Of a DNA stretch of 64,000 nt, positions 1-64,000 are shown piece after piece. Positions within the stretch are counted from its first letter, which is position 1. Each line of letters begins with the position of its first letter. A model generated the notes under the pieces. The model was not told where the DNA came from. It saw only the letters and a list, made by a program, of their open reading frames with translations, and did not search any database. The position numbers and the translations under genes were made by a program. Source of the stretch: Lachnospira multipara LB2003 (GTDB lineage Bacteria > Bacillota > Clostridia > Lachnospirales > Lachnospiraceae); the NCBI RefSeq assembly GCF_000702205.1, contig NZ_JNKW01000007.1:62001-126000 (forward strand), given 5' to 3'.

Positions 1-2
1 CA

Positions 3-98
3 CTTGGAACTAAAGAAACTGCATCTAAGAATTTAGGTCATTACGAACCAAGAGTTTCTATATGGACTGATATGTTTAAGGATTTTGTTATGGACTAA
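3..98 (+). CDS. 3' end of an unidentified gene (partial)
   Basis: An open frame enters from the left edge and stops at TAA 96-98, giving the last 31 residues of a protein. The tail contains NLGHYEPRVSIW and ends in FKDFVMD. I do not recognise the family from this fragment. It lies 29 bp upstream of the branching-enzyme-like gene, so it may be the preceding gene of the same operon, but its function cannot be stated. Confidence 0.6.
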   Translation, partial: LGTKETASKNLGHYEPRVSIWTDMFKDFVMD

Positions 99-127
99 TT
101 ATTTAGTCAAAAAGGGGAGGAAGAAAT

Positions 128-2578
128 ATGAATAAGAAGTTGTACAATGTTATGAATTGGCCAGAAATTGAAGGAATTGTTTATGCGGATTGTAAAAATC
201 CCATGAATATGCTTGGTAGCCATTTAATTAAAGAAGGAAATTTAATACAGATTTATAGACCTGATGCCGTAAGCGTGTCTATAAAGGTTGATACTAAGAC
301 TTATGAACTAGAAAAAGTGGATGAATCAGGCTTTTTTGCATGTTTAGTTCCTTCAAGAAAAAAGAAGCTAGATTATTTAGTTACTTTAGAAGATGTTAAG
401 GGCAAAACAATAACTTTTAAGGATGCTTATTCTTTTGATTTAAAGCCAAAGAATGATGAATTTAAGAACTTTTTTGCAGGACATGAATATGATGCTAATA
501 AAATCTTTGGCAGTAAGGAAATTAGCATTGATGGAGTTAGTGGAACACTTTTTACAATTTGGGCGCCACAGGTTTCACGAGTAAGTGTTGTGGGAGATTT
601 TAATAAGTGGAATGGAAAAATCCATCAAATGGAAGAAATCGATGATAGGGGCATATATAGACTTTTTATTCCAGGAGTTTGTAAAGGTGATAAATATCTT
701 TATGAATTAAAGGTAAGGGGCGAGAAGGAATACTATAAAATTGATCCTTATGCAACAGAATTCACTAAGGGTAAGGAAAATTATAGTGTTGTTGGAAGTC
801 CATTAAAAAAGACAGCCAAGAAATTAAAAACAAAGCAAACTACATCACCACGAATTTATGAATTAAATTTACTTGAATGGAGCAAGAAAAGTGGGATTAA
901 GACATATGCAAAACTTGCAGAAGATATAGCCAATTATCTTAGTAAGCTAGGATTTGATTATGTAAATCTTATGCCTGTAGCAGAGTATTTTAATGAGGAT
1001 ACTTATGGCTATACAACAATAGGTATGTTTGCTCCAACAAAGAGATTTGGCAATCCAGATGATTTTGTGGAATTTATTGACATTTTGCATAGTAAAAATA
1101 TAGGTGTAATTATTGATTTTAACTGCGCATACTTTGGCACAGATACTAGAGGACTTCATAATTTTAATAAGACTAATTTATATGGTGGTCTATCACCAAT
1201 CCTAGAAAAAAATGAAACATGGAATGTCTATACTTATGATTATTACAACAATTGCGTATTGTCATTCCTTTATAGTAGCTTTAATTATTGGATAAGTAAT
1301 TTTGGCATTGATGGTATTAGAATAGATAGTCTTGCATCTATGCTTTATTTAGATTACGGTAAGGAGCCGGGAAGTTGGATTCCTAATATGTATGGTGGTA
1401 ATGAAAATTTAGCTGCTATAGAATTCATAAAAAATCTAAACAAAATGGCTGCTAAGGAAAATGTAATTACTATTGCTGAAGAATCTAGTGGTTGGATTGG
1501 AATTACTAAGGATTTTGACGGGGATAATCTAGGTTTTGACTATGTCTTAAATAAGAATTGGACTAACGATTATCTTGAATTTATGGAGCAGGATCCATTA
1601 TTTAGAAAAGGCCTTTATGACAATCTTATTTTGCCAATGGTTTATAACTACAATGAGAGATTTATACAAAAATTTAGTGCCGATGATTTATATGGCACGG
1701 GAGTTTCTCTTTACGCACTTGCAGCAGGAAATGATGCAGTTAAGAAAAAGTCGGATGTAAGACTTGCCCTTGCATATTTATATTTATATCCAGGAGCTAA
1801 GATGATTACCTTTGGTCAGGAACTAGGACTTGATTTAACTAATCCGGCCCTTAAATGGGATGCTAGTGATGAGGATATAGCCTTTATTAAGGACTTAAAT
1901 CATTTTATTACAAGTAATAGTGAAGTTTTTGATCAAGACACAAAGGAAGATGGCTTTAGATGGGTGGAGGATTGCAATAGCGAAGAGACAATTCTTGGCT
2001 TTGCACGAATTGGAAAAAATGGACAGACATTAACTGCAGTGTTTAATTTTACACCTGTTGAAAGAGTTAAATATCGCCTACATGTATTAGAAGCTGGAAA
2101 ATATAGCATGATTTTTAATACTAATGAAGAAAAATATGGTGGAGATGAGAAGCTAACTAAGGAAATTTTTAAATCAGATAAAAATGATGAAAATCCAAAG
2201 GAATTAGACTATATAGATATTGATATACCAGGGCTTTCTATGTTAGTCTTTAGCTGTGAAAAATATACAGAAAGAGAAATTGAAGAGAACAGAATTTTAA
2301 AAGAAGCAGCAGTTGCTAAGAAAAATGCAGAAGATAAGGTAAAGGTAGCTAAGGAACTTGCAACAAAGGCTAAAGAAGAAGCTATAGCAGCCCTTGAGGC
2401 ACAAAAAAGGGCAGAGGAAGCTGCAAGATTAGCTCTTGAAGCTAAGAATGAAGCACAAAAAAAGGCGGATGATGCAGTGCGTGAAGCTATTAGAATTGAT
2501 GAAGAAACAAAAGTATTACTAGAAGAATTAAAAAACAAGGTATTTAAAAAAGATACTAAAAAAGCAACTAGAAAATAA
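128..2578 (+). CDS. GlgB-like GH13 protein with degenerate active site and coiled-coil tail
   Basis: An 816-aa protein related to 1,4-alpha-glucan branching enzymes. There is an N-terminal beta domain, a CBM48-like domain (about 139-205, FTIWAPQVSRVSVVGDFNKW) and a GH13 barrel (about 240-570). Region II keeps the nucleophile (GIDGIRIDSLASMLYLDYG, Asp400) and region III keeps the acid/base (IAEESSGW, about Glu451). Region IV, SHDE in active enzymes, reads NYNE (507-510), so the transition-state Asp is replaced by Asn509. The region I histidine (PAHF) is Tyr (CAYF). After about residue 712 comes a roughly 100-residue Ala/Lys/Glu-rich coiled coil absent from ordinary GlgB. The start follows AGGGGAGGAAG. 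A glycogen-binding or scaffold role is inferred; catalysis looks doubtful. Confidence 0.8.
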   Translation: MNKKLYNVMNWPEIEGIVYADCKNPMNMLGSHLIKEGNLIQIYRPDAVSVSIKVDTKTYELEKVDESGFFACLVPSRKKKLDYLVTLEDVKGKTITFKDAYSFDLKPKNDEFKNFFAGHEYDANKIFGSKEISIDGVSGTLFTIWAPQVSRVSVVGDFNKWNGKIHQMEEIDDRGIYRLFIPGVCKGDKYLYELKVRGEKEYYKIDPYATEFTKGKENYSVVGSPLKKTAKKLKTKQTTSPRIYELNLLEWSKKSGIKTYAKLAEDIANYLSKLGFDYVNLMPVAEYFNEDTYGYTTIGMFAPTKRFGNPDDFVEFIDILHSKNIGVIIDFNCAYFGTDTRGLHNFNKTNLYGGLSPILEKNETWNVYTYDYYNNCVLSFLYSSFNYWISNFGIDGIRIDSLASMLYLDYGKEPGSWIPNMYGGNENLAAIEFIKNLNKMAAKENVITIAEESSGWIGITKDFDGDNLGFDYVLNKNWTNDYLEFMEQDPLFRKGLYDNLILPMVYNYNERFIQKFSADDLYGTGVSLYALAAGNDAVKKKSDVRLALAYLYLYPGAKMITFGQELGLDLTNPALKWDASDEDIAFIKDLNHFITSNSEVFDQDTKEDGFRWVEDCNSEETILGFARIGKNGQTLTAVFNFTPVERVKYRLHVLEAGKYSMIFNTNEEKYGGDEKLTKEIFKSDKNDENPKELDYIDIDIPGLSMLVFSCEKYTEREIEENRILKEAAVAKKNAEDKVKVAKELATKAKEEAIAALEAQKRAEEAARLALEAKNEAQKKADDAVREAIRIDEETKVLLEELKNKVFKKDTKKATRK

Positions 2579-2592
2579 GAAGGAAGTAAGAA

Positions 2593-3480
2593 ATGTTAGA
2601 AGTATTAAATGAGACATCAGTAAATGATGCAACAGTGCAAGTCTCGAATTTTTTTTCTAAAAACAATTTAATGTCGCATTTAAATGATTTTGGAAATTGG
2701 GCAGTAAGTGCAGTTGCAACTATTATTCTTGCCTTAGTTATTTGGCTAATTGGTAAAAAGGTTATTAAGACAGTAATTAAGATTTTAAGAAGAATGCTTG
2801 ATAGGGGTAAGCTTGATGAAGGAGTTAAGACCTTTACTCTATCTGCAACAAGAGTGTTATTATACATTTTCCTATTTATTATTGTTGTTGATACCTTAGG
2901 CTTTCAGACAACATCCCTAATAACACTTTTTGGTACTGGTGCCCTTGCTATTGGTATGTCATTACAGGGCAGTTTATCAAATTTTGCAGGAGGAATCTTA
3001 ATTCTTATATTTAAGCCTTTTGTAATTGGAGATTATATTGTGGTTGGAACTAATGAAGGTAGCGTTGTCTCTATTGGTATACTTTATACTAAGTTAAGAA
3101 CAGTAGATAATAAGGTTATTATGCTTCCAAATGGTACACTAAGTAATTCTAATATTACTAATGTGGGAGCTGAGAATTATAGACGACTTGATATTGAAAT
3201 TGGTATTTCTTATGAGGCAGATATTAAGGATGCTAAGAGAGTTTTATCAGAAATTATTGATAAGAAGAAATCAATTCTTAAAATACCTGGTAAGGAAGCA
3301 AGAGTAGTTGTAAAGAGTTTAGATGATTCTTGCGTTACACTTGAGACAAGAACATGGTTAAAAACAGAAGATTATTGGGATACAAGATTTGAATTGCTTG
3401 AAGAATTCAAAGAAGGCCTGGATAAAAATGGTATTAGTATTCCATTTAATCAGATGGATGTTCATTTAATAAGTGAATAG
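2593..3480 (+). CDS. MscS-family mechanosensitive channel
   Basis: A 295-aa small-conductance mechanosensitive channel that releases solutes on hypo-osmotic shock. It has an N-terminal amphipathic stretch and membrane segments near residues 35-55 and 88-110. The pore-lining helix and following loop show the family pattern GTGALAIGMSLQGSLSNFAG (about 115-134) and FKPFVIGDYIVV. A soluble beta/alpha-beta domain fills the C-terminus. The length is typical of MscS. It begins 14 bp after the GlgB-like gene with SD GAAGGAAG, so the two are probably co-transcribed. A terminator at 3504-3546 closes the unit. Confidence 0.9.
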   Translation: MLEVLNETSVNDATVQVSNFFSKNNLMSHLNDFGNWAVSAVATIILALVIWLIGKKVIKTVIKILRRMLDRGKLDEGVKTFTLSATRVLLYIFLFIIVVDTLGFQTTSLITLFGTGALAIGMSLQGSLSNFAGGILILIFKPFVIGDYIVVGTNEGSVVSIGILYTKLRTVDNKVIMLPNGTLSNSNITNVGAENYRRLDIEIGISYEADIKDAKRVLSEIIDKKKSILKIPGKEARVVVKSLDDSCVTLETRTWLKTEDYWDTRFELLEEFKEGLDKNGISIPFNQMDVHLISE

Positions 3481-3503
3481 GCATATTAATAATAGCTTAA
3501 AAC

Positions 3504-3546
3504 TAGGATAGTTATTGCAATTAGCAGTAATTATCCTATTTTTTTA
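3504..3546 (+). terminator. Rho-independent terminator after mscS
   Basis: Inverted repeat TAGGATA (3504-3510) / TATCCTA (3532-3538), extended inward with one or two mismatches, followed by a run of T. It separates the GlgB-like/mscS unit from the amino-acid transporter. Confidence 0.8.
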
Positions 3547-3576
3547 TACTAGAGAATGAATATTTTTTACAATTTA

Positions 3577-3621
3577 TGCATAAATATTCACAAAATACCT
3601 TTACTTTTGCATAATTATGCA
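3577..3621 (+). promoter_or_regulatory. Pair of ARG-box-like palindromes
   Basis: TGCATAAATATTCA (3577-3590) and the perfect palindrome TGCATAATTATGCA (3608-3621) resemble the ArgR/AhrC operator consensus (TGAATAWWWATTCA). Their centres are 31 bp apart, about three helical turns. A weaker half-match (TGAATATTTTTTAC, 3557-3570) lies 20 bp upstream, the usual ArgR pair spacing. Placement over the promoter of an amino-acid transporter fits arginine-dependent repression. This is inference from the motif only. Confidence 0.5.
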
Positions 3622-3628
3622 GTAATAT
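3600..3628 (+). promoter_or_regulatory. Candidate promoter of amino-acid transporter
   Basis: TTTACT (3600-3605), 17-bp spacer, TAATAT (3623-3628). Each hexamer matches consensus at 4 of 6 positions. The second palindrome occupies the spacer, so a bound repressor would block RNA polymerase. An alternative -10, TACAAT, lies at 3638-3643. Confidence 0.45.
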
Positions 3629-3663
3629 ATGAAATCGTACAATAAAAATTTAGGAGGGCACTA

Positions 3664-5199
3664 ATGAAGGCAAATAAATCAAAACACATTGCTATAACAA
3701 TAGTCATAATTGCTTTAATTGCAGTGGCAATAACTGTGGGCATTAGACTAACTAATAATGGAAATGCTAAGGTGATTTCATCAATTGATGATATTAGCGG
3801 TTCTACTGTTGGTGTTCAGCTTGGTACAACAGCTGATATTTATGTATCTGATGATTTTGAGGGAGACGATGCAGGTACTAAAATTGAAAGATTTAATAAG
3901 GGGGCAGATGCTATTCAGGCATTGATTCAGGGAAAGACTGATTTGGTAATGATAGATGAGCAGCCTGCTAAATCCTATATAAGTAAGAATCCTTCACTTG
4001 CTATTTTAGATGAGGCATATGCAGAGGAAGAATATGCATTTGCAATTTCTAAATCAAATCACGAATTAACAGAAAAAATTGATGGAGCTCTTTCTGAGTT
4101 AAAAGCTGATGGAACAATTAGTTCTATTATTAATAACTATATTGGTTCAGATGAACAAAAAGGACAGACTCCATATTTAAAAAAGGATGTGGAACGTACT
4201 AATGGAAAATTAGTTGTAGCAACTAATGCAACATTCCCTCCATATGAATATTATGATAATAGTAATTCAAATGGTATTGTAGGTATTGATATTGATATTA
4301 TGCAGGCCGTTTGCGATAAATTAGGATATGAGCTTGTGGTAGAAGATATGGAATTTGATTCTATTATTACTTCTATTAGAACAGGTAAGGCAGATGTAGG
4401 TGCTGCTGGTATGACAGTAACTGAAGATAGAAAGAAGAATGTGGATTTTACAGATTCTTATACAGAAGCTAAGCAGGTTGTTATTGTTAACACACATAGT
4501 GCAAGTAATACACTTTCTTTTGCAGAAAAATTTAAGCAGAACTTTATTGAAGATGGAAGATATAACTACCTTTTAACAGGTCTTAAAAATACATTAATTA
4601 TTACATTCTTTGCTGTAATAATTGGTATTGTATTTGGTTCTTTAATCGCTATTATAAGAACAACCCATGATAGAAATGGTGGACTTACAATACTTAATTT
4701 CCTCGCAAGAGTATATTTAATTGTTATTCGTGGTACACCAACAATGGTACAGTTGCTTATTATTTACTATGTTGTATTTGCATCTGTAAATGTAAATAAG
4801 GTATTTGTTGCAATTATAGCCTTTGGTTTAAATTCCGCAGCTTATGTTGCAGAAGTTGTTAGATCAGGTATTATGTCAGTGGATAAGGGACAGTTTGAGG
4901 CAGGACGTTCACTTGGTCTTCCATATAACAAAACAATGAGATTGATTATTTTACCACAGGCTCTAAAGAATATTTTACCAGCCCTTGGTAATGAAATGAT
5001 TACATTACTTAAGGAAACATCTATAAGTGGTTATATTGGACTTATGGATTTAACAAAGGGTAGTGATATTATTAGAAGTGTAACATATGAAGCATTGCTT
5101 CCACTTACAGTTGTAGCATTAATCTATCTTTTACTTGTAACAGTATTAACAGCGCTTGTTTCTAAACTCGAAAGGAGCCTAAGAAAAAATGAACGATAA
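3664..5199 (+). CDS. Amino-acid ABC transporter: permuted substrate-binding domain fused to permease
   Basis: A 511-aa fusion for polar amino-acid uptake. After a membrane anchor (about 9-28), residues 39-165 match the second half of a family-3 binding protein ([19 protein letters not shown] through the [20 protein letters not shown] end). Residues 180-280 match the first half ([55 protein letters not shown]). The halves are thus in reversed order, a circular permutation. Residues 295-510 are a GlnP/HisM-type permease with RGTPT and the ATPase-contact EAGRSLGLP motif. The closing segment overlaps the ATPase gene by 11 bp. The substrate is unknown; the upstream ARG-box-like sites suggest arginine or another cationic amino acid. 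Confidence 0.88.
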
Positions 5200-5929
5200 T
5201 GAAGTATTAATTAAAATCGATAATTTACATAAAACATTTGATAAGCATGAGGTATTAAAGGGAATCTCAACAACTATTAGTAAGGGCGAGGTTATTGCAA
5301 TAATTGGTCCTTCAGGATGTGGTAAGTCAACATTCCTTCGTTCTCTTAATTTATTAGAAGTTCCAACAAAGGGAACAGTAACATTTGAAGGAAATGATAT
5401 AACAGCAGCTCACGTAGATATAGACAAGACTAGGGAAAGAATTGGTATGGTTTTCCAGCAGTTTAATTTATTCCCTAATATGACAATTAAGGAAAATATT
5501 ATGCTAGCTCCTGTTCAACTAGGAAAGATGACAAAGGAAGAAGCATCTATTAAGGCTGATGAATTACTTGAAAGAGTAGGCTTATTAGAAAAGGGGAATA
5601 GCTATCCTGCTATGTTATCAGGTGGTCAAAAGCAGCGTATAGCTATAGCTCGTTCTCTTGCTATGAATCCAGATGTTATGCTCTTTGATGAACCAACATC
5701 TGCCCTAGATCCAGAAATGGTAGGAGAAGTATTAAGTCTTATGCAGGAACTTGCAGCTGATGGTATGACAATGGTTGTAGTTACTCATGAAATGGGCTTT
5801 GCAAGAGAAGTAGCAAATCGAGTATTATTTATTCACGATGGTGTAATTGCTGAAGATGGTACACCAGATGAAATCTTTAATAATCCTAAGTCAGATAGAT
5901 TAAAGGATTTCTTAAGTAAGGTGCTTTAA
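5189..5929 (+). CDS. Amino-acid ABC transporter ATP-binding protein (GlnQ type)
   Basis: A 246-aa ATPase subunit powering the fused binding protein/permease upstream. Walker [10 protein letters not shown] (40-48), Q-loop [10 protein letters not shown], signature LSGGQKQR (143-150), Walker [16 protein letters not shown] and the H-loop [15 protein letters not shown] are all intact, as in the polar amino-acid subfamily. The start has SD AGGAG inside the end of the permease gene, so the genes are translationally coupled. Length is typical for GlnQ/ArtM/TcyN. Confidence 0.95.
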
Positions 5930-5962
5930 AGATAATAGTAAAAGAATAATGAAAAGGTGAAG

Positions 5963-5991
5963 GAAAGGCGAGTGCTCGCCTTTCTTTTTTT
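5963..5991 (+). terminator. Rho-independent terminator after transporter
   Basis: Perfect stem GAAAGGCGAG / CTCGCCTTTC with a 2-nt TG between the arms, followed by TTTTTTT. It ends the amino-acid transporter operon. Confidence 0.92.
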
Positions 5992-5998
5992 ACCCATT

Positions 5999-6055
5999 GT
6001 TTTTAGTATATACATGAAAAATGATTTTAACCGATTAAAGCCAAACTATTGTAAT
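5999..6055 (+). promoter_or_regulatory. Conserved island promoter, copy 1
   Basis: TTAACC (6027-6032), 17-bp spacer, TGTAAT (6050-6055). The block 5999-6045 is identical to copy 2 (from 9960) apart from two bases. The core from about 6024 is shared with copy 3 (from 11001). The segment ACCGATTAA resembles one LytTR-type half-site (ACMGTTNRK), so the LytTR protein encoded at 6567 is the obvious candidate regulator; that link is inference. Confidence 0.7.
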
Positions 6056-6472
6056 ATATAAAAATTATGATAAAATAAATTTATAAATTTTTTTTATAAA
6101 TAGGAGGGATTTATGAAACTAAAAAGATTTTTTGTAGCGGCGTTATTGACATTGTCAGTTATATTGTCTTCATTAGCATTGGTATATGCAGGGGAGAGTG
6201 TTGGAACATATGGATATGCATATCATAACGTAGAAGGAAGAGATGGATTGTATAAATTAAGTACTGGTACAGTAAGAAGAAATGGTGCACAACAATCATC
6301 ATACAAAATAACAAAGACATATGAGGATGGTGATTTTGAAACAATACTTTCTGGTGTGAAAAATGACGATGTTATGTACACAAGCGGTTATGAATACATA
6401 GAAGATTATGTAACGGAACACAAAACATATAAGAATTCTTGCCCAGTGTATAGTATTACATTGTATAAGTAA
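6019..6472 (+). repeat. Direct repeat, left copy (promoter plus secreted-protein gene)
   Basis: About 450 bp of promoter, leader and coding sequence that recurs near 10996-11449, displaced by 4977 bp, with the same offset for the -10 box, start codon and stop codon. The copies flank the LytTR/ABC/lipoprotein genes. Confidence 0.8.
6113..6472 (+). CDS. Small secreted protein, paralogue 1
   Basis: A 119-aa protein with a Sec signal peptide (MKLKRFF, hydrophobic core, cleavage likely after VYA at 24-26) and a mature part of about 93 residues. The mature part begins with GTYGYAY, is rich in Tyr, Gly and Thr, and ends KVYSITLYK-like (here PVYSITLYK). By hand alignment it is 86/119 identical to the protein at 11090. 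I do not recognise a family. Size, Sec signal and a neighbouring LytTR/ABC cassette recall the lactococcin 972 class of Sec-exported bacteriocins, but the diagnostic motifs are not evident. One cysteine (Cys110) is absent from the paralogue. SD AGGAGGG is well spaced. Confidence 0.85.
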   Translation: MKLKRFFVAALLTLSVILSSLALVYAGESVGTYGYAYHNVEGRDGLYKLSTGTVRRNGAQQSSYKITKTYEDGDFETILSGVKNDDVMYTSGYEYIEDYVTEHKTYKNSCPVYSITLYK

Positions 6473-6495
6473 TAGTAATAGATATTATTATGAAA

Positions 6496-6531
6496 TAATA
6501 ACAAGTGGATATAATAATCCACTTGTTATTA
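6496..6531 (+). promoter_or_regulatory. Long perfect hairpin without U-tract
   Basis: A 15-bp perfect stem with core AATAACAAGTGGAT (6497-6510) / ATCCACTTGTTATT (6517-6530) and a 6-nt loop, between the secreted-protein gene and the LytTR gene. No T-run follows, so it may be an mRNA-stabilising end, a processing site or a leaky terminator that lowers expression of the downstream genes. Confidence 0.7.
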
Positions 6532-6566
6532 ATAAAATCAAAGTAGCAAGAATGGGGAGGATATGT

Positions 6567-6857
6567 ATGACAATTCAAGAGATTGATTTATCACTTGTAG
6601 AGTATGTAGAAGTGAGGGGCCATTATCTATATTTTATTAGTGATAATTTTGAACATAAAATTAGGGGTTCATTAAGACAAAATTATGAGATTTTAGAAAA
6701 CAAGGAATTTTTAAGGGTTAATAAATCTACTATGGTTAATAAAAATCATGTGGAAGATACTAGAAAAAAAAGCAGATATTTATATTTAAAAAGTGGTAAA
6801 TGTATTGAAATAAGTCGAAGAAAACTAAAGATTATAGATTTAAAAAAGGTAATATAA
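6567..6857 (+). CDS. Stand-alone LytTR DNA-binding regulator
   Basis: A 96-aa protein made of little more than one LytTR domain, the DNA-binding fold of AgrA, ComE and LytR. Recognisable elements are SLVEYVEVRGHYLYFISDN, SLRQNYEILENKEFLRVNKS, MVNKNHVEDT and the closing GKCIEISRRK. There is no receiver or sensor domain. The start is ATG 6567 because GGGGAGG (6554-6560) lies six bases before it; an upstream in-frame ATG at 6552 overlaps that site. It is followed 12 bp later by the first permease, so it is part of the ABC cassette and probably controls it and/or the three repeated promoters. Confidence 0.85.
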   Translation: MTIQEIDLSLVEYVEVRGHYLYFISDNFEHKIRGSLRQNYEILENKEFLRVNKSTMVNKNHVEDTRKKSRYLYLKSGKCIEISRRKLKIIDLKKVI

Positions 6858-6869
6858 TAGAGGGTGAAT

Positions 6870-8072
6870 ATGGTAGATGCTAGATTAATATACAGAATAT
6901 TTATGAAAAGACCATTATCTATATTTGTTATGACAATAATGTCAATGATTTCTTTTTATATGATTTCCAATGAATTGATGGAAAGTATATCTAATAAAGT
7001 TTATACTCAAAGAATTCACAATATGTTTTCAATAAATGAAAGTCGAGTTGGATTGATAAAAATGACTGATGATGTTGAATCAGGAAATATTGATATAAAA
7101 AAAGTAAAGCAAGATTTTGAAAATAGTGAATATATAAAAGGTATTGGTTTTAATTCCTCAGATTATATTTATGAAGGGATAAATGCAGAAGTTTATTTTA
7201 TTGATGAAAGTATGTTAGCTTCATATAATATTAGTGTGGATAATGAATTAAAAGAGAATATGTTAAAAGATACAGAATATATACCGGTTGTAGTAGGTTA
7301 TAATTTAAGGAATAAGTTTAATATAGGTGATGTTATTGATTCAACTATTGGAAATAAATATAGGGTTTATGGCTATTTAGCTAAAGATGATTCTATGTAT
7401 CATGAACAAGAATTATTTGTGGGATGGACTAATTCCGATTTATATAATTTGGATGATTCATTTGTTGCTATTGTAGATAATGTAGAGGATTTTCGTTTTT
7501 TTAATTGGTATTATATAAATTTCTATGTAGATGAAGGTGATTATAATCTTGCAAAAGAGGAAATTTTAAAAATTGCAGAAAGTGATAACATCAATATACA
7601 AGTTATAAATAGGGGAGAGGAAATATTAGAAGCACAGGAAGATAATAATATTCTTCATAGTCCCAATTTTTATATTTTAATTGTAGTATTACTAGTTAAT
7701 ATAATTACTATAACTATAATGACAATAACATATGTAATGATTGAAAAAAGGCAATATGGTATTTTATCTATATGTACATATAGTAGAAGAAAGATATCAT
7801 TTTTAATCATCAAACAGAATGCAATTATAGTCTATTTAGCAGCAATAATTGCTTGGGCCATTAATCAAAAGTTATATAATGGAAGCATTATTATAAAATT
7901 AGCAGACTACCCATCAAATTTGCTTTATAAGATAACATTATATAGTACAATGATTATTTTGCCATTAGTATTATTTCTTATTGCATCTCTTATTATAGTA
8001 ATTTCAAGTATGATTCCGGTTATTCTAATAAATAGATATAAAATACCAGAGTTAATTCATAGTAATAATTAA
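6870..8072 (+). CDS. FtsX-like ABC permease subunit 1
   Basis: A 400-aa membrane protein with one N-terminal transmembrane helix (about 13-35), an extracytoplasmic domain of roughly 230 residues, and three C-terminal helices (about 270-295, 310-335, 355-385). This is the topology of MacB/FtsX-type permeases that act on substrates outside the membrane. The sequence between helices (EKRQYGILSICTYSRRKISF) is the usual coupling segment. ATG 6870 was chosen over GTG 6864 because GAGGG precedes it. It partners the second permease and the ATPase downstream. Likely roles are extrusion of, or immunity to, a toxic peptide; the substrate is unknown. Confidence 0.75.
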   Translation: MVDARLIYRIFMKRPLSIFVMTIMSMISFYMISNELMESISNKVYTQRIHNMFSINESRVGLIKMTDDVESGNIDIKKVKQDFENSEYIKGIGFNSSDYIYEGINAEVYFIDESMLASYNISVDNELKENMLKDTEYIPVVVGYNLRNKFNIGDVIDSTIGNKYRVYGYLAKDDSMYHEQELFVGWTNSDLYNLDDSFVAIVDNVEDFRFFNWYYINFYVDEGDYNLAKEEILKIAESDNINIQVINRGEEILEAQEDNNILHSPNFYILIVVLLVNIITITIMTITYVMIEKRQYGILSICTYSRRKISFLIIKQNAIIVYLAAIIAWAINQKLYNGSIIIKLADYPSNLLYKITLYSTMIILPLVLFLIASLIIVISSMIPVILINRYKIPELIHSNN

Positions 8073-8090
8073 ACTAGAGGTGGATTAGAA

Positions 8091-9200
8091 ATGAAAAAAA
8101 TAATAAATATACTTTTTAGACATAAAATGATATTAATATTTGTTATGATAGGGCAATTTGCAATCTATATAAGCGTATTTGGAATTCTAAATACACTTAA
8201 TATTGCTGAATTAAAAGAAAAAGATAGGATTGAATCTGTATATAAATCAAGGATAAAAATGGAAATAATAAAATCTTTTGATTCCTCTTTGATATCAGAG
8301 GATTTAAAGAATATTGATAAAGCTAATATTATTATTACAAAAGGCTTGGCTGTAAATTATAAAGAAGCAAATTCGTCATATATAGCAGACCTTATTATAG
8401 CTTTAAATGAAGAATTGCCATACAAATTAATAGAAGGACATATACCAGGCACAGATCCAGATGATAAAGGGAAAAATCTTGTAGCAATAGGTAGAGATAA
8501 ATGTAAATATACATATGAAGAAAATGGAAAAAAATATATTACTCTTGATAACGAAAAATATGAGGTATGTGGTATATTAGGAAGTGAATATTCAGATTTT
8601 TGGGATTATAAAATTATATTAAATGTAAATAATATTGGAGATAATGTAATAAGTAGAATTAACGAGCTTACGTATTTTAATATAGAGATTTTATCAAATG
8701 AAATTAATGTAAGTGATATTTATGAAGATATTTATGTGGCAATAAAAACATGTAATAATGACGCTGCTATAGATTCATATAAACTATATGGTAGTGGGGA
8801 AAGTGAAATTAGAAAAACTTTAACTAGAAATAACATTAACAAAAAAATATGTATTTTGTTATTTAGTTTATGCAATTGTATTGTAATATCGGAATTCTAT
8901 TTCCTAGACTATAAAAAAGAAATAGTAATTTATAAAATTCTTGGCGCAAAAAATTCATTTATCATAAAAAGATTAATGATATCATTTGTTGTTATTAGTA
9001 GCTTTACATTGATTCTATATGGATTAGTTGCTACATTGTTAAATACAATTGGAATGAATGGATTAATGTATTTTAGTGTTAGTGCTAAGAATATAATAAG
9101 TATGTTTATAGTTATATTATTAGTTACAGCTTTATCTATGATATATCCATATATAAAAATGACAAAATTAAATATTACAAGCATGAGATTAAAGGAGTAG
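8091..9200 (+). CDS. FtsX-like ABC permease subunit 2
   Basis: A 369-aa membrane protein with one N-terminal helix (about 13-33), a large extracytoplasmic domain, and three C-terminal helices (about 252-270, 292-318, 335-355). DYKKEIVIYKILGAKNSFI before the last two helices is the classic FtsX-family coupling motif (compare REIAILRALGA). It differs in sequence from subunit 1, so the transporter is probably a heterodimer. SD GAGGTGG lies 18 bp after the preceding stop. The ATPase starts 2 bp after its end, indicating tight translational coupling. Confidence 0.8.
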   Translation: MKKIINILFRHKMILIFVMIGQFAIYISVFGILNTLNIAELKEKDRIESVYKSRIKMEIIKSFDSSLISEDLKNIDKANIIITKGLAVNYKEANSSYIADLIIALNEELPYKLIEGHIPGTDPDDKGKNLVAIGRDKCKYTYEENGKKYITLDNEKYEVCGILGSEYSDFWDYKIILNVNNIGDNVISRINELTYFNIEILSNEINVSDIYEDIYVAIKTCNNDAAIDSYKLYGSGESEIRKTLTRNNINKKICILLFSLCNCIVISEFYFLDYKKEIVIYKILGAKNSFIIKRLMISFVVISSFTLILYGLVATLLNTIGMNGLMYFSVSAKNIISMFIVILLVTALSMIYPYIKMTKLNITSMRLKE

Positions 9201-9202
9201 TT

Positions 9203-9874
9203 ATGATAGATATTAAGGGGTTAACAAAAGTTTTTAAAGATGGTGATTATAATAAAGTCGCTTTAGATGATATTAATTTAAAAATCAATGATGGAGAAAT
9301 GGTTTCTATAATGGGGCCATCTGGTTCAGGAAAATCTACTTTGCTAAATATTATTGCATGCTTTGATGATGCAAGTAAAGGTGAGGTGTATATAAATGAT
9401 AATAATATAACTTCACTTAAAAGAAATAAAAAAGAAAAATTTCGAAGAGACAATATAAGCTTTATATTTCAAGATTATGCCTTACTTGAGAATTTTACAT
9501 GTTATGAAAATGTAGAATTACCTTTATTAATTAACAAAGTAAGATCAAGAAAGGCTAAGACCTTATCTTTATTAGAAAAGATGAATTTGTTAGAAGAGAA
9601 GAATAAAAAAATTAATAAATTATCAGGTGGACAAAGACAAAGAGTAGCAATTGCAAGAGCTCTAGCACTTGATACAAATTTAATTCTTGCTGATGAACCT
9701 ACGGGTGCATTAGATCAAAAAATGGGTGAAGAAGTAACAGACATCTTACGCAGTATTAATAAAGAAGGAAAAACAGTTATTATTGTTACACATGATGAAA
9801 AGGTGGCTAATAAAACAGATAGAATTATTAAGCTAATGGATGGAAAAATAATAGATGATATAAAAAATGTTTAG
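9203..9874 (+). CDS. MacB/LolD-type ABC ATPase
   Basis: A 223-aa ATPase for the two FtsX-like permeases. Walker A GPSGSGKST (38-46), signature LSGGQRQRVAIARAL (from 140), Walker B LILADEPTGALD (161-172) and the switch VTHDEKVA are intact. The LADEPTGALD form is characteristic of the MacB/LolD/BceA branch, which works on extracytoplasmic substrates, including antimicrobial-peptide resistance systems. It ends the LytTR-permease-permease-ATPase cassette; a terminator begins about 35 bp later. Confidence 0.92.
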   Translation: MIDIKGLTKVFKDGDYNKVALDDINLKINDGEMVSIMGPSGSGKSTLLNIIACFDDASKGEVYINDNNITSLKRNKKEKFRRDNISFIFQDYALLENFTCYENVELPLLINKVRSRKAKTLSLLEKMNLLEEKNKKINKLSGGQRQRVAIARALALDTNLILADEPTGALDQKMGEEVTDILRSINKEGKTVIIVTHDEKVANKTDRIIKLMDGKIIDDIKNV

Positions 9875-9908
9875 ATTAGGTAAAATCAAAGATTAGAAAT
9901 GATATAAA

Positions 9909-9959
9909 AAGGGAGCTGGAAAAAATGATTATCTCATTTTTTCACAGCCCCTTCTTTTT
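9909..9959 (+). terminator. Terminator after ABC cassette (duplicated type)
   Basis: A long hairpin around AAAAAATGA / TCATTTTTT with a GC-rich base (GGGAGCTG ... CAGCCCC) followed by TTCTTTTT. Its core is nearly identical to the terminator at 11476-11523, so the island carries duplicated 3' ends as well as duplicated promoters. Confidence 0.85.
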
Positions 9960-10016
9960 GTTTTTAGTATATATATGAAAAATGATTTTGACCGATTAAA
10001 GCCAAAGCGTTGTTAA
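9960..10016 (+). promoter_or_regulatory. Conserved island promoter, copy 2
   Basis: TTGACC (9988-9993), 17-bp spacer, TGTTAA (10011-10016). The block 9960-10006 differs from copy 1 at only two of 47 bases, one of which improves the -35 box while the -10 is weaker. It drives the lipoprotein gene. Confidence 0.65.
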
Positions 10017-10071
10017 ATACTATATTTATGATACTATTAAATTATTAATTAAATAGTAATGGGGGGAATGT

Positions 10072-11001
10072 ATGAAAAAAATATTGTGTACAACATTAAG
10101 TTTAATGCTTTTGTTTTTAACAGCATGTAGTAAAACAAGTGAAAGTGAAACAGAAGAAAAATTATCAGAAGAATTCACTTATGAACAAACATCTGAGTTA
10201 ATAGATAATAGTGGACAAAAATATTATAATGTTAATAGCTGGGTTAGAATACCAGAACTTGATTTTCATGATACACAAAATAATCTGATAGAAGCATACT
10301 TTCCTAATCAATATTTTGAAAGTGGCGTAGATTCGTTATTAGATTCCTTTGATAATAAGCCTGTGATAATAAATGTTCCGAATGGAACAAAGAAAAAAGA
10401 GGAGTATGCTAGTCAGGGTGTGTTATTTGTTAAAAATGGTAAATTGCCAATTATACAGAATGATGAAATTGTAGATTATTATAATAATATGAATTCTGCA
10501 ATCATGTCTTGTATTTTGTATGGAGTTGTTGGAGAAAGTACATCATTCGAATTTAATCCTGATAATTATAGGACAATAATAACAAATCATACACGATGTA
10601 GATGTGATGTTTTACCTTTTTCAGCAGCTTTATATGAGGATTTTTTTGAATGCGATATGAGCTTTCAACTTGATATTTATGGAGTATCAAAAGAATACTT
10701 TAATGATAAATTGGGAACGTATACATATTCATCGATACAATATGAAGAATATTGTAAAGGAATAGAAGAAGATTATAAAAGCTTTGATCATTTATCTAGC
10801 TATAATTTAGATGAATCAGGTGTTTATTATATAGATTTTACACAATATAACGATGCATATGAGGATTATTATTTAGTTATGACAGATAAATCTGTGGATA
10901 ACATTACATATAATATTTATGGAAGTGGTGGATATATAGTGGAAGATGAAAATGCATATCAGAAATGGAGAGAGGATAATAAAGATAAGTTTATAAATTA
11001 A
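10072..11001 (+). CDS. Lipoprotein of unknown function
   Basis: A 309-aa lipoprotein. The N-terminus MKKILCTTLSLMLLFLTAC has a lysine-rich start, a hydrophobic core and the lipobox LTAC, so Cys19 should be lipidated and the protein held on the outer face of the membrane. A Ser/Glu-rich linker (20-45) is followed by an acidic, Tyr- and Asn-rich globular part. I recognise no domain. It uses the same promoter block as the two small secreted proteins and lies between the ATPase and paralogue 2, which suggests it is exported with them as an immunity, receptor or accessory protein. SD GGGGGGAA is strong. Confidence 0.8.
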   Translation: MKKILCTTLSLMLLFLTACSKTSESETEEKLSEEFTYEQTSELIDNSGQKYYNVNSWVRIPELDFHDTQNNLIEAYFPNQYFESGVDSLLDSFDNKPVIINVPNGTKKKEEYASQGVLFVKNGKLPIIQNDEIVDYYNNMNSAIMSCILYGVVGESTSFEFNPDNYRTIITNHTRCRCDVLPFSAALYEDFFECDMSFQLDIYGVSKEYFNDKLGTYTYSSIQYEEYCKGIEEDYKSFDHLSSYNLDESGVYYIDFTQYNDAYEDYYLVMTDKSVDNITYNIYGSGGYIVEDENAYQKWREDNKDKFIN

Positions 11002-11003
11002 TT

Positions 11004-11032
11004 TTAACCGATTAAAGCCAAACTATTGTAAT
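11004..11032 (+). promoter_or_regulatory. Conserved island promoter, copy 3
   Basis: TTAACC (11004-11009), 17-bp spacer, TGTAAT (11027-11032), matching copy 1. It starts three bases after the lipoprotein stop codon, so the upstream part of the 47-bp block is replaced by coding sequence here. That marks TTTTAACCGATTAAAGCC and onward as the minimal conserved core. Confidence 0.7.
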
Positions 11033-11089
11033 ATATAAAAATGGTGATAATATAAATTTATAAATTTTTTTATGAAATAGGAGGGATTT

Positions 11090-11449
11090 ATGAAGCTAAA
11101 AAGATTTTTTGTGGCAACATTATTGGCATCGTCAGTTATAATGTCATCATTAGCATTGGTATATGCAGGGTATAATGATGGAACATATGGATATGCCTAT
11201 CGAAATGTAGAAGGAAGAGATGGAGTATATAAAATAAGTGCTGGTACAGTAAGAAAAAATGGTGCACAACAATCATCAATTAATGTAATAAAAACATATT
11301 ATGATGGTGAAGTTCAAATAGAATCTTCTGGTGTGAGAAATGAAGATGTTAATTACACAAGCGGTTATGAATACATAGAAGATTATGTAACGGAACACAG
11401 AACATATAAGGGTGCATATAAGGTTTATGACATTACATTGTATGAGTAA
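11090..11449 (+). CDS. Small secreted protein, paralogue 2
   Basis: A 119-aa paralogue of the protein at 6113. The signal peptide is nearly identical (cleavage after VYA) and the mature part of about 93 residues contains GTYGYAYRNVEGRDGVYK, GTVRKNGAQQSS and an invariant SGYEYIEDYVTEH segment. It contains no cysteine. Differences from paralogue 1 concentrate in the middle (about 64-80) and at the last ten residues, while the first 60 residues and the SGYEYIEDYVTEH block are conserved. Function is unknown; a secreted peptide toxin, signal or surface protein are all possible. It has its own promoter (copy 3), SD AGGAGGG and terminator. Confidence 0.85.
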   Translation: MKLKRFFVATLLASSVIMSSLALVYAGYNDGTYGYAYRNVEGRDGVYKISAGTVRKNGAQQSSINVIKTYYDGEVQIESSGVRNEDVNYTSGYEYIEDYVTEHRTYKGAYKVYDITLYE

Positions 11450-11475
11450 AAGCAATTAATATTTATAAATTTAAC

Positions 11476-11523
11476 AAGGGGCTGTGAAAAAATGATTATC
11501 TCATTTTTTCACAGCCCTTTTTG
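11476..11523 (+). terminator. Terminator after paralogue 2
   Basis: Perfect 17-bp stem GGGCTGTGAAAAAATGA (11479-11495) / TCATTTTTTCACAGCCC (11501-11517), loop TTATC, then TTTTT. It closes the island. Confidence 0.93.
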
Positions 11524-11626
11524 TTCACAAAGAAGTCTTTTTTCATCCACAATTAAAACACATTTTTTAATTAACATAATAAATGTAAAGAGGAGATACA
11601 TTAGTGTTAAATTGAAAGGAGTAGTT

Positions 11627-12427
11627 ATGGCTATTGAAGTATTTAATAGATATGAAAAAAAGTACATGCTGACAAAGAAAAGTTTTAGAAAGCTTTTAAC
11701 TAGAATCGAAGATCATATGGATATGGATAAATACAATATAAATGGTAAGCCATACACAATAAGTAATATCTATTTTGATACAGATAATGATGCCCTTATA
11801 AGATCTTCTATCGAAAAGCCTGTGTATAAAGAAAAATTAAGAATGAGAGCATATGGCACACCATCACTAGATGATAAGGTTTTTATAGAAATAAAGAAGA
11901 AGTATGACGGCATAGTTAATAAGAGACGTACTTCTATGACTCTTAAAGATGCCTATAATTACATACTTAAAGACAATCCACCAACACCCGCTTCAGGAAA
12001 GATTAATACTCAAGTTTTACATGAAATCGACTATTTTAAAGATTTCTACAAGGTAAAACCTAAGCTATATCTTTCTTATGATAGATATGCATACTTTGAA
12101 AAAAATGATGGCGATTTCAGAGTAACATTTGACACAAACATTCAGACAAGACGATATGATCTTGCACTAGAAAAAGGCCAGTATGGAAGTCAGCTACTAG
12201 AAGCAGACCAGGTTTTAATGGAAATTAAAATCAGTGGAGCGGTTCCAATGTGGTTTACTAAGATTTTATCAGAATTAAGAGTCTATCCAGTATCATTTTC
12301 TAAGTACGGAACGGAGTACAAGAGATATGTATTAGAGAATACTCAAAGAGAATTTATTGAAAATAAAGGAGAAATAATATGTTCGAATCAATTTTATCCT
12401 CAGCTACAAGCAGTAGCTTCACTGTAA
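11627..12427 (+). CDS. VTC-domain (polyphosphate polymerase-like) protein
   Basis: A 266-aa protein of the VTC/CYTH tunnel fold, the family of the yeast polyphosphate polymerase Vtc4. Family marks are FNRYEKKYML near the start, KEKLRMRAYG, the basic tunnel segment EIKKKYDGIVNKRR, and SKYGTEYKRYV near the end. ATG 11627 follows GAAAGGAG at good spacing. The open frame extends upstream into the preceding terminator and that part is not coding. Its 3' end overlaps the DUF4956 gene by 49 bp. In many Firmicutes these two families are neighbours, often with CotH, which is absent here. The substrate is inferred from the family only. Confidence 0.82.
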   Translation: MAIEVFNRYEKKYMLTKKSFRKLLTRIEDHMDMDKYNINGKPYTISNIYFDTDNDALIRSSIEKPVYKEKLRMRAYGTPSLDDKVFIEIKKKYDGIVNKRRTSMTLKDAYNYILKDNPPTPASGKINTQVLHEIDYFKDFYKVKPKLYLSYDRYAYFEKNDGDFRVTFDTNIQTRRYDLALEKGQYGSQLLEADQVLMEIKISGAVPMWFTKILSELRVYPVSFSKYGTEYKRYVLENTQREFIENKGEIICSNQFYPQLQAVASL

Positions 12428-13074
12428 ATGAGTTTTTAATTGCCGAAGTAGTAGCTGTTGTTTTAGGTTTAATTATTGGCGTTGCTTATATGGTAGCTTG
12501 CAAGAATGACGGTTATTCTAAGAATTTTATCGTGGGTTTATCAATTTTACCAACAGTTGTGGCAGCAGTAATTTTATTTATCGGTAGTGATGTAGCAAGA
12601 GCATTTTCAATGGCAGGAGCCCTTACACTTGTAAGATTTAGATCTACTCCTGGTAATGCTAAAGACATTTCAGTAGTATTTTTATCTATGGCAACAGGCC
12701 TAGGATGTGGTTTAGGTTATATAGGATATGCAGCAATTTTCGCAGTAATAGCAGTAATTCTATTAATTATTTTAAGCTTAAGTACATTTGCAAAAAAGTC
12801 ATCTAACAAGAAGCAGCTTAGAGTAACAATTCCAGAGAACTTAAATTACACAAATGTATTTTCAGATATTTTTGAAAAATATACAGATAGCAATAAGTTA
12901 ACAAGAGTAAAGACAACAAATATGGGAACCATGTATGAGTTAAGCTATGAAATAGCCATAAGGGATGAAGCAGAGGAGAAAAAATTTATAGATGAAATTA
13001 GAACAAGAAATGGTAATTTAAATATAGTACTAGGAATGTTACCAGTTGCAAACACAGATACACTTAATAGTTAA
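12379..13074 (+). CDS. DUF4956 membrane protein
   Basis: A 231-aa protein with about four membrane helices in its first 140 residues and a soluble C-terminal domain of about 90 residues. The segment SMAGALTLVRFRSTPGNAKD between helices 2 and 3 is characteristic of DUF4956 proteins. The start at 12379 has SD AAAGGAG and lies inside the end of the VTC-domain gene in another frame. The recurrent pairing suggests a membrane partner that delivers substrate to, or moves product from, the VTC-domain enzyme. That is inference. The operon ends at the terminator 13078-13106. Confidence 0.82.
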   Translation: MFESILSSATSSSFTVNEFLIAEVVAVVLGLIIGVAYMVACKNDGYSKNFIVGLSILPTVVAAVILFIGSDVARAFSMAGALTLVRFRSTPGNAKDISVVFLSMATGLGCGLGYIGYAAIFAVIAVILLIILSLSTFAKKSSNKKQLRVTIPENLNYTNVFSDIFEKYTDSNKLTRVKTTNMGTMYELSYEIAIRDEAEEKKFIDEIRTRNGNLNIVLGMLPVANTDTLNS

Positions 13075-13077
13075 CTT

Positions 13078-13106
13078 AAAGGCAGGCGATAATCGCCTGC
13101 TTTTTC
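13078..13106 (+). terminator. Rho-independent terminator after DUF4956 gene
   Basis: Perfect stem GCAGGCGA (13082-13089) / TCGCCTGC (13093-13100), 3-nt loop, T-run. Confidence 0.93.
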
Positions 13107-13146
13107 TTATTTTTACTAAAAGATATTGATTATTAAAAAAGAAAAT

Positions 13147-13169
13147 GCTAATATGAAATTAGCTTTTTT
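13147..13169 (+). terminator. Weak second hairpin with T-run
   Basis: GCTAAT / ATTAGC with a 5-nt loop followed by TTTTTT, 41 bp after the stronger terminator. It could be a back-up terminator or the end of a short leader; only six pairs support it. Confidence 0.35.
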
Positions 13170-13233
13170 AAAGTATGTTTATAAAACTTATTTTGAAAAA
13201 AAGCTAGTATATAATGTATAGGGAGGTATGCAA

Positions 13234-16200
13234 ATGAAATCTAAAAGTTTGCGTAAAGCATTAGCGCTAGCTATGGCAAATGCCATGATCCTTGGGGTAG
13301 TAGGATCAAATTGTAGCTTAACTAGTGCATCGGGGTTACCATCAACTACTGGCCATGATACTTATGTCAATAGTGATGTGTTTTCAGTAATATCAAGTGA
13401 TAGTTTTGGTACAACAGCACTTGATAGTCCACTTTTTTCAAAAAATATTGGTAGTTATGATATTACTAATCTACAAGTACCAACATTAGCTTATGATGAT
13501 ACAAGCATAGGCTTGGTTTGGGAAAAACCAGAAAACTATGAAAATGTAGCTGATTATCATGTATATATTAACGGGGAATTACAGGAAACAGCTAGGGAAA
13601 ATTTTAAAGAAAATGCTAAATGGACTTATACCTACATGCAGTCTTTCTACGATTATTATAAGACAGCTTCTGATGTAGATATGGTAAATGTAGATATCCA
13701 TTCTTTTAGAGCAACAGATTTAAGTCCAGAGACAAGTTATGAAATTAGTGTAGTTGCAATTGATAAGGATGGTAATGAACTTGGTAATAAGGTTTCAATT
13801 ACTGCAACAACAACTAAGACACCAGAAGTAGTTAATGTTCTTGATTATGGTGTTAAATATACAGAAGGTTATACAAGTTATAATGATGAAATCAATAAGA
13901 TAATTGAAGATAACACTAAGGCTATTCAGGCTGCTATTGATGCAGTTCCTGAAGGTGGTAAATTAGTTATTCCAGATAATGACCAGGGACTTGTATTAGT
14001 ATCTGGTGCTCTTTGGCTTCATTCTAATATGACTCTTGAACTAGATGGAACACTTTGGGCTTCACCAAACTCAGATCATTTTGAAATTGGTTTCCTTATG
14101 TATCCATTCTACACAGATACAAGAGATTGGGGCCTTATTAATGCAGTTTCTCAAGATGAGAATGCACCACTAGAAAACATTAGAATTACAGGTAATGGTA
14201 CTCTTTACGGTAATGGTTGGAAGTATGGTGCAGGCGATACAATGTATGGTGATGGTTATACATCTAATCTTGGAGTAAATACTCAGGCAGGTGATCCAGA
14301 CGTAGGCGCTACACAATCTGATTTTGCACTTCCAAGATATATGGGCGGTAGTAATACTAAGGTTTACTATTATGGTATTCAGGCAGCAGATTCTGCAAAA
14401 AAATACCTAAGTAATTTATATAATGAAGATGGAACAAGAAAATATTCAGATGAGTTAATTGAGAGCTTGACTTCAAAGATTAAAGCTAATAAGAGTGATA
14501 AGTTGTCAAGTATTGCAACACAAGATTTAAAGGATGCTTATGCTACAAGAGCTTCACTTTTAATTATGAGAAATATTTCAAACGTATACGTTTCAGATAT
14601 TACAGTGGAAAATCCATCAAATCATTCAGTAAATATTCTTGATTCAAGAAATATCGCTACAACTAACGTTAAGGTATTCTCCTATGATGGAAACAACGGT
14701 GATGGCCTTGGCTATGGTTGTTCTCAGAATGTTGTTTGTTGGAATAATTTTACAGACACAGGTGATGATAACTTAGGCTTTGGCGCTTCTGTAGGTGAAG
14801 GCGCAAGAGATTGTAATATTCAGACAAACTCAGAACTTTGGATGTTTAATAACTTCCTTCGTGAAGGACATGGCGGTCTTGCTGCTGGTTCTCATACAGG
14901 TAACGGTATTCAGGATGTATTATTTGAAGATACAGTAATGAATCATATTGATATGGCATTTAGATTTAAGTCAGCACCTACTAATGGTGGTTTTGCTGCA
15001 AATATTACAATGCGTGATTGTGCTATTGCAGATACAAATCAGGCTTGGGTATTAACAACATCTTACTCAGATCCTAACTCAGCATCTTCAACAGAAGCAG
15101 CTGAAATTGGAGAATTTTATAATTTTGCAGCATATGACGTATCAGTGTATGGGGTAACACAAAATACAATTTGTGTTTATGCAGATGTTGACTATGATAA
15201 TGCACCTAATAAGCCAGCACACAAGCATCACAATTTATATTTCCAGGATATTACATTTGGTGATGTAGGTAAAAATGGCGGCTATAAATATTACGGTGGT
15301 TGGGATACACTTACAGGCTGTGAAAATGCTGTATTCTATAATGTAAAGACAGTATCTTATAATAGTAAAGCAGTATCTAAAGCTACAGACGCTGCTTGGA
15401 CCAATATAAAGTACTGTAAGAATATCATTTTCCAAGGAACAACTCTTGAGAGCTTAAATATTAAAAGCTCTAATGTGGAAAATGCTATGCAGGCACCAGA
15501 AGTAATTGATAATAATATTACAGCTACAAGTGCTGAAGATGGAAAGAGCGTTAGCTTGTCTTGGGCAACACAAAAGGATAACTATTCTATGACTTATGGA
15601 GTAGATACTTATGTAAATGGCAAAATGGTTGATTTTGTATCAGGCTTATCAGACACACAGACAACTATTAGCTCACTAAGCCCAGGAGTAGATTATACTT
15701 TCAAGGTTTATGTATCAGATAAGACAGGCAATAAGACTTTAATTAATGAAGTATCTGTTAAAACAAATGGTGAAGATACAGAAAGCATTGTAGTTCCAAA
15801 ATCTACAATAGTTACTTTAACAAATCCAATTTACACATGTGCACAGGCAAGCTTTGCTTCTGCTTATGCTAATGACAATAGAGTAAGAGGTTATAAAATC
15901 TATGCTAATGGTACATTAGTAAAGACAATTTATAACTATCAGATAAAAGATTACAAGAATGCTGCTAGCATTTCAAACCAGGTTGGTAGATTAACAGCAG
16001 GTACTAATAATGAAGTAAGTGTTGTAGCCTTTACAGATTCTGGTAAGGAATACAAATATGATCCTGTATATGTAACAACTCTTGGTAATTATGATTACAA
16101 GGCACCTGTATTTGCAGCTACTGCTAAGATTACAGCAGTTGCAAATAAGGATAATACAATTGATTTAAGCTGGGATGAGGCAGTAGATGATACAGCAGTT

Positions 16201-17016
16201 GCTGGTTATAGAGTTTATGTAGATGGCGTAGCTGTTTATACAGATGAATCAACAGATACTTTCAATCCTGTAAATGGTGCTTATACAACTAATAAGACAG
16301 AAATTAAATTAACAGATGTAGATACAACTAAGTCTCATACAATTACAGTTCAGGCTGGAGATACATGGTGGAAAGCTGCTAAGACAATGGGGAACTTTGA
16401 TAAGATGGCTTCTTATAACTGGACAGTTAAGGGTCTTGAATTAACTACACAGGCTTATGAAGAGCCAAGTGAAGAACCAACTACAGAAGAACCAACAACT
16501 AAGGAGCCAGAAACACCTAGTGAAACTCCATCTGGTGAAGTGGCAGCAGATACAGGAATTGCATATGAGATGCTCTCAGGTAGTGATGTTAGTGTAAGAA
16601 AGGGCGAAAAACTCATACTTCGTTCAGCAGCAGACTTTAGTAAGTTTGTATGCGTAAAGCTTGATGGTAAGGAAATTGATCCATCTAACTATAAGGCATA
16701 TTCTGGTTCTACTGTTGTTGAAATTAATGAAGACTTCATTAATACATTAGAAGCTGCTAATCACAAAATTGAGATTGTATCAAATGATGGACTTGCAGTC
16801 GCTAATGTAACAGTAATAGACGCTAATGATAGCCTAGACAATAAAGTGGCAGCAGATACAGCAAATGTAGAAGCAGTAACAACTGATAAAGCTAGTACAG
16901 GAAATGAAGTGGCAGCTGCTACAGGAGATAATAATAATTTAATTATTTTAGTAACTTTAATGACATTTATGCTTGCAATAATGAGCATTTCATATAAGAT
17001 GACTAAAGAAAAATAA
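13234..17016 (+). CDS. Cell-surface GH28 (polygalacturonase-like) protein with FnIII domains
   Basis: A 1260-aa surface protein. In order: signal peptide (1-34), an N-terminal fibronectin-III-like domain (about 80-195), a GH28 beta-helix (about 200-740), two further FnIII-like modules (about 755-845 and 955-1060), a Glu/Pro/Thr linker (about 1077-1100), a small Ig-like module and a C-terminal membrane anchor (about 1234-1253) with a KMTKEK tail. GH28 motifs are NGD (488-490), TGDD (509-512), GHG (545-547) and RFK (577-579, usually RIK), as in exo-polygalacturonases of the PehX type. It probably trims pectin at the cell surface. ATG 13234 is preferred over 13228, which sits one base after GGGAGG. 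No LPXTG motif is seen. Confidence 0.85.
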   Translation: MKSKSLRKALALAMANAMILGVVGSNCSLTSASGLPSTTGHDTYVNSDVFSVISSDSFGTTALDSPLFSKNIGSYDITNLQVPTLAYDDTSIGLVWEKPENYENVADYHVYINGELQETARENFKENAKWTYTYMQSFYDYYKTASDVDMVNVDIHSFRATDLSPETSYEISVVAIDKDGNELGNKVSITATTTKTPEVVNVLDYGVKYTEGYTSYNDEINKIIEDNTKAIQAAIDAVPEGGKLVIPDNDQGLVLVSGALWLHSNMTLELDGTLWASPNSDHFEIGFLMYPFYTDTRDWGLINAVSQDENAPLENIRITGNGTLYGNGWKYGAGDTMYGDGYTSNLGVNTQAGDPDVGATQSDFALPRYMGGSNTKVYYYGIQAADSAKKYLSNLYNEDGTRKYSDELIESLTSKIKANKSDKLSSIATQDLKDAYATRASLLIMRNISNVYVSDITVENPSNHSVNILDSRNIATTNVKVFSYDGNNGDGLGYGCSQNVVCWNNFTDTGDDNLGFGASVGEGARDCNIQTNSELWMFNNFLREGHGGLAAGSHTGNGIQDVLFEDTVMNHIDMAFRFKSAPTNGGFAANITMRDCAIADTNQAWVLTTSYSDPNSASSTEAAEIGEFYNFAAYDVSVYGVTQNTICVYADVDYDNAPNKPAHKHHNLYFQDITFGDVGKNGGYKYYGGWDTLTGCENAVFYNVKTVSYNSKAVSKATDAAWTNIKYCKNIIFQGTTLESLNIKSSNVENAMQAPEVIDNNITATSAEDGKSVSLSWATQKDNYSMTYGVDTYVNGKMVDFVSGLSDTQTTISSLSPGVDYTFKVYVSDKTGNKTLINEVSVKTNGEDTESIVVPKSTIVTLTNPIYTCAQASFASAYANDNRVRGYKIYANGTLVKTIYNYQIKDYKNAASISNQVGRLTAGTNNEVSVVAFTDSGKEYKYDPVYVTTLGNYDYKAPVFAATAKITAVANKDNTIDLSWDEAVDDTAVAGYRVYVDGVAVYTDESTDTFNPVNGAYTTNKTEIKLTDVDTTKSHTITVQAGDTWWKAAKTMGNFDKMASYNWTVKGLELTTQAYEEPSEEPTTEEPTTKEPETPSETPSGEVAADTGIAYEMLSGSDVSVRKGEKLILRSAADFSKFVCVKLDGKEIDPSNYKAYSGSTVVEINEDFINTLEAANHKIEIVSNDGLAVANVTVIDANDSLDNKVAADTANVEAVTTDKASTGNEVAAATGDNNNLIILVTLMTFMLAIMSISYKMTKEK

Positions 17017-17021
17017 AGCGG

Positions 17022-17085
17022 GACAGGTTAAATACTTAACACAGTTAAAACTACAATAATAGCAGCTAGATTCCATGTCTTTTTT
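17022..17085 (+). terminator. Possible weak terminator after GH28 gene
   Basis: GACAGG ... CCATGTC around a large loop, followed by TTTTTT. The stem is short with a bulge, so this is a weak call; no better terminator is visible before the next gene. Confidence 0.3.
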
Positions 17086-17131
17086 ATGCAAAATTAACAT
17101 TGATATAAATCTTTAATTATGGAAAAATATC

Positions 17132-17147
17132 TTTACCAAGTGGTAAA
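17132..17147 (+). promoter_or_regulatory. 16-bp palindrome upstream of gltD-like gene
   Basis: TTTACCA (17132-17138) and TGGTAAA (17141-17147) around AG, ending 27 bp before the start codon. Symmetry and position suggest a repressor operator. I cannot assign a regulator. Confidence 0.4.
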
Positions 17148-17174
17148 TGTAAAAAATGAATGGAGTGTAGGAAA

Positions 17175-18398
17175 ATGGCGATTAATGTAGTAGATGAAGC
17201 TAAGAGATGTTTACAGTGTAAAGTACCAATGTGTAGAAAAGGATGTCCGATTTCTACAAATATTCCGGAAATGAATAAATTATTTTTGGAATTTAAAAAA
17301 GATGAAGCTGGAAAAATGTTATTTGAGAATAATCCACTTTCAGCAATTTGTTCCTTAGTATGTAATCATGAAAAACAATGTGAAGGTAATTGCGTATTAG
17401 GAAGAAAGGGTTCTCCTGTACATATTTCAAGTATAGAAAATTATATTTCAGATGCTTATCTTGATCATCTTAATTTAACAAGACAAGAAAGCAAAAACCA
17501 GAGGGTTGCCATTATTGGTGGTGGCCCTGCTGGTATTACAATTTCAGTAATACTTGCTCAAAGAGGTTATGATGTAACTATTTTTGAATCTAGAGATAAG
17601 ATTGGTGGCGTCTTAAGATATGGTATTCCAGAATTTAGATTACCAAAGACAGTACTTGATAGATATCAGGCTCAGTTATCAAAGGTTGGAATTAAGATTA
17701 GACCACATACAGTTGTGGGACATGCCCTTACAATCGATGATTTAGAAAGAGATGGCTATGAGGCAATCTTTATTGGAACTGGTGTATGGAGACCAAAGAA
17801 ACTAGGAATAAAGGGCGAAAGCTTAGGAAATGTACATTTTGCAATTGATTATCTTGCAAATCCAGATGTATATGAATTAGGAAAAAGACTAGTAATTATT
17901 GGTGCTGGTAATTCTGCTATGGATGTGGCAAGAACAGCTACAAGAAAGGGCGTATCAGAGGTTTATGTATTCTGTCGTAGAGGTCATGCAGCTGCATCAG
18001 TTAGGGAACTTGAGTATGCAGAGGCAGATGGAGTACAGATTCTTTATGGTTATAGACCTGATGAATTTACTGATAATGGCGTACTTTATAAGATTGCTAC
18101 AATGGATGAAGAAGATAATGTATTATCTATGAGTGAACAAAAATTCTTTGAAGCAGATAGCATTATAGTTGCAGCAAGTCAGGGCGCTATGAATAGAATT
18201 GTAAGCACAACAACTGGTATTGAAACAACTGACAAGGGCTTACTTCATACAGATGAAAGAGGAAGCACAACAAGAGATGGTATTTTTGGTGCTGGTGATG
18301 TTGTTAATGGAGCAAGAACAGTAGTTGAAGCTGTTAAGTATTCTAAAGAAGTAGCAGAAGCTATGGATGAATATTTAACAAAGAGAAGAAATAAGTAA
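17175..18398 (+). CDS. GltD-like FAD/Fe-S NAD(P) oxidoreductase
   Basis: A 407-aa flavoprotein of the glutamate-synthase small-subunit/PreT/NfnB family. Two N-terminal 4Fe-4S motifs (Cys12, 15, 20, 24 and Cys59, 63, 69, 73) precede an FAD fold (IIGGGPAG, 113-120) and a second NAD(P)-binding fold (IIGAGNSAMD, 241-250). The C-terminal GAGDVVNGARTVVEAV closes the FAD site. Such proteins pass electrons from NAD(P)H to a partner. No gltB, preA or nfnA lies beside it, so the partner is unknown. ATG 17175 follows GGAG nine bases upstream. The 16-bp palindrome at 17132 may regulate it. Confidence 0.87.
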   Translation: MAINVVDEAKRCLQCKVPMCRKGCPISTNIPEMNKLFLEFKKDEAGKMLFENNPLSAICSLVCNHEKQCEGNCVLGRKGSPVHISSIENYISDAYLDHLNLTRQESKNQRVAIIGGGPAGITISVILAQRGYDVTIFESRDKIGGVLRYGIPEFRLPKTVLDRYQAQLSKVGIKIRPHTVVGHALTIDDLERDGYEAIFIGTGVWRPKKLGIKGESLGNVHFAIDYLANPDVYELGKRLVIIGAGNSAMDVARTATRKGVSEVYVFCRRGHAAASVRELEYAEADGVQILYGYRPDEFTDNGVLYKIATMDEEDNVLSMSEQKFFEADSIIVAASQGAMNRIVSTTTGIETTDKGLLHTDERGSTTRDGIFGAGDVVNGARTVVEAVKYSKEVAEAMDEYLTKRRNK

Positions 18399-18413
18399 AA
18401 TATTAAACACAAA

Positions 18414-18465
18414 CCTACCTGTATTAAATTTTCAGAAGAAAAGTTTAGTATGGGTAGGATTTTTA
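18414..18465 (+). terminator. Terminator after gltD-like gene
   Basis: A long imperfect stem from CCTACC (18414-18419) to GGTAGG (18453-18458), continued inward as TATTAAATTTTC / GAAAAGTTTAGTA, followed by ATTTTT. Confidence 0.8.
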
Positions 18466-18476
18466 TACTTATATTA

Positions 18477-18506
18477 TTGGGATATTAAGAAAAAGTATGT
18501 TATAAT
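18477..18506 (+). promoter_or_regulatory. Extended -10 promoter of ireB-ruvX unit
   Basis: TTGGGA (18477-18482), 18-bp spacer, TGT then TATAAT (18501-18506). The perfect -10 with a TGn extension predicts a strong promoter. Start of transcription near 18513 would give a leader of about 130 nt in which I see no known riboswitch. Confidence 0.7.
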
Positions 18507-18642
18507 TATATACAGATAAGTTGGAAGTAATGGATATAAATTATACTGGCATAAATATACAATATGCGTTTTGAGTTTGTACTTGTTAAATAACTAGATT
18601 TATTATATTATTAATACATATATTAGGAAGGACGTGATTTAG

Positions 18643-18900
18643 ATGGCAGATAACAATACTCAATTTTTTAAGACTCAGCCAGAAAAGACTATTTCGGTTG
18701 AAGGAATTATAGAGCAAGTATATCTTGCTTTAAAGGAGAAGGGATATAATCCTGTTAATCAGATTGTTGGATACATTATGTCTGGGGATCCAACATATAT
18801 TACAAGTCATAATAATGCTAGAAGCCTAATTATGAAGGTGGAACGTGATGAACTTGTAGAGGAAGTAATTAGATATTTTATTGAAGGTAAAGGCTTATAA
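18643..18900 (+). CDS. ireB: IreB family regulatory phosphoprotein
   Basis: An 85-aa protein of the DUF965/IreB family (YrzL in B. subtilis). In Enterococcus faecalis, IreB is a substrate of the serine/threonine kinase IreK and lowers cephalosporin resistance. Recognisable segments are [40 protein letters not shown] and [26 protein letters not shown]. It heads the conserved order ireB-ruvX-DUF1292 found across Firmicutes; ruvX starts 6 bp later. Confidence 0.93.
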
Positions 18901-18906
18901 ATATTA

Positions 18907-19365
18907 ATGAGATATTTAGGCTTAGATTATGGTAGTAAGACTGTAGGTGTTGCGCTGTCTGACCCTTTTGGCTGGACAGCACAAGCCCTAGAGACAATTA
19001 CTAGAAAAGAAGAGAATAAATTACGTAAGACTTATGCAAGGATAGAAGAATTAATAAAAGAGTATGAGGTTAGCAAAGTAGTGGTTGGATTGCCTAAGAA
19101 TATGGATGATACGGAAGGTGAGAGAGCATTACTTGCAAGGGATTTTGCAGCAAATATTCACAGAAGAACTGGGATTGAAATTGTAATGTGGGACGAAAGA
19201 TTAACTACAGTTGCAGCAGATGAAGTTCTAAGTGAAGCTGGCGTTAGAAAGGAGAACAGAAAAGCTGTTATAGATAAGATAGCAGCAGCCTTTATATTAC
19301 AAGGTTATCTCGATTATGAGGCTGATAAGGCTAGAAAAGAGATTATCAATAAAAGCGAAAGCTAA
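18907..19365 (+). CDS. ruvX: YqgF/RuvX putative pre-16S rRNA / Holliday-junction nuclease
   Basis: A 152-aa RNase H-fold protein. Conserved acidic and basic signatures are LGLDYGSKTVGVALSD (4-19), VVGLPKNMDDTEG and DERLTTVAADEVL. In E. coli YqgF matures the 5' end of 16S rRNA; older annotations call it a Holliday-junction resolvase. There is no clear SD in the 6-bp gap after ireB, so translation is probably coupled. Neighbour order matches B. subtilis yrzL-yrrK-yrzB. Confidence 0.92.
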   Translation: MRYLGLDYGSKTVGVALSDPFGWTAQALETITRKEENKLRKTYARIEELIKEYEVSKVVVGLPKNMDDTEGERALLARDFAANIHRRTGIEIVMWDERLTTVAADEVLSEAGVRKENRKAVIDKIAAAFILQGYLDYEADKARKEIINKSES

Positions 19366-19464
19366 TCATGGGGAGAAGTTGTACTGTGATTAGGTTATTT
19401 TGCTGTCTAAAAATTAAAAATCTTGTTAAAAGAAAAAAAGGGAAACAAAAATAAGGGAGAGTTT

Positions 19465-19719
19465 ATGGAAAAGATTACTTTAATGTCAGAAGATGACAAA
19501 ATCGAGCTTTTTATTCTTGAAGAGACCAGAATTAGTGGTATTAATTATATTTTAGCATCCGAGAGTGAAGACGATGATGAAGCAGAAGTTTACATTCTAA
19601 AGGATACTTCTAAGGATAGTGAAGAAGATGCTATTTATGAATTTGTGGAAGATGATGATGAATTAAATGCAGTTGCTAAGGTATTTAGCGAATTGCTTGA
19701 TGATGTAGATATTAAATAA
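19465..19719 (+). CDS. DUF1292 family protein
   Basis: An 84-aa very acidic protein of the DUF1292 family (YrzB). The core is MEKITLMSEDDKIELFILEE, then YILASESEDDDEAEVYILKD, and an acidic end. ATG 19465 follows AAGGGAGAG; the open frame continues upstream to a TTG without an SD. Function is unknown. It always travels with ireB and ruvX, as here. Confidence 0.9.
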   Translation: MEKITLMSEDDKIELFILEETRISGINYILASESEDDDEAEVYILKDTSKDSEEDAIYEFVEDDDELNAVAKVFSELLDDVDIK

Positions 19720-19765
19720 GAAATAATTGACATAATGTCATAAATATATAATTAAGGAGTGTTAT

Positions 19766-21436
19766 ATGAAAAAAGAAGCGAATTCCACCTTAAAAATAGT
19801 ACCTCTTGGTGGTTTAGAGCAGATTGGTATGAACATAACAGCTTTTTGTTATGAAGATAGTATTATAGTAGTAGACTGTGGACTTAAATTTCCAGATGAT
19901 GATATGTTAGGTGTTGATTTAGTTATTCCTGATGTAACATTTTTAAAGGATAATATTGATAAGGTAAAGGGCTTTGTAATTACCCATGGTCATGAAGATC
20001 ATATTGGAGCAATTCCTTATATTTTAAAAGATGTTAAGGTTCCAATTTATGGTACAAAGCTTACAATTGCCTTAATTGAATCAAAGCTTAAGGAACACAA
20101 TATGATGAAGGAAGTAAAGAGAAAGGTTGTTAAATATGGACAGTCTATTTCTCTTGGTAACTTCAGAGTTGAATTTATTAGAACAAATCACAGTATTGCT
20201 GATGCAGCAGCACTTGCTATTTATTCACCAGCAGGTACTGTAATTCATACAGGTGACTTTAAGGTAGATTATACTCCAGTTGATGGTGATCCTATTGATT
20301 TACCTAGACTTGGTGAAATTGGTAAGAAGGGTGTTCTTGCTTTAATGTGTGATTCAACTAATGCACTTAGACCAGGCTTTACAATGTCTGAGCGTACAGT
20401 TGGTGCTACATTTGATAAGATTTTTGCTGATAATAAGAATTCAAGAATTATTATTGCAACATTTGCATCTAATGTAGATAGAGTTCAGCAGATTATTAAT
20501 ACTGCTGTTAAATATGATCGTAAGGTATGTGTTGAAGGTCGAAGCATGGTAAATATTATTGAAGTTGCCCAAGATCTTGAATACTTAAAATTCCCAGAGG
20601 GAACATTAATTGAAACAGAAGAAATGAAAAATTACAATCCAGAACAGATTGTACTTATAACAACAGGTAGCCAGGGTGAATCAATGGCAGCTCTTTCAAG
20701 AATGGCAGCTAATATTCATCGTAAGGTATCAATTATGCCAGGAGATTGTGTTGTATTTTCTTCAACTCCTATCCCTGGTAATGAAAAATCAGTATCTAAG
20801 GTTATTAATGAATTAGGAATGAAGGGCGCTAAGGTTATTTTCCAGGATACTCACGTATCAGGACATGCCTGTCAGGAAGAAATTAAGCTTATTTATTCCT
20901 TAGTAAGACCTAAGTATTCAATTCCGGTACATGGTGAATATCGTCATTTAATTGCTCAAAAAGAGCTTGTAATGGGACTTGGATATCCTAAGGAGAACAT
21001 TATTGTTGCTAAATCTGGTGATGTAATTGAATTATCAGATGAAGAGGCTAAGATTACAGGAAAAGTTCCTGTTGGTGAAGTAATGGTTGATGGTCTTGGA
21101 GTAGGTGATATTGGTAATATCGTACTTAGAGACAGACAGAATTTAGCAGAGAATGGTATTATTATTGTTGTTCTTACATTCGAGAAGGGTTCAGGACAGC
21201 TTATTGCAGGACCTGATATTGTATCAAGAGGTTTTGTATATGTAAGAGGTGCTGAAGAATTACTTGATGAATCAAGACTTGTAGTTAATGATTCAGTTCA
21301 AAAATGTATTGATAGCAGAATATCAGACTGGGGTAAAATTAAAAATATTATCAAAGATGATTTATCAGAATTCCTTTGGAAGAAGATGAAGAGAAATCCT
21401 TTAATTCTTCCAATTATTATGGAAGCAGATATTTAA
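19766..21436 (+). CDS. rnjA: Ribonuclease J
   Basis: A 556-aa metallo-beta-lactamase/beta-CASP ribonuclease, the 5'-3' exo- and endonuclease of RNA turnover in Firmicutes. Metal ligands THGHEDHIGA (His74, His76, Asp78, His79) and HTGDFKVD are present. The beta-CASP segment has FASNVDR, TTGSQGE and SVHGEYRHL-type motifs (here IPVHGEYRHL), with a C-terminal domain of the usual length. SD AAGGAGTG. It sits between the DUF1292 gene and a ylbF-like gene, an insertion relative to the B. subtilis order. A terminator follows at 21441. Confidence 0.95.
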   Translation: MKKEANSTLKIVPLGGLEQIGMNITAFCYEDSIIVVDCGLKFPDDDMLGVDLVIPDVTFLKDNIDKVKGFVITHGHEDHIGAIPYILKDVKVPIYGTKLTIALIESKLKEHNMMKEVKRKVVKYGQSISLGNFRVEFIRTNHSIADAAALAIYSPAGTVIHTGDFKVDYTPVDGDPIDLPRLGEIGKKGVLALMCDSTNALRPGFTMSERTVGATFDKIFADNKNSRIIIATFASNVDRVQQIINTAVKYDRKVCVEGRSMVNIIEVAQDLEYLKFPEGTLIETEEMKNYNPEQIVLITTGSQGESMAALSRMAANIHRKVSIMPGDCVVFSSTPIPGNEKSVSKVINELGMKGAKVIFQDTHVSGHACQEEIKLIYSLVRPKYSIPVHGEYRHLIAQKELVMGLGYPKENIIVAKSGDVIELSDEEAKITGKVPVGEVMVDGLGVGDIGNIVLRDRQNLAENGIIIVVLTFEKGSGQLIAGPDIVSRGFVYVRGAEELLDESRLVVNDSVQKCIDSRISDWGKIKNIIKDDLSEFLWKKMKRNPLILPIIMEADI

Positions 21437-21440
21437 AATT

Positions 21441-21475
21441 AAAAGCGGCTAGTTATTTTTATAATAGCCGCTTTT
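21441..21475 (+). terminator. Rho-independent terminator after rnjA
   Basis: AAAAGCGGCTA (21441-21451) pairs with TAGCCGCTTTT (21465-21475), with additional TTAT/ATAA pairing around a T loop. The 3' arm ends in TTTT. Confidence 0.9.
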
Positions 21476-21525
21476 GCCTTTAAATAGGGTTAAAGTAAGG
21501 TTTTTGTCAATTGGAGGGGACGCTT

Positions 21526-21876
21526 ATGGGAAAGCAGGACAAAATAGAAGAGCTAAAAAAGGAATTAACAAATTCTATCTTAGAAAGTGCAGAATATAAG
21601 GAATATAAAAGGCTGGATGAAGAAATAGGCAGAAATCCTGATCTTAGACGAGCTGTGGATGAATTTAGAAAAAAGGTTTTTGAAGTAGTAAATAATGATG
21701 ATATAGAAGATGCATATACTGCAATGGTTAACCTTAATATTGAATATTCTGATATGCGAAGACAGGATTTGGTTAATAGATATTTAACTGCAGAAATCTG
21801 TTTTAGTAGTCTAGTTAAGGATGTTATTAAGTCTATAGTTGACCCTATAGATATGGAACTTGATTTTTTACGTTAA
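21526..21876 (+). CDS. YlbF/YmcA family protein
   Basis: A 116-aa helical protein of the Com_YlbF family (DUF964). It contains ESAEYKEYKRLDEEIGRNPD followed by helices up to the C-terminus. In B. subtilis YlbF, YmcA and YaaT form the Y-complex that binds RNase Y and affects competence, sporulation and mRNA decay. Its place directly after rnjA fits an RNA-turnover role, but that is inference. ATG 21526 follows GGAGGGG; an upstream in-frame TTG overlaps the SD and is rejected. Confidence 0.82.
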   Translation: MGKQDKIEELKKELTNSILESAEYKEYKRLDEEIGRNPDLRRAVDEFRKKVFEVVNNDDIEDAYTAMVNLNIEYSDMRRQDLVNRYLTAEICFSSLVKDVIKSIVDPIDMELDFLR

Positions 21877-21919
21877 AACCCTTATTATAGCTTGTGATAG
21901 ACAACAAACGGAGGATTAC

Positions 21920-22285
21920 ATGAGCAATAAAAATATTAGACTTATTACAGCAGTTTCTGTTAATGTACTAGTTATTCTTATAGGAATTATAGTTATATAT
22001 AAAGTTGGAAGTGATGCTTACAATTTTGGTAATAACATTTTTAATGAGGTTTCAGCTGATACAAGCAATAATGCTAGAGAAGTTGAGGTTACTATTAATT
22101 CAGGTATTTCTGCTAAGGAATTAGCTAATACTTTTTATGAGAAGGGCTTAGTTAACGATAAGAAGCTTTTTTATTACCAGATTTTAGTTTCAGATTATAA
22201 GGATAAGTGGGTGGATGGTACATATAAATTAACAACAGATATGTTACCAACAGACATGCTTAAAGTAATTTGCGTAGAAGATTAA
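21920..22285 (+). CDS. MltG-like membrane protein lacking the catalytic domain
   Basis: A 121-aa protein: short cytoplasmic N-terminus, one membrane helix (about 9-29), a linker, and a LysM-like subdomain (VEVTINSGISAKELANTFYEKGLV through MLPTDMLKVI). This matches only the N-terminal third of endolytic transglycosylase MltG, which is about 350 aa and carries the catalytic Glu further on. Nothing MltG-like follows; the next gene is a methyltransferase. It occupies the yrrL (mltG) position of the B. subtilis operon. It may be a non-catalytic peptidoglycan-sensing or regulatory derivative. ATG 21920 follows GGAGGATTAC. Confidence 0.75.
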   Translation: MSNKNIRLITAVSVNVLVILIGIIVIYKVGSDAYNFGNNIFNEVSADTSNNAREVEVTINSGISAKELANTFYEKGLVNDKKLFYYQILVSDYKDKWVDGTYKLTTDMLPTDMLKVICVED

Positions 22286-22312
22286 TAAAGGATTAAAGAA
22301 AGAAGGATACCA

Positions 22313-22954
22313 TTGATAGTTAATGAAAGAGTGGTAGCTTATATTAATTCTTTAGATAGAGGTAATTCAGATATTGTTAATACAATAGAAAAAGAAGCGA
22401 TTGAAACAGGCGTTCCAATCATTAGAAAAGAGATGGGGAATTTACTAAAAGTGTTGCTTTCTTTAAAGCAACCTAAACGCATCTTAGAAGTAGGTGCGGC
22501 AGTAGGTTACTCATCTATTCTTATGGCCGAGAATATGCCTAGTGATTGCCATATTACAACTATCGAGAATTATGAAAAGCGAATACCAATAGCAAAAAAT
22601 AACTTTAAAAGAGCTAATATGACTGATAGAATCACGCTAATTGAGGGTGATGCCACAGAAGTCTTAAAAGAATTAGATGAGACATACGATTTTATTTTTA
22701 TGGATGCAGCTAAGGGACAGTATATAAATTTCTTACCTGATATTATGAGATTATTAAATAAGGGCGGATTGCTTATTTCTGATAATATCTTACAGGAAGG
22801 CGAAATTGTTGAGTCCCACTATACAGTAAGCAGAAGAGATAGAACAATTCATCAAAGAATAAGAGAATATGTTTATACACTTACACATAGTGATGAGCTT
22901 ATTACATCAATAGTTCCTATTGGTGATGGAATAACATTAAGTATAAAGAAATAG
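22313..22954 (+). CDS. trmR: TrmR-like tRNA 5-hydroxyuridine O-methyltransferase
   Basis: A 213-aa class-I SAM methyltransferase of the O-methyltransferase family 3. Motif I is ILEVGAAVGYSSILMA (about 60-75), followed by DFIFMDAAKGQYINFLP and GGLLISDNILQEGEI. B. subtilis TrmR (YrrM) converts ho5U34 to mo5U34 in tRNA and is encoded beside the U32 proteins that make ho5U, the same arrangement as here. The start is TTG 22313, with AGAAGGA five bases upstream; the next in-frame ATG would remove about 40 conserved residues. Confidence 0.85.
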   Translation: MIVNERVVAYINSLDRGNSDIVNTIEKEAIETGVPIIRKEMGNLLKVLLSLKQPKRILEVGAAVGYSSILMAENMPSDCHITTIENYEKRIPIAKNNFKRANMTDRITLIEGDATEVLKELDETYDFIFMDAAKGQYINFLPDIMRLLNKGGLLISDNILQEGEIVESHYTVSRRDRTIHQRIREYVYTLTHSDELITSIVPIGDGITLSIKK

Positions 22955-22986
22955 ATTTTTTATGTGTTACAAAGGAAAGGATTATT

Positions 22987-24249
22987 ATGAGAAATAGAGT
23001 TTATAACGGAAGAAAATTAGAATTACTTATTCCAGCAAGCAGTTTAGAAGTATTAAAAATAGCAGTTCTTTACGGAGCTGATGCAGTTTATATTGGTGGT
23101 GAGGCTTTTGGTCTTAGAGCTAACGCTAAAAACTTCTCACCTGATGACATGAGAGAAGGTATTAAGTTTGCCCATGAAAGAGATGTTAAGGTTTATGTTA
23201 CAGCTAATATCTTAGCACATAATTATGATTTAGAAGGTGCTAGAAAGTATTTTGAAGAGCTTAAAGAAATCGGACCAGATGCCTTAATTATTTCTGATCC
23301 TGGTATGTTTACAATAGCTAAAGAAGTATGTCCTGAAATTGATATTCATATTTCAACTCAGGCTAATAACACTAACTATCTTACATATAATTTCTGGTGG
23401 AAGCAGGGTGCAACAAGAGTTGTATCAGCAAGAGAATTAAGCCTTGCAGAAATCAAGGAAATTAGAGAACATATTCCTGATGAGATGGAAATTGAAAGCT
23501 TTATGCATGGTGCTATGTGTATTTCATATTCTGGTAGATGCTTACTCTCTAACTACATGGCAGGTAGAGATGCTAACAGAGGTGCTTGTACACATCCTTG
23601 TAGATGGAAGTATTCAATCGTTGAAGAAAATAGACCTGGTGAATATATGCCAGTATTTGAGAATGAAAGAGGAACATATATCTTTAACTCTAAGGATCTT
23701 AATATGATTGAGTATATTCCAGAGATGGTAAGCTCAGGTATTGATTCCTTTAAGATTGAAGGTCGTATGAAGACTGCTCTTTACGTAGCAACAGTTGCAA
23801 GAACATACAGCCTTGCAATTGATGATTTCTTAGAAGACCCTAAGAAGTATGAGGCTAGAATTCCATTCTATAAAGAAGAAATTGGAAAGTGTACATATAG
23901 ACAGTTTACAACAGGCTTTTTCTTTAATAAGCCAACAGAGGAAACTCAGATTTATGATAGCAACACTTATGTTACAGAATATAAGTATCTTGGTATTGTT
24001 GGTAAGAAGAATAGCGAAGGTCTTTATAATATTGAACAGCGTAATAAGTTCTCTGTAGGTGAAACAATTGAAGTTATGAGACCTAACGGAGATAACATTC
24101 CTGTAGTAGTTAAAAGAATTGTTGATGAATTTGGACATGATATGGAAAGCTGTCCACATCCAAAGCAGCAGTTATTCATTGATTTAGGAATTGAGCTTAA
24201 TGAGTTTGATATTTTAAGAAGAAAAGAAGGAAATAAAGAAATTGCTTAA
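22987..24249 (+). CDS. U32 family protein, TrhP-like tRNA hydroxylation factor
   Basis: A 420-aa U32 family protein. Although named peptidases, relatives (TrhP, RlhA) hydroxylate RNA; TrhP makes 5-hydroxyuridine at tRNA position 34 using prephenate. N-terminal barrel motifs ELLIPASSLEVLKIA and GADAVYIGGEAFGLRA, and the signature ESFMHGAMCISYSGRCLLSN with Cys clusters (GACTHPCRW), are intact. It follows trmR by 32 bp, so the two probably give consecutive wobble-uridine steps. Only one U32 gene is here, whereas B. subtilis has yrrN and yrrO; this one is closer to the YrrO/YegQ type. Confidence 0.88.
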   Translation: MRNRVYNGRKLELLIPASSLEVLKIAVLYGADAVYIGGEAFGLRANAKNFSPDDMREGIKFAHERDVKVYVTANILAHNYDLEGARKYFEELKEIGPDALIISDPGMFTIAKEVCPEIDIHISTQANNTNYLTYNFWWKQGATRVVSARELSLAEIKEIREHIPDEMEIESFMHGAMCISYSGRCLLSNYMAGRDANRGACTHPCRWKYSIVEENRPGEYMPVFENERGTYIFNSKDLNMIEYIPEMVSSGIDSFKIEGRMKTALYVATVARTYSLAIDDFLEDPKKYEARIPFYKEEIGKCTYRQFTTGFFFNKPTEETQIYDSNTYVTEYKYLGIVGKKNSEGLYNIEQRNKFSVGETIEVMRPNGDNIPVVVKRIVDEFGHDMESCPHPKQQLFIDLGIELNEFDILRRKEGNKEIA

Positions 24250-24311
24250 CATAATATTCCTTACTTGTAGTAAAATAGCTAGTGAGAACATTTATGAAGG
24301 AAGGTTTACTT

Positions 24312-26120
24312 ATGTCGAAGGTAGAAACAATTAAAGAGAGATTGGCAGCTGTTAGAGAAACAATGGCTAAGACAGGTGTCGATATTTATCTCGTATTAAC
24401 AAATGATTATCATATCTCTGAATATTCAGGAGATTATTTTAAAGAAAGAGAATTTATCACAGGATTTACTGGATCTGCAGGAACAGCTGTAATTATGAAG
24501 GATAAAGCAAAATTATTTACTGATGGTAGATATTATGTTCAGGCAGCAAAAGAAATTGATGGAACTGGCTTTGAACTTATGAAGGATGGTTCAGTTGGAG
24601 TTCCTAGTGTTACTGAATATGTAGAACAGCAATTAAGCGATGGTGCTTGCATTGCATTTGATGGTAGAACTGTTGATGCAAGAATGGGACTTAAATTATT
24701 AGATATTGCAGCTAAGAAAAATGCCACAATTAATGATGATTTTGATGCTATTGCTCCTATTTTTGAATCTAGAGCTCCTTTCCCAGAAAGTAAGGCTTTT
24801 TATTTAGATGAAAAATATTCTGGAGCTACAATAAAGGAAAAGCTTGTGGCTATTAGAGAAAGTCTTACTAAAGCAAATGCAACTTGCCATATTATTGCAA
24901 GTCTTGATGATGTGTGCTGGTTATTTAATATTAGAGGTAATGATGTTTGGTGTAATCCAGTGATTATGGCATATGCATATATTGATGAATCAAAGGCTAT
25001 TCTTTATACAGATGGAGATAGATTTAATGATGAAATCTTAGCTAAATTTAAGGAATGCAATGTGGAGATTCGTCCATATAATAGTGTTTATGAAGATGCA
25101 GCTAAATTAAAGGGAAAGTTATTACTTGATACTAAGAGAATTAATACTCGTCTTTATAATATTTGCAATGCTAACAGTGACTTAACATGTATTTTTAAGG
25201 AGAACCCAAGTGTTTTACTTAAGGCTATAAAAAACGAAACTGAAATTGCTAATTTAAAATCAGTACATAGAGAAGATGGAGCAGCCTTAACTAAATTTAT
25301 CTTCTGGACTAAGAAAGCAGTTAAAGAAGGAAAGCAGATAACTGAGGCTGATGCAGCAGAGTATCTTGACTCGCTTCGTGCTAAGATTAGTGATTATATT
25401 GAACTTAGCTTTGATACAATTTCAGCTACAGGTCCTAATGCTGCTATGATGCATTATCATGCAACTAAGGAAAATGCCAGCGTATTAAAGCCAGAGGGAA
25501 TGTTACTTGTTGATTCAGGCGGACAGTATTTAAGAGGAACAACAGACGTAACAAGAACTTTTGCACTAGGTCCCGTAACAGAGGAAATGAAGAAGTGCTT
25601 TACTCTTACACTTAAAGGAATGCTAAATCTTTCAAATGCTAGATTTTTACATGGCTGTAATGGATTTAGTCTAGATATTCTAGCTCGTGGTCCATTATGG
25701 AATGATGGCATTGATTATAGATGTGGAACAGGTCATGGCGTAGGCTATTTACTTAATGTTCATGAATCACCTAATGGTTTTAGATGGAAGCACATTCCTG
25801 GAGTTAATGATTTAGCAGTTCTTGAACCAGGTATGGTAACATCTGATGAACCAGGTGTTTATGAAGAAGGTAAATTTGGTATTAGAATTGAGAATGAAAT
25901 TGTCACAAAGAAGGATTATGATAATGAATATGGTACATTCTTAAGCTTTGATAATCTTACAATGGCACCTATTGATCTTGAGCTTGTGGATAAGGCATAT
26001 CTTGATAAGACTGACATTGAAAGACTTAATAATTATCATGCAACTGTATATGAGAATATTAAAGAATTCTTTGAAGGTGAAGAATTAGAAGAATTAAAGA
26101 TGGCTACAAGGGCGATATAA
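24312..26120 (+). CDS. Xaa-Pro aminopeptidase (M24B)
   Basis: A 602-aa three-domain aminopeptidase P-type enzyme that removes the N-terminal residue before proline. Two creatinase-like N-terminal domains (about 1-300) precede the pita-bread M24 domain. Metal ligands are seen in LLVDSGGQYLRGTTDVTRTF (two Asp), GHGVGYLLNVHESP (His), SDEPGVYEEGKFGIRIENE (two Glu), and a C-terminal M24_C segment. Length matches long eukaryote-like APP enzymes. ATG 24312 follows GAAGGAAGG; an earlier in-frame ATG at 24282 has no SD. Confidence 0.93.
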   Translation: MSKVETIKERLAAVRETMAKTGVDIYLVLTNDYHISEYSGDYFKEREFITGFTGSAGTAVIMKDKAKLFTDGRYYVQAAKEIDGTGFELMKDGSVGVPSVTEYVEQQLSDGACIAFDGRTVDARMGLKLLDIAAKKNATINDDFDAIAPIFESRAPFPESKAFYLDEKYSGATIKEKLVAIRESLTKANATCHIIASLDDVCWLFNIRGNDVWCNPVIMAYAYIDESKAILYTDGDRFNDEILAKFKECNVEIRPYNSVYEDAAKLKGKLLLDTKRINTRLYNICNANSDLTCIFKENPSVLLKAIKNETEIANLKSVHREDGAALTKFIFWTKKAVKEGKQITEADAAEYLDSLRAKISDYIELSFDTISATGPNAAMMHYHATKENASVLKPEGMLLVDSGGQYLRGTTDVTRTFALGPVTEEMKKCFTLTLKGMLNLSNARFLHGCNGFSLDILARGPLWNDGIDYRCGTGHGVGYLLNVHESPNGFRWKHIPGVNDLAVLEPGMVTSDEPGVYEEGKFGIRIENEIVTKKDYDNEYGTFLSFDNLTMAPIDLELVDKAYLDKTDIERLNNYHATVYENIKEFFEGEELEELKMATRAI

Positions 26121-26123
26121 TTA

Positions 26124-27335
26124 ATGAGTAAATATAAGTTTAAATCTGATAATAAAGAAAAGGTTGAGCTTGCAATTAATAATACATCAAGAAAAATTAG
26201 AGTTGAAAAGGATTCTGATAAAAAGGCATCTTGTAGGGTTCCAATAAAGGTTTTAGGAGCTATATTAGTAGGTGTCGCCATTATAGGAATTGTGATAGGC
26301 GTAATTATTCATAGCCACAGATTTGATATAAGAGATTATATTAAGGTAAGTTATGTGGGAGCTAATGGATATGCCACACCGCAATTTACTATTGATAAGG
26401 AAAACCTAAAAACAAGACTAATAGGGGATTCTAAGGATTCTCAAAAGCTATTAGCAATTAATAACCTTGTTAATTCTATGGAGGTAAGCTCTAATAGTAC
26501 TGATGTATCAAATGGCGATAAGATAAAAGTAAATATTTCTTATGATAGTTCATATATGGATATTGCTAAGGTAAAACTTAATCTAACAAAATTTGATTTA
26601 AGGGTAAGCGGTGTATCATCGGGTAAGAAAATCTCTCTTTTTGACACTATTGAAGTTACCTTTAATGGTATTAGTCCAGAGGCAAGTGTTACAATAACTA
26701 ATAAAAACGAGGATGAATATCTAAAGAGTTTAACATTTAGTGCAGATAAGACAAAGAATATAGCCTTTGGAGATACAATAACTGTTAGATGCGATACATC
26801 TAGTGATGATATAAAAAGGCATGGATATATTATTGATTCTGATTATGCTACATATACAGCTGATAAGCTAGGTAAATATATAAATGGAGTTAATGATATC
26901 AATAAAGATGTATTTAATCAAATAAAGAAGGAAGCTAGTGATGCAATAACTAGTGAAACTAATAATACAACCTTTAGAATGCTATATAAGGCTACAAAGA
27001 ATAAGGATTATTTAAAGCAAACCAATGAAGAAACTGTAACAGATATACAGTTAATGTCTAAATATTTATTATATAATGGTACTAATGGAAGCGATTATAA
27101 TAATGTGATTATATTAATCTATAGTACCACTGTTAGTAATAAGGAAAAAAGCGAGACGGTATATTTTGCTTTTTCATATTACAATAATTATTTAACACCA
27201 GATGGAAATTTTGAAATGACAAGAGGAATGTCTAATGAAAATTATGAGGTAAGTACAGATAGTAATGCCCTAATAAATTCCCTTGTTAATTCTCAAAATA
27301 GTAGATATACAATTACAGAATTAAAGGATTTCTAG
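26124..27335 (+). CDS. Membrane-anchored protein of unknown function
   Basis: A 403-aa protein with a basic, Lys-rich cytoplasmic N-terminus, one membrane helix (about 44-65) and a long extracytoplasmic part. Just after the helix, RDYIKVSYVGANGYATPQF resembles a motif seen in Clostridia proteins that often carry a zinc ribbon, but no zinc ribbon is present here. Two beta-rich repeats follow (about 95-230), then an alpha/beta region. I recognise no enzyme domain. It starts 3 bp after the pepP-like stop without a strong SD, so it is coupled to it. The terminator at 27344 closes the unit. Confidence 0.7.
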   Translation: MSKYKFKSDNKEKVELAINNTSRKIRVEKDSDKKASCRVPIKVLGAILVGVAIIGIVIGVIIHSHRFDIRDYIKVSYVGANGYATPQFTIDKENLKTRLIGDSKDSQKLLAINNLVNSMEVSSNSTDVSNGDKIKVNISYDSSYMDIAKVKLNLTKFDLRVSGVSSGKKISLFDTIEVTFNGISPEASVTITNKNEDEYLKSLTFSADKTKNIAFGDTITVRCDTSSDDIKRHGYIIDSDYATYTADKLGKYINGVNDINKDVFNQIKKEASDAITSETNNTTFRMLYKATKNKDYLKQTNEETVTDIQLMSKYLLYNGTNGSDYNNVIILIYSTTVSNKEKSETVYFAFSYYNNYLTPDGNFEMTRGMSNENYEVSTDSNALINSLVNSQNSRYTITELKDF

Positions 27336-27343
27336 TAAATATA

Positions 27344-27379
27344 GGAGAAGTAGACTTGTGTCTATCTTCTCCTTTTCTT
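27344..27379 (+). terminator. Rho-independent terminator before pilus genes
   Basis: GGAGAAG-TAGAC (27344-27355) pairs with GTCTA-TCTTCTCC (27360-27372, one bulged T), loop TTGT, then TTTTCTT. Confidence 0.9.
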
Positions 27380-27406
27380 GACTTTAAAGGGGGCAGATGC
27401 TATCAT
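27378..27406 (+). promoter_or_regulatory. Promoter of pilB-pilT unit
   Basis: TTGACT (27378-27383), exactly 17 bp, TATCAT (27401-27406). Both boxes match the vegetative consensus at 5 of 6 positions. It begins in the T-run of the preceding terminator and gives a leader of about 45 nt before pilB, too short for a c-di-GMP riboswitch. Confidence 0.8.
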
Positions 27407-27457
27407 TTAATTAAAAGTTTGGTAGAATTGAATATTGTTTTTTCTAGGAGGCTACTA

Positions 27458-29173
27458 ATGAATTATAGAAAAAAAGTTAAGCTTGGTAGTTTACTTGTCT
27501 CAAAAAATGTTATTACTAGTGAACAACTAGAGCAGGCCTTATCGGAGCAAAAAACTAGAAAGTTAATGCTTGGTGAAACGATTATAGCTCTAGGTTTTGC
27601 TAATCAAAAACAAATCAATGAAGCTTTATGCGAAAACTTAGGTATTGATTTTGTTGACATGAGAGCAGTAGATGTTCCTGATGAAGTTTTTAATTTGCTA
27701 GATGAGTCTGTAATGCGAAAAGACCTAATTGTTCCATTGAATTTTGAAAATGGGGACGTTAATATGCTAAGACTAGCAATGGCTGACCCAACCAATATTT
27801 ATGCAATGGATGATGTAAATATAATTACGGGAAAGCAGGTTATACCTTGCCTTGCAGATGCATCTGCAATTAAGGCCTTTCTTGATAGAAAATTAAGCTC
27901 TAAAGAGGCTCAAAGCATTGTAGATAAATATAAAAAAGAGCAGGAATTACAACTCAATGAAGAGGAATTAAATAAGGAAAAAAATCGACAGGCAGATATT
28001 GAATCTGCTCCTATTGTGTTGCTTATTAATAACTTAATTGAAGCAGCTGTTAGAAACAGAGCTTCAGATATTCATATTGAGCCATGTAAAGATAAAATTA
28101 GAGTTAGATATAGAATTGATGGAAGTTTAAAGGAAATACTTAGTTACGATAATAGCTTACTTGGAGCAATTATTACTAGAATTAAGATTATTTCTGGTAT
28201 GGATATTTCAGAGAAAAGAATTCCTCAGGATGGTAGAATTACTATGCTTGTAGATAATAAAGAATATGATATAAGAGTTTCTTCTCTACCTACTGTTTAT
28301 GGCGAAAAGGTAGTTATGAGAATTGCGGCAAAGGAAGGCTTTAATAAGGATAAATCAAAGCTAGGTTTAGGACCTAAAGATCTTGAGACTTTTGATGAAA
28401 TATTAAAAAATTCCCATGGAATAATTCTTGTAACAGGACCAACAGGTTCAGGTAAATCAACTACACTTTATACAGCGCTTAGTGAATTAAACACAAGCGA
28501 TGTTAATATAATTACAGTTGAGGACCCTGTAGAAGCTAATATTGATGGAATTAATCAGGTTCAAGTTAATACAAAAGCTAATTTAAGTTTTGCAAGTGCA
28601 CTAAGATCAATCCTTAGACAGGATCCAGATATTATTATGATTGGTGAAATCAGAGATGCAGAGACAGCACAAATTGCTGTAAGAGCTTCAATTACAGGAC
28701 ATTTAGTTGTTTCAACATTGCATACAAATTCTACTGCTTCATCAGTTACTAGATTACAGGATATGGGAATAGAAAATTTCATGATAGCGGATTCACTTGT
28801 GGGTATTATTGCCCAAAGACTTGTAAGAAAATTATGCAGTTGTAAGGTGGATAGATTTGCTACACCCCAGGAAAAGAAAATGCTTGGTATTGAGGATGAA
28901 ACAAGAGAAGTAAAAATTTGCGAAGCTAAGGGATGTAAGCTTTGTAATAATACAGGATATTACGGAAGAACAGGTATTTATGAAATAATGCCTATAACAA
29001 CTAATATCAAAAGACTTATATCTAATAAGGCAGATGTTGATAAGATTAATGAAGAGGCAAAAAGGGAAGGAATGACAACCCTTAAGGATGCAGCAAGACA
29101 GGCGGTTTTATCAAAGGTAACATCAATTGCTGAAATGATTAAGGTAACCTATGAAACTGACGATATGGAGTGA
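27458..29173 (+). CDS. pilB: Type IV pilus extension ATPase PilB
   Basis: A 571-aa GspE/PilB secretion ATPase that powers pilus extension. An N-terminal MshEN-type domain (about 1-140), then the ATPase core with Walker A GPTGSGKST (327-335), an Asp box (VEDPVEANIDGINQVQVN), Walker B PDIIMIGEIRD and a His box (STLHTNSTASSVTRL). A tetracysteine zinc site (LCSCK ... CEAKGCKLCNNTGYYGRTGIYE) near the C-terminus is typical of PilB and absent from PilT. ATG 27458 follows TAGGAGG; the open frame upstream lies in the promoter and terminator and is not coding. Confidence 0.95.
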   Translation: MNYRKKVKLGSLLVSKNVITSEQLEQALSEQKTRKLMLGETIIALGFANQKQINEALCENLGIDFVDMRAVDVPDEVFNLLDESVMRKDLIVPLNFENGDVNMLRLAMADPTNIYAMDDVNIITGKQVIPCLADASAIKAFLDRKLSSKEAQSIVDKYKKEQELQLNEEELNKEKNRQADIESAPIVLLINNLIEAAVRNRASDIHIEPCKDKIRVRYRIDGSLKEILSYDNSLLGAIITRIKIISGMDISEKRIPQDGRITMLVDNKEYDIRVSSLPTVYGEKVVMRIAAKEGFNKDKSKLGLGPKDLETFDEILKNSHGIILVTGPTGSGKSTTLYTALSELNTSDVNIITVEDPVEANIDGINQVQVNTKANLSFASALRSILRQDPDIIMIGEIRDAETAQIAVRASITGHLVVSTLHTNSTASSVTRLQDMGIENFMIADSLVGIIAQRLVRKLCSCKVDRFATPQEKKMLGIEDETREVKICEAKGCKLCNNTGYYGRTGIYEIMPITTNIKRLISNKADVDKINEEAKREGMTTLKDAARQAVLSKVTSIAEMIKVTYETDDME

Positions 29174-29179
29174 TAAGAT

Positions 29180-30244
29180 ATGGTAACAGTTGAACAACTA
29201 TTAATGTTAGCAAAAGAAAAAAAGGCATCAGATGTTCATATTACTGTAGGTTTACCTCCAAAGGTTAGAATTAATGGAGAATTAGTTAATCTTGATTATC
29301 CAAGATTATCACCTGATGATTGTGAAAAACTAATAGAAGACATTATGGATGAAAGACTTATGAGCATTTTTAGAGAAGCAGGTGAGGTTGATTTTTCATT
29401 TTCTATAGCGAGGGTAGGTCGATTTAGAGTAAATGTATATAAACAAAGAGGATCAATTGCTTGTTCTATGCGTATTGTGGGAACTAATATACCAAAGCCG
29501 GAAAGCCTTGGTATTCCCCAGTCTGTTATAGATTTATATGATAAAAAAAGGGGACTAGTATTAGTTACAGGGCCAACAGGTTCAGGTAAATCCACAACAC
29601 TTGCCTCAATTATTGATAAAATCAATGATGAGAGAAATGCTCATGTTATTACACTAGAAGATCCAATTGAATATTTACATACCCATAGAAAGGCAATGAT
29701 AAATCAGCGAGAGATAGGAATTGATACAGCTAATTATGCGGGGGCACTAAGAGCTGCCCTAAGAGAAGATCCGGATGTTATTTTAGTTGGTGAAATGAGA
29801 GATCTTGAAACTATATCTACAGCCATAACAGCTGCTGAAACAGGACATTTGGTTTTTTCTACCCTTCATACAATAGGGGCGGCATCAACTATAGATAGAA
29901 TAATAGATGTATTTCCACCATATCAGCAGCAACAAATCCGAATACAGCTAGCAGTGTGTCTTGAGGCGGTTGTATCACAGCAGTTAATACCTACTGAGGA
30001 TAAAAGGGGAAGAGTTGCAGCTTTTGAGGTTATGCATGCCACAATTCCTATTAAGAATTTAATAAGAGAAGCTAAGTCATATCAAATTCCTGGAATAATG
30101 CAAACATCTAAGAAAGATGGAATGATCACTATGGATGATTCTTTAGTTGATTTGTATTTTAAGGGAGAGATAAGTTTAGAAGATGCCCTTAGTTTTTCAC
30201 AGGATATGTCTTATGTGGATAGAAAAATTAATAATTCATTATAG
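29180..30244 (+). CDS. pilT: Type IV pilus retraction ATPase PilT
   Basis: A 354-aa PilT-type ATPase for pilus retraction, the basis of twitching and DNA uptake. N-terminal PAS-like domain, Walker A GPTGSGKST (131-139), Walker B DPDVILVGEMRD, His box STLHTIGAASTIDR, and the PilT-specific IKNLIREAKSYQIPGIMQT-type segment near the end. There is no tetracysteine zinc motif. It begins 6 bp after pilB. The terminator 30244-30273 starts at its stop codon. Confidence 0.95.
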   Translation: MVTVEQLLMLAKEKKASDVHITVGLPPKVRINGELVNLDYPRLSPDDCEKLIEDIMDERLMSIFREAGEVDFSFSIARVGRFRVNVYKQRGSIACSMRIVGTNIPKPESLGIPQSVIDLYDKKRGLVLVTGPTGSGKSTTLASIIDKINDERNAHVITLEDPIEYLHTHRKAMINQREIGIDTANYAGALRAALREDPDVILVGEMRDLETISTAITAAETGHLVFSTLHTIGAASTIDRIIDVFPPYQQQQIRIQLAVCLEAVVSQQLIPTEDKRGRVAAFEVMHATIPIKNLIREAKSYQIPGIMQTSKKDGMITMDDSLVDLYFKGEISLEDALSFSQDMSYVDRKINNSL

Positions 30245-30273
30245 GGAGGAAAGAAGTTTCCTCTCTTTTTTTT
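30244..30273 (+). terminator. Terminator between pilT and pilC
   Basis: GGGAGGAAA / TTTCCTCTC (one G-U pair), loop GAAG, followed by eight T. It splits the pilus locus into two transcription units. Confidence 0.88.
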
Positions 30274-30296
30274 ATATGTTAAAAAGATACATAACG

Positions 30297-30325
30297 TTGA
30301 ATAAAACAGTTATATTTGCTATAAT
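30297..30325 (+). promoter_or_regulatory. Extended -10 promoter of pilC and downstream pilus genes
   Basis: TTGAAT (30297-30302), 17 bp, TGC directly before a perfect TATAAT (30320-30325). One of the best vegetative promoters in the window; it separates structural pilus genes from the two motor ATPases. Confidence 0.82.
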
Positions 30326-30379
30326 ATACATAGATTATTGAAATTGTTAAGAATGTGCAAGTGAATATGTGAGGTGGAT

Positions 30380-31585
30380 ATGGAAAGTTTTATTTATCAA
30401 GCCATAACCTCCGATGGACAGTCTAAAAAAGGAACTATTGAAGCTCAAAACGAAAAGGATGCTAGTCAAAGGATTAAAGAACTTGGATTAGTACCTATTT
30501 CTGTAAGTAAGCAGACACTTTTAAACAAAGACCTAGATTTTACTTTTTTTAAAAAGAAGGTAAAAACAAGGGATTTAGCAGTTTTTTGTAGACAGTTTTC
30601 AAGCATTATAAGGGCTGGTGTCTCTATTATTAGTGCTCTTAATATGTTAGAGGAACAAACTGAAGACAAGGTTTTGAAAGCTGGAATTGAAAGTGCAAGG
30701 GCTGGTGTTGAGAAAGGCGAAACCCTTTCAGAATCCATGAGGGGAAACGACGCATTTCCAACGATTTTGGTTGAAATGGTAAAGGCAGGTGAAGCTTCAG
30801 GAAGTCTTGAAAAATCCCTTGATAGAATGGCTATCCAATATGAAAAGGAAGCTAAGTTAAAGGGTATTATAAAGAAGGCTATGATGTATCCAATTGTATT
30901 ACTTTTTGTAATGATTGGTGTGTTAGTTGTTATGCTTACATTTGTAGTTCCAAATTTTATGACCATGTTTGAGGAGCTAGATACGGAGTTACCTTTATCT
31001 ACTAAGATTGTTATTGGACTAAGTCATAGTGTTATGAATAGTTGGTATATGTATATCTTAGGGGTAATTCTAATTGTGCTTTTGTATAAGCTTTATAAGG
31101 GAACGGATAGTGGAAGACATGTAATAGATAGAATAAAGCTTAAATTACCACTTTTTGGTAAGCTTAGTATTAAACAAAACTGTGCTTCAATATCAAGAAC
31201 CTTAGCAACTCTTATTCAAGCAGGTATGCCAATAATTGATGCAATAGAGATTGTAGAGGCTACAATGAATAATATTCACTATCAGGATGCATTAAAAAAG
31301 ATGAAGGGTGGAATTGCACTAGGTATTCCTCTTTCAACTCAAATGCAATCCTATGATATATTCCCGGCAATGTTAACTCATATGCTTGGAATAGGTGAAG
31401 AAACAGGTAATATGGAAGAAATGTTAAGCAACTGTGCTAATTATTATGAAGAAGAAGTAGAAATTACAACAACTTCTATGACATCTCTTTTAGAGCCTTT
31501 AATTATTATAATTATGGCGGTTTTAGTAGTCTTATTAATTATGGCTATTTACCAGCCAATGATACAACTTTATAACAGTATTTAA
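30380..31585 (+). CDS. pilC: Type IV pilus inner-membrane platform protein PilC
   Basis: A 401-aa PilC/GspF protein, the membrane platform of the pilus motor. An N-terminal cytoplasmic strip (YQAITSDGQSKKGTIEA) is followed by two T2SSF repeats, each ending in the family glycine motif: GEASGSLEKSLDRMA in the first and GEETGNMEEMLSN in the second. Membrane segments lie near 168-190, 218-236 and 370-392. ATG 30380 follows GAGGTGG; an overlapping GTG at 30374 is rejected. Confidence 0.95.
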   Translation: MESFIYQAITSDGQSKKGTIEAQNEKDASQRIKELGLVPISVSKQTLLNKDLDFTFFKKKVKTRDLAVFCRQFSSIIRAGVSIISALNMLEEQTEDKVLKAGIESARAGVEKGETLSESMRGNDAFPTILVEMVKAGEASGSLEKSLDRMAIQYEKEAKLKGIIKKAMMYPIVLLFVMIGVLVVMLTFVVPNFMTMFEELDTELPLSTKIVIGLSHSVMNSWYMYILGVILIVLLYKLYKGTDSGRHVIDRIKLKLPLFGKLSIKQNCASISRTLATLIQAGMPIIDAIEIVEATMNNIHYQDALKKMKGGIALGIPLSTQMQSYDIFPAMLTHMLGIGEETGNMEEMLSNCANYYEEEVEITTTSMTSLLEPLIIIIMAVLVVLLIMAIYQPMIQLYNSI

Positions 31586-31590
31586 TTAGC

Positions 31591-31615
31591 TATAAACCTT
31601 ATTTATGGGTTTATA
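31591..31615 (+). promoter_or_regulatory. Hairpin upstream of major prepilin gene
   Basis: TATAAACC (31591-31598) pairs with GGTTTATA (31608-31615) around a 9-nt loop. No T-run follows. It could protect a processed 5' end of the prepilin mRNA, allowing higher pilin than platform expression. Confidence 0.5.
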
Positions 31616-31638
31616 TAAAAAGAAAAAAGGAGATAAAC

Positions 31639-32145
31639 ATGATAAGACAACAAAAAAGATTAGGTAACAAAGGTTTCTCATTAGTTGAATTAATAGTTGT
31701 TATTGCTATTATGGTAGTTTTAGTTGGTGTTCTTGCTCCTACACTTTTAAGAAGTGTGGAAAGATCAAGAGAATCAACTGATTTACAGACATTAGACTCA
31801 ATTAGAGAAGCTGTAGTCGTAGCTACTTCAGATGAAAGTGTATATTCAGAAGTAAGTAATGGCGTTATCATTGATTTAGGCAAAGGGGATAGTGCCTCTC
31901 TTTCTTCATCTGACTTATCATCTTACACAAAGCTACAGGAAGAATTAAGTGCAACACTAACATCATCTATTACAATGAAGTCAACTAAAGGCAAGTCAGG
32001 TAATATCTATATTGTTATTACTAAGAACTCAGCTGTCTGTGTATTAGTATCAGAGACTAAGCCAACAGATGCAACTAAATTACCAGAAGATTCAGATGCA
32101 GTTGAATGTGCTAGAGTATCAGATGCACACTTTATTGTAAAATAA
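31639..32145 (+). CDS. Major type IV prepilin
   Basis: A 168-aa prepilin. A short basic leader (MIRQQKRLGNKG) is cleaved by PilD before Phe13 in KGFSLVELIVVIAIMV; Glu at +5 of the mature protein is present. The hydrophobic helix is followed by a polar SVERSRESTDLQTLDSIREA stretch and a Ser/Thr-rich globular domain with two cysteines (C117 and C157 approximately) that could form the D-region disulfide. Its short length, SD AAGGAG and position after the hairpin make it the likely major pilin. Confidence 0.92.
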   Translation: MIRQQKRLGNKGFSLVELIVVIAIMVVLVGVLAPTLLRSVERSRESTDLQTLDSIREAVVVATSDESVYSEVSNGVIIDLGKGDSASLSSSDLSSYTKLQEELSATLTSSITMKSTKGKSGNIYIVITKNSAVCVLVSETKPTDATKLPEDSDAVECARVSDAHFIVK

Positions 32146-32159
32146 ATAGGACAAAAATC

Positions 32160-32933
32160 ATGCAACAAGAAATATACGTGTATCTTATAATATTTATTTA
32201 CGGAATAATAATTGGTAGTTTTTTAAATGTGTTAATTTATAGATTACCAAAAAAAGAAGACATAGTAATAAAGAGTTCAAGTTGTACAAAATGTGGCCAT
32301 AAATTACAGTGGTACGACTTAGTACCACTGTTTAGCTACATTTGCTTGAGGGGAAGATGCAGATACTGTAATGAAAAAATCAGTGCTCAGTATCCTATAA
32401 TAGAGGGGTTAAATGGAATTATCTATATTATCATCTTTCTAAAATTTGACTTTAGTGTAACTACTAGTTTAATGTGTTTTTTTTCTTCAATATTAATTGC
32501 TATATCAGTTATAGATTATAGAACTTTTGAGATTCCGGATATTCTTAATATAGTGTTAGTAGTCATAGCTATAATAAGTCTATTTTTTACACAGGATATT
32601 CTAGAACGTATTTTAGGATTTGTTCTAGTAAGTGGCTTTATGTATCTACTATTAATATTATTTAGGGCATTAAGGAATATTGATTGTTTTGGTGGAGGAG
32701 ATATAAAACTTATGGCAGCCGCAGGACTTTTCTTAGGAGGAAGAAGGATTGTTCTGGCTTTTTTTATTGGCTGTATACTAGGAAGTGTAATTCATTTAAT
32801 GAGAATGAGATTTAAACATGTGGGCAATGTATTGGCATTTGGGCCATATCTTTGCGCTGGAATATTTATAAGTATGTTATTTGGATGGGACATGCTTAAT
32901 TTTTACATGGGATTATTAAATTTTAGCTTATAA
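32160..32933 (+). CDS. pilD: Prepilin peptidase PilD
   Basis: A 257-aa membrane aspartyl protease and N-methyltransferase of the A24 family. The first cytoplasmic loop carries two CxxC pairs (Cys42/45 and Cys67/70). Catalytic aspartates are Asp119 in VIDYRTFEIPD and Asp181 in GGGDIKLMAA. About seven or eight membrane helices. It processes the pilins encoded around it. The SD is weak (AGGAC); the start lies 14 bp after the prepilin stop. Confidence 0.95.
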   Translation: MQQEIYVYLIIFIYGIIIGSFLNVLIYRLPKKEDIVIKSSSCTKCGHKLQWYDLVPLFSYICLRGRCRYCNEKISAQYPIIEGLNGIIYIIIFLKFDFSVTTSLMCFFSSILIAISVIDYRTFEIPDILNIVLVVIAIISLFFTQDILERILGFVLVSGFMYLLLILFRALRNIDCFGGGDIKLMAAAGLFLGGRRIVLAFFIGCILGSVIHLMRMRFKHVGNVLAFGPYLCAGIFISMLFGWDMLNFYMGLLNFSL

Positions 32934-32944
32934 ATGGAGGAACT

Positions 32945-34516
32945 ATGTCTGGTATTAAATATAAGGGAAAATTAATAAGTGCAGTTCTTAATAATGAGTT
33001 TATTAAGATGATGGAAGTTACTAAAACTAGTAAACAAATTATTGTGCACAGGGCAGTAACTATACCAACTCCAAAGGGATGCGTAAACGATGGAGTTTTA
33101 AACGACTGCGATGAACTTGCATTAAGGATGAAGGAAGCCTTAAAGGAAAAAGGCTTTACAAGCAATAATATTTGTTTTGCAGTTAGTTCTACAAAGATAG
33201 CAACTAAAGAGGTTGTTATACCTAATATTAATCCTAAGAAAATCGCAAAACTTGTGGAAACTAATGCACCAGATTATTTTCCTGTAAATATTAATGACCA
33301 TATAGTTGAATATTCTGTTATTGATAAAATTAATGAGGATGGCAATGATAAGCTAAAAATCATGGTGGCAGCTCTAAATGATGAGACTGCTAAAAGTTAT
33401 TATGAATTAGCAAGCAAATTAGGTATGAATCTTTTATACCTTGATTATACAGGCAACAGTGCCTATCAATTAGTAAGACATCAACTAGATAATAATGTTA
33501 ATTTAGTGGTTGAAATTGAGAATGATGGCTCTGTTGTTAATATTTTTAAAAACAATGTCTTAAAATTACAAAGAATGGTTCCTTATGGAAAGTCTCTTTT
33601 AGTAGATGCTGTAATGAGTGAATATAATTTAGATTACAGAGCAGCTCTTACTAAATTACAAAATGAAGAGGTATTACATACTGAATTTGATGGAGACGAG
33701 GTTACAGAATCCATTAGATATTTAATTGGCAATATTAATAGAATTATGGATTATTACACTTCAAGAAATAAGGGCGATGAAATTGCTAGGGCTTATGTAC
33801 TTGGTAATGCAACTACAATTAAGGGATTTAATGAGTTATTATCTAATGAAATAAGAAAAGAAGTAACTAATATAATTGATCTTAATAATGTGGTTTGTGA
33901 TAAAAAAACAGGCTTTGAAAAAAGAAGACTACATTCTTATTTAAACAATGTGGGCGCTTTAATTGAACCTGTTAACTTTATACCAGAAGAGTTTTCAAGT
34001 AAAGAAACTAATAAGGAAAGCTTTAGAGCATATAAGCTCTTACTTACGGGAGCCATTTTTGTATCTTTGGTATTTATTGTATATCCAATTCTTAGAGGAT
34101 TTTTCCTAGAAAAAACAATAGATGATTTAAATACACAAATAAAGAACAAGAAGGAAATCGTTAATGTTGTAAATGATTATTATGATGCTAAGGATGCTTA
34201 TTTAGATGCTGTATCATTTAAAAGCCTTACAGTTAATAATAATGATAAGCTAGGAGACTTAATAACAAGTCTTGAGGAAAAAATTCCTGTAGATGTTAAT
34301 ATCGAGAGCATGTCTAATTTAAATGGTAATGTTTCTATTTCAGGAAAGGCAAGTTCTAAGGAATCCGTGGCTAAATTAATAAAGCAACTAAATAGTATTA
34401 AGGGCGTTAGTAATGTAGTAGTTCCTAGTATTCAAGAAAGCAAGGACAGTACAGATACAACATATGTGAACTTTAGTTTAACTTTCTCTTTTGCTAATAC
34501 AGAGGATAAGGAATAG
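32945..34516 (+). CDS. PilM-PilN fusion protein
   Basis: A 523-aa protein joining two pilus assembly components. Residues 1-345 form a PilM actin-like domain (for example ISSTK-type AVSSTKIATKEVVIPNI and YVLGNATTIKGFNELL). Residues 342-349, PVNFIPEE, match the INLLP-type peptide with which PilN binds PilM. A membrane helix (364-384), a coiled coil and a PilN-like periplasmic-type domain (about 430-523) follow. In most bacteria these are separate genes. The fusion tethers the cytoplasmic ring to the membrane alignment complex in a fixed 1:1 ratio. SD GGAGGAAC. Confidence 0.85.
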   Translation: MSGIKYKGKLISAVLNNEFIKMMEVTKTSKQIIVHRAVTIPTPKGCVNDGVLNDCDELALRMKEALKEKGFTSNNICFAVSSTKIATKEVVIPNINPKKIAKLVETNAPDYFPVNINDHIVEYSVIDKINEDGNDKLKIMVAALNDETAKSYYELASKLGMNLLYLDYTGNSAYQLVRHQLDNNVNLVVEIENDGSVVNIFKNNVLKLQRMVPYGKSLLVDAVMSEYNLDYRAALTKLQNEEVLHTEFDGDEVTESIRYLIGNINRIMDYYTSRNKGDEIARAYVLGNATTIKGFNELLSNEIRKEVTNIIDLNNVVCDKKTGFEKRRLHSYLNNVGALIEPVNFIPEEFSSKETNKESFRAYKLLLTGAIFVSLVFIVYPILRGFFLEKTIDDLNTQIKNKKEIVNVVNDYYDAKDAYLDAVSFKSLTVNNNDKLGDLITSLEEKIPVDVNIESMSNLNGNVSISGKASSKESVAKLIKQLNSIKGVSNVVVPSIQESKDSTDTTYVNFSLTFSFANTEDKE

Positions 34517-34534
34517 GGAAGGGAGATATTTGCT

Positions 34535-35269
34535 ATGAAATCTATTTTTAAGAAATTAAATATTGAAACTTCAATATCATCAAGGGATAAAAAACTATTA
34601 TATGTGGCGTGTGCTGTGTTAATGGTATTTTTGTCATATTATTTTGCTTTTAATAAGATGGAAGCAAAAAACATAAAAAGTGAAACTAAGATTTCTACTC
34701 TTGAAAGACAGGTAAGAGATTTAGATGAAAAAAACAGACATAAGAAAACATATATTGATGATACCAAGGGTTATAATGAAGAAACAGAAAAAATAATAAG
34801 TAATTATGCCAATGGCAGCAGTATAGTAAGTGAATTAAGCTTTTTATCTAATGCAGAGGGAACTAATGGCATATGGATTAGATCAGCAAGCTTTCAAACT
34901 CCTGTTGTAAATTATACATTTGGAGGAATAGCGCCTTCTAATCCTTCAGGCTATACAAGTTATACAACAGATATGAGAGGCTTTAAACTTAGTCAAACCA
35001 TAAGCTATGAAGGAGATTATAATCAGTGGAAGGCATTAATTAATTATATAAATTCATATTTTAGCAAAAATACAATCGAATCTATTTCTGCATCCTTTGA
35101 TGAATCAAGCAACACAGTAAGCGGAACAATGGTTCTTAATATGTACTATATAACTAGTGAAGATAGAAAGTTTGTGGAACCAGACTTTAATATTGCAACA
35201 GGTAAGGCTAATATTTTTTCTAGCAATGAAACTAATAATTCAGTAGTTGAGGTAAGGGTAAGTGAATAG
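34535..35269 (+). CDS. PilO-like alignment protein
   Basis: A 244-aa protein with one N-terminal membrane helix (about 24-42), a coiled coil (about 45-80) and an extracytoplasmic alpha/beta domain. Sequence identity to named PilO proteins is low. Topology, size and the position after a PilN domain support a PilO role. SD GGGAAGGGAG. Its stop overlaps the next gene's GTG start by 8 bp. Confidence 0.75.
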   Translation: MKSIFKKLNIETSISSRDKKLLYVACAVLMVFLSYYFAFNKMEAKNIKSETKISTLERQVRDLDEKNRHKKTYIDDTKGYNEETEKIISNYANGSSIVSELSFLSNAEGTNGIWIRSASFQTPVVNYTFGGIAPSNPSGYTSYTTDMRGFKLSQTISYEGDYNQWKALINYINSYFSKNTIESISASFDESSNTVSGTMVLNMYYITSEDRKFVEPDFNIATGKANIFSSNETNNSVVEVRVSE

Positions 35270-36521
35270 AGTAAAGAAATTAAGGCTAATAAAAAATAAA
35301 AAGGGCTTCTCACTTGTGGAAGTCCTTATTGCTATGGCAATTTTAGCTCTTGTTTCTTTGCCAATTCTATCAATTTTTACAGGGGCAGCCAAAGGAAATT
35401 CAAAGGCAAAGAGAGTTGAAAATGCTCAGGTTGCAGCAAGTAATATAATTGAAGAAATTAAAAATACTAAATTAGAGGATTTAGAAGGGTCTAATCTTAA
35501 TTACAATTATGAATTAGAAGAAAGCAATGATAATGGGACTTATAAATATATGATTTCTTCTAAAAATAAGGATTTTTTCCTAGGAAACAATAATGAAAAA
35601 TTCTATATAGAAGCAACTCTTGATCCTACTTTTTATACAGATGGAGAAGTTAAGGGAGATGTTAATGCTAGTAATAATGTAAATTCTTACAGTCTTACAT
35701 CTACTTATAGTGTTAGCTCTGATTCTAATATTATTTATAGAGATGACACAATTAATAACGAAGCAAGCACTTATTTTAAGGAAGCTACAGGTGTTTACTT
35801 TAATAAGCAGTGTATAACTAAGGAGACCAATTTTGATGTAAAGATAATAAAGGATACATCTAGTTCTGATTTAGCAGATTATATTGAGACTGTAACAGCC
35901 TCAATTAAGTATAAATATCATGATAATACAGGAAATGTGGGAAGTGTAGATGACTATGAGAGAAGCTTTATTGTAGGTAACCAAGCAGTTAAGGCAAGTG
36001 ATGTTAATGGAGAGTTAGTTATTTCTTGCAATCCAAAGTATAGCAGTTTTGCAAAGCCTATATATTTCTTCTACACAATTTATAATGACTTTGATAGTAA
36101 TGGAATTATTGAAATAGTTGATGGAAAGCCTGTGCAATATGCTAAGGATAAAATAAATATTAGCTATTCCTATGATAAAAACTTTAATCCAAATGTTAAA
36201 TTTGAAGGACTAAACCTTTATCTTGTGGAGCAAAATAAGGGTGAAACTAATGGACAGATAAGAATAAAAAAAGATAATGTAAATATTAATTTTTATGAGG
36301 ATAGACTTAAGTCAAAAAACGCTAATAGTGAGATTTTTGGCCTATCAAAAGACTTTGTGGCAAGTGTATATTCTAATATTTATAACTGGGAATTAAACCT
36401 AAATGAGGGAATTCAAACAGGACAGACTAATTACATCTATAGATTAATTGTTAAAGTTTATTATAGAGAAAAAAATGAGGATAGTTTAGTAACTACAATG
36501 ATAACAACTAAGGTTTGGTAG
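35262..36521 (+). CDS. Minor prepilin-like protein (419 aa)
   Basis: A 419-aa protein with a prepilin leader (MNRVKKLRLIKNKKG) and cleavage site before FSLVEVLIAMAILALVSLPI, Glu +5 present. The large C-terminal domain (about 45-419), rich in Asn, Asp and Tyr, has no family I recognise. Its size exceeds usual minor pilins (150-250 aa), so it may carry an adhesive domain. It starts with GTG inside the end of the pilO-like gene, indicating translational coupling. Confidence 0.85.
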   Translation: MNRVKKLRLIKNKKGFSLVEVLIAMAILALVSLPILSIFTGAAKGNSKAKRVENAQVAASNIIEEIKNTKLEDLEGSNLNYNYELEESNDNGTYKYMISSKNKDFFLGNNNEKFYIEATLDPTFYTDGEVKGDVNASNNVNSYSLTSTYSVSSDSNIIYRDDTINNEASTYFKEATGVYFNKQCITKETNFDVKIIKDTSSSDLADYIETVTASIKYKYHDNTGNVGSVDDYERSFIVGNQAVKASDVNGELVISCNPKYSSFAKPIYFFYTIYNDFDSNGIIEIVDGKPVQYAKDKINISYSYDKNFNPNVKFEGLNLYLVEQNKGETNGQIRIKKDNVNINFYEDRLKSKNANSEIFGLSKDFVASVYSNIYNWELNLNEGIQTGQTNYIYRLIVKVYYREKNEDSLVTTMITTKVW

Positions 36522-36529
36522 GTGGATAT

Positions 36530-39046
36530 ATGAAACTTCTAAGTCTGAATAAAAAACTTAATAAAAAGGGATCCACAATTATTATGGTTCTAATTATGTG
36601 TTCTTTTGTTATGATTCTTGCAAGTGCAATTACTTCTACAGTTATGCTTAATTTGCGCATGAAGATGGCAAAGAGCAATTTAAAGTCCACTTTTTACACA
36701 GCAGAAGAAGCAGTTGATGAAATCTATGTAAGTCTAGGTAAGGTTTCAATGGATAGCTTTAATGCAGCCTATGTTGATGAGTTAACTCATATATCTGCTA
36801 ATAGAAGTATTAATTTAGATGGTTCTATTTCCTATATAACTAATAATTATGCCAATGAAAGACTAAGAAAAAACTATATGACAAGACTTCTTAGCAATTT
36901 AAGTATTATTAGTGATAGTGATAGAGAGGGCTATTTAAATAATATTTATTCAGAGGATAATAGCTTTAGTGAGTTAGAAAGAGAATTAAATGTAGTAGAA
37001 AAGGAAAAGCTTACTAATAGATTAAGAACCTATTTAGAAGAAGATGTGGGAAAATTAGATGTTAAGGAATTAGTTTCTGCAAGTGTTGTAGTTTCTAATG
37101 AAGAAATTGAGGATGAATATCTTAATAGTACAAATATAGAAAATTATTATTTGAAAATTACAGACTTAACAGTGTCTTATCTTAATAAACAAGGCTATAC
37201 TTCAGAAGTAACTATTGATATTAATATAGGCTTTCCACAAGAAACTGTAGCATTAATTGAGAATGAATTAGAGGGAAGAACTAATTTTGCAAATTATGCC
37301 TTTATTGCCAATGAAGGAATATTAGTCTCTGGAAGTGATGATAATAAGGTTAATACAGCAAATAAACTAACAAATCCATCTACTCTTAATTTATATGGAA
37401 GTGTCTATGGAGGTGGAAGTCTAGGTATTAGAGTTAATAATGGGGCTAATTTTAACATTTATGGAAATGGTTCTACTAATGTAATTAGTGGTAAGGATCT
37501 GGTTGTAAATGGTGGGTCAGTAAATGCTAATGGAGGTAGAATTTGGACTAATAATATTTTTACTACCCTTAGTAAGTCAAGCATAAATTTCCAAGCCAAT
37601 TCCCATATTTATGCAAAGGATGACCTTGAATTAAGAGCTAATGATAGTAATGTAAATATAAATGGGGATTATTATGGATATGGTTACGTGGCTACTAATG
37701 GAGGAGGCCATGAAAACAGTAGCTCCTTAATAATTAATAGTAATAATAGCAAAATTAATATAAATTCTAGCGCTAATGTGCTTTTATCAGGTAATGCTTA
37801 TATTACATATAATGAAGGGGCAATTCCTTATGAAACTGGTTTTTCCTATGCAAGCTATGGAGATCAGGAAAGTTATCTTGTGCCATCAGCTTATATAAGT
37901 TCTAGGGTAAACCCTGTGCCTCTTTTAACTGAGGCTATTTATAATACTGCAGGTAATACAGGCAGGGTTTCATATGAGGGAAAAAATGTAGAAATAAGCC
38001 TAGATAATTCATTTTTTGCATATCCATTGTTAGATGAGGAGAAGCCTTTTGTATTGAAGGTATTAAAAAGCAGTGACGGATATGGAAGTGCATATTATTA
38101 TCTTAATTTTAAAAATTCTGCCCTAAAGGCAGTTTATGCCAAATTAATTGAGGATGATGAGGCTTATTTAAATTATAGAGCCAGAAGCACTTATTATAAA
38201 CAGGCCACAACAATGGAGAGAGAAAACTATGATAATCATAGAAATTCCCTACATGATACCCTAAATATTAATTCAGCAAGTACTAAAAGTGATATATTTT
38301 TAAGCCCTTTTGCCAATATGGATTCCATATCTGATAGTACTTATGATCTATATAATAATGGGGTTAATATGAATGGAGACAGTATTAGCCTTGATTACAG
38401 TAACTATCAGGAAAAATATACGAATTATGCAATTAGATATAATATTTTAAGAAAAATTTTGTATCCGGTGGAAAATCCAGATACTCTTTATTTAAAAAAT
38501 GAAGACGTGGGAAATGAAAATGTGCCAGATGTAAGCCTATATTCTGACAATGTTTTCTTAAATTTTGTATCTATGGAGGGCTTTAGACAATACATAGCCA
38601 ATAGAGGGGTTTCTGCCCATAATTATGGAGTTAATCTATACGGGGATTACATGTTGGCAGCTTTTGATAATGAAGGAATTAATGGGAAAGCCGTTGTAAT
38701 TGATTCTAGCCTATCAAAAAGCAATTATAAGGGAATGGAGTTAAAGACAAGTAAGGGCGTTATTGTAGCCACAGGAGATGTGGTAGTGCGCTCTAATTTT
38801 ACAGGAGTGATTTTAAGTAAGGGAAAAATAACTGTAGAGGGTAATGTAAGAGTTACTTCACTTAGTGAATCTGAAATATTAAATATGATTAATTCAGATA
38901 CGGGAGTTACAACAGAGGTTATAGATTATGCATATCCATTTAAGTCAATTTTCTTATATGGCTTTGAAAAACAAAACACAGAAAACAAAGGTAATCCAGA
39001 AATGTCTTATAAGGACATGGTTGAAATTAGTAATTGGAGATATTAA
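36530..39046 (+). CDS. Large PilX-like pilus protein with predicted beta-helix
   Basis: An 838-aa protein. The N-terminus NKKGSTIIMVLIMCSFVMIL resembles PilX-family pilus proteins: a hydrophobic helix after Gly-Ser, but without the Phe+1 and Glu+5 of classical prepilins, followed by the AEEAVDEIY segment typical of PilX. Residues about 250-425 hold repeated short strands rich in Asn and Gly (for example GSVYGGGSLGIRVNNGANFN, NGGSVNANGGRIW) that suggest a right-handed beta-helix or bactofilin-like fold. The rest is unassigned. ATG 36530 follows GGTAGGTGG. The stop TAA overlaps the next ATG (TAATG). Confidence 0.75.
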   Translation: MKLLSLNKKLNKKGSTIIMVLIMCSFVMILASAITSTVMLNLRMKMAKSNLKSTFYTAEEAVDEIYVSLGKVSMDSFNAAYVDELTHISANRSINLDGSISYITNNYANERLRKNYMTRLLSNLSIISDSDREGYLNNIYSEDNSFSELERELNVVEKEKLTNRLRTYLEEDVGKLDVKELVSASVVVSNEEIEDEYLNSTNIENYYLKITDLTVSYLNKQGYTSEVTIDINIGFPQETVALIENELEGRTNFANYAFIANEGILVSGSDDNKVNTANKLTNPSTLNLYGSVYGGGSLGIRVNNGANFNIYGNGSTNVISGKDLVVNGGSVNANGGRIWTNNIFTTLSKSSINFQANSHIYAKDDLELRANDSNVNINGDYYGYGYVATNGGGHENSSSLIINSNNSKININSSANVLLSGNAYITYNEGAIPYETGFSYASYGDQESYLVPSAYISSRVNPVPLLTEAIYNTAGNTGRVSYEGKNVEISLDNSFFAYPLLDEEKPFVLKVLKSSDGYGSAYYYLNFKNSALKAVYAKLIEDDEAYLNYRARSTYYKQATTMERENYDNHRNSLHDTLNINSASTKSDIFLSPFANMDSISDSTYDLYNNGVNMNGDSISLDYSNYQEKYTNYAIRYNILRKILYPVENPDTLYLKNEDVGNENVPDVSLYSDNVFLNFVSMEGFRQYIANRGVSAHNYGVNLYGDYMLAAFDNEGINGKAVVIDSSLSKSNYKGMELKTSKGVIVATGDVVVRSNFTGVILSKGKITVEGNVRVTSLSESEILNMINSDTGVTTEVIDYAYPFKSIFLYGFEKQNTENKGNPEMSYKDMVEISNWRY

Positions 39047-39618
39047 TGAGTAGAGTTAATAGTAAGGGTTTTAGCCTTGTGGAATTATTAGTTGCACTTG
39101 CAATTATAGTTGTGACAGTATCCATGGCAACTATTGGCATAGGAGTATTATCAAGTGCAGATTCTAAGGCAGCAGTTGAAATAATTAGAAGTGAATTAGA
39201 ACTTGAAAGAATAAATAGTCAGGCTATTTCTGAGGATTTTTATGTGAAAATATCTAATGAAGATAAGGGAATAGTAGTTTATAGTTACAGAAATGGTAGT
39301 CTATTATATACTAAAAAACTTGGAACTAGAATAGGAATAAATTTAAGCTTTACAGATGCAGATAATACAACTACTAAGGAATTAGAAAAGGGTGATAGTC
39401 TTTATATTATGTTTTCTAAGGAGTCAGGTAGTGTCAGTGTTTTTAATTTAAATGGTAGTGTAATAAATGAAACACAAAGTTTGGATGGAATAAGCTATAT
39501 TAGAACCAAAATAGATGGGGGAACAAATTATCAGGATAATAATAATATAACCTTTATTATTAAGGGTAGAAAGACTAATAAATTAACGCTTTATACTAAG
39601 ACTGGTTTATTTAAGTAA
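39046..39618 (+). CDS. Minor prepilin (190 aa)
   Basis: A 190-aa prepilin-like protein. Leader MSRVNSKG, cleavage before FSLVELLVALAIIVVTVSMA, Glu +5 present. The C-terminal domain is beta-rich, similar in size to GspH/FimT-type minor pilins that prime pilus assembly. ATG 39046 overlaps the preceding stop, with GGAGATATTA as ribosome site. Confidence 0.88.
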   Translation: MSRVNSKGFSLVELLVALAIIVVTVSMATIGIGVLSSADSKAAVEIIRSELELERINSQAISEDFYVKISNEDKGIVVYSYRNGSLLYTKKLGTRIGINLSFTDADNTTTKELEKGDSLYIMFSKESGSVSVFNLNGSVINETQSLDGISYIRTKIDGGTNYQDNNNITFIIKGRKTNKLTLYTKTGLFK

Positions 39619-39633
39619 ATTTGGAGGATTATT

Positions 39634-40275
39634 ATGAAAGCAGATAATAAAGGCTTTAGTTTAATAGAATTAGTGATAGCCCTGGCTGTTTCTGGAATTG
39701 TCCTTGTGGGTCTTAGTGTGCTTGTTACTCAAAGTGCAAGAAATTACAAAAACGAAAGCATAGATGCAAGGATTCAAACAAGTCTAGATAATTCATTTAG
39801 CATAATTGAGAAAGAAATTCTAAATGCCACAGGAATGCAAATTTATATAGAAAATGGGGAATACAATTTAAGAGTTAATACAACTAGTGAATTGCTGGGC
39901 ATTAGATATGATAAAGACAACAAAAGTTTAATATATATTGACGGAAGTGATGAAAGTTTTATAGCAGATAATGTTTATCTTTGTGAATTTAAACTAAATA
40001 AGGATTGTATAAAACAGACATTAGATGATGATGGCAGAGTTACAATTAACGATTTATCTGAAAAAATCATGGTGGATGTAAAAATTGGGATTGAAATAAA
40101 TGGACAAAAAAGAGAATTAACTAAAAGCTTTACAACTAGAAATAAATCTAGGGATTCCTTATATCTTGGAATGGAAAATAATGATGGTGTTTTAAGCTTT
40201 GTAAAAATAAATAAGAGTGATACAGAAGTTACTAGAATATCTAAGGACATGAGAGATGCATTTATAAAATGGTAG
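39634..40275 (+). CDS. Minor prepilin (213 aa)
   Basis: A 213-aa prepilin-like protein. Leader MKADNKG, cleavage before FSLIELVIALAVSGIVLVGL, Glu +5 present, then NYKNESIDARIQTSLDNSFS, which resembles GspJ/PilW-type minor pilins. SD TTGGAGGAT. It lies in a chain of minor pilins ahead of the large surface protein. Confidence 0.88.
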   Translation: MKADNKGFSLIELVIALAVSGIVLVGLSVLVTQSARNYKNESIDARIQTSLDNSFSIIEKEILNATGMQIYIENGEYNLRVNTTSELLGIRYDKDNKSLIYIDGSDESFIADNVYLCEFKLNKDCIKQTLDDDGRVTINDLSEKIMVDVKIGIEINGQKRELTKSFTTRNKSRDSLYLGMENNDGVLSFVKINKSDTEVTRISKDMRDAFIKW

Positions 40276-40284
40276 GTGTAAGAT

Positions 40285-42864
40285 ATGAATCTTTTTAAAT
40301 TAAAAGGGAAAATAAAATGGATAGTATTAGTAGCGTTACTTGCATTAATTGTTTGTCTTTTTAGCTTGCTTGTTATTAAAAAAAGCGACATAAAAGCAAC
40401 TACAACTGTTAGATATCCAATTAAGGTCTTAGAAATTGAGCCAAGTGGTGCTGTTAAATACAATAACTATAATGGAGCAAAAAAGATTTTAAAATGGCTT
40501 GGAATAACTAATAGCAAAATGACCTCTAGTAATTATAAGAATTATGTGGAGATAACCACACTTCCATCTAATGGTTTTATTGGAGTTAATGGAGATGTAA
40601 AAAACATATATGATCTTATAATTATAAGCGATTATAATCCAAGTGGTTATATGCCAGGGGATGCTATTCAAGGAAATGGTATCTATGGGCCTAGTGGTAA
40701 ATATTTAATGCTTAACCTAGCAAAAAGCGGGACTACTAATAATTTTTATGCAGCTATGAGTGGCAATGATTTAACCATTAAATCCTTACTAAAGTTAGAA
40801 GAATATATTGATGCAGGAAAGCCACTTATTCTAGCAGATAGTATTATAAATTCCATAACAAAGGACACTAGTACTTCAAATACAAATTATGATGTAAATA
40901 TGTATAAGCTATCAAAATACATCCTTGAAAAAAACGGACATAATACAAGCAATATAGCAAATGAAAATAATGAAAGTGCCAAACTAAATTATATACTTTG
41001 CCCAAATGTTGTACTAGATTCTAAATTTAAGGCTTCATATAGAAATAAAATAATAAGTCAGACTAAGATAGATGCTTCTACTTTAGGGTATTTCCTAGTT
41101 AGTGGATATGTTGGTACTGTTTCAGATACTTATGATTTTGAAGTATTAATTGATAAGAATGGTGATGGAATTTTATCAAAAATGCCAGGAGAAGAATATG
41201 AGGTTTATTACTCATCAATTAAATCCTATGATAATAAAATAACCACTGATAAAAATGGACATTTTGAATTTAGTATAGCCCTTCCACAAGAATTAAGAGG
41301 CTATGTTGGTATAAAAGTTATTGCCACAAATTCAGATGGAATATCAGGAGAGGCAACTGGTTCATTTATTGTAGGTGAAGAGAAAAAAGAAGAGGTTAAG
41401 GTATTACAAATTGTACCCCTTGATAATGTAAGCAATGGCAATTTTTTATTAGCAGGAACAGAGTTTCAAAATAAATTTAGCCAAGTTGAAGATGTGGTTG
41501 GAATAAGTTTAGATGTGGATACAGTAAGTACAAAAACCTTTAATAGCTGGTATAAGAATATTAATTATAGAATAAATTCATCAGATTACTATGACAGTAA
41601 GAAAAATAAGCTTATGGATTATGACATGGTAGTAATTGGTTTTTATGATAACTTTAATAGACAGGATATTAGCGATGAAGATGCACTAAATAATTTAGAA
41701 GACTATATAAATATGGGAAATTCAGTCCTTTTTACGCATGATAATTTTATTTATTCTGCATATTCAGATGATACTTATGAAAATATTAAGGTAGATGAGG
41801 TAAGTTCAGGAAAAAGTACAGACCAAAATCTATCAACAGCCTTTAAGCTTACATCTAGATTTAGAAATCTTGCTGGAATGGATAGATATGGAGTATCTAA
41901 TAAGGATAAGATAAGTGTAGCAGGGAATAATAAAAGCTATGCATTTAATGACAATTTCCAAGGATATACCAATCTTTTTATGATGAGAAGAGGAAGTGAT
42001 AATGGAAATGCTTATAAACTATATACTAATATAGCAGATAAGGTTAATAGCTCCGTTCTTACAACTACAACAGTAACATGTATTAATAAGGGACAGATTA
42101 CAGAATATCCATATAATATTGGCGATAAAATTAATGTTTCAAAGACACATTCACAGTGGTTTACCCTTGATTTAGAGTCAAGTAACTCTAAGTTTTTGGA
42201 TTCAAGTGATGATGTGGTTGTATGGTATTCTCTTTATTCAGATAGTAATAGTTCATACTACAATTTATCAGGTGCAGATGCTCTAAATAATTATTATATT
42301 TATTCTAAAAATAATATAACTTATTCAGGATGCGGACATTCTGGAGTTACAGGAGATGCAGAAATTGAACTTTTTGTAAATACAGTTGTTAAGGCTATTA
42401 AATCTGGTAATTCAGCTCCAGTTTCTGTGGTTGCTTCAGGTGTAAAGATAAATAAGACAACTTATGAGCAGGCAATAAGAATAACTGATATTTATTCTGA
42501 GAATCCATTAGATACAGCATCTAATTATGTTAGATTTACTCCTTCAGATATTGATATGGGTATATCTAATGGTGCCTTTCCATATGGTCTTGCATTTTGG
42601 GATGTGGATAATGATGGAAGTTATGATGCTAATATAGATGTAATTATAAAGGAATATAAAGATGGGGACTATTTAAGAAATAATATAGAAACTGCCATTG
42701 ATTTAAGAGATTATCTAGATTTAAAAAATGGACAAAATGAGACTTTAAGGGATGCCATAAATAAGGGAACACTTAATATTGGAGTTATAACAGAGGATGC
42801 CTATAAATCTAGGGGAACAGCTATAATAAAGTTATCAAGAAGAGATCTTTTTAATCTTGATTAG
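40285..42864 (+). CDS. Large surface protein in tip-adhesin position (DUF5057-like)
   Basis: An 859-aa protein with a basic N-terminus and one membrane helix (about 11-31), otherwise extracytoplasmic. Two related sections begin with YPIKVLEIEPSG (about 44) and EVKVLQIVPLDN (about 371), each followed by a Rossmann-like pattern (DLIIISDYNPSG, DMVVIGFYDNFN). This suggests an internal duplication of a DUF5057-like domain; the DUF name is from memory. A beta-sandwich insert (about 270-365) contains DKNGDG. DVDNDGSYDANID near the end could bind calcium. As last gene of the minor-pilin chain it occupies the place of a PilY1-like tip protein; that role is inference. Confidence 0.7.
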   Translation: MNLFKLKGKIKWIVLVALLALIVCLFSLLVIKKSDIKATTTVRYPIKVLEIEPSGAVKYNNYNGAKKILKWLGITNSKMTSSNYKNYVEITTLPSNGFIGVNGDVKNIYDLIIISDYNPSGYMPGDAIQGNGIYGPSGKYLMLNLAKSGTTNNFYAAMSGNDLTIKSLLKLEEYIDAGKPLILADSIINSITKDTSTSNTNYDVNMYKLSKYILEKNGHNTSNIANENNESAKLNYILCPNVVLDSKFKASYRNKIISQTKIDASTLGYFLVSGYVGTVSDTYDFEVLIDKNGDGILSKMPGEEYEVYYSSIKSYDNKITTDKNGHFEFSIALPQELRGYVGIKVIATNSDGISGEATGSFIVGEEKKEEVKVLQIVPLDNVSNGNFLLAGTEFQNKFSQVEDVVGISLDVDTVSTKTFNSWYKNINYRINSSDYYDSKKNKLMDYDMVVIGFYDNFNRQDISDEDALNNLEDYINMGNSVLFTHDNFIYSAYSDDTYENIKVDEVSSGKSTDQNLSTAFKLTSRFRNLAGMDRYGVSNKDKISVAGNNKSYAFNDNFQGYTNLFMMRRGSDNGNAYKLYTNIADKVNSSVLTTTTVTCINKGQITEYPYNIGDKINVSKTHSQWFTLDLESSNSKFLDSSDDVVVWYSLYSDSNSSYYNLSGADALNNYYIYSKNNITYSGCGHSGVTGDAEIELFVNTVVKAIKSGNSAPVSVVASGVKINKTTYEQAIRITDIYSENPLDTASNYVRFTPSDIDMGISNGAFPYGLAFWDVDNDGSYDANIDVIIKEYKDGDYLRNNIETAIDLRDYLDLKNGQNETLRDAINKGTLNIGVITEDAYKSRGTAIIKLSRRDLFNLD

Positions 42865-42869
42865 ATTTT

Positions 42870-42908
42870 AATAAAGCAAATTCGACTTAGAATTTGCTTT
42901 ATTTTTAT
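42870..42908 (+). terminator. Terminator ending the pilus locus
   Basis: Perfect 14-bp stem AATAAAGCAAATTC (42870-42883) / GAATTTGCTTTATT (42890-42903), 6-nt loop, then TTTATTT. Confidence 0.93.
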
Positions 42909-43005
42909 TTATATGATATTATCGAAAAAGCTTGTATTCATAAGCAATTCTTTTTATTCAATTCGAATTTATATCCCAAAGAAATTAAAAGGAAAGAAGG
43001 AAAAA

Positions 43006-44553
43006 ATGTATAGTTGTATTAATTGCGCTTCTGTTTATGGACTAGATGCTTTTCTTGTTCATGTTGAAACAGATGTATCACTTGGATTGCCAGACTTTAA
43101 TATGAGTGGCCTTTTAAGTAGCGAAGTTAAGGAGGCTAAGGAAAGGATAAAGGTAGCTATAAAAAATTCTGGTTTTAAATTAGAACCGCAAAAAATTGTG
43201 GTTAATATTTCTCCTGCAGATATAAGAAAGGATGGTACAGGCTTTGATTTACCCATAGCACTGGGAATACTTGCGGCAGTAAAAATCTTAAATTTAGATG
43301 CCATAAAGGATACACTTTGCATTGGTGAGTTAAGTCTAGATGGCAGTATTAAAGGGGTTAAAGGTATTTTACCCTGCGTCCTTATGGCAAAGGATAAGAA
43401 AATTAAAAACGTAATTATTCCAAAAGAAAATGAAGCTGAAGGATTAATTGTTGAAGGAATAAATATTATTACTGCCAATAATCTAAGGGAATGTGTAAAG
43501 TTAATAAATGAGGGCTTACCATCTAATCCCATAAATAGGACTTACTCTTTAGATGAAGAAGAGGAAGATGATAATACTAGGCTTTATAACTGCTTTAGTG
43601 AGGTTAAGGGCCAAATTAGTGCTAAAAGGGCCACAATGATAGCAGTAGCAGGAATGCATAATATTATGTATATTGGACCACCAGGAAGTGGCAAGACTAT
43701 GTTAGCTAGTAGAATACCTGGAATAATGCCAGATATGACAAGAGATGAAATGCTACAGGTAACAAAAATTGCAAGTATATCAGGAAATCTTATAAAATGT
43801 AAGGGTTTAGTAAAAAAACGCCCCTTTAGAAATCCATATCACAATATAACCACAAGCGCTTTAATGGGCGGTGGAGTTTATGCCAAACCAGGAGAAATTA
43901 CCCTTGCAAGTAAGGGAGTATTATTTTTAGATGAAATTACAGAATTTGATTCTAAGGTAATAGAAGGTCTTAGAGGTCCTCTTGAAGATAGAAGAGTAAG
44001 GGTTTCAAGACTAAATTATTCCTATGATTATCCGGCAGATTTTATGCTTGTAGCTGCAATGAATCCCTGTAAATGCGGATATTATCCTGATAAGAACAGG
44101 TGTCATTGCAAGGAGAATGAAATAAAAAGATATATTGGAAAAATAAGTAATCCCATATGGGATAGATTTGACATTTGTATTAAGACAAATGAAATTAAAT
44201 TTAGGGATATATACGAAGATAATAATAACGAAGAGAATAATAAAGGAGAATTAAGTACTAAAGAAATGAAGGAAAAAATCCTTGCTGCTAGAAAGATTCA
44301 GCTTGAACGCTTTAAAGGTACAAGCATTAATTTTAATTCTCAGATGGATTCCAAAATGGTTAATAAATACTGTGAATTGAAAGAAAAGGAACAAAAACTA
44401 ATGGAAAAGTTCTATGAAAAAAAGAGACTTACAGCAAGGGGTTATACAAGGATATTAAAAACGGCAAGAACCATAGCAGATCTAGAAGGATGCAAAGATA
44501 TACAATGGAGCCACATTTCAGAGAGCTTTTCTTATAGAAGTGTTAATGAATAG
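43006..44553 (+). CDS. comM: ComM/YifB family AAA+ helicase
   Basis: A 515-aa Mg-chelatase-like AAA+ protein. N-terminal Lon-like domain (DVSLGLPDFNMSGLLSSEVKEAKERI), Walker A GPPGSGKT (224-231), Walker B GVLFLDEITEF, and the zinc-like Cys cluster AAMNPCKCGYYPDKNRCHCKE. In transformable bacteria ComM is a hexameric helicase that extends heteroduplex during natural transformation. Standing between the pilus genes and dprA supports that use. ATG 43006 follows AAGAAGGA and fits the family start; the open frame upstream reaches the preceding terminator. Confidence 0.93.
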   Translation: MYSCINCASVYGLDAFLVHVETDVSLGLPDFNMSGLLSSEVKEAKERIKVAIKNSGFKLEPQKIVVNISPADIRKDGTGFDLPIALGILAAVKILNLDAIKDTLCIGELSLDGSIKGVKGILPCVLMAKDKKIKNVIIPKENEAEGLIVEGINIITANNLRECVKLINEGLPSNPINRTYSLDEEEEDDNTRLYNCFSEVKGQISAKRATMIAVAGMHNIMYIGPPGSGKTMLASRIPGIMPDMTRDEMLQVTKIASISGNLIKCKGLVKKRPFRNPYHNITTSALMGGGVYAKPGEITLASKGVLFLDEITEFDSKVIEGLRGPLEDRRVRVSRLNYSYDYPADFMLVAAMNPCKCGYYPDKNRCHCKENEIKRYIGKISNPIWDRFDICIKTNEIKFRDIYEDNNNEENNKGELSTKEMKEKILAARKIQLERFKGTSINFNSQMDSKMVNKYCELKEKEQKLMEKFYEKKRLTARGYTRILKTARTIADLEGCKDIQWSHISESFSYRSVNE

Positions 44554-44560
44554 GAGGCTT

Positions 44561-45706
44561 ATGACAAAAGATGTAGAAGAAGGCTTTTATTGGTATTGGC
44601 TAAATAATATACCAAGAGTTGGTAATATAAAGATACACAATCTTCTTGATAGATTTAAAAGCCCTAAAAATATATATAGTGCAAGCTTTAAAGACTATAC
44701 GCAAGTAGCTAAAATATCTATTAATGATGCCAAACAAATTGATTTAGCCAAAAAAAGCGAATACATATATAATGACTATAAAAAATTGATAAAATCAGAC
44801 ATGAATTTTACATATCCAGTAAGTAATGATTATCCAAAAGCATTACTTAATCTAAATGATTATCCAGTTAATTTATTTTATTATGGCAAACTAGCAGATG
44901 AGAATAAACCAATAGTATCAATAATAGGTACAAGGGAGTGCACAAATTACGGAAGAAAGATAGCCTATGAATTTGGCAAGGCTTTTGCTAAGATGGGAAT
45001 TCAAGTAATAAGTGGAATGGCACTTGGAGTAGACTATTATGGACAAAAGGGAGCTATTGATAATGGTGGCTATTCCCTTGGAGTGCTTGGATGTGGCGTG
45101 GACTTATGTTATCCAAGATATAATTATGATTTATATGAAAAATTGAAAATAAAGGGTGGAGTTTTATCAGAATATAAGCCGCACACTCCTGCAATTCCAG
45201 CAAGTTTTCCTATGCGTAATAGAATAATTAGTGGACTTTCCGATGCCATAGTGGTGGTTGAAGCAAGAAGAAAAAGTGGAACTAAAATAACAGTTGAGCA
45301 TGCCCTTGAAAATGGAAAGGATATTTTTGTGGTTCCAGGAAGAATTGGAGACGAGTTGTCATATGGCTGTCTTGAAATGCTTTCAGATGGGGCAAATCTT
45401 ATACTTGAGCCAGCTGATATTTGTAAATGTGAAAGAGTAAAAGAGAAATTATTTAATAGTAGCCAAAGCAAGACAATTTCAAGTCAAAATACACAATTTA
45501 GACACAATTCTTTAAATTCCCCTATTGCAAGCCCTAGAAATATGGTGTATAGTGAACTCGATTTGTATCCTTGTTCCTTAGATGATTTAGTGAAGAAGAC
45601 AGGGTTACCTTTAAGTAACGTGGTAGAAAATTTATTAGAACTTGAGTTAGAGGGCTTAGTAGAGGAAACAGCTAAGAATTACTATGCAAAGATACAGATA
45701 AGTTAG
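44561..45706 (+). CDS. dprA: DNA processing protein DprA
   Basis: A 381-aa DprA (Smf) protein that loads RecA on incoming single-stranded DNA. An N-terminal HhH/SAM-like region (IPRVGNIKIHNLLDRF), the Rossmann core (VSIIGTRECTNYGRKIAYEF, VISGMALGVDYYGQKGA, LGCGVDLCYPRYN, SFPMRNRIISGLSD, VPGRIGDELSYGC) and a C-terminal winged-helix-like end. AGGAGG lies three bases before ATG 44561, slightly close, and overlaps the end of comM. The order dprA-topA-codY-flgB is also seen in B. subtilis. Confidence 0.93.
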   Translation: MTKDVEEGFYWYWLNNIPRVGNIKIHNLLDRFKSPKNIYSASFKDYTQVAKISINDAKQIDLAKKSEYIYNDYKKLIKSDMNFTYPVSNDYPKALLNLNDYPVNLFYYGKLADENKPIVSIIGTRECTNYGRKIAYEFGKAFAKMGIQVISGMALGVDYYGQKGAIDNGGYSLGVLGCGVDLCYPRYNYDLYEKLKIKGGVLSEYKPHTPAIPASFPMRNRIISGLSDAIVVVEARRKSGTKITVEHALENGKDIFVVPGRIGDELSYGCLEMLSDGANLILEPADICKCERVKEKLFNSSQSKTISSQNTQFRHNSLNSPIASPRNMVYSELDLYPCSLDDLVKKTGLPLSNVVENLLELELEGLVEETAKNYYAKIQIS

Positions 45707-45767
45707 AAATAGCATTATTGCTAATAAGTCCAGATTTTGGGCTTAAAGAAACGGAGGAAAGTTTTAA

Positions 45768-47840
45768 GTGGCTAAGTATTTAGTTATAGTGGAATCGCCA
45801 GCAAAGGTTAAAACAATAGGCAAATTTTTAGGATCTAATTATAAAGTAATGGCATCGCAAGGTCATGTAAGAGACCTTCCAAAGTCACAACTTGGTATTG
45901 ATGTAGAGAATGATTATGAACCTAAATATATAACAATTAGAGGTAAGGGTGAATTACTTGCAGCCTTAAGAAAGGAAGCTAAAAAGGCTGATAAGATATA
46001 TCTTGCAACCGATCCCGATCGTGAAGGAGAGGCTATTTCTTGGCATTTAGCAGCTGCACTTAAATTGGAAGAAAAAGACATTTATAGAATTACATTCAAT
46101 GAAATCACTAAGAGTGCAGTTAAAGAATCATTAAAGAATGCTAGAAAAATCGACATGAACTTAGTTGATGCACAGCAGGCAAGACGAGCTTTAGATAGAA
46201 TTGTGGGATATGGTATTAGTCCACTTTTATGGGCTAAGATAAAAAGAGGTTTATCAGCAGGTAGAGTACAGTCAGTTGCGCTTAGAATAATTTGCGACAG
46301 AGAGAATTTAATAGATGAATTTATTCCTGAAGAGTATTGGACAATGGAGGCAACTCTTAATATTAAGAATGAAAAAAAGCCAATAGTTGCTCAATTTGTT
46401 GGAGATGAGAATGGCAAGATTGAAATTAAGACTAAAGCTCAAATGGAAGAAATACTAGAAGAAGTAAAGAAAAATACATTTAGCGTTGATTCAATTAAGA
46501 AGGGTGAAAGAAACAAAAAAGCCCCACTTCCATTTACAACAAGTACAATGCAACAGGAAGCTGCTAAGGCTCTTAATTTTGCAACACAAAAAACTATGAG
46601 AATTGCTCAGCAGTTATATGAAGGCGTGGAAATTGAAGGAAGAGGAAGTATTGGTTTAATTACATACCTACGTACTGATTCTACAAGAGTTGCTAATGAG
46701 GCTGTAGAAACAACTGCTAAATTTATTGAGGAAAATTATGGACTAGAATATGCAGCTGGTAAAAGAACTGATAAAAAGGGTGATGAAAAGCGTATTCAGG
46801 ATGCTCACGAAGCAATTCGTCCAACAGACCTTAGTTTATCTCCAGTAGTTGTTAAGGATTCTCTTTCAAGAGACCAGTTTAGACTATATCAGCTTATCTG
46901 GAAGAGATTTATTGCAAGCCAGATGGCAGGCGCAGTTTATGAAACAACATCAGTTAAGATTAAGGCTGGTAAATATAGATTCTCAGTTGCTGCAACAAAG
47001 GTTAAATTTGAAGGTTTCATGGCAATTTATAAGGAAGCTGATGATAATGAGAAGAGTAATACCCTAGCTAAGGGCCTTGACCTTGATACTAAGCTTAGCC
47101 TTGAGAATATTGAAGGCATACAGCATTTTACACAGCCACCAGCTCATTTTACAGAAGCAAGTTTAGTAAAGACTCTAGAAGAGCTTGGAATTGGTAGACC
47201 ATCTACTTATGCACCTACAATTTCAACAATTATTGCTAGACACTATGTTGCTAAGGAACAAAAAAACCTATATGTAACAGAACTTGGTAGCGCAGTAAAT
47301 AATGCAATGATGACGGCTTTTCCAGTTATTGTAAATACACAGTTTACAGCTAATATGGAGAGCTTACTTGATGGTGTAGAAGAGGGTAATGTGGAATGGA
47401 AAGACATTATTAGAAACTTCTACCCAGACCTAAAAGAAGCTATTGATTTAGCTGAAAAAGAATTGGAAAATGTCACAATTGAAGATGAGGTTACAGATGT
47501 AATTTGCGAAAATTGTGGTAGAAATATGGTTGTAAAATATGGACCTCATGGTAAATTCCTTGCATGTCCAGGATTCCCAGATTGTAGAAATACTAAGCCA
47601 TATCTAGAAAAGATAGGTGTTGCCTGCCCTAAGTGTGGTAAGGATGTTATTCTTAAAAAGACTAAGAAGGGCAGAATTTTCTATGGTTGTGAAGGTTATC
47701 CAGAATGTGATTTTGTTTCATGGCAGAAACCTTCAACAAAAAAATGTCCAGATTGCGGCGGCTATATGGTTATAAAGGGTCAGAAGCTAGCTTGTGCAAA
47801 TCCTGAGTGCGGTCATGTTGAAGTAATAAGTAAAGAATAA
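45768..47840 (+). CDS. topA: DNA topoisomerase I
   Basis: A 690-aa type IA topoisomerase that relaxes negative supercoils. TOPRIM motifs IVESPAKVKTIGKFLG and TDPDREGEAISWHL, the active-site GLITYLRTDSTR (Tyr300), and two or three C-terminal zinc ribbons (CENCGRNMVVKYGPHGKFLAC, CPKCGKDVILKKTKKGRIFY, CPDCGGYMV). The start is GTG 45768 after CGGAGGAAAG. It precedes codY by 16 bp. Confidence 0.96.
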   Translation: MAKYLVIVESPAKVKTIGKFLGSNYKVMASQGHVRDLPKSQLGIDVENDYEPKYITIRGKGELLAALRKEAKKADKIYLATDPDREGEAISWHLAAALKLEEKDIYRITFNEITKSAVKESLKNARKIDMNLVDAQQARRALDRIVGYGISPLLWAKIKRGLSAGRVQSVALRIICDRENLIDEFIPEEYWTMEATLNIKNEKKPIVAQFVGDENGKIEIKTKAQMEEILEEVKKNTFSVDSIKKGERNKKAPLPFTTSTMQQEAAKALNFATQKTMRIAQQLYEGVEIEGRGSIGLITYLRTDSTRVANEAVETTAKFIEENYGLEYAAGKRTDKKGDEKRIQDAHEAIRPTDLSLSPVVVKDSLSRDQFRLYQLIWKRFIASQMAGAVYETTSVKIKAGKYRFSVAATKVKFEGFMAIYKEADDNEKSNTLAKGLDLDTKLSLENIEGIQHFTQPPAHFTEASLVKTLEELGIGRPSTYAPTISTIIARHYVAKEQKNLYVTELGSAVNNAMMTAFPVIVNTQFTANMESLLDGVEEGNVEWKDIIRNFYPDLKEAIDLAEKELENVTIEDEVTDVICENCGRNMVVKYGPHGKFLACPGFPDCRNTKPYLEKIGVACPKCGKDVILKKTKKGRIFYGCEGYPECDFVSWQKPSTKKCPDCGGYMVIKGQKLACANPECGHVEVISKE

Positions 47841-47856
47841 ATAATAGGTGGTTTTT

Positions 47857-48615
47857 ATGAGTATAGAATTATTAGACAAAACTCGTAAAATAAATAAAAT
47901 ATTACATAATAACCATATGCTAAGGATAAATTTTACAGATATCTGTCTTTGCTTATCAGATATTCTAAAATCAGATATTTTGGTGATTTCTAAGAAGGGA
48001 AAAGTTTTAGGAAGAGCAAGACATAATGATTTTCAGATTTTAGATATAGCTATTACTAAGGGCGGATTTATTGATAAAGCATTAAATGAACGACTCTTAA
48101 GTATTCTTAGTACAAATGAAAATGTAAATCTAGCTACCTTAGGATTTAAGGAAGATAGAATAGCTAATATAAGTGCTTTAATTACACCAATTTACATTGC
48201 CGGAAAAAGACTAGGCACACTTTTTATTTGTAGAGATGAAAATGATTATGATATAGACGATATTATACTTAGTGAATATGGTACAACAGTTATAGGTTTA
48301 AGTCTTATGCAGTCAGTTAATGAGGAGTCAGCAACAGATGCAAGAAAAAGACAGGTAGTTAAGCTTGCAATTTCAACCCTCTCCTCTTCAGAATTGATTG
48401 CTATGAAGGCAGTATTAAACGAATTAGATGGTTTTGAAGGAATATTAGTCGCTTCTCGTATTGCTGATAAGGTTGGTATTACAAGATCAGTTATTGTAAA
48501 TGCTCTAAGAAAATTTGAAAGCGCTAACATAATTGAAACAAGATCTTCTGGTATGAAGGGAACATATATCAAAGTAGTTAATGATTTGGTCTTTGATGAG
48601 ATAAAAACCTTCTAA
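47857..48615 (+). CDS. codY: Global nutritional regulator CodY
   Basis: A 252-aa CodY, which binds branched-chain amino acids and GTP and represses transport, metabolism, motility and virulence genes in nutrient-rich Firmicutes. An N-terminal GAF domain (about 1-150) is followed by a winged helix with EGILVASRIADKVGITRSVI (about 196-215) and SGMKGTYIKV. ATG 47857 with TAGGTGG upstream; an earlier in-frame start overlaps the SD. It lies immediately before the flagellar operon, as in B. subtilis. Confidence 0.95.
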   Translation: MSIELLDKTRKINKILHNNHMLRINFTDICLCLSDILKSDILVISKKGKVLGRARHNDFQILDIAITKGGFIDKALNERLLSILSTNENVNLATLGFKEDRIANISALITPIYIAGKRLGTLFICRDENDYDIDDIILSEYGTTVIGLSLMQSVNEESATDARKRQVVKLAISTLSSSELIAMKAVLNELDGFEGILVASRIADKVGITRSVIVNALRKFESANIIETRSSGMKGTYIKVVNDLVFDEIKTF

Positions 48616-48638
48616 AAGAATAAAATAAACAAATACTC

Positions 48639-48667
48639 TTGCTTTTTCACTATTGGAATAGTAAAAT
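48639..48667 (+). promoter_or_regulatory. Promoter of possible short transcript
   Basis: TTGCTT (48639-48644), 17 bp, TAAAAT (48662-48667). Transcription from here would run into the terminator at 48701, producing an RNA of about 60 nt. Confidence 0.45.
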
Positions 48668-48673
48668 AGTACT

Positions 48674-48735
48674 ATCCAAGGAGGATGAAGCGACGAATGG
48701 ATGGATCCACGAAAGTGGGTCCATTTTTGTTTTTA
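48674..48735 (+). ncRNA. Candidate short terminated RNA between codY and flgB
   Basis: About 60 nt between a plausible promoter and a strong terminator. It carries four GGA motifs: AAGGAGGA, then AATGGATGGAT in the terminator arm. GGA motifs are what CsrA binds, and CsrA commonly controls flagellin in flagellated Firmicutes. An upstream hairpin (TTGGAATAGT / ACTATCCAA, 48654-48679) overlaps the promoter. No conserved riboswitch class is recognised. It may simply be the 3' end of codY mRNA. Confidence 0.35.
48701..48735 (+). terminator. Terminator after codY
   Basis: ATGGATCCAC (48701-48710), tetraloop GAAA, GTGGGTCCAT (one G-U pair), then TTTTGTTTTT. Confidence 0.92.
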
Positions 48736-48789
48736 TCCCAAAATCTTAGTTTCGTCTTATTTTTAGAAGGGCTGTAAGGGAAAAACAAC

Positions 48790-48817
48790 TTGTGTTTTTC
48801 TAAAAATATTTTATAAT
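48790..48817 (+). promoter_or_regulatory. Candidate vegetative promoter of flagellar operon
   Basis: TTGTGT (48790-48795), 16-bp spacer, perfect TATAAT (48812-48817), about 55 nt before flgB. The -35 box overlaps the 3' side of a small hairpin GAAAAACA / TGTTTTTC (48780-48800). Confidence 0.6.
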
Positions 48818-48879
48818 TAAGATAGTATTTACGTGAATTAAATTTAATACAAGGCTTTTTCTTATGAAAGGAGAAATTT

Positions 48880-49272
48880 ATGTCAACGGGAGCATTTGGT
48901 TATGTGAATTTGCTTACCACAGCAGCAAATGCCAGTTGGGCTAGAGAAGAAGTACTTAGTAACAATATCGCAAATGTTGATACTCCAAACTATAAAAGGC
49001 AAGACATTGAATTTACAACATTTTTAGAAAACGCATTACAACGAGCTGGAAGCGATGCTACTTCTTTAACTCAAAGGGTGAGTAAACTAAATTATAACGA
49101 TATTGCTATTAGAACTTATACAGATAATAGTACATTGTCTTATAGACTTGATGGTAATAACGTGGATTTATCAACTGAAAATGTAGAACTTGCTTCAGAA
49201 CAACTAAATTACACAGGCTTAGTTGATAGTATTAATAACGAATTTAAAAGATTTGGCTATGTAATTAAGTAA
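48880..49272 (+). CDS. flgB: Flagellar basal-body rod protein FlgB
   Basis: A 130-aa proximal rod subunit. The N-terminal motif SNNIANVDTPNYKRQDIEF is the rod/hook family signature. The middle is rich in Asn/Thr and the C-terminus (ENVELASEQLNYTGLVDSI) forms the partner helix. First gene of the flagellar operon, with SD GAAAGGAG. Confidence 0.96.
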   Translation: MSTGAFGYVNLLTTAANASWAREEVLSNNIANVDTPNYKRQDIEFTTFLENALQRAGSDATSLTQRVSKLNYNDIAIRTYTDNSTLSYRLDGNNVDLSTENVELASEQLNYTGLVDSINNEFKRFGYVIK

Positions 49273-49295
49273 GTTTTAAGGATGGAGCGTGATTT

Positions 49296-49784
49296 ATGGC
49301 TATTTTTACAAGCTTTAATATAAGTGCGTCGGGTATGACAGCACAACAATTAAGAACAGATGTTATTGCTGAAAATATTGCCAATGCTGATACAACAAGA
49401 ACTTCAACTGGTAAACCTTATGTTAAGAAAAACGTTGTATTTACAGAAAAAACCCTAACAGGAACATATCTTGGTAAAAAGGGGAGTGTATATAGTGGCT
49501 ATTCCTCTTTTGCAGATGCACTAAGAATGGCAAATGGTGGAGTCGTAGGCAATGGCGTTAAGGTTACAAGAATTTATGAGGATACTAATCAGGATATGAA
49601 TATTGTATATGATCCAAATCATCCTGATGCTGATGAGAATGGATATGTAACCTATCCAAATGTAAATGTAGTTCAGGAAATGACGGATTTAATTGATGCA
49701 TCAAGAACCTACGAAGCTAATATTTCAGCTTTTAATGCAGCTAAAGCAATGGCTCAAAAGGGCCTAACAATAGGGGAACAATAA
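49296..49784 (+). CDS. flgC: Flagellar basal-body rod protein FlgC
   Basis: A 162-aa proximal rod subunit. FNISASGMTAQQLRTDVIAENIANADTTR-type N-terminus (here split by normal spacing) and C-terminal VNVVQEMTDLIDASRTYEAN are diagnostic. It is slightly longer than E. coli FlgC (134 aa) in the central loop. SD GGATGGAG-like. Confidence 0.95.
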   Translation: MAIFTSFNISASGMTAQQLRTDVIAENIANADTTRTSTGKPYVKKNVVFTEKTLTGTYLGKKGSVYSGYSSFADALRMANGGVVGNGVKVTRIYEDTNQDMNIVYDPNHPDADENGYVTYPNVNVVQEMTDLIDASRTYEANISAFNAAKAMAQKGLTIGEQ

Positions 49785-49798
49785 TTATTTTTAAAGAT

Positions 49799-49832
49799 AA
49801 AGAGATAATATAAAGAGATAATATAAAGAGAT
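49799..49832 (+). repeat. 13-bp tandem repeat between flgC and fliE
   Basis: AAAGAGATAATAT occurs twice in a row (49799-49811, 49812-49824), followed by the partial copy AAAGAGAT (49825-49832). It lies just upstream of the fliE ribosome site. Copy number could vary by slippage. Confidence 0.85.
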
Positions 49833-49864
49833 TTGGATTTTGTAATTAAAGATGGAGGTGTGCT

Positions 49865-50203
49865 ATGGAGCTAACTAATGCAGTATCAGCCTTAAACTCC
49901 GATTATGTCGTAAAGGTTAAAGATGCAATGAAAGCAGGAGTGCTAGGAGGTACAGCTGCAGCTAAAACAAGTGGAGATGCTTTTAGTGCAGTTTATTCTT
50001 CTGTATCAAGCTTACTTGGAAGCACCAATGACTATATTGAAAAAGCACAGCAGGCTGAAGTGGATTTTGCCCTTGGTAATATTAAAAATCCACATGAATT
50101 AGGGGTTTATCAGCAGCAAGCTAATATAGCTCTTCAATATACAGTGGCTATAAGAGATAAGGCTCTTGAGAGCTATAACACAATTATGAATATGAACATT
50201 TAA
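49865..50203 (+). CDS. fliE: Flagellar hook-basal body protein FliE
   Basis: A 112-aa FliE, the adaptor between MS ring and rod. The C-terminus AEVDFALGNIKNPHELGVYQ and IRDKALESYNTIMNMNI is the conserved region. SD AGATGGAGG. The 13-bp repeat lies upstream. Confidence 0.94.
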   Translation: MELTNAVSALNSDYVVKVKDAMKAGVLGGTAAAKTSGDAFSAVYSSVSSLLGSTNDYIEKAQQAEVDFALGNIKNPHELGVYQQQANIALQYTVAIRDKALESYNTIMNMNI

Positions 50204-50240
50204 GGGATAAACCAATTTTGAAGGATTTGGGGTGTAAATT

Positions 50241-51854
50241 ATGTTAGAGAGATTGAGGGAAATACCGACTAGGATACTTGAGATGTTAAAGAGCCTTTCT
50301 AAGGTTCAAAAAATTATAATTGCCATAGGGGTTACTGTTTTTATTGTAGCAGTAACCATTTTGTCGATTGTATTATCTAGGCCCAAGTATGAGATTTTAA
50401 AAACTTGTGCTGATTATGAAACTCTTGGAGAGGTAGATGAGTTACTTACATCAGAAGGTATACATCATAAAATCGACAACTTGACTATTTATGTTGAGAA
50501 AAAGGACTTAACCAATGCTAAAATAAAGATTGCGTCTGGAAATTTTACAGCTGATGGATATACTTTTGAAGAGGCAATGTCTAATAACTTAACAACTACA
50601 GATTCTGACAGATTAAAAAAGTATGCTAATTTTTTGCGAAGTAAATTGGCTAAGGATTTAACAGGTTACAATGGTATTAAGGCAGCAGAGGTTAATGTTA
50701 CAATTCCAGAGGATACATCAAGTTTTTATGCCAAGACAGCTGAGACAGTTGTTGCTGCAAAATTAACAACTACAGGTGCTTTCAATGAAGAATCTGCAGA
50801 AGCAATAGCACTTTTTTTGGCAGCATCAGTAGGTAATTCAACAACTAATAACGTCACTATTACTAATGATAATGGTGATGTGTTATTTAGCGGAATCAAT
50901 TCAGGTTCCTCATCAACTTTTACCCTAAATTCAAGATTGAAATACAAGTCAACAATTGAAAATACAGTTACTTTATCACTACAAAAGGCAATAACAAGTA
51001 GTGGCCTATATGATGAGGCAAATATTGCAATTAATCTAGACCTTGACTGGGATACGGTTAATGAAATTGCCACAACATATACAGCACAGGAAGGTAGAGA
51101 AGAAGGACTTTATAAGGAATCATATGAATTAGAGTCTACTGGCACAACAGGTGCTAGTGGAACTCCTGGAACCACAAGTAATGATGAGACTACATATGAT
51201 ATTACAGATGGAAACAATTCCACATCAACCTATACAGTTAAACAATATTCATATATGCCAAATGAAATTGTAAAAACTACTAATGGTGAACCAGGAAAAA
51301 TAATATATGATTCATCGACTATAGGTGTAACTCTTATTCAAAAGGTGGTTTATAAAGAACAGGAGGTGAAGGATGCTGGACTCTTAGACGGTACTACATG
51401 GGAACAGTATAAGATAGATAATGCGGAATCAGTAAAACTAGATGTGGACAATGACTGGGTTCAAATTATTGCTAAAGGTACAGGTATTACAAATACTGAT
51501 AATATTTCAGTTGTTGCCTACCAGGTGCCATATTTTGAAGATAAGCCAGCAAGCAATATCTTAAGCACAGCAAGTTTCTGGATTCAGGTCTTACTTGCAA
51601 TTGCTATTCTTGTGATTCTTATCTTAGTTGTTCTTAGAAGTACTAGACCTCTTACAGTTGAGGAAACAGAGCCTGAGTTATCCGTTGAAGATATGTTAGC
51701 TACAACTAAGGAAGCAACTGCCCAACAGACAGTTGATGATATTGATGTTCAAGAAAAATCAGAAACTCGAATTGCTATTGAAAAATTCGTGGATGAAAAT
51801 CCAGAAGCGGTGGCCCTGCTACTTCGTAACTGGCTTAATGAAGATTGGAATTAA
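50241..51854 (+). CDS. fliF: Flagellar MS-ring protein FliF
   Basis: A 537-aa MS-ring protein. First membrane helix about 24-46, ring-building domains with KTCADYETLGEVDELLTSEG and AEVNVTIPEDTSSFY, a Thr/Gly-rich loop (about 300-330), second membrane helix about 448-468. The FliG-binding tail is at the C-terminus (ENPEAVALLLRNWLNEDW). Start ATG 50241. Confidence 0.95.
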   Translation: MLERLREIPTRILEMLKSLSKVQKIIIAIGVTVFIVAVTILSIVLSRPKYEILKTCADYETLGEVDELLTSEGIHHKIDNLTIYVEKKDLTNAKIKIASGNFTADGYTFEEAMSNNLTTTDSDRLKKYANFLRSKLAKDLTGYNGIKAAEVNVTIPEDTSSFYAKTAETVVAAKLTTTGAFNEESAEAIALFLAASVGNSTTNNVTITNDNGDVLFSGINSGSSSTFTLNSRLKYKSTIENTVTLSLQKAITSSGLYDEANIAINLDLDWDTVNEIATTYTAQEGREEGLYKESYELESTGTTGASGTPGTTSNDETTYDITDGNNSTSTYTVKQYSYMPNEIVKTTNGEPGKIIYDSSTIGVTLIQKVVYKEQEVKDAGLLDGTTWEQYKIDNAESVKLDVDNDWVQIIAKGTGITNTDNISVVAYQVPYFEDKPASNILSTASFWIQVLLAIAILVILILVVLRSTRPLTVEETEPELSVEDMLATTKEATAQQTVDDIDVQEKSETRIAIEKFVDENPEAVALLLRNWLNEDWN

Positions 51855-51871
51855 TAAGGGAGGTGTAGCCT

Positions 51872-52897
51872 ATGGCTAAGACAAATAGTAATGGAGAGCA
51901 TGAAATGGATGGCGTTGAGAAGGCAGCCACACTTTTAATTGCCCTTGGACCAGAAAAATCAGCAAAGATTTTTAAACATTTAAAGGAAGAGGAAATTGAG
52001 CAGTTAACCCTTGAAATTGCCAATACTAGTAGTGTTTCACCACAGACTAAGGAAGCTGTTCTTTCTGAATTCTATGAAGTATGTTTAGCTCAGCAATATA
52101 TTGCCGAAGGTGGTATTTCTTATGCTAAGGAACTTCTTGAAAAAGCCCTTGGTGAAGATAAGGCTAAGGATGTTATTGGTAAGTTAACAGCAAGTTTACA
52201 GGTTCGTCCATTTGAGTTTATTAGAAAAACAGATTCTTCACAGCTTCTTAACTTTATTCAGGATGAACATCCACAGACCATTGCCCTTATTTTATCTTAT
52301 CTTCCTGCAAGTCAGGCTTCAATGGTTGTAGGTTCCCTTGCACCAGAAAAACAGGCAGATGTTGCAAAGCGTATAGCCTTAATGGATAGAACAAGTCCAG
52401 ATGTAATTAAGCAGGTAGAAAAGGTATTAGAGCGTAAATTATCAAGTCTTGTTAACCAGGATTACACAATTGTTGGTGGTGTTGATGCCATTGTTGAAAT
52501 CCTTAATACAGTTGATAGAGGTACTGAAAAACATATTATGGAAACTCTTGAAGTTGAAGAGCCAGAGCTTGCTGATGAAATCAGAAAGAAGATGTTCGTA
52601 TTCGAAGATATTCTTTCACTTGATGATAGATCAATTCAGAGAGTTCTTCGTGATGTTGAAAATGCAGACCTTTCACTTGCCCTTAAAGGTGCTACTGAGG
52701 AAGTACAAAATGTTGTTCTTAACAACCTTTCAAGCCGTCTTGCTTCTATGATCAAGGAAGATATGGACTTTATGGGTCCTGTTCGTATGAAGGATGTTGA
52801 AGAAGCACAGCAAAAGATTGTTAATATTATTAGAAAACTCGAGGATTCTGCAGAAATTGTTATTGCTAGAGGTGGAGGTGACGAAATCATTGTCTAA
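51872..52897 (+). CDS. fliG: Flagellar motor switch protein FliG
   Basis: A 341-aa rotor protein. N-terminal FliF-binding part (EKAATLLIALGPEKSAKIFKHL), middle domain with the EHPQT motif (DEHPQTIALILSYLPASQAS), and the C-terminal torque helix (DDRSIQRVLRDVENADLSLALKGA). SD GGGAGGTG. Its last codons overlap the fliH start by 8 bp. Confidence 0.97.
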   Translation: MAKTNSNGEHEMDGVEKAATLLIALGPEKSAKIFKHLKEEEIEQLTLEIANTSSVSPQTKEAVLSEFYEVCLAQQYIAEGGISYAKELLEKALGEDKAKDVIGKLTASLQVRPFEFIRKTDSSQLLNFIQDEHPQTIALILSYLPASQASMVVGSLAPEKQADVAKRIALMDRTSPDVIKQVEKVLERKLSSLVNQDYTIVGGVDAIVEILNTVDRGTEKHIMETLEVEEPELADEIRKKMFVFEDILSLDDRSIQRVLRDVENADLSLALKGATEEVQNVVLNNLSSRLASMIKEDMDFMGPVRMKDVEEAQQKIVNIIRKLEDSAEIVIARGGGDEIIV

Positions 52898-53966
52898 TCT
52901 AGTAAGACGAGGAATGATAGTAAATAAAGATGAAAGAGTAATTGATTATAATGATTTAATACAAAAAAAGATTTTAGCCGTTAAAGAAAAAATGCAAAGA
53001 AAAGACGAGGATGGCTTCGTAAATGGCTTAGATGCAAAAGAAGTAGAATTACCAGATTATGATGCGCTTTTTGAGGATGCCGATGAATATGCTGATTTAA
53101 CTGCAGATATAGATGAAGAACTATTAAGACTAGACCAAATGGAAAAAAGAGGCTTTGGCCCGGATGTTTCTGATGAGGAAATAGAAGCTATAAACCTAGC
53201 AAGGGCTAATAGAAGAGAACAGCTAATGCAGCAAAAGGCTGAAATACTAATGGAGGCTAAGGGTATTAGTTTAGAAGCTGATAATGGCAGTGAACAAGTT
53301 AGTAATTCTAATAGTGAACTAAATAGTGAATTTAATAGTGAACTTGCAAATCAAAAAATGGAGCAGATAATTGAAGAGGCCAACCAAAGAGCAAGTTTAA
53401 TAATTGAAGAAGCTAATAATGAGGCTAATGAAATAATAAGTAATGCTAATGCTCAAATTGAAGAAATAAGACAGGACGCAAGAAATGCTGGATATAATGA
53501 AGGACTAAATAGTGCCAATGAAGAGATAGAGAATTTAAAGGCAAATTTAGAAAATGAATATGAACAAAAACTATCTAGTCTTGAGGCGGAATATGAAGAA
53601 AAAAAGGCAACTATAGAACCTGAATTAGTTGAGATATTAACAGATGTTTTTAAAAAAGTAACCCTAACAGTTGCAGAGGATAATCATGATATTATTATGC
53701 ATTTAATAAACGGGGTTATGAGAAATGCAGATAGTAGCCATAATTTTATAATTAAGGTTTCACCTGATGATTATAAGTTTCTTATAAACAATCAGGGAAA
53801 GCTTTATGTGGCTATGTCTAAGGAAGTAAACATTGATATATTAGAGGATCCAACTATGAATCGTAATGAGTGTATTATTGAGACAGATACAGGGGTATTT
53901 AACTGTGGTCTTGATATTGAGTTGGATAATCTTATTAAAGATTTGAAATTACTAAGCTGTATTTAA
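52890..53966 (+). CDS. fliH: Flagellar export protein FliH (TTG start)
   Basis: A 358-aa regulator of the export ATPase FliI. The N-terminus SNLVRRGMIVNKDERVIDYN matches Clostridia FliH proteins. A long coiled coil (about 150-240) includes Ser/Asn/Glu repeats (SNSELNSEFNSEL), followed by the conserved C-terminal domain. TTG 52890 is chosen because GGAGGTGA (52874-52881, inside fliG) lies eight bases upstream and the family N-terminus begins there. The later ATG 52914 has GAGGA one base away and would lose SNL. Confidence 0.88.
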   Translation: MSNLVRRGMIVNKDERVIDYNDLIQKKILAVKEKMQRKDEDGFVNGLDAKEVELPDYDALFEDADEYADLTADIDEELLRLDQMEKRGFGPDVSDEEIEAINLARANRREQLMQQKAEILMEAKGISLEADNGSEQVSNSNSELNSEFNSELANQKMEQIIEEANQRASLIIEEANNEANEIISNANAQIEEIRQDARNAGYNEGLNSANEEIENLKANLENEYEQKLSSLEAEYEEKKATIEPELVEILTDVFKKVTLTVAEDNHDIIMHLINGVMRNADSSHNFIIKVSPDDYKFLINNQGKLYVAMSKEVNIDILEDPTMNRNECIIETDTGVFNCGLDIELDNLIKDLKLLSCI

Positions 53967-53977
53967 AGGGGATAATT

Positions 53978-55339
53978 ATGGCACTAGTTGATAGAAGTAA
54001 GTATTATGCTTTAACAGAAAAATCATTTTATGATAAACTTGGGAAAGTTACGAAAATAGTAGGACTTACAATTGAATCAGTAGGGCCAGATGCTAAGCTT
54101 AATGACCTTTGTAAGATTTATTCAGCAGATAAGTCTATGGTTTTATATGCAGAAGTGGTAGGCTTTAGAGATTCTAGGGTACTTCTTATGCCCTTTGATG
54201 TGGTTGATGGAATAGGACCTGGCTCTGTTGTGGAAAATACAGAACAGCCATTAGGTGTTAAGGTAGGGGATGAAATCCTTGGCCATACCCTTGATGGTCT
54301 TGGAAATCCAACAGATGGTGCTAGTTTTGAATTTGCTAAAGAGTATTCTGTTGAGGCTACACCTCCTGATCCTATGGATAGGGAAATAATAAGTGAAGTT
54401 TTACCTCTAGGGGTTAAGGCTGTAGATGGCTTACTTACTGTTGGCAAGGGTCAAAGAATTGGAATTTTTGCAGGTTCAGGTGTGGGAAAATCCACACTTC
54501 TTGGAATGTTTGCAAGAAATACCAAAGCTGATATAAATGTTATTGCCCTAATTGGAGAGCGAGGCAGGGAAGTTAGGGAATTTATTGAAAGAGATTTAGG
54601 ACCTGAGGGTATGAAAAGAAGTGTACTTGTTATAGCAACTTCTGATAAACCAGCCCTTATTAGAAATAAAGCAGCTAAGACAGCAACAGCCATTGCAGAG
54701 TATTTTAGAGATCAGGGAAGAGATGTGCTTCTTATGATGGATTCTTTAACACGTTTTTCTATGGCTCAAAGAGAAATAGGTCTTGCAAGCGGTGAACCAC
54801 CTGTTACAAGAGGATATCCACCATCAGTTTATTCTGAAATGCCCAAATTACTTGAAAGGGCAGGAATGGCTGATAAAGGCTCAATTACAGGACTTTATAC
54901 AGTATTAGTTGATGGCGATGATTTTAATGAACCAATCACAGATACTGCTCGTTCTATTCTAGATGGTCATATTATGTTATCAAGGAAATTAGGTCATCAA
55001 AATCATTATCCTGCCATTGATATTTTACAAAGTATTTCAAGATGTATGGGTCAAATTGTATCAAAGGAGCATAAAAAAATGGCAGGTCGTCTAAAAACAG
55101 TACTTGCAACTTATAATGAGGCTGAAGATTTAATCAATATTGGTGCTTATAGAAGTGGTACTAATAAAAATATTGATTATGCAGTATATAAGATTAATAA
55201 AGTAAATAAGTTTTTATGCCAGGATACAGATGAAAAATTTAGCTTTGAGGAAGAATTAGAAATGCTTAATGAAATTTTTGATGATTATGAAGATTTTGAA
55301 AATGGAACCCTTAATTTAAGTGGCATTAGACCTAAATAA
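53978..55339 (+). CDS. fliI: Flagellum-specific export ATPase FliI
   Basis: A 453-aa F1-beta-like ATPase that aids unfolding and entry of export substrates. Walker A AGSGVGKST (165-173), Walker B DVLLMMDSLTRFSMAQREIG, GEPPVTRGYPPSVYSEMPKLLERAG family signature and TDTARSILDGHIMLSR. SD AAAGGGGAT. Confidence 0.97.
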   Translation: MALVDRSKYYALTEKSFYDKLGKVTKIVGLTIESVGPDAKLNDLCKIYSADKSMVLYAEVVGFRDSRVLLMPFDVVDGIGPGSVVENTEQPLGVKVGDEILGHTLDGLGNPTDGASFEFAKEYSVEATPPDPMDREIISEVLPLGVKAVDGLLTVGKGQRIGIFAGSGVGKSTLLGMFARNTKADINVIALIGERGREVREFIERDLGPEGMKRSVLVIATSDKPALIRNKAAKTATAIAEYFRDQGRDVLLMMDSLTRFSMAQREIGLASGEPPVTRGYPPSVYSEMPKLLERAGMADKGSITGLYTVLVDGDDFNEPITDTARSILDGHIMLSRKLGHQNHYPAIDILQSISRCMGQIVSKEHKKMAGRLKTVLATYNEAEDLINIGAYRSGTNKNIDYAVYKINKVNKFLCQDTDEKFSFEEELEMLNEIFDDYEDFENGTLNLSGIRPK

Positions 55340-55373
55340 TGTCAGAACTAAAAAGTAAAGGGGTAATAAACTA

Positions 55374-55820
55374 ATGGCAAAGTTTGTATATAAGATGGAA
55401 AATGTCCTAAAGGTTAAGGAACAAATTGAAAATACTAGAAAACAGGAATTTTCCTTAGCCCAAGGAAAGCTCACAGCTGAAGAAAATAAGCTAAAGGAAC
55501 TTAAAACTAGGCTAAATTTTTACGAACAGGAATTAAAGGAAGCAACTAGTAATAAGATTGATGTTAATTTACTAAGAAGATTAGGGGAAAGTATAAAAAT
55601 ATCAAGGGAACAAATAAAGGCCCAAATAGTTCAAGTTGAAGTTGCAAAAAAAAATTTAGAGCTAGCGCAACAAAGACTTGCAGATGCTGTTAAAGAAAGA
55701 AAAATACAGGAAATATTAAAGGAAAAGGCCTTTGAGGAATTTAAGTTAGAAATTAGTGCACAGGAAATGAAAGAGATTGACGAAGTTGTAAGTTTTAATT
55801 ACAATAATCGTAGTAATTAA
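55374..55820 (+). CDS. fliJ: Flagellar export chaperone FliJ
   Basis: A 148-aa coiled-coil protein that links FliI to the export gate FlhA. KMENVLKVKEQIENTRKQEFSLAQ at the start (written here in part) and heptads throughout, no other domain. SD AAAGGGG. Position between fliI and the MotE-like gene is diagnostic. Confidence 0.9.
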   Translation: MAKFVYKMENVLKVKEQIENTRKQEFSLAQGKLTAEENKLKELKTRLNFYEQELKEATSNKIDVNLLRRLGESIKISREQIKAQIVQVEVAKKNLELAQQRLADAVKERKIQEILKEKAFEEFKLEISAQEMKEIDEVVSFNYNNRSN

Positions 55821-55877
55821 ATGTGTTAAATAATTAATAAATTGTAATGGACTTTTTTTCTAGAGGGGGAAATCTGT

Positions 55878-56639
55878 ATGGCTAAGAAGAAGTCAAAAGA
55901 TGAGATTGAGGATTTACAAAATCCAGATGAGGAAAAAGAAGGGGGCATTGTTTCAAAACTTGTGGGGCTTTTAGTGGCTTTAATTGTTATTGCTATTTGG
56001 CTTGCAATTTTTGCACTGCTTATAAAAATGAATGTGGGTGGAGTAGGAAGTATGCTTCGTCCGTATTTAAAAAACGTACCGGGAGTAAATATGATTTTAC
56101 CAAAGGCAACGGATGATGAGGTTGTTAACGAAACAGGAACAAGTTATAAAACTTTAGCGGAAGCTCTTGATAGAATTAATGAACTAGAAAGTGAATTAGA
56201 TGATTTAAAGAATAATGGATCTTCTGAAAAAATAACGGAACTTGAGGCAGAGCTTGCAAGATTAAAGGTTTTTGAAGATAATGCAAAGTATTATCAGGAA
56301 TTAAAGGATAAGTTTGATACGGAAGTTGTTTATACAGATAATGCACCGGATATAGAAAACTATAAGACCTGGTATGAATCAATTGATGCAGATAATGCAG
56401 CTAAGATTTATGAAAGAGTAGTTAAGGATTTGGCTTATTCTGCAGCAGTTAAGGAATGGGCAAGTACATTTGGAAATATGGAGGCTAGTAATGCAGCTAA
56501 GATTATGGAAGAGATGACAGGAGATACTAATCTTGTGGCAGATATTTTACTTAATCTAGATACAACTCAAAGAGCTGCTATAATGGAGGCTATGGATACT
56601 GTTTTTGCTGCTAAATTAACTAAGATAATGTATCCTTAA
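55878..56639 (+). CDS. MotE/YlxF-like flagellar membrane protein
   Basis: A 253-aa protein with an acidic cytoplasmic N-terminus, one membrane helix (about 27-49), a coiled coil (about 90-150) and a C-terminal MgtE-N-like helical domain (WASTFGNMEASNAAKIMEEM, ILLNLDTTQRAAIMEAMD). This is the architecture of MotE, the MotC chaperone of alpha-proteobacteria, and of YlxF in the B. subtilis fla/che operon. Probable roles are stator support or export; not proven in this clade. SD AGAGGGGG. Confidence 0.85.
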   Translation: MAKKKSKDEIEDLQNPDEEKEGGIVSKLVGLLVALIVIAIWLAIFALLIKMNVGGVGSMLRPYLKNVPGVNMILPKATDDEVVNETGTSYKTLAEALDRINELESELDDLKNNGSSEKITELEAELARLKVFEDNAKYYQELKDKFDTEVVYTDNAPDIENYKTWYESIDADNAAKIYERVVKDLAYSAAVKEWASTFGNMEASNAAKIMEEMTGDTNLVADILLNLDTTQRAAIMEAMDTVFAAKLTKIMYP

Positions 56640-56656
56640 AATTAAAAAGATAACAT

Positions 56657-56711
56657 GCAAGATTTTTATATTATCAGATAAAAATGGTAATATAGAAATC
56701 TTGCTTTTTTT
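56657..56711 (+). terminator. Strong terminator inside the flagellar operon
   Basis: GCAAGATTT (56657-56665) pairs with AAATCTTGC (56696-56704), continued inward by TATATTA / TAATATA, then TTTTTTT. It should stop most read-through from fliJ/motE into fliK. Confidence 0.88.
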
Positions 56712-56715
56712 AACT

Positions 56716-56739
56716 CAGTCGGGGTACAAGCTCCGACTG
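56716..56739 (+). promoter_or_regulatory. Second hairpin without T-run
   Basis: CAGTCGGGG / CTCCGACTG (one G-U pair), loop TACAAG, directly after the terminator. Unusually GC-rich for this genome. Function unknown; it could cap the 3' end or act as a protein site. Confidence 0.55.
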
Positions 56740-56760
56740 CCTTAATTAGAAAACTTGTAC

Positions 56761-56787
56761 TAATCTTATATAAATTAATTCCGATAT
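56761..56787 (+). promoter_or_regulatory. Sigma-28 (SigD/FliA)-type promoter upstream of fliK
   Basis: TAAT (56761-56764), 15-bp spacer, TCCGATAT (56780-56787). Consensus for B. subtilis SigD is TAAA-N15-GCCGATAT, so 10 of 12 positions match at the exact spacing. It lies behind the terminator and would drive fliK-flgD-TIGR02530-flgE. Confidence 0.72.
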
Positions 56788-56840
56788 AAAATACGTAGAC
56801 TATGTAGCACATCTAATAAAAAAGAAAGGAGGTAGCACAA

Positions 56841-58283
56841 GTGGTAATAGCTAAATCTAATTTAGCGGTTAATAGCTTTATAAAAGCGCCAGATTTTTCA
56901 AGCAAAAAAAGTGATGACGTAAGTCTTTCATTTGGGCAGATTTTTAATTCATCAGTTAAGAACAATAAGCCTGAAGCTACAAAGTATACTTCACCTGATT
57001 CTAATAAGATAAGCGATAACAATAATCTAAAGAAATTAGATGAGCAAGGCAAAATAGCTAGGGATGATAGCAGGGGTAATGTTAGTGATAATAAGACTAG
57101 AGAAGAAGTAACTAACATAAAAGAAAATGACACAGAAATTAAAGAAGTTAGTAAAGATATTGTTAATGAAAAGGGCAAGGAAATAATAAGTGAAATTGCT
57201 AAAAAGCTAGATCTTAGTGAAGATGAAGTAATTGAAACCATGGCACTTCTTAATATGAATGTATTAGATTTATTTAATCTAGATAATATTACAGAATTAA
57301 TGGTTGAATTAAATGGACAAGGTGAAGTTGCATTAATTGTTGATGGAAGTTTTACAGATGCTTTAGCTGATGTTAATGAAACTGTTAAAGAAGCTATAGG
57401 TGAAATAGCAGATACACTAAATATTAGTCCTGAAGAATTTAAGGAAAATATCTCTAATACAAAAGTGGATTTTAAAGACATTTTCTTAAAGGAAGATATA
57501 AAAATTAATGTGGACAAAAAAGACATATCAGTAGAAAAAAATGTGGAGAAAGTATTAGTAGAAGTTCCAAAAACAAACTTAGATGATGTAAAAAAGGAAG
57601 ATGAAGAGCCTAGCTTAAAAGATGTTATTGCATCAAAAATAGTTGTCTCAAAAAAAGAAAATGATACAGCTAATACAAAGGAAGATAGTAGCGATAAACC
57701 GTTATTACAGGATGAAAAGGCAGGTAGTAAACAAGAAAAGCTAGTGCATCCCGAGAATCTAGTTGTTAACGATATAGCTAAGAATTTTGAAACAGCTATT
57801 GAAGAAAGTTTTGATCCTAAGGTAAATCAGATTGATATTGTAAGACAAGTTGTGGATCAAATCAAGGTTATTAATACTGAGGGACTAAAGGAAATTGAAG
57901 TTATGCTAAATCCTGAAAACCTTGGTAGCGTCCATATTACAGTTACACAAAAAGAAGGAATTATAACAGCTCATTTAACCGCTCAAACAGAGGCTGTTAA
58001 AAAGGCTCTTGAAAATCAAATGATTGCCTTAAAGGAAAACTTTAATAATCAAGGCATAAAAATCGAGGCTGTAGAGGTTACAATTCAAAGTCATGGCTTT
58101 GAAAACAACTTAAATGCAGGAAATAATAATAAGGACAATCAGGATAACAAAAACAAAAATAAGCGACTTAATCTAGATCTTGATAGCTTAAATGACCTTG
58201 ATTTAGACGATTTAAATATGGATGAGTTAAGAGCTATTGATTTAATTGAGAATGGAAATTCGTCTGTTTCTTATATGGCTTAG
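56841..58283 (+). CDS. fliK: Flagellar hook-length control protein FliK
   Basis: A 480-aa FliK. A long, charged, low-complexity N-terminal part acts as the ruler. The C-terminal Flg_hook domain (about 330-420) has VDQIKVINTEGLKEIEVMLN, PENLGSVHITVTQKEG and ALENQMIALKENFNNQGIK. The last 50 residues are Asn/Asp/Leu-rich. The start is GTG 56841 with AAAGGAGGT. It is preceded by the sigma-28-type promoter. Confidence 0.92.
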   Translation: MVIAKSNLAVNSFIKAPDFSSKKSDDVSLSFGQIFNSSVKNNKPEATKYTSPDSNKISDNNNLKKLDEQGKIARDDSRGNVSDNKTREEVTNIKENDTEIKEVSKDIVNEKGKEIISEIAKKLDLSEDEVIETMALLNMNVLDLFNLDNITELMVELNGQGEVALIVDGSFTDALADVNETVKEAIGEIADTLNISPEEFKENISNTKVDFKDIFLKEDIKINVDKKDISVEKNVEKVLVEVPKTNLDDVKKEDEEPSLKDVIASKIVVSKKENDTANTKEDSSDKPLLQDEKAGSKQEKLVHPENLVVNDIAKNFETAIEESFDPKVNQIDIVRQVVDQIKVINTEGLKEIEVMLNPENLGSVHITVTQKEGIITAHLTAQTEAVKKALENQMIALKENFNNQGIKIEAVEVTIQSHGFENNLNAGNNNKDNQDNKNKNKRLNLDLDSLNDLDLDDLNMDELRAIDLIENGNSSVSYMA

Positions 58284-58302
58284 TAAGAAAAGGAGGAACA
58301 CT

Positions 58303-58767
58303 ATGGCAGCAGAAGTAGGCGCATGGTCTTATGTTAGAGACGATGGTAGCGTAACACAAACTTCACAGACAATGAGTTCACAGGTTAGTTCTAATGGTGC
58401 TAGTAAAAATAAGACTACAATTGATGTAGAAGGTTTTTTAGCATTAATGGTTGCAGAAATGCAAAACCAGGACCCACTAGAACCAACAGATAACTCTAAA
58501 TATATGGCACAGCTTGCTACCTTTACACAAGTAGAGGCAACAACAGATATGAATAAAAATCAAGTAAAACAAACCGCATCAGATCTTGTTGGCAAGTATG
58601 TGATTATGAAGACATCGCAAAATAAGGATGGCTTTATTGGCGGAAAGGTTGATTATTGGGAGGAAATAAAAGATGATGTTTATCTTGGTATTGAAGGTAA
58701 GCTTTATGATATCAGAGATTTAGATACTGTAATGCAGGATGAATATTTTAAAGAATGGTCAAAATAA
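58303..58767 (+). CDS. flgD: Flagellar hook assembly protein FlgD
   Basis: A 154-aa hook cap/scaffold. FLALMVAEMQNQDPLEPTDN and SKYMAQLATFTQVEAT are the diagnostic FlgD segments. It is short compared with E. coli FlgD (231 aa), lacking the C-terminal FnIII/Tudor part, as is common in Firmicutes. ATG 58303 follows AAGGAGG. Confidence 0.93.
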   Translation: MAAEVGAWSYVRDDGSVTQTSQTMSSQVSSNGASKNKTTIDVEGFLALMVAEMQNQDPLEPTDNSKYMAQLATFTQVEATTDMNKNQVKQTASDLVGKYVIMKTSQNKDGFIGGKVDYWEEIKDDVYLGIEGKLYDIRDLDTVMQDEYFKEWSK

Positions 58768-58833
58768 GTAAATTTATCCTTAAGTTTACCGATATTATAA
58801 GTGTAACAATTAAGATAAATTGAGGTGACCGAT

Positions 58834-59256
58834 ATGAATAAATTAATAAATGGAAATATTGCCTCCATAGATGCTTATGCCAACCTAGTCATTAATAAGG
58901 ACAAGGTAAATACAAGCAATAAGGATTATACGGGACCAAAATTTAGTGAAATACTAAATAAAAAGGCATCCATTGATTCCGTTATTTTAGAAAGTAATAT
59001 TGGCCAAGTAAGATTTTCAAAACACGCAAATCAAAGACTTGAAGAAAGAAATATTGTTTTAAGCGATGAACAACTAAAAAGACTAGAACAGGGAACCATT
59101 AAGGCAAAGGATAAAGGCATTAAAGAATCCCTTGTGTTAGTTGATGACTATGCTTTTATAGTCAATACAACTAATAAGCTAATCGTAACGGCAATGGATA
59201 GTAAAAATAGTGATGAAAATGTATATACTAATATTGATGGAGCGGTTGTAATTTAG
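58834..59256 (+). CDS. TIGR02530-type flagellar operon protein
   Basis: A 140-aa small protein found between flgD and flgE in Firmicute flagellar operons. The conserved core is FSKHANQRLEERNI (about 66-79), followed by LKRLEQGTIKAKDKGIKESL and a hydrophobic beta region. Function is unknown, possibly a hook assembly accessory. ATG 58834 follows GAGGTGA; GTG 58825 overlaps it. Confidence 0.9.
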   Translation: MNKLINGNIASIDAYANLVINKDKVNTSNKDYTGPKFSEILNKKASIDSVILESNIGQVRFSKHANQRLEERNIVLSDEQLKRLEQGTIKAKDKGIKESLVLVDDYAFIVNTTNKLIVTAMDSKNSDENVYTNIDGAVVI

Positions 59257-59268
59257 CCGGACCTATTT

Positions 59269-59303
59269 AGGAGGTTAATATCCTTGAATGCCAGATAGGA
59301 TAT
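59269..59303 (+). promoter_or_regulatory. Orphan ribosome site and hairpin before flgE
   Basis: AGGAGG (59269-59274) without a real gene after it, followed by ATATCCT (59278-59284) / AGGATAT (59297-59303) around a 12-nt loop. The only reading frames are a TTG- or ATG-initiated 4-5 codon peptide. May be a leader element for flgE translation. Confidence 0.35.
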
Positions 59304-59367
59304 AAAAACAACAGTCTATTAATATGGTGTCATCATTTTGTAACTATAATTAGGAGGAACAAATACT

Positions 59368-60693
59368 ATGATGAGATCATTATTTTCTGCTGTGTCAGGT
59401 TTAAAGTCACATCAGACAAGAATGGATGTTATTGGTAATAATATTGCCAATGTTAATACTGTGGCATATAAGTCACAATCAATGACTTTCTCAGAAGTTT
59501 TTTATCAAACTACTCAGACCGCATCTGGTCCTAGTGAAAATAAAGGTGGTACTAACCCTAAACAGGTTGGTCTTGGTTCTTCTGTAGGAAGTATTGCAAC
59601 TGCAGTTTCAACAGAAGGTGCTTCAGAACGTACTGATAATCCTTATGATTTACAGATTTCAGGAAGTTCCTTCTTTATTGTAAGTAGTGCAGGTACTACA
59701 TACTTTACAAGAGCTGGTAATTTTAAGGTCGATGAAGAAGGTGCCTTAGTTACATCTGATGGTGCTAATGTAATGGGTTGGCAAACAGATGCTGATGGAA
59801 ATGTAGTAAAAGATCTTGTTTCAAAATTATACGTAACAAGCTCTAAATTTACATATACAGCACCAGCAAGAACAACAGCTCTTACACTTTCAGGAAATGT
59901 TAATGCATCATCAACAGATTCAATTACAACAACAATGAATTTTTATGATAGTATAGGTAATTCTTATCAGGCAACTGTTACTCTTGATTATCAAGATACA
60001 GGTTCTGATACAGTAAAGACATATAATATTAATCCAGTATCTATCTCACAAAATGGCTCAGTTTCAAATCTTTCATTTGATGTAAATGGAAGTATTAGCT
60101 TTAACGCTATTACAGGTGCAGCACTAGATACTAACAGCGATATTACAATTACTCTTAATAATAATGGTTCAGGTCAGACAGAAGTTAATCTTGACACTGT
60201 AGGTGCAGAAAATACAAGTGAAATTAAACTTGATGCTACAGGATTAACAATGTATTCTGATAAGACATCTATTAAGTCTTCAATGGGTATTGTAAATGAC
60301 GAAGGAAATAAGGCTGGAGCAGGTAAGGCAACAGGTACTATGACTTCAGTAGGTATAGATGCAAGTGGATGTATTGTTGCAAGTTATAGTAATGGTGATA
60401 CAGTAACAATAGGTCAGATTGCAGTAGCATCCTTTGCCAATCCAGAAGGTCTTGAAAAAGCAGGCGAAAACCTATGGTCAGCAACACTTAACTCTGGACT
60501 TTTTGATGGTATTGGACAGGAAGTTACAACAGGTGATGGTAAAATTACATCAGGCGTTCTTGAAATGTCTAATGTAGATTTATCAGGCGAGTTTACATCA
60601 ATGATTACAACACAGCGTGGTTTTCAGGCAAATTCAAGAATTATCACTGTTTCAGATACATTACTTGAGGAATTAATTAACTTAAAGAGATAA
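59368..60693 (+). CDS. flgE: Flagellar hook protein FlgE
   Basis: A 441-aa hook subunit. N-terminal SLFSAVSGLKSHQTRMDVIG and NNIANVNTVAYKSQSMTFSE; flagellar-basal-body middle domain with YDLQISGSSFFIV and RAGNFKVDEEGALVTSDG; C-terminal EMSNVDLSGEFTSMITTQRG and LLEELINLKR. SD AGGAGG. Length is normal for Clostridia FlgE. Confidence 0.95.
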   Translation: MMRSLFSAVSGLKSHQTRMDVIGNNIANVNTVAYKSQSMTFSEVFYQTTQTASGPSENKGGTNPKQVGLGSSVGSIATAVSTEGASERTDNPYDLQISGSSFFIVSSAGTTYFTRAGNFKVDEEGALVTSDGANVMGWQTDADGNVVKDLVSKLYVTSSKFTYTAPARTTALTLSGNVNASSTDSITTTMNFYDSIGNSYQATVTLDYQDTGSDTVKTYNINPVSISQNGSVSNLSFDVNGSISFNAITGAALDTNSDITITLNNNGSGQTEVNLDTVGAENTSEIKLDATGLTMYSDKTSIKSSMGIVNDEGNKAGAGKATGTMTSVGIDASGCIVASYSNGDTVTIGQIAVASFANPEGLEKAGENLWSATLNSGLFDGIGQEVTTGDGKITSGVLEMSNVDLSGEFTSMITTQRGFQANSRIITVSDTLLEELINLKR

Positions 60694-60707
60694 TAAGTAA
60701 AGAAACT

Positions 60708-60740
60708 AAATGGAGGCATTTATTGCCTCCATTTTTTTTA
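60708..60740 (+). terminator. Terminator after flgE
   Basis: AAATGGAGGCA (60708-60718) / TGCCTCCATTT (60724-60734), loop TTTAT, then TTTTT. It ends the fliK-flgE unit. Confidence 0.92.
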
Positions 60741-60760
60741 AAAAGAAACAAAATCACTAG

Positions 60761-60970
60761 TACTAGAGTACTAGAATTATAGAGTAAAAGTATTGAAAAT
60801 ATAAAATAATAGAAAAAATATGTGTAAAATATATTTCATTTTATAAGAAATATGATAAAATATAGAAAAACAGTGAAAAAATAAATACATTGATACATTG
60901 CAAAATTTAGCTAAAAGTGTTTTAATGATACTAGAAGTATTTCGTGACTAACAAATTAATAGTACTAGAA
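60761..60970 (+). promoter_or_regulatory. Four TACTAGA(A/G) boxes in the flgE-flbD gap
   Basis: The 312-bp gap 60694-61005 holds the flgE terminator and then an A+T-rich stretch with TACTAGAG (60761-60768), TACTAGAA (60769-60776), TACTAGAA (60929-60936, inside ATACT-AGA-AGTAT) and TACTAGAA (60963-60970). The first also forms CTAGTACTAG. Such iteration upstream of flbD-motA-motB suggests binding sites for an unknown regulator. No clear sigma-28 or strong vegetative promoter was found in the gap. Confidence 0.5.
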
Positions 60971-61005
60971 TCCAAATAGAATACAAAAGAGTCTTGGAGG
61001 AAAGA

Positions 61006-61218
61006 ATGATTAATGTAACTAGATTTAACGATAAAAAATTTATTTTAAACGCAGAGCTAATCGAATCTATTGAAGAGACTCCAGACACGGTTATTACACT
61101 AACTAATGGACATAAATATCTTGTAAAGGAAACACTAGATGAGGTACTAGATTTAGTCTATGACTATAAAAATAAGATATTTAGCGCGGTTATAAATGTT
61201 AATAACAGTAATCACTAA
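61006..61218 (+). CDS. flbD: FlbD-family flagellar protein
   Basis: A 70-aa protein of the FlbD (SwrD) family, MINVTRFNDKKFILNAELIE followed by ETPDTVITLTNGHKYLVKET. In B. subtilis SwrD raises motor power for swarming. It lies directly before motA, consistent with that role. ATG 61006 follows TTGGAGG; an upstream in-frame ATG overlaps the SD. Confidence 0.93.
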   Translation: MINVTRFNDKKFILNAELIESIEETPDTVITLTNGHKYLVKETLDEVLDLVYDYKNKIFSAVINVNNSNH

Positions 61219-61244
61219 ACTTTTAAAGAAGGGTGGGTCTTTAA

Positions 61245-62030
61245 ATGGATATAGCTACACTTGGTGGTATAGTTCTTGGTTTGGTCATGGTATTATTCGG
61301 TATTGTTTCTTCCGGTGGTGTGGCCGCATTAGGAAACTTTATTGATATACCATCCCTTATTATTACAATTTTTGGTTCCTTAACTTCTCTTATGGCCAGT
61401 TATACAATGAGTGACTTCACAGGAGGTTTCGCAGGTATTGGCGTTGCTATGAAGGATCCTAAACTTGATCATGCAGCAACCATAACTAAGATAATTGAGT
61501 TATCTAATGTTGCTCGTAAGGAAGGTTTGCTTGCACTTGAAGAGATTGCAAGAAGTTTAGAGGATCTCTTTATGCAGAAGGGAATTTTACTTATAGTTGA
61601 TGGTACGGAACCTGAACTTGTAAGAGGAATTCTTGAAACAGAACTTATGAATATGGAATCACGACATAAAAACAAAGCGGGCTTTTTTGATGCTTGGGCA
61701 GCCCTAGGTCCTGCTTGGGGTATGATTGGTACCCTTGTAGGTCTTGTTAACATGTTAAAAAACTTGTCTGATGCATCAACTATCGGTCCTAATATGGCCG
61801 TTGCCCTTCTTACTACACTTTATGGTTCGCTTCTTGCTAACTGGATTTGTACACCAATTTCTAATAAGTTAAAGCAAAGAGCAGCTATTGAGTTTCAGTT
61901 AAAAGAAATTGTAATTGAAGGCTTACTTTCAATTCAAGCTGGTGAAAACCCAAGAGTTATTGAAGAAAAACTTAAGTCATTCCTAGCTCCAAAGGCTAGA
62001 GAGGCAATTCAGACTGAAGGAGGTGCTTAA
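61245..62030 (+). CDS. motA: Flagellar motor stator protein MotA
   Basis: A 261-aa proton-channel stator subunit. Four membrane helices (about 4-24, 31-52, 150-170, 182-202). The cytoplasmic loop between helices 2 and 3 carries the FliG-contact region, and GPAWGMIGTLVGLVNMLKNL and GSLLANWICTPISNKL mark helices 3 and 4. MotB starts 2 bp after its stop. Confidence 0.95.
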   Translation: MDIATLGGIVLGLVMVLFGIVSSGGVAALGNFIDIPSLIITIFGSLTSLMASYTMSDFTGGFAGIGVAMKDPKLDHAATITKIIELSNVARKEGLLALEEIARSLEDLFMQKGILLIVDGTEPELVRGILETELMNMESRHKNKAGFFDAWAALGPAWGMIGTLVGLVNMLKNLSDASTIGPNMAVALLTTLYGSLLANWICTPISNKLKQRAAIEFQLKEIVIEGLLSIQAGENPRVIEEKLKSFLAPKAREAIQTEGGA

Positions 62031-62032
62031 AA

Positions 62033-62836
62033 ATGGCGAAAAAGCAAGAAGATGAGGCTCCAGCTGGATCTCCTGCTTGGATGGCGACATTCTCTGATCT
62101 GATGAATTTGTTGCTTTGCTTCTTCGTTTTACTTTTCTCTATGTCAAGCACTGATGCAGCAAAGTTTGAAGAGGTTGCAGCAAGTCTTGCAGCTTCCTTT
62201 AGTATTTTACCTTCTGGTGGTTCTGCCCTATCTAAAGAAGGCGTACTTGTTAATAGTGGAGCAAGCCAGTTAAATGAACTTAGCACTTACTATAACAGTA
62301 TGGGTCTTGATTCAGAGGGGGAAATGGATCAGGAAGTAAAGTCTGCATATGAAGAGGTACAAGAAGAAGGTCAAAGACAATCAGAGGAAATGTCTGATGA
62401 AATTATGGAAAAATTAGCACAGCAAGGTGTAGCAAATCAGGTTGAAATAACTGCTACAAGTAAATATGTTGTTCTTAATTTAAGTGGTGGTACGCTTTTT
62501 GACTCAGGTAGTTATGAATTAAAAGAAGATTCAAAAAACTTACTTAAAGCAGTTGCTACTGCAATTAAGGAATATGATGGCAATATTATATCAATTGAGG
62601 GTCATACAGATAATGTCCCAATGCATTCAGCTCTAATTGAAGATAATATGAAATTGTCATTGTATAGAGCATATAGTGTGTATAGCTATTTTGTAGATGA
62701 ATATCATTTTAGTGAAAGTACAATGACTAGTACTGGTAGAGGAGAGAATGTGCCAATAGCAACTAATGAAACAGCAGATGGAAGGGCACTTAATAGAAGA
62801 GTAGAAATAAAGATATATAACAATATTAACTCATAG
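62033..62836 (+). CDS. motB: Flagellar motor stator protein MotB
   Basis: A 267-aa stator subunit. The single helix PAWMATFSDLMNLLLCFFVL contains the ion-carrying Asp22. A plug/linker with a Glu/Gln-rich region (about 100-125) leads to the OmpA-like peptidoglycan-binding domain (ISIEGHTDNVPMHSALIEDN, SLYRAYSVYSYF, NRRVEIKIY). The context around Asp22 is typical of proton-driven MotB rather than PomB, though this is not decisive. Confidence 0.95.
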   Translation: MAKKQEDEAPAGSPAWMATFSDLMNLLLCFFVLLFSMSSTDAAKFEEVAASLAASFSILPSGGSALSKEGVLVNSGASQLNELSTYYNSMGLDSEGEMDQEVKSAYEEVQEEGQRQSEEMSDEIMEKLAQQGVANQVEITATSKYVVLNLSGGTLFDSGSYELKEDSKNLLKAVATAIKEYDGNIISIEGHTDNVPMHSALIEDNMKLSLYRAYSVYSYFVDEYHFSESTMTSTGRGENVPIATNETADGRALNRRVEIKIYNNINS

Positions 62837-62854
62837 AAAAGAGAGGTGCTTTTA

Positions 62855-63379
62855 GTGAAGAAAAGTATGTTAAATGTAATTATTTTAGCATTGTGCCTTA
62901 TTAATTTGGTTTTAACGGCATTTTTAACATTTACACTTGTTCAGACTAATACTAAAACTAATAGCTTAATTACTCATATTGCTGAAATAATAGATTTGGA
63001 TGTGGCTGGTGGAACAAAGGACACTAGCGCCAGTTCTGACACATCTGATTTGACTAATATTGAATATTTAAGTGTTACAAACGGCGAAGAAACAACAATT
63101 ACAGTTACATACGTTGGACAATCAACTCACTATGCAGTTCTTTCAGTGACAGTAGGTATTAATAAATCCCATAAGGATTATAACGAGAAGATAGAAACAA
63201 TTAAGACATCAATGGCCTTAATTGTAAGTGATATATCAAATATAGCTACAACAAAGTATACATATCAGACAATTGCTAATAATAAAGCAGATTTTGAGAA
63301 GGATTGTTTAGCACAGTTACAGGAAAGATTCCGGACAAATTGTATTTATTCAGTACTAACAACTGTAACTGTTCAGTAG
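62855..63379 (+). CDS. fliL: Flagellar basal-body associated protein FliL
   Basis: A 174-aa single-span membrane protein that supports stator function. N-terminal helix (about 4-28, MLNVIILALCLINLVLTAFL), a linker, and a stomatin-like extracytoplasmic domain. Similarity to E. coli FliL is low; position motB-fliL-fliM is diagnostic. The start is GTG 62855, with GAGAGGTG upstream; GTG 62846 is part of that site. Confidence 0.87.
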   Translation: MKKSMLNVIILALCLINLVLTAFLTFTLVQTNTKTNSLITHIAEIIDLDVAGGTKDTSASSDTSDLTNIEYLSVTNGEETTITVTYVGQSTHYAVLSVTVGINKSHKDYNEKIETIKTSMALIVSDISNIATTKYTYQTIANNKADFEKDCLAQLQERFRTNCIYSVLTTVTVQ

Positions 63380-63421
63380 ACATATATGAAGGATGAGATT
63401 TAAAGAGAGGTGAGGGAGTAG

Positions 63422-64000
63422 ATGAGTGAAGTTCTATCGCAAAATGAGATTGATAATTTGCTTAAGGCTTTAAGTAGTGGTGAGCTTGATGTAGATGAGA
63501 TGAAAAACTCGGATGAGAAGCAAATTAAAAATTATGATTTTGCTAGACCATCTAAGTTTGCCAAAGAACATTTACGAACGCTAGAAATTATTTTTGAAAA
63601 CTTTGGCCGTTTACTTGCAACGAATTTACCAGCTTATCTACGTAAATCAGTAACGGTTGATGTGGTTAACTCAGAAGTTGTAATTTACTCTGAATTTTCA
63701 AATGCCCTATCTAATCCTGTATTACTTGGAGTTGTGGGAATGAATCCCCTTAATGGCTCTGTAATTATGGAAATGGCATCAAATTTAGGCTTTGCAATAG
63801 TAGATAGATTACTTGGCGGCCAGGGAAATGCACTAGAAAAGGAGAGAGAATTTTCAGAAATTGAGTTAACTATTATTGATAGAATTCTTTCAATTTGTGT
63901 TAATTTAATGGAAGAACCTTGGGAAAATGTGGTAAAGGTTCAACCACGATTAGAAAGAATTGAGACGAATTCACAGTTTGCCCAGATTATTTCTCCAACA
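63422..64000 (+). CDS. fliM: Flagellar motor switch protein FliM (partial)
   Basis: The first 193 codons of FliM; the gene runs off the right edge. MSEVLSQNEIDNLLKALSSG is the CheY-P-binding N-terminal peptide. The middle domain follows (NYDFARPSKFAKEHLRTLEI, ATNLPAYLRKSVTVDV, GFAIVDRLLGGQG, FSEIELTIIDRIL). Start ATG 63422 after a purine-rich GAGAGGTGAGGGAG. The frame is open to the last base. Confidence 0.96.
   Translation, partial: MSEVLSQNEIDNLLKALSSGELDVDEMKNSDEKQIKNYDFARPSKFAKEHLRTLEIIFENFGRLLATNLPAYLRKSVTVDVVNSEVVIYSEFSNALSNPVLLGVVGMNPLNGSVIMEMASNLGFAIVDRLLGGQGNALEKEREFSEIELTIIDRILSICVNLMEEPWENVVKVQPRLERIETNSQFAQIISPT

Follow-up and report, generated by a model that had tools for sequence, protein, structure and literature searches.

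A natural circular permutant of the family-3 binding fold fused to an amino-acid ABC permease in Lachnospira multipara, and permuted relatives in Clostridia

A 511-residue protein encoded in a 64,000-nucleotide stretch of Lachnospira multipara LB2003 (the window, meaning that whole stretch) carries a binding domain in which the family-3 substrate-binding fold is naturally circularly permuted. The C-terminal half of the domain precedes the N-terminal half, and an amino-acid permease follows in the same chain. This order had been noticed in an initial annotation of the DNA, and the observation is confirmed here. We consider it very likely that the protein is a subunit of a polar-amino-acid ABC importer, with arginine the most likely substrate, whose external domain is such a permutant and which works and arose as proposed below. 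The parts of the gene and the adjoining ATPase are as follows (window positions):

3664–5199 (+): gene for the permuted binding domain plus amino-acid ABC permease, 511 aa (ORF, Pfam, phmmer)
3676–3747 (+): residues 5–28, hydrophobic N-terminal helix without cysteine, probable membrane anchor (sequence; helix 5–28 in the full-length model)
3775–4155 (+): residues 38–164, the half that comes first, equivalent to the C-terminal half of family-3 binding proteins and made up of lobe 2, hinge strand 2, and the lobe-1 tail (phmmer)
4156–4194 (+): residues 165–177, new linker bridging the old C- and N-termini (profile coordinates)
4195–4503 (+): residues 178–280, N-terminal half (lobe-1 head, hinge strand 1), placed second (Pfam, phmmer)
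4504–4560 (+): residues 281–299, tether that leads on from hinge strand 1 into the permease, of low model confidence (mean pLDDT 63 for 281–290 and 65 for 291–300)
4561–5196 (+): residues 300–511, permease domain (BPD_transp_1; ArtQ/GlnP-like) (profiles, phmmer)
5189–5929 (+): GlnQ-like ABC ATPase, 246 aa, its start overlapping the end of the fusion gene (ORF, profiles)

The reversal is visible in comparison with a single solved chain. Searched with phmmer against PDB sequences, residues 33–161 aligned with residues 105–232 of AncQR (4zv1; 79.0 bits) and residues 180–277 with residues 9–104 of the same chain (83.9 bits); because the E-value of AncQR against the whole fusion sequence is 1.2e-46, the reversed order stands far above chance. 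PF00497 (SBP_bac_3) scored 120.1 bits against a cut-off of 26.4, split in two stretches with the halves reversed, and the fusion lacks the collinear run in which the N-half comes before the C-half. The limits of the halves fall within a few residues of those first proposed (39–165 and 180–280). The claimed fusion to an amino-acid permease was likewise upheld, with BPD_transp_1 at 80.9 bits (cut-off 26.4) and a match of residues 299–508 to 4yms chain D (E 2.1e-46). At E 0.001, Pfam returned only PF00497, PF00528, and a sub-threshold PF10613 on the fusion, and the same threshold for PF00497 brought out one further protein in the genome, in ordinary order. AncQR is, by its structure titles, an ancestral protein bound to arginine and to glutamine. 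D98 and R256, which we take to grip the amino and carboxyl groups of the amino acid as in GlnBP, are invariant in all 31 aligned fusion proteins. Among solved chains, the tandem SBD1–SBD2 of GlnPQ (6h30) covers residues 37–273 in one stretch through its natural C1–N2 junction (phmmer), and within the best 60 of 434 and the best 60 of 258 matches no other solved chain was covered over both halves in one stretch by the permuted profile.

Structure prediction, proposed in the initial annotation as the check that could expose two independent truncated domains, instead gave a single confident one. AlphaFold2 modeled residues 30–290 with 74 relatives as one domain (mean pLDDT 93.8, pTM 0.88), in which two long strands (residues 120–128 and 267–276) lie at the places expected of hinge strands; in this prediction the two halves fold together as one unit. 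Structural matches were ranked with Foldseek and VIA-align, both of which align in sequence order, and binding-protein folds were found. Among these sequential matches OpuAC (2b4l) came first (Z 12.8, rmsd 4.8, 216 aligned), while TmArgBP aligned through its isolated lobe 1 at Z 10.8–10.9 over 94–96 residues with 43%–44% identity. The full-length model (31 sequences) was of lower quality (pLDDT 80.6, pTM 0.58), with an N-terminal helix at residues 5–28 and a low-confidence tether at about 281–300.

The surroundings of the gene are those of a polar amino-acid (PAAT) importer, in that a BPD_transp_1 permease is joined by a GlnQ/ArtP-like ATPase. The ATPase matches the GlnQ model at E 7.8e-94 and 313.5 bits, below the equivalog cut-off of 379. 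Upstream of the fusion gene lies a gene with a profile match to MscS-like channels, and Rfam at gathering thresholds gave no matches in the whole window. Separately, positions 6113–11449 may hold a small-peptide export or immunity cassette, flanked by two similar 119-aa secreted-looking proteins (6113–6472 and 11090–11449) and containing a LytTR-domain protein, an FtsX-like permease, a 309-aa lipoprotein-like protein, a 402-aa protein without a match, and an ABC ATPase whose nearest model is bacteriocin export, at a score under that model's cut-off.

The permuted order is widespread in related bacteria. We refer to a cut placed as in the 511-aa fusion as type A and to a cut in the other hinge loop as type B. 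Within the genus, the whole fusion was matched in 19 of 22 genomes including its own (start at residue 1–38, end at 511), one more (G006) matched in part, at the edge of a contig, and two had no whole-fusion match (G003 and G016). Within the family, at least 81 of 397 genomes (own included) had a near-full match in permuted order, a lower bound because at most six candidates were scored per genome; the count rests on 87 places at E 1.3e-57 or better, with two places in each of four genomes and two places in G239 excluded. The latter genome was rejected as a carrier of permutants, its two near-full matches coming from an ordinary triple tandem whose C1–N2 junctions mimic the permuted order. All 30 loci taken from the family search, one of them the window itself, place the C-half before the N-half. 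A search for homologues of the same order had been suggested with the initial annotation; in a scan of named genomes, the best 80 of 562 confirmed relatives, chosen by similarity, all have C before N. The binding domain is fused to a permease in 30 of these 80 loci and is an ORF of its own in 45 (L127 included, as well as L117, a provisional entry because it is cut by a contig end); four are tandems (L088, L092, L111, and L090, the last with an interrupted frame) and one is interrupted (L122). A permease is in or beside the binding protein in 79 of the 80, and an ATPase was found in 74, four of the six lacking one being on short or cut contigs.

Type A proteins are present in isolates titled, among others, Roseburia hominis An869, Parasporobacterium paucivorans DSM 15970, Acetitomaculum ruminis DSM 5522, Ruminococcus bromii YE282, and Blautia schinkii DSM 10518. 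A scan of 391 genomes of the class added type A proteins in other families, with C then N in 19 of 19 loci (L158–L176). Among 398 genomes of the phylum, two near-full matches outside the class were found at E 1e-28, both at 33% identity: one (G893) is type A, and the other (L236, in G1099) was rejected as a permutant, being an ordinary tandem. The new linker is 14–18 residues long in 153 of 163 type A ORFs (profile coordinates, locus repeats included), and 115 of the 146 distinct type A proteins with a single unit have a lipobox-like N-terminus by a loose pattern. Relatives in ordinary order have halves 50%–60% identical to those of the fusion, as in G026 (62% and 53%). Some type A genes (L109, L115, and L131) were seen in contigs titled as methanogenic archaea, probably misbinned bacterial contigs. 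One 615-aa ORF (L216) has a permuted pair at residues 382–607 preceded by about 380 residues that match neither half, and three loci (L018, L019, and L215) bear a divergent permuted form in which binding domain(s), permease, and ATPase lie on one chain, arranged C-N-C-N-permease-ATPase or C-N-permease-ATPase.

Type B proteins begin just ahead of hinge strand 2; the lobe-1 tail comes next, followed by the lobe-1 head and then hinge strand 1, and the chain finishes in lobe 2. Type B proteins were recognized at L024, L056, L057, and L059–L065, with 34 distinct proteins in all, and a type B query had near-whole-length matches in 28 of 291 genomes of the class (20 at 55%–75% identity and 8 at 42%–47%). 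At least three visibly different kinds of linker join the old ends. Judged by the order of elements, the ends of the chain are close to the hinge in lobe 2 for both types, as opposed to lobe 1 for ordinary proteins. A scan of viral contigs for a type B locus yielded only L217 (2617–3534, + strand, on an IMG/VR contig), in which the cut falls at a third position, beyond the first helix of lobe 2. Beside one group of type B proteins (L062, L063, L024, L059, L060, L064, and L065), the GlnQ-like ATPases have an insertion that splits the match, ranging from about 20–30 residues up to about 100 (L063).

Phylogenetic analysis, with all halves rearranged into ordinary order and the types named by architecture before tree building, suggests repeated permutation. 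The main tree had 91 rows (43 ordinary, 34 type A, and 14 type B) after identity filtering of 263 units, short units and L122 having been left out beforehand; L022 and L023 drew a warning from IQ-TREE for joining as long branches. The best tree calls for seven changes for type A, at least four of them forced by starred branches, and five for type B (at least five forced). An 83-row tree, made without the rows flagged as long (L156, L022, L023, L018 unit 2, and L067), without L217, and without the first units of L088 and L111, which are degenerate, calls for six (at least four) and four (at least four), respectively. A single origin was rejected by the AU test both for type A (p = 0.0092), a rejection that may rest on distant rows (L018, L066, L230, the L173/L175/L214 group, and the L016/L169 group), and for type B (p = 0.0097). 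A single origin of the nearer type B group (L056, L057, and L197–L204) was also rejected with both lobes (p = 0.0164) and with the N-half (p = 0.0105), and was not rejected with the C-half alone (p = 0.104). For the fusion's own clade, one origin was not rejected (p = 0.249, or 0.182 with L166 added), these sets having been picked after seeing the tree; a 72-row tree groups L166 with the clade. Each type thus seems to have arisen more than once, and we claim no number of origins because changes may be reversals and because of the distant rows behind the type A rejection. On balance, we favor the reading that in Clostridia the family-3 fold was permuted independently several times, at both hinge loops. 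In every form seen here the chain ends have left lobe 1 for lobe 2, by which the tether would pull on the other lobe.

How the permuted domain came to be joined to the permease was addressed with the 72-row tree (33 stand-alone and 32 fused type A rows, with seven ordinary-order rows as outgroup), which leaves out 24 divergent or broken loci, the rest being identity-filtered. Type A including L166 falls on one side with support of 94/78, not starred. Because the three earliest branches of the fusion's clade are all stand-alone and the tree has eight changes between fused and stand-alone states, with at least four forced by starred branches for the fused state, permutation probably preceded fusion in this clade, and fusion then probably occurred more than once. 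Among the rows counted as stand-alone, a few may be cut short (L117) or shifted in frame (L115). The initial annotation had instead derived the gene from a permease-fused, GlnPQ-like tandem of two binding domains that lost its outer halves, an origin with which the uninterrupted alignment of 6h30 across its C1–N2 junction would agree, as would the existence of an ordinary tandem ending in a permease (L055). That origin was not borne out: the stand-alone early branches, the repeated changes of state, and the many loci with the binding domain as its own ORF (the 45 of 80 above, one cut by a contig end) make it unlikely. The tandem intermediates it had called for do exist in both ordinary (L055) and permuted (L088, L092, and L111) form, so that a tandem step prior to fusion is conceivable. 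In the first unit of L088 and L111 both halves are degenerate (68 and 50 bits, and 58 and 42 bits, respectively; other halves score 97–137), and such joint decay of a C-half and an N-half is what would be expected if C-N is the unit. The L055 locus (913–3813, − strand) consists of three nearly identical units in ordinary order ahead of the permease, N-C-N-C-N-C-permease, and its junctions mimic a permutant in searches.

Other readings of the gene leave its history aside. Interrupted frames in three relatives (L058, L090, and L122) might hint at an assembly or gene-model artefact or a decayed pseudogene, a reading that has next to no probability and that we regard as refuted by conservation, given that 19 of the 22 genus genomes have an open full-length match and that all 80 named-genome loci keep the order. 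The halves might also be completed in trans, the C-half of one chain pairing with the N-half of the other, since a homodimeric importer would bring two copies of the fusion next to each other and the linker between the halves is long enough to allow a swap; yet AlphaFold2 folds a single chain as one confident unit, and many stand-alone relatives have the same order and a similar linker with no permease to hold two chains together, making such swapping distinctly improbable. It is very unlikely, finally, that the permuted domain has ceased to deliver substrate to the permease and serves as a tethered sensor or scavenger. The attachment of the tether near the hinge, the modest pTM of the full-length model, and two loci (L067 and L070) with neither permease nor ATPase within the stretch examined would fit that role, whereas the near-constant company of a permease (79 of 80 loci) and an ATPase (74 of 80) speaks for transport.

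We return to the importer subunit with a permuted domain. Its chain would start in lobe 2, pass through hinge strand 2 to the lobe-1 tail helix, cross the new linker to the lobe-1 head, and leave along hinge strand 1 for the permease. The two lobes would close on one amino acid, and the domain, held both by the N-terminal membrane helix (probably by lipid in many relatives) and by the permease, would pass it on to a homodimer of the permease powered by the neighboring GlnQ-like ATPase. Permutation would place both chain ends, and hence the tether, in lobe 2 rather than lobe 1; in the fusion's clade it would have come before the joining to the permease, and similar permutations would have occurred more than once in Clostridia. 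The ligand, the mode of docking, and any advantage of having chain ends in lobe 2 are inferred.

The likely ligand and its regulation are suggested by two sites in front of the fusion gene:

3577–3590 (+): ARG-box-like site TGCATAAATATTCA, upstream of the fusion gene (exact pattern match)
3608–3621 (+): second ARG-box-like site, the palindrome TGCATAATTATGCA (exact pattern match)

They lie 31 bp apart, start to start, and 87 to 43 bases before the start codon, and are the only exact matches in the 64 kb window to TGMATWWWWATKCA, a version of the ARG-box motif widened to fit the window's own sites. With one mismatch allowed, the window has four sites against a shuffle mean of 4.4, no more than chance. 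The whole genome has eight exact sites (three for the reversed control pattern), one of them between argC and argG, both above NCBIfam cut-offs; four of the eight are within ORFs (C2, C3, C13:14793, and C14). Besides the sites in the window and between argC and argG, the exact sites are on contig 13 (14585 and 14793), contig 3 (238031), contig 2 (214554), and contig 14 (39978), and these include the four within ORFs. The genome also encodes an ArgR-family protein (PF01316, 82 bits). Upstream of type A genes, exact sites were found in 8 of 150 cases (60 shuffles: mean 0.13, maximum 2) and sites with at most one mismatch in 34 of 150 (mean 2.62, maximum 7). The corresponding counts were 3 and 11 of 34 for type B (shuffled means 0.02 and 0.60) and 2 and 8 of 48 for ordinary-order genes (0.05 and 0.70). 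This enrichment is support, not proof, because the rows are related and the pattern was derived from the window, and it bears on the ligand rather than on the permutation because ordinary-order relatives have it as well. The two upstream sites, with the pattern recurring between argC and argG, suggest that the fusion is a subunit of an ArgR-controlled arginine importer, in which ArgR would repress the operon, and the enrichment suggests that the transporter family is probably arginine-responsive, irrespective of how the halves are ordered.

Circular permutation of binding proteins is mostly familiar as a tool of protein engineering. With family-3 (PF00497) proteins such as GlnH, ArtJ, TmArgBP, and AncQR the fusion shares both halves at significant scores, the conserved pocket positions, and the operon partners, but its halves are reversed, a new linker joins them, and its chain ends lie in lobe 2 rather than lobe 1. 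GlnPQ-type importers (6h30) likewise have the binding domain N-terminal to a PAAT permease in one chain with a separate ATPase, but there the domains are ordinary tandems, whereas here there is one permuted domain, with permuted tandems among the relatives.

The impression in the initial annotation that no such permutation had been described for ABC importers is wrong in part: cases in other families have been published, and in the open-access literature no natural circular permutant of family 3 was found among the matches listed. A solved, ligand-binding example is the sugar-binding protein TpMglB-2 (Tp0684; "Type Ic / Cluster Bc"), whose type occurs in treponemes and Gram-positive bacteria and is probably tethered, its authors suggesting a link to membrane tethering (PMC4990184). 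It resembles the fusion as a natural circular permutation of an ABC-importer binding protein but has a Type I sugar-binding fold, a different cut point, and a fourth hinge crossing, with no permease fusion mentioned in the parts of that paper considered here (PMC4990184); the fusion, for its part, had no Pfam match at E 0.001 to the type I sugar-binding family that marks "Type Ic". Permutation relations were also described in 2008 among betaine-binding proteins, molybdate-binding proteins, and CysB (PMC2395249). OpuAC (2b4l) and ProX thus offer a further likeness, permutation inside a group of importer binding proteins, though in another family and deduced from structures at <24% identity (PMC2395249), whereas sequence comparison is enough to identify the halves here. 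The kind of rearrangement is therefore already known; what looks new is its occurrence in family 3, together with a second site of cutting, tandems of permuted units, and more than one origin.

Nature appears to have permuted binding proteins more than once, in common gut bacteria and within intact operons. Because a profile scan shows such a domain as two partial stretches, domain order should be checked before genes of this kind are called broken. The ordinary and permuted relatives form natural pairs for studying how the order of halves and the tether point affect hinge motion and delivery. If the reading given here is true, these proteins would show transporter topology evolving convergently, out of sight of profile annotation, and would allow a direct test of how tether point, hinge, and transport are linked.
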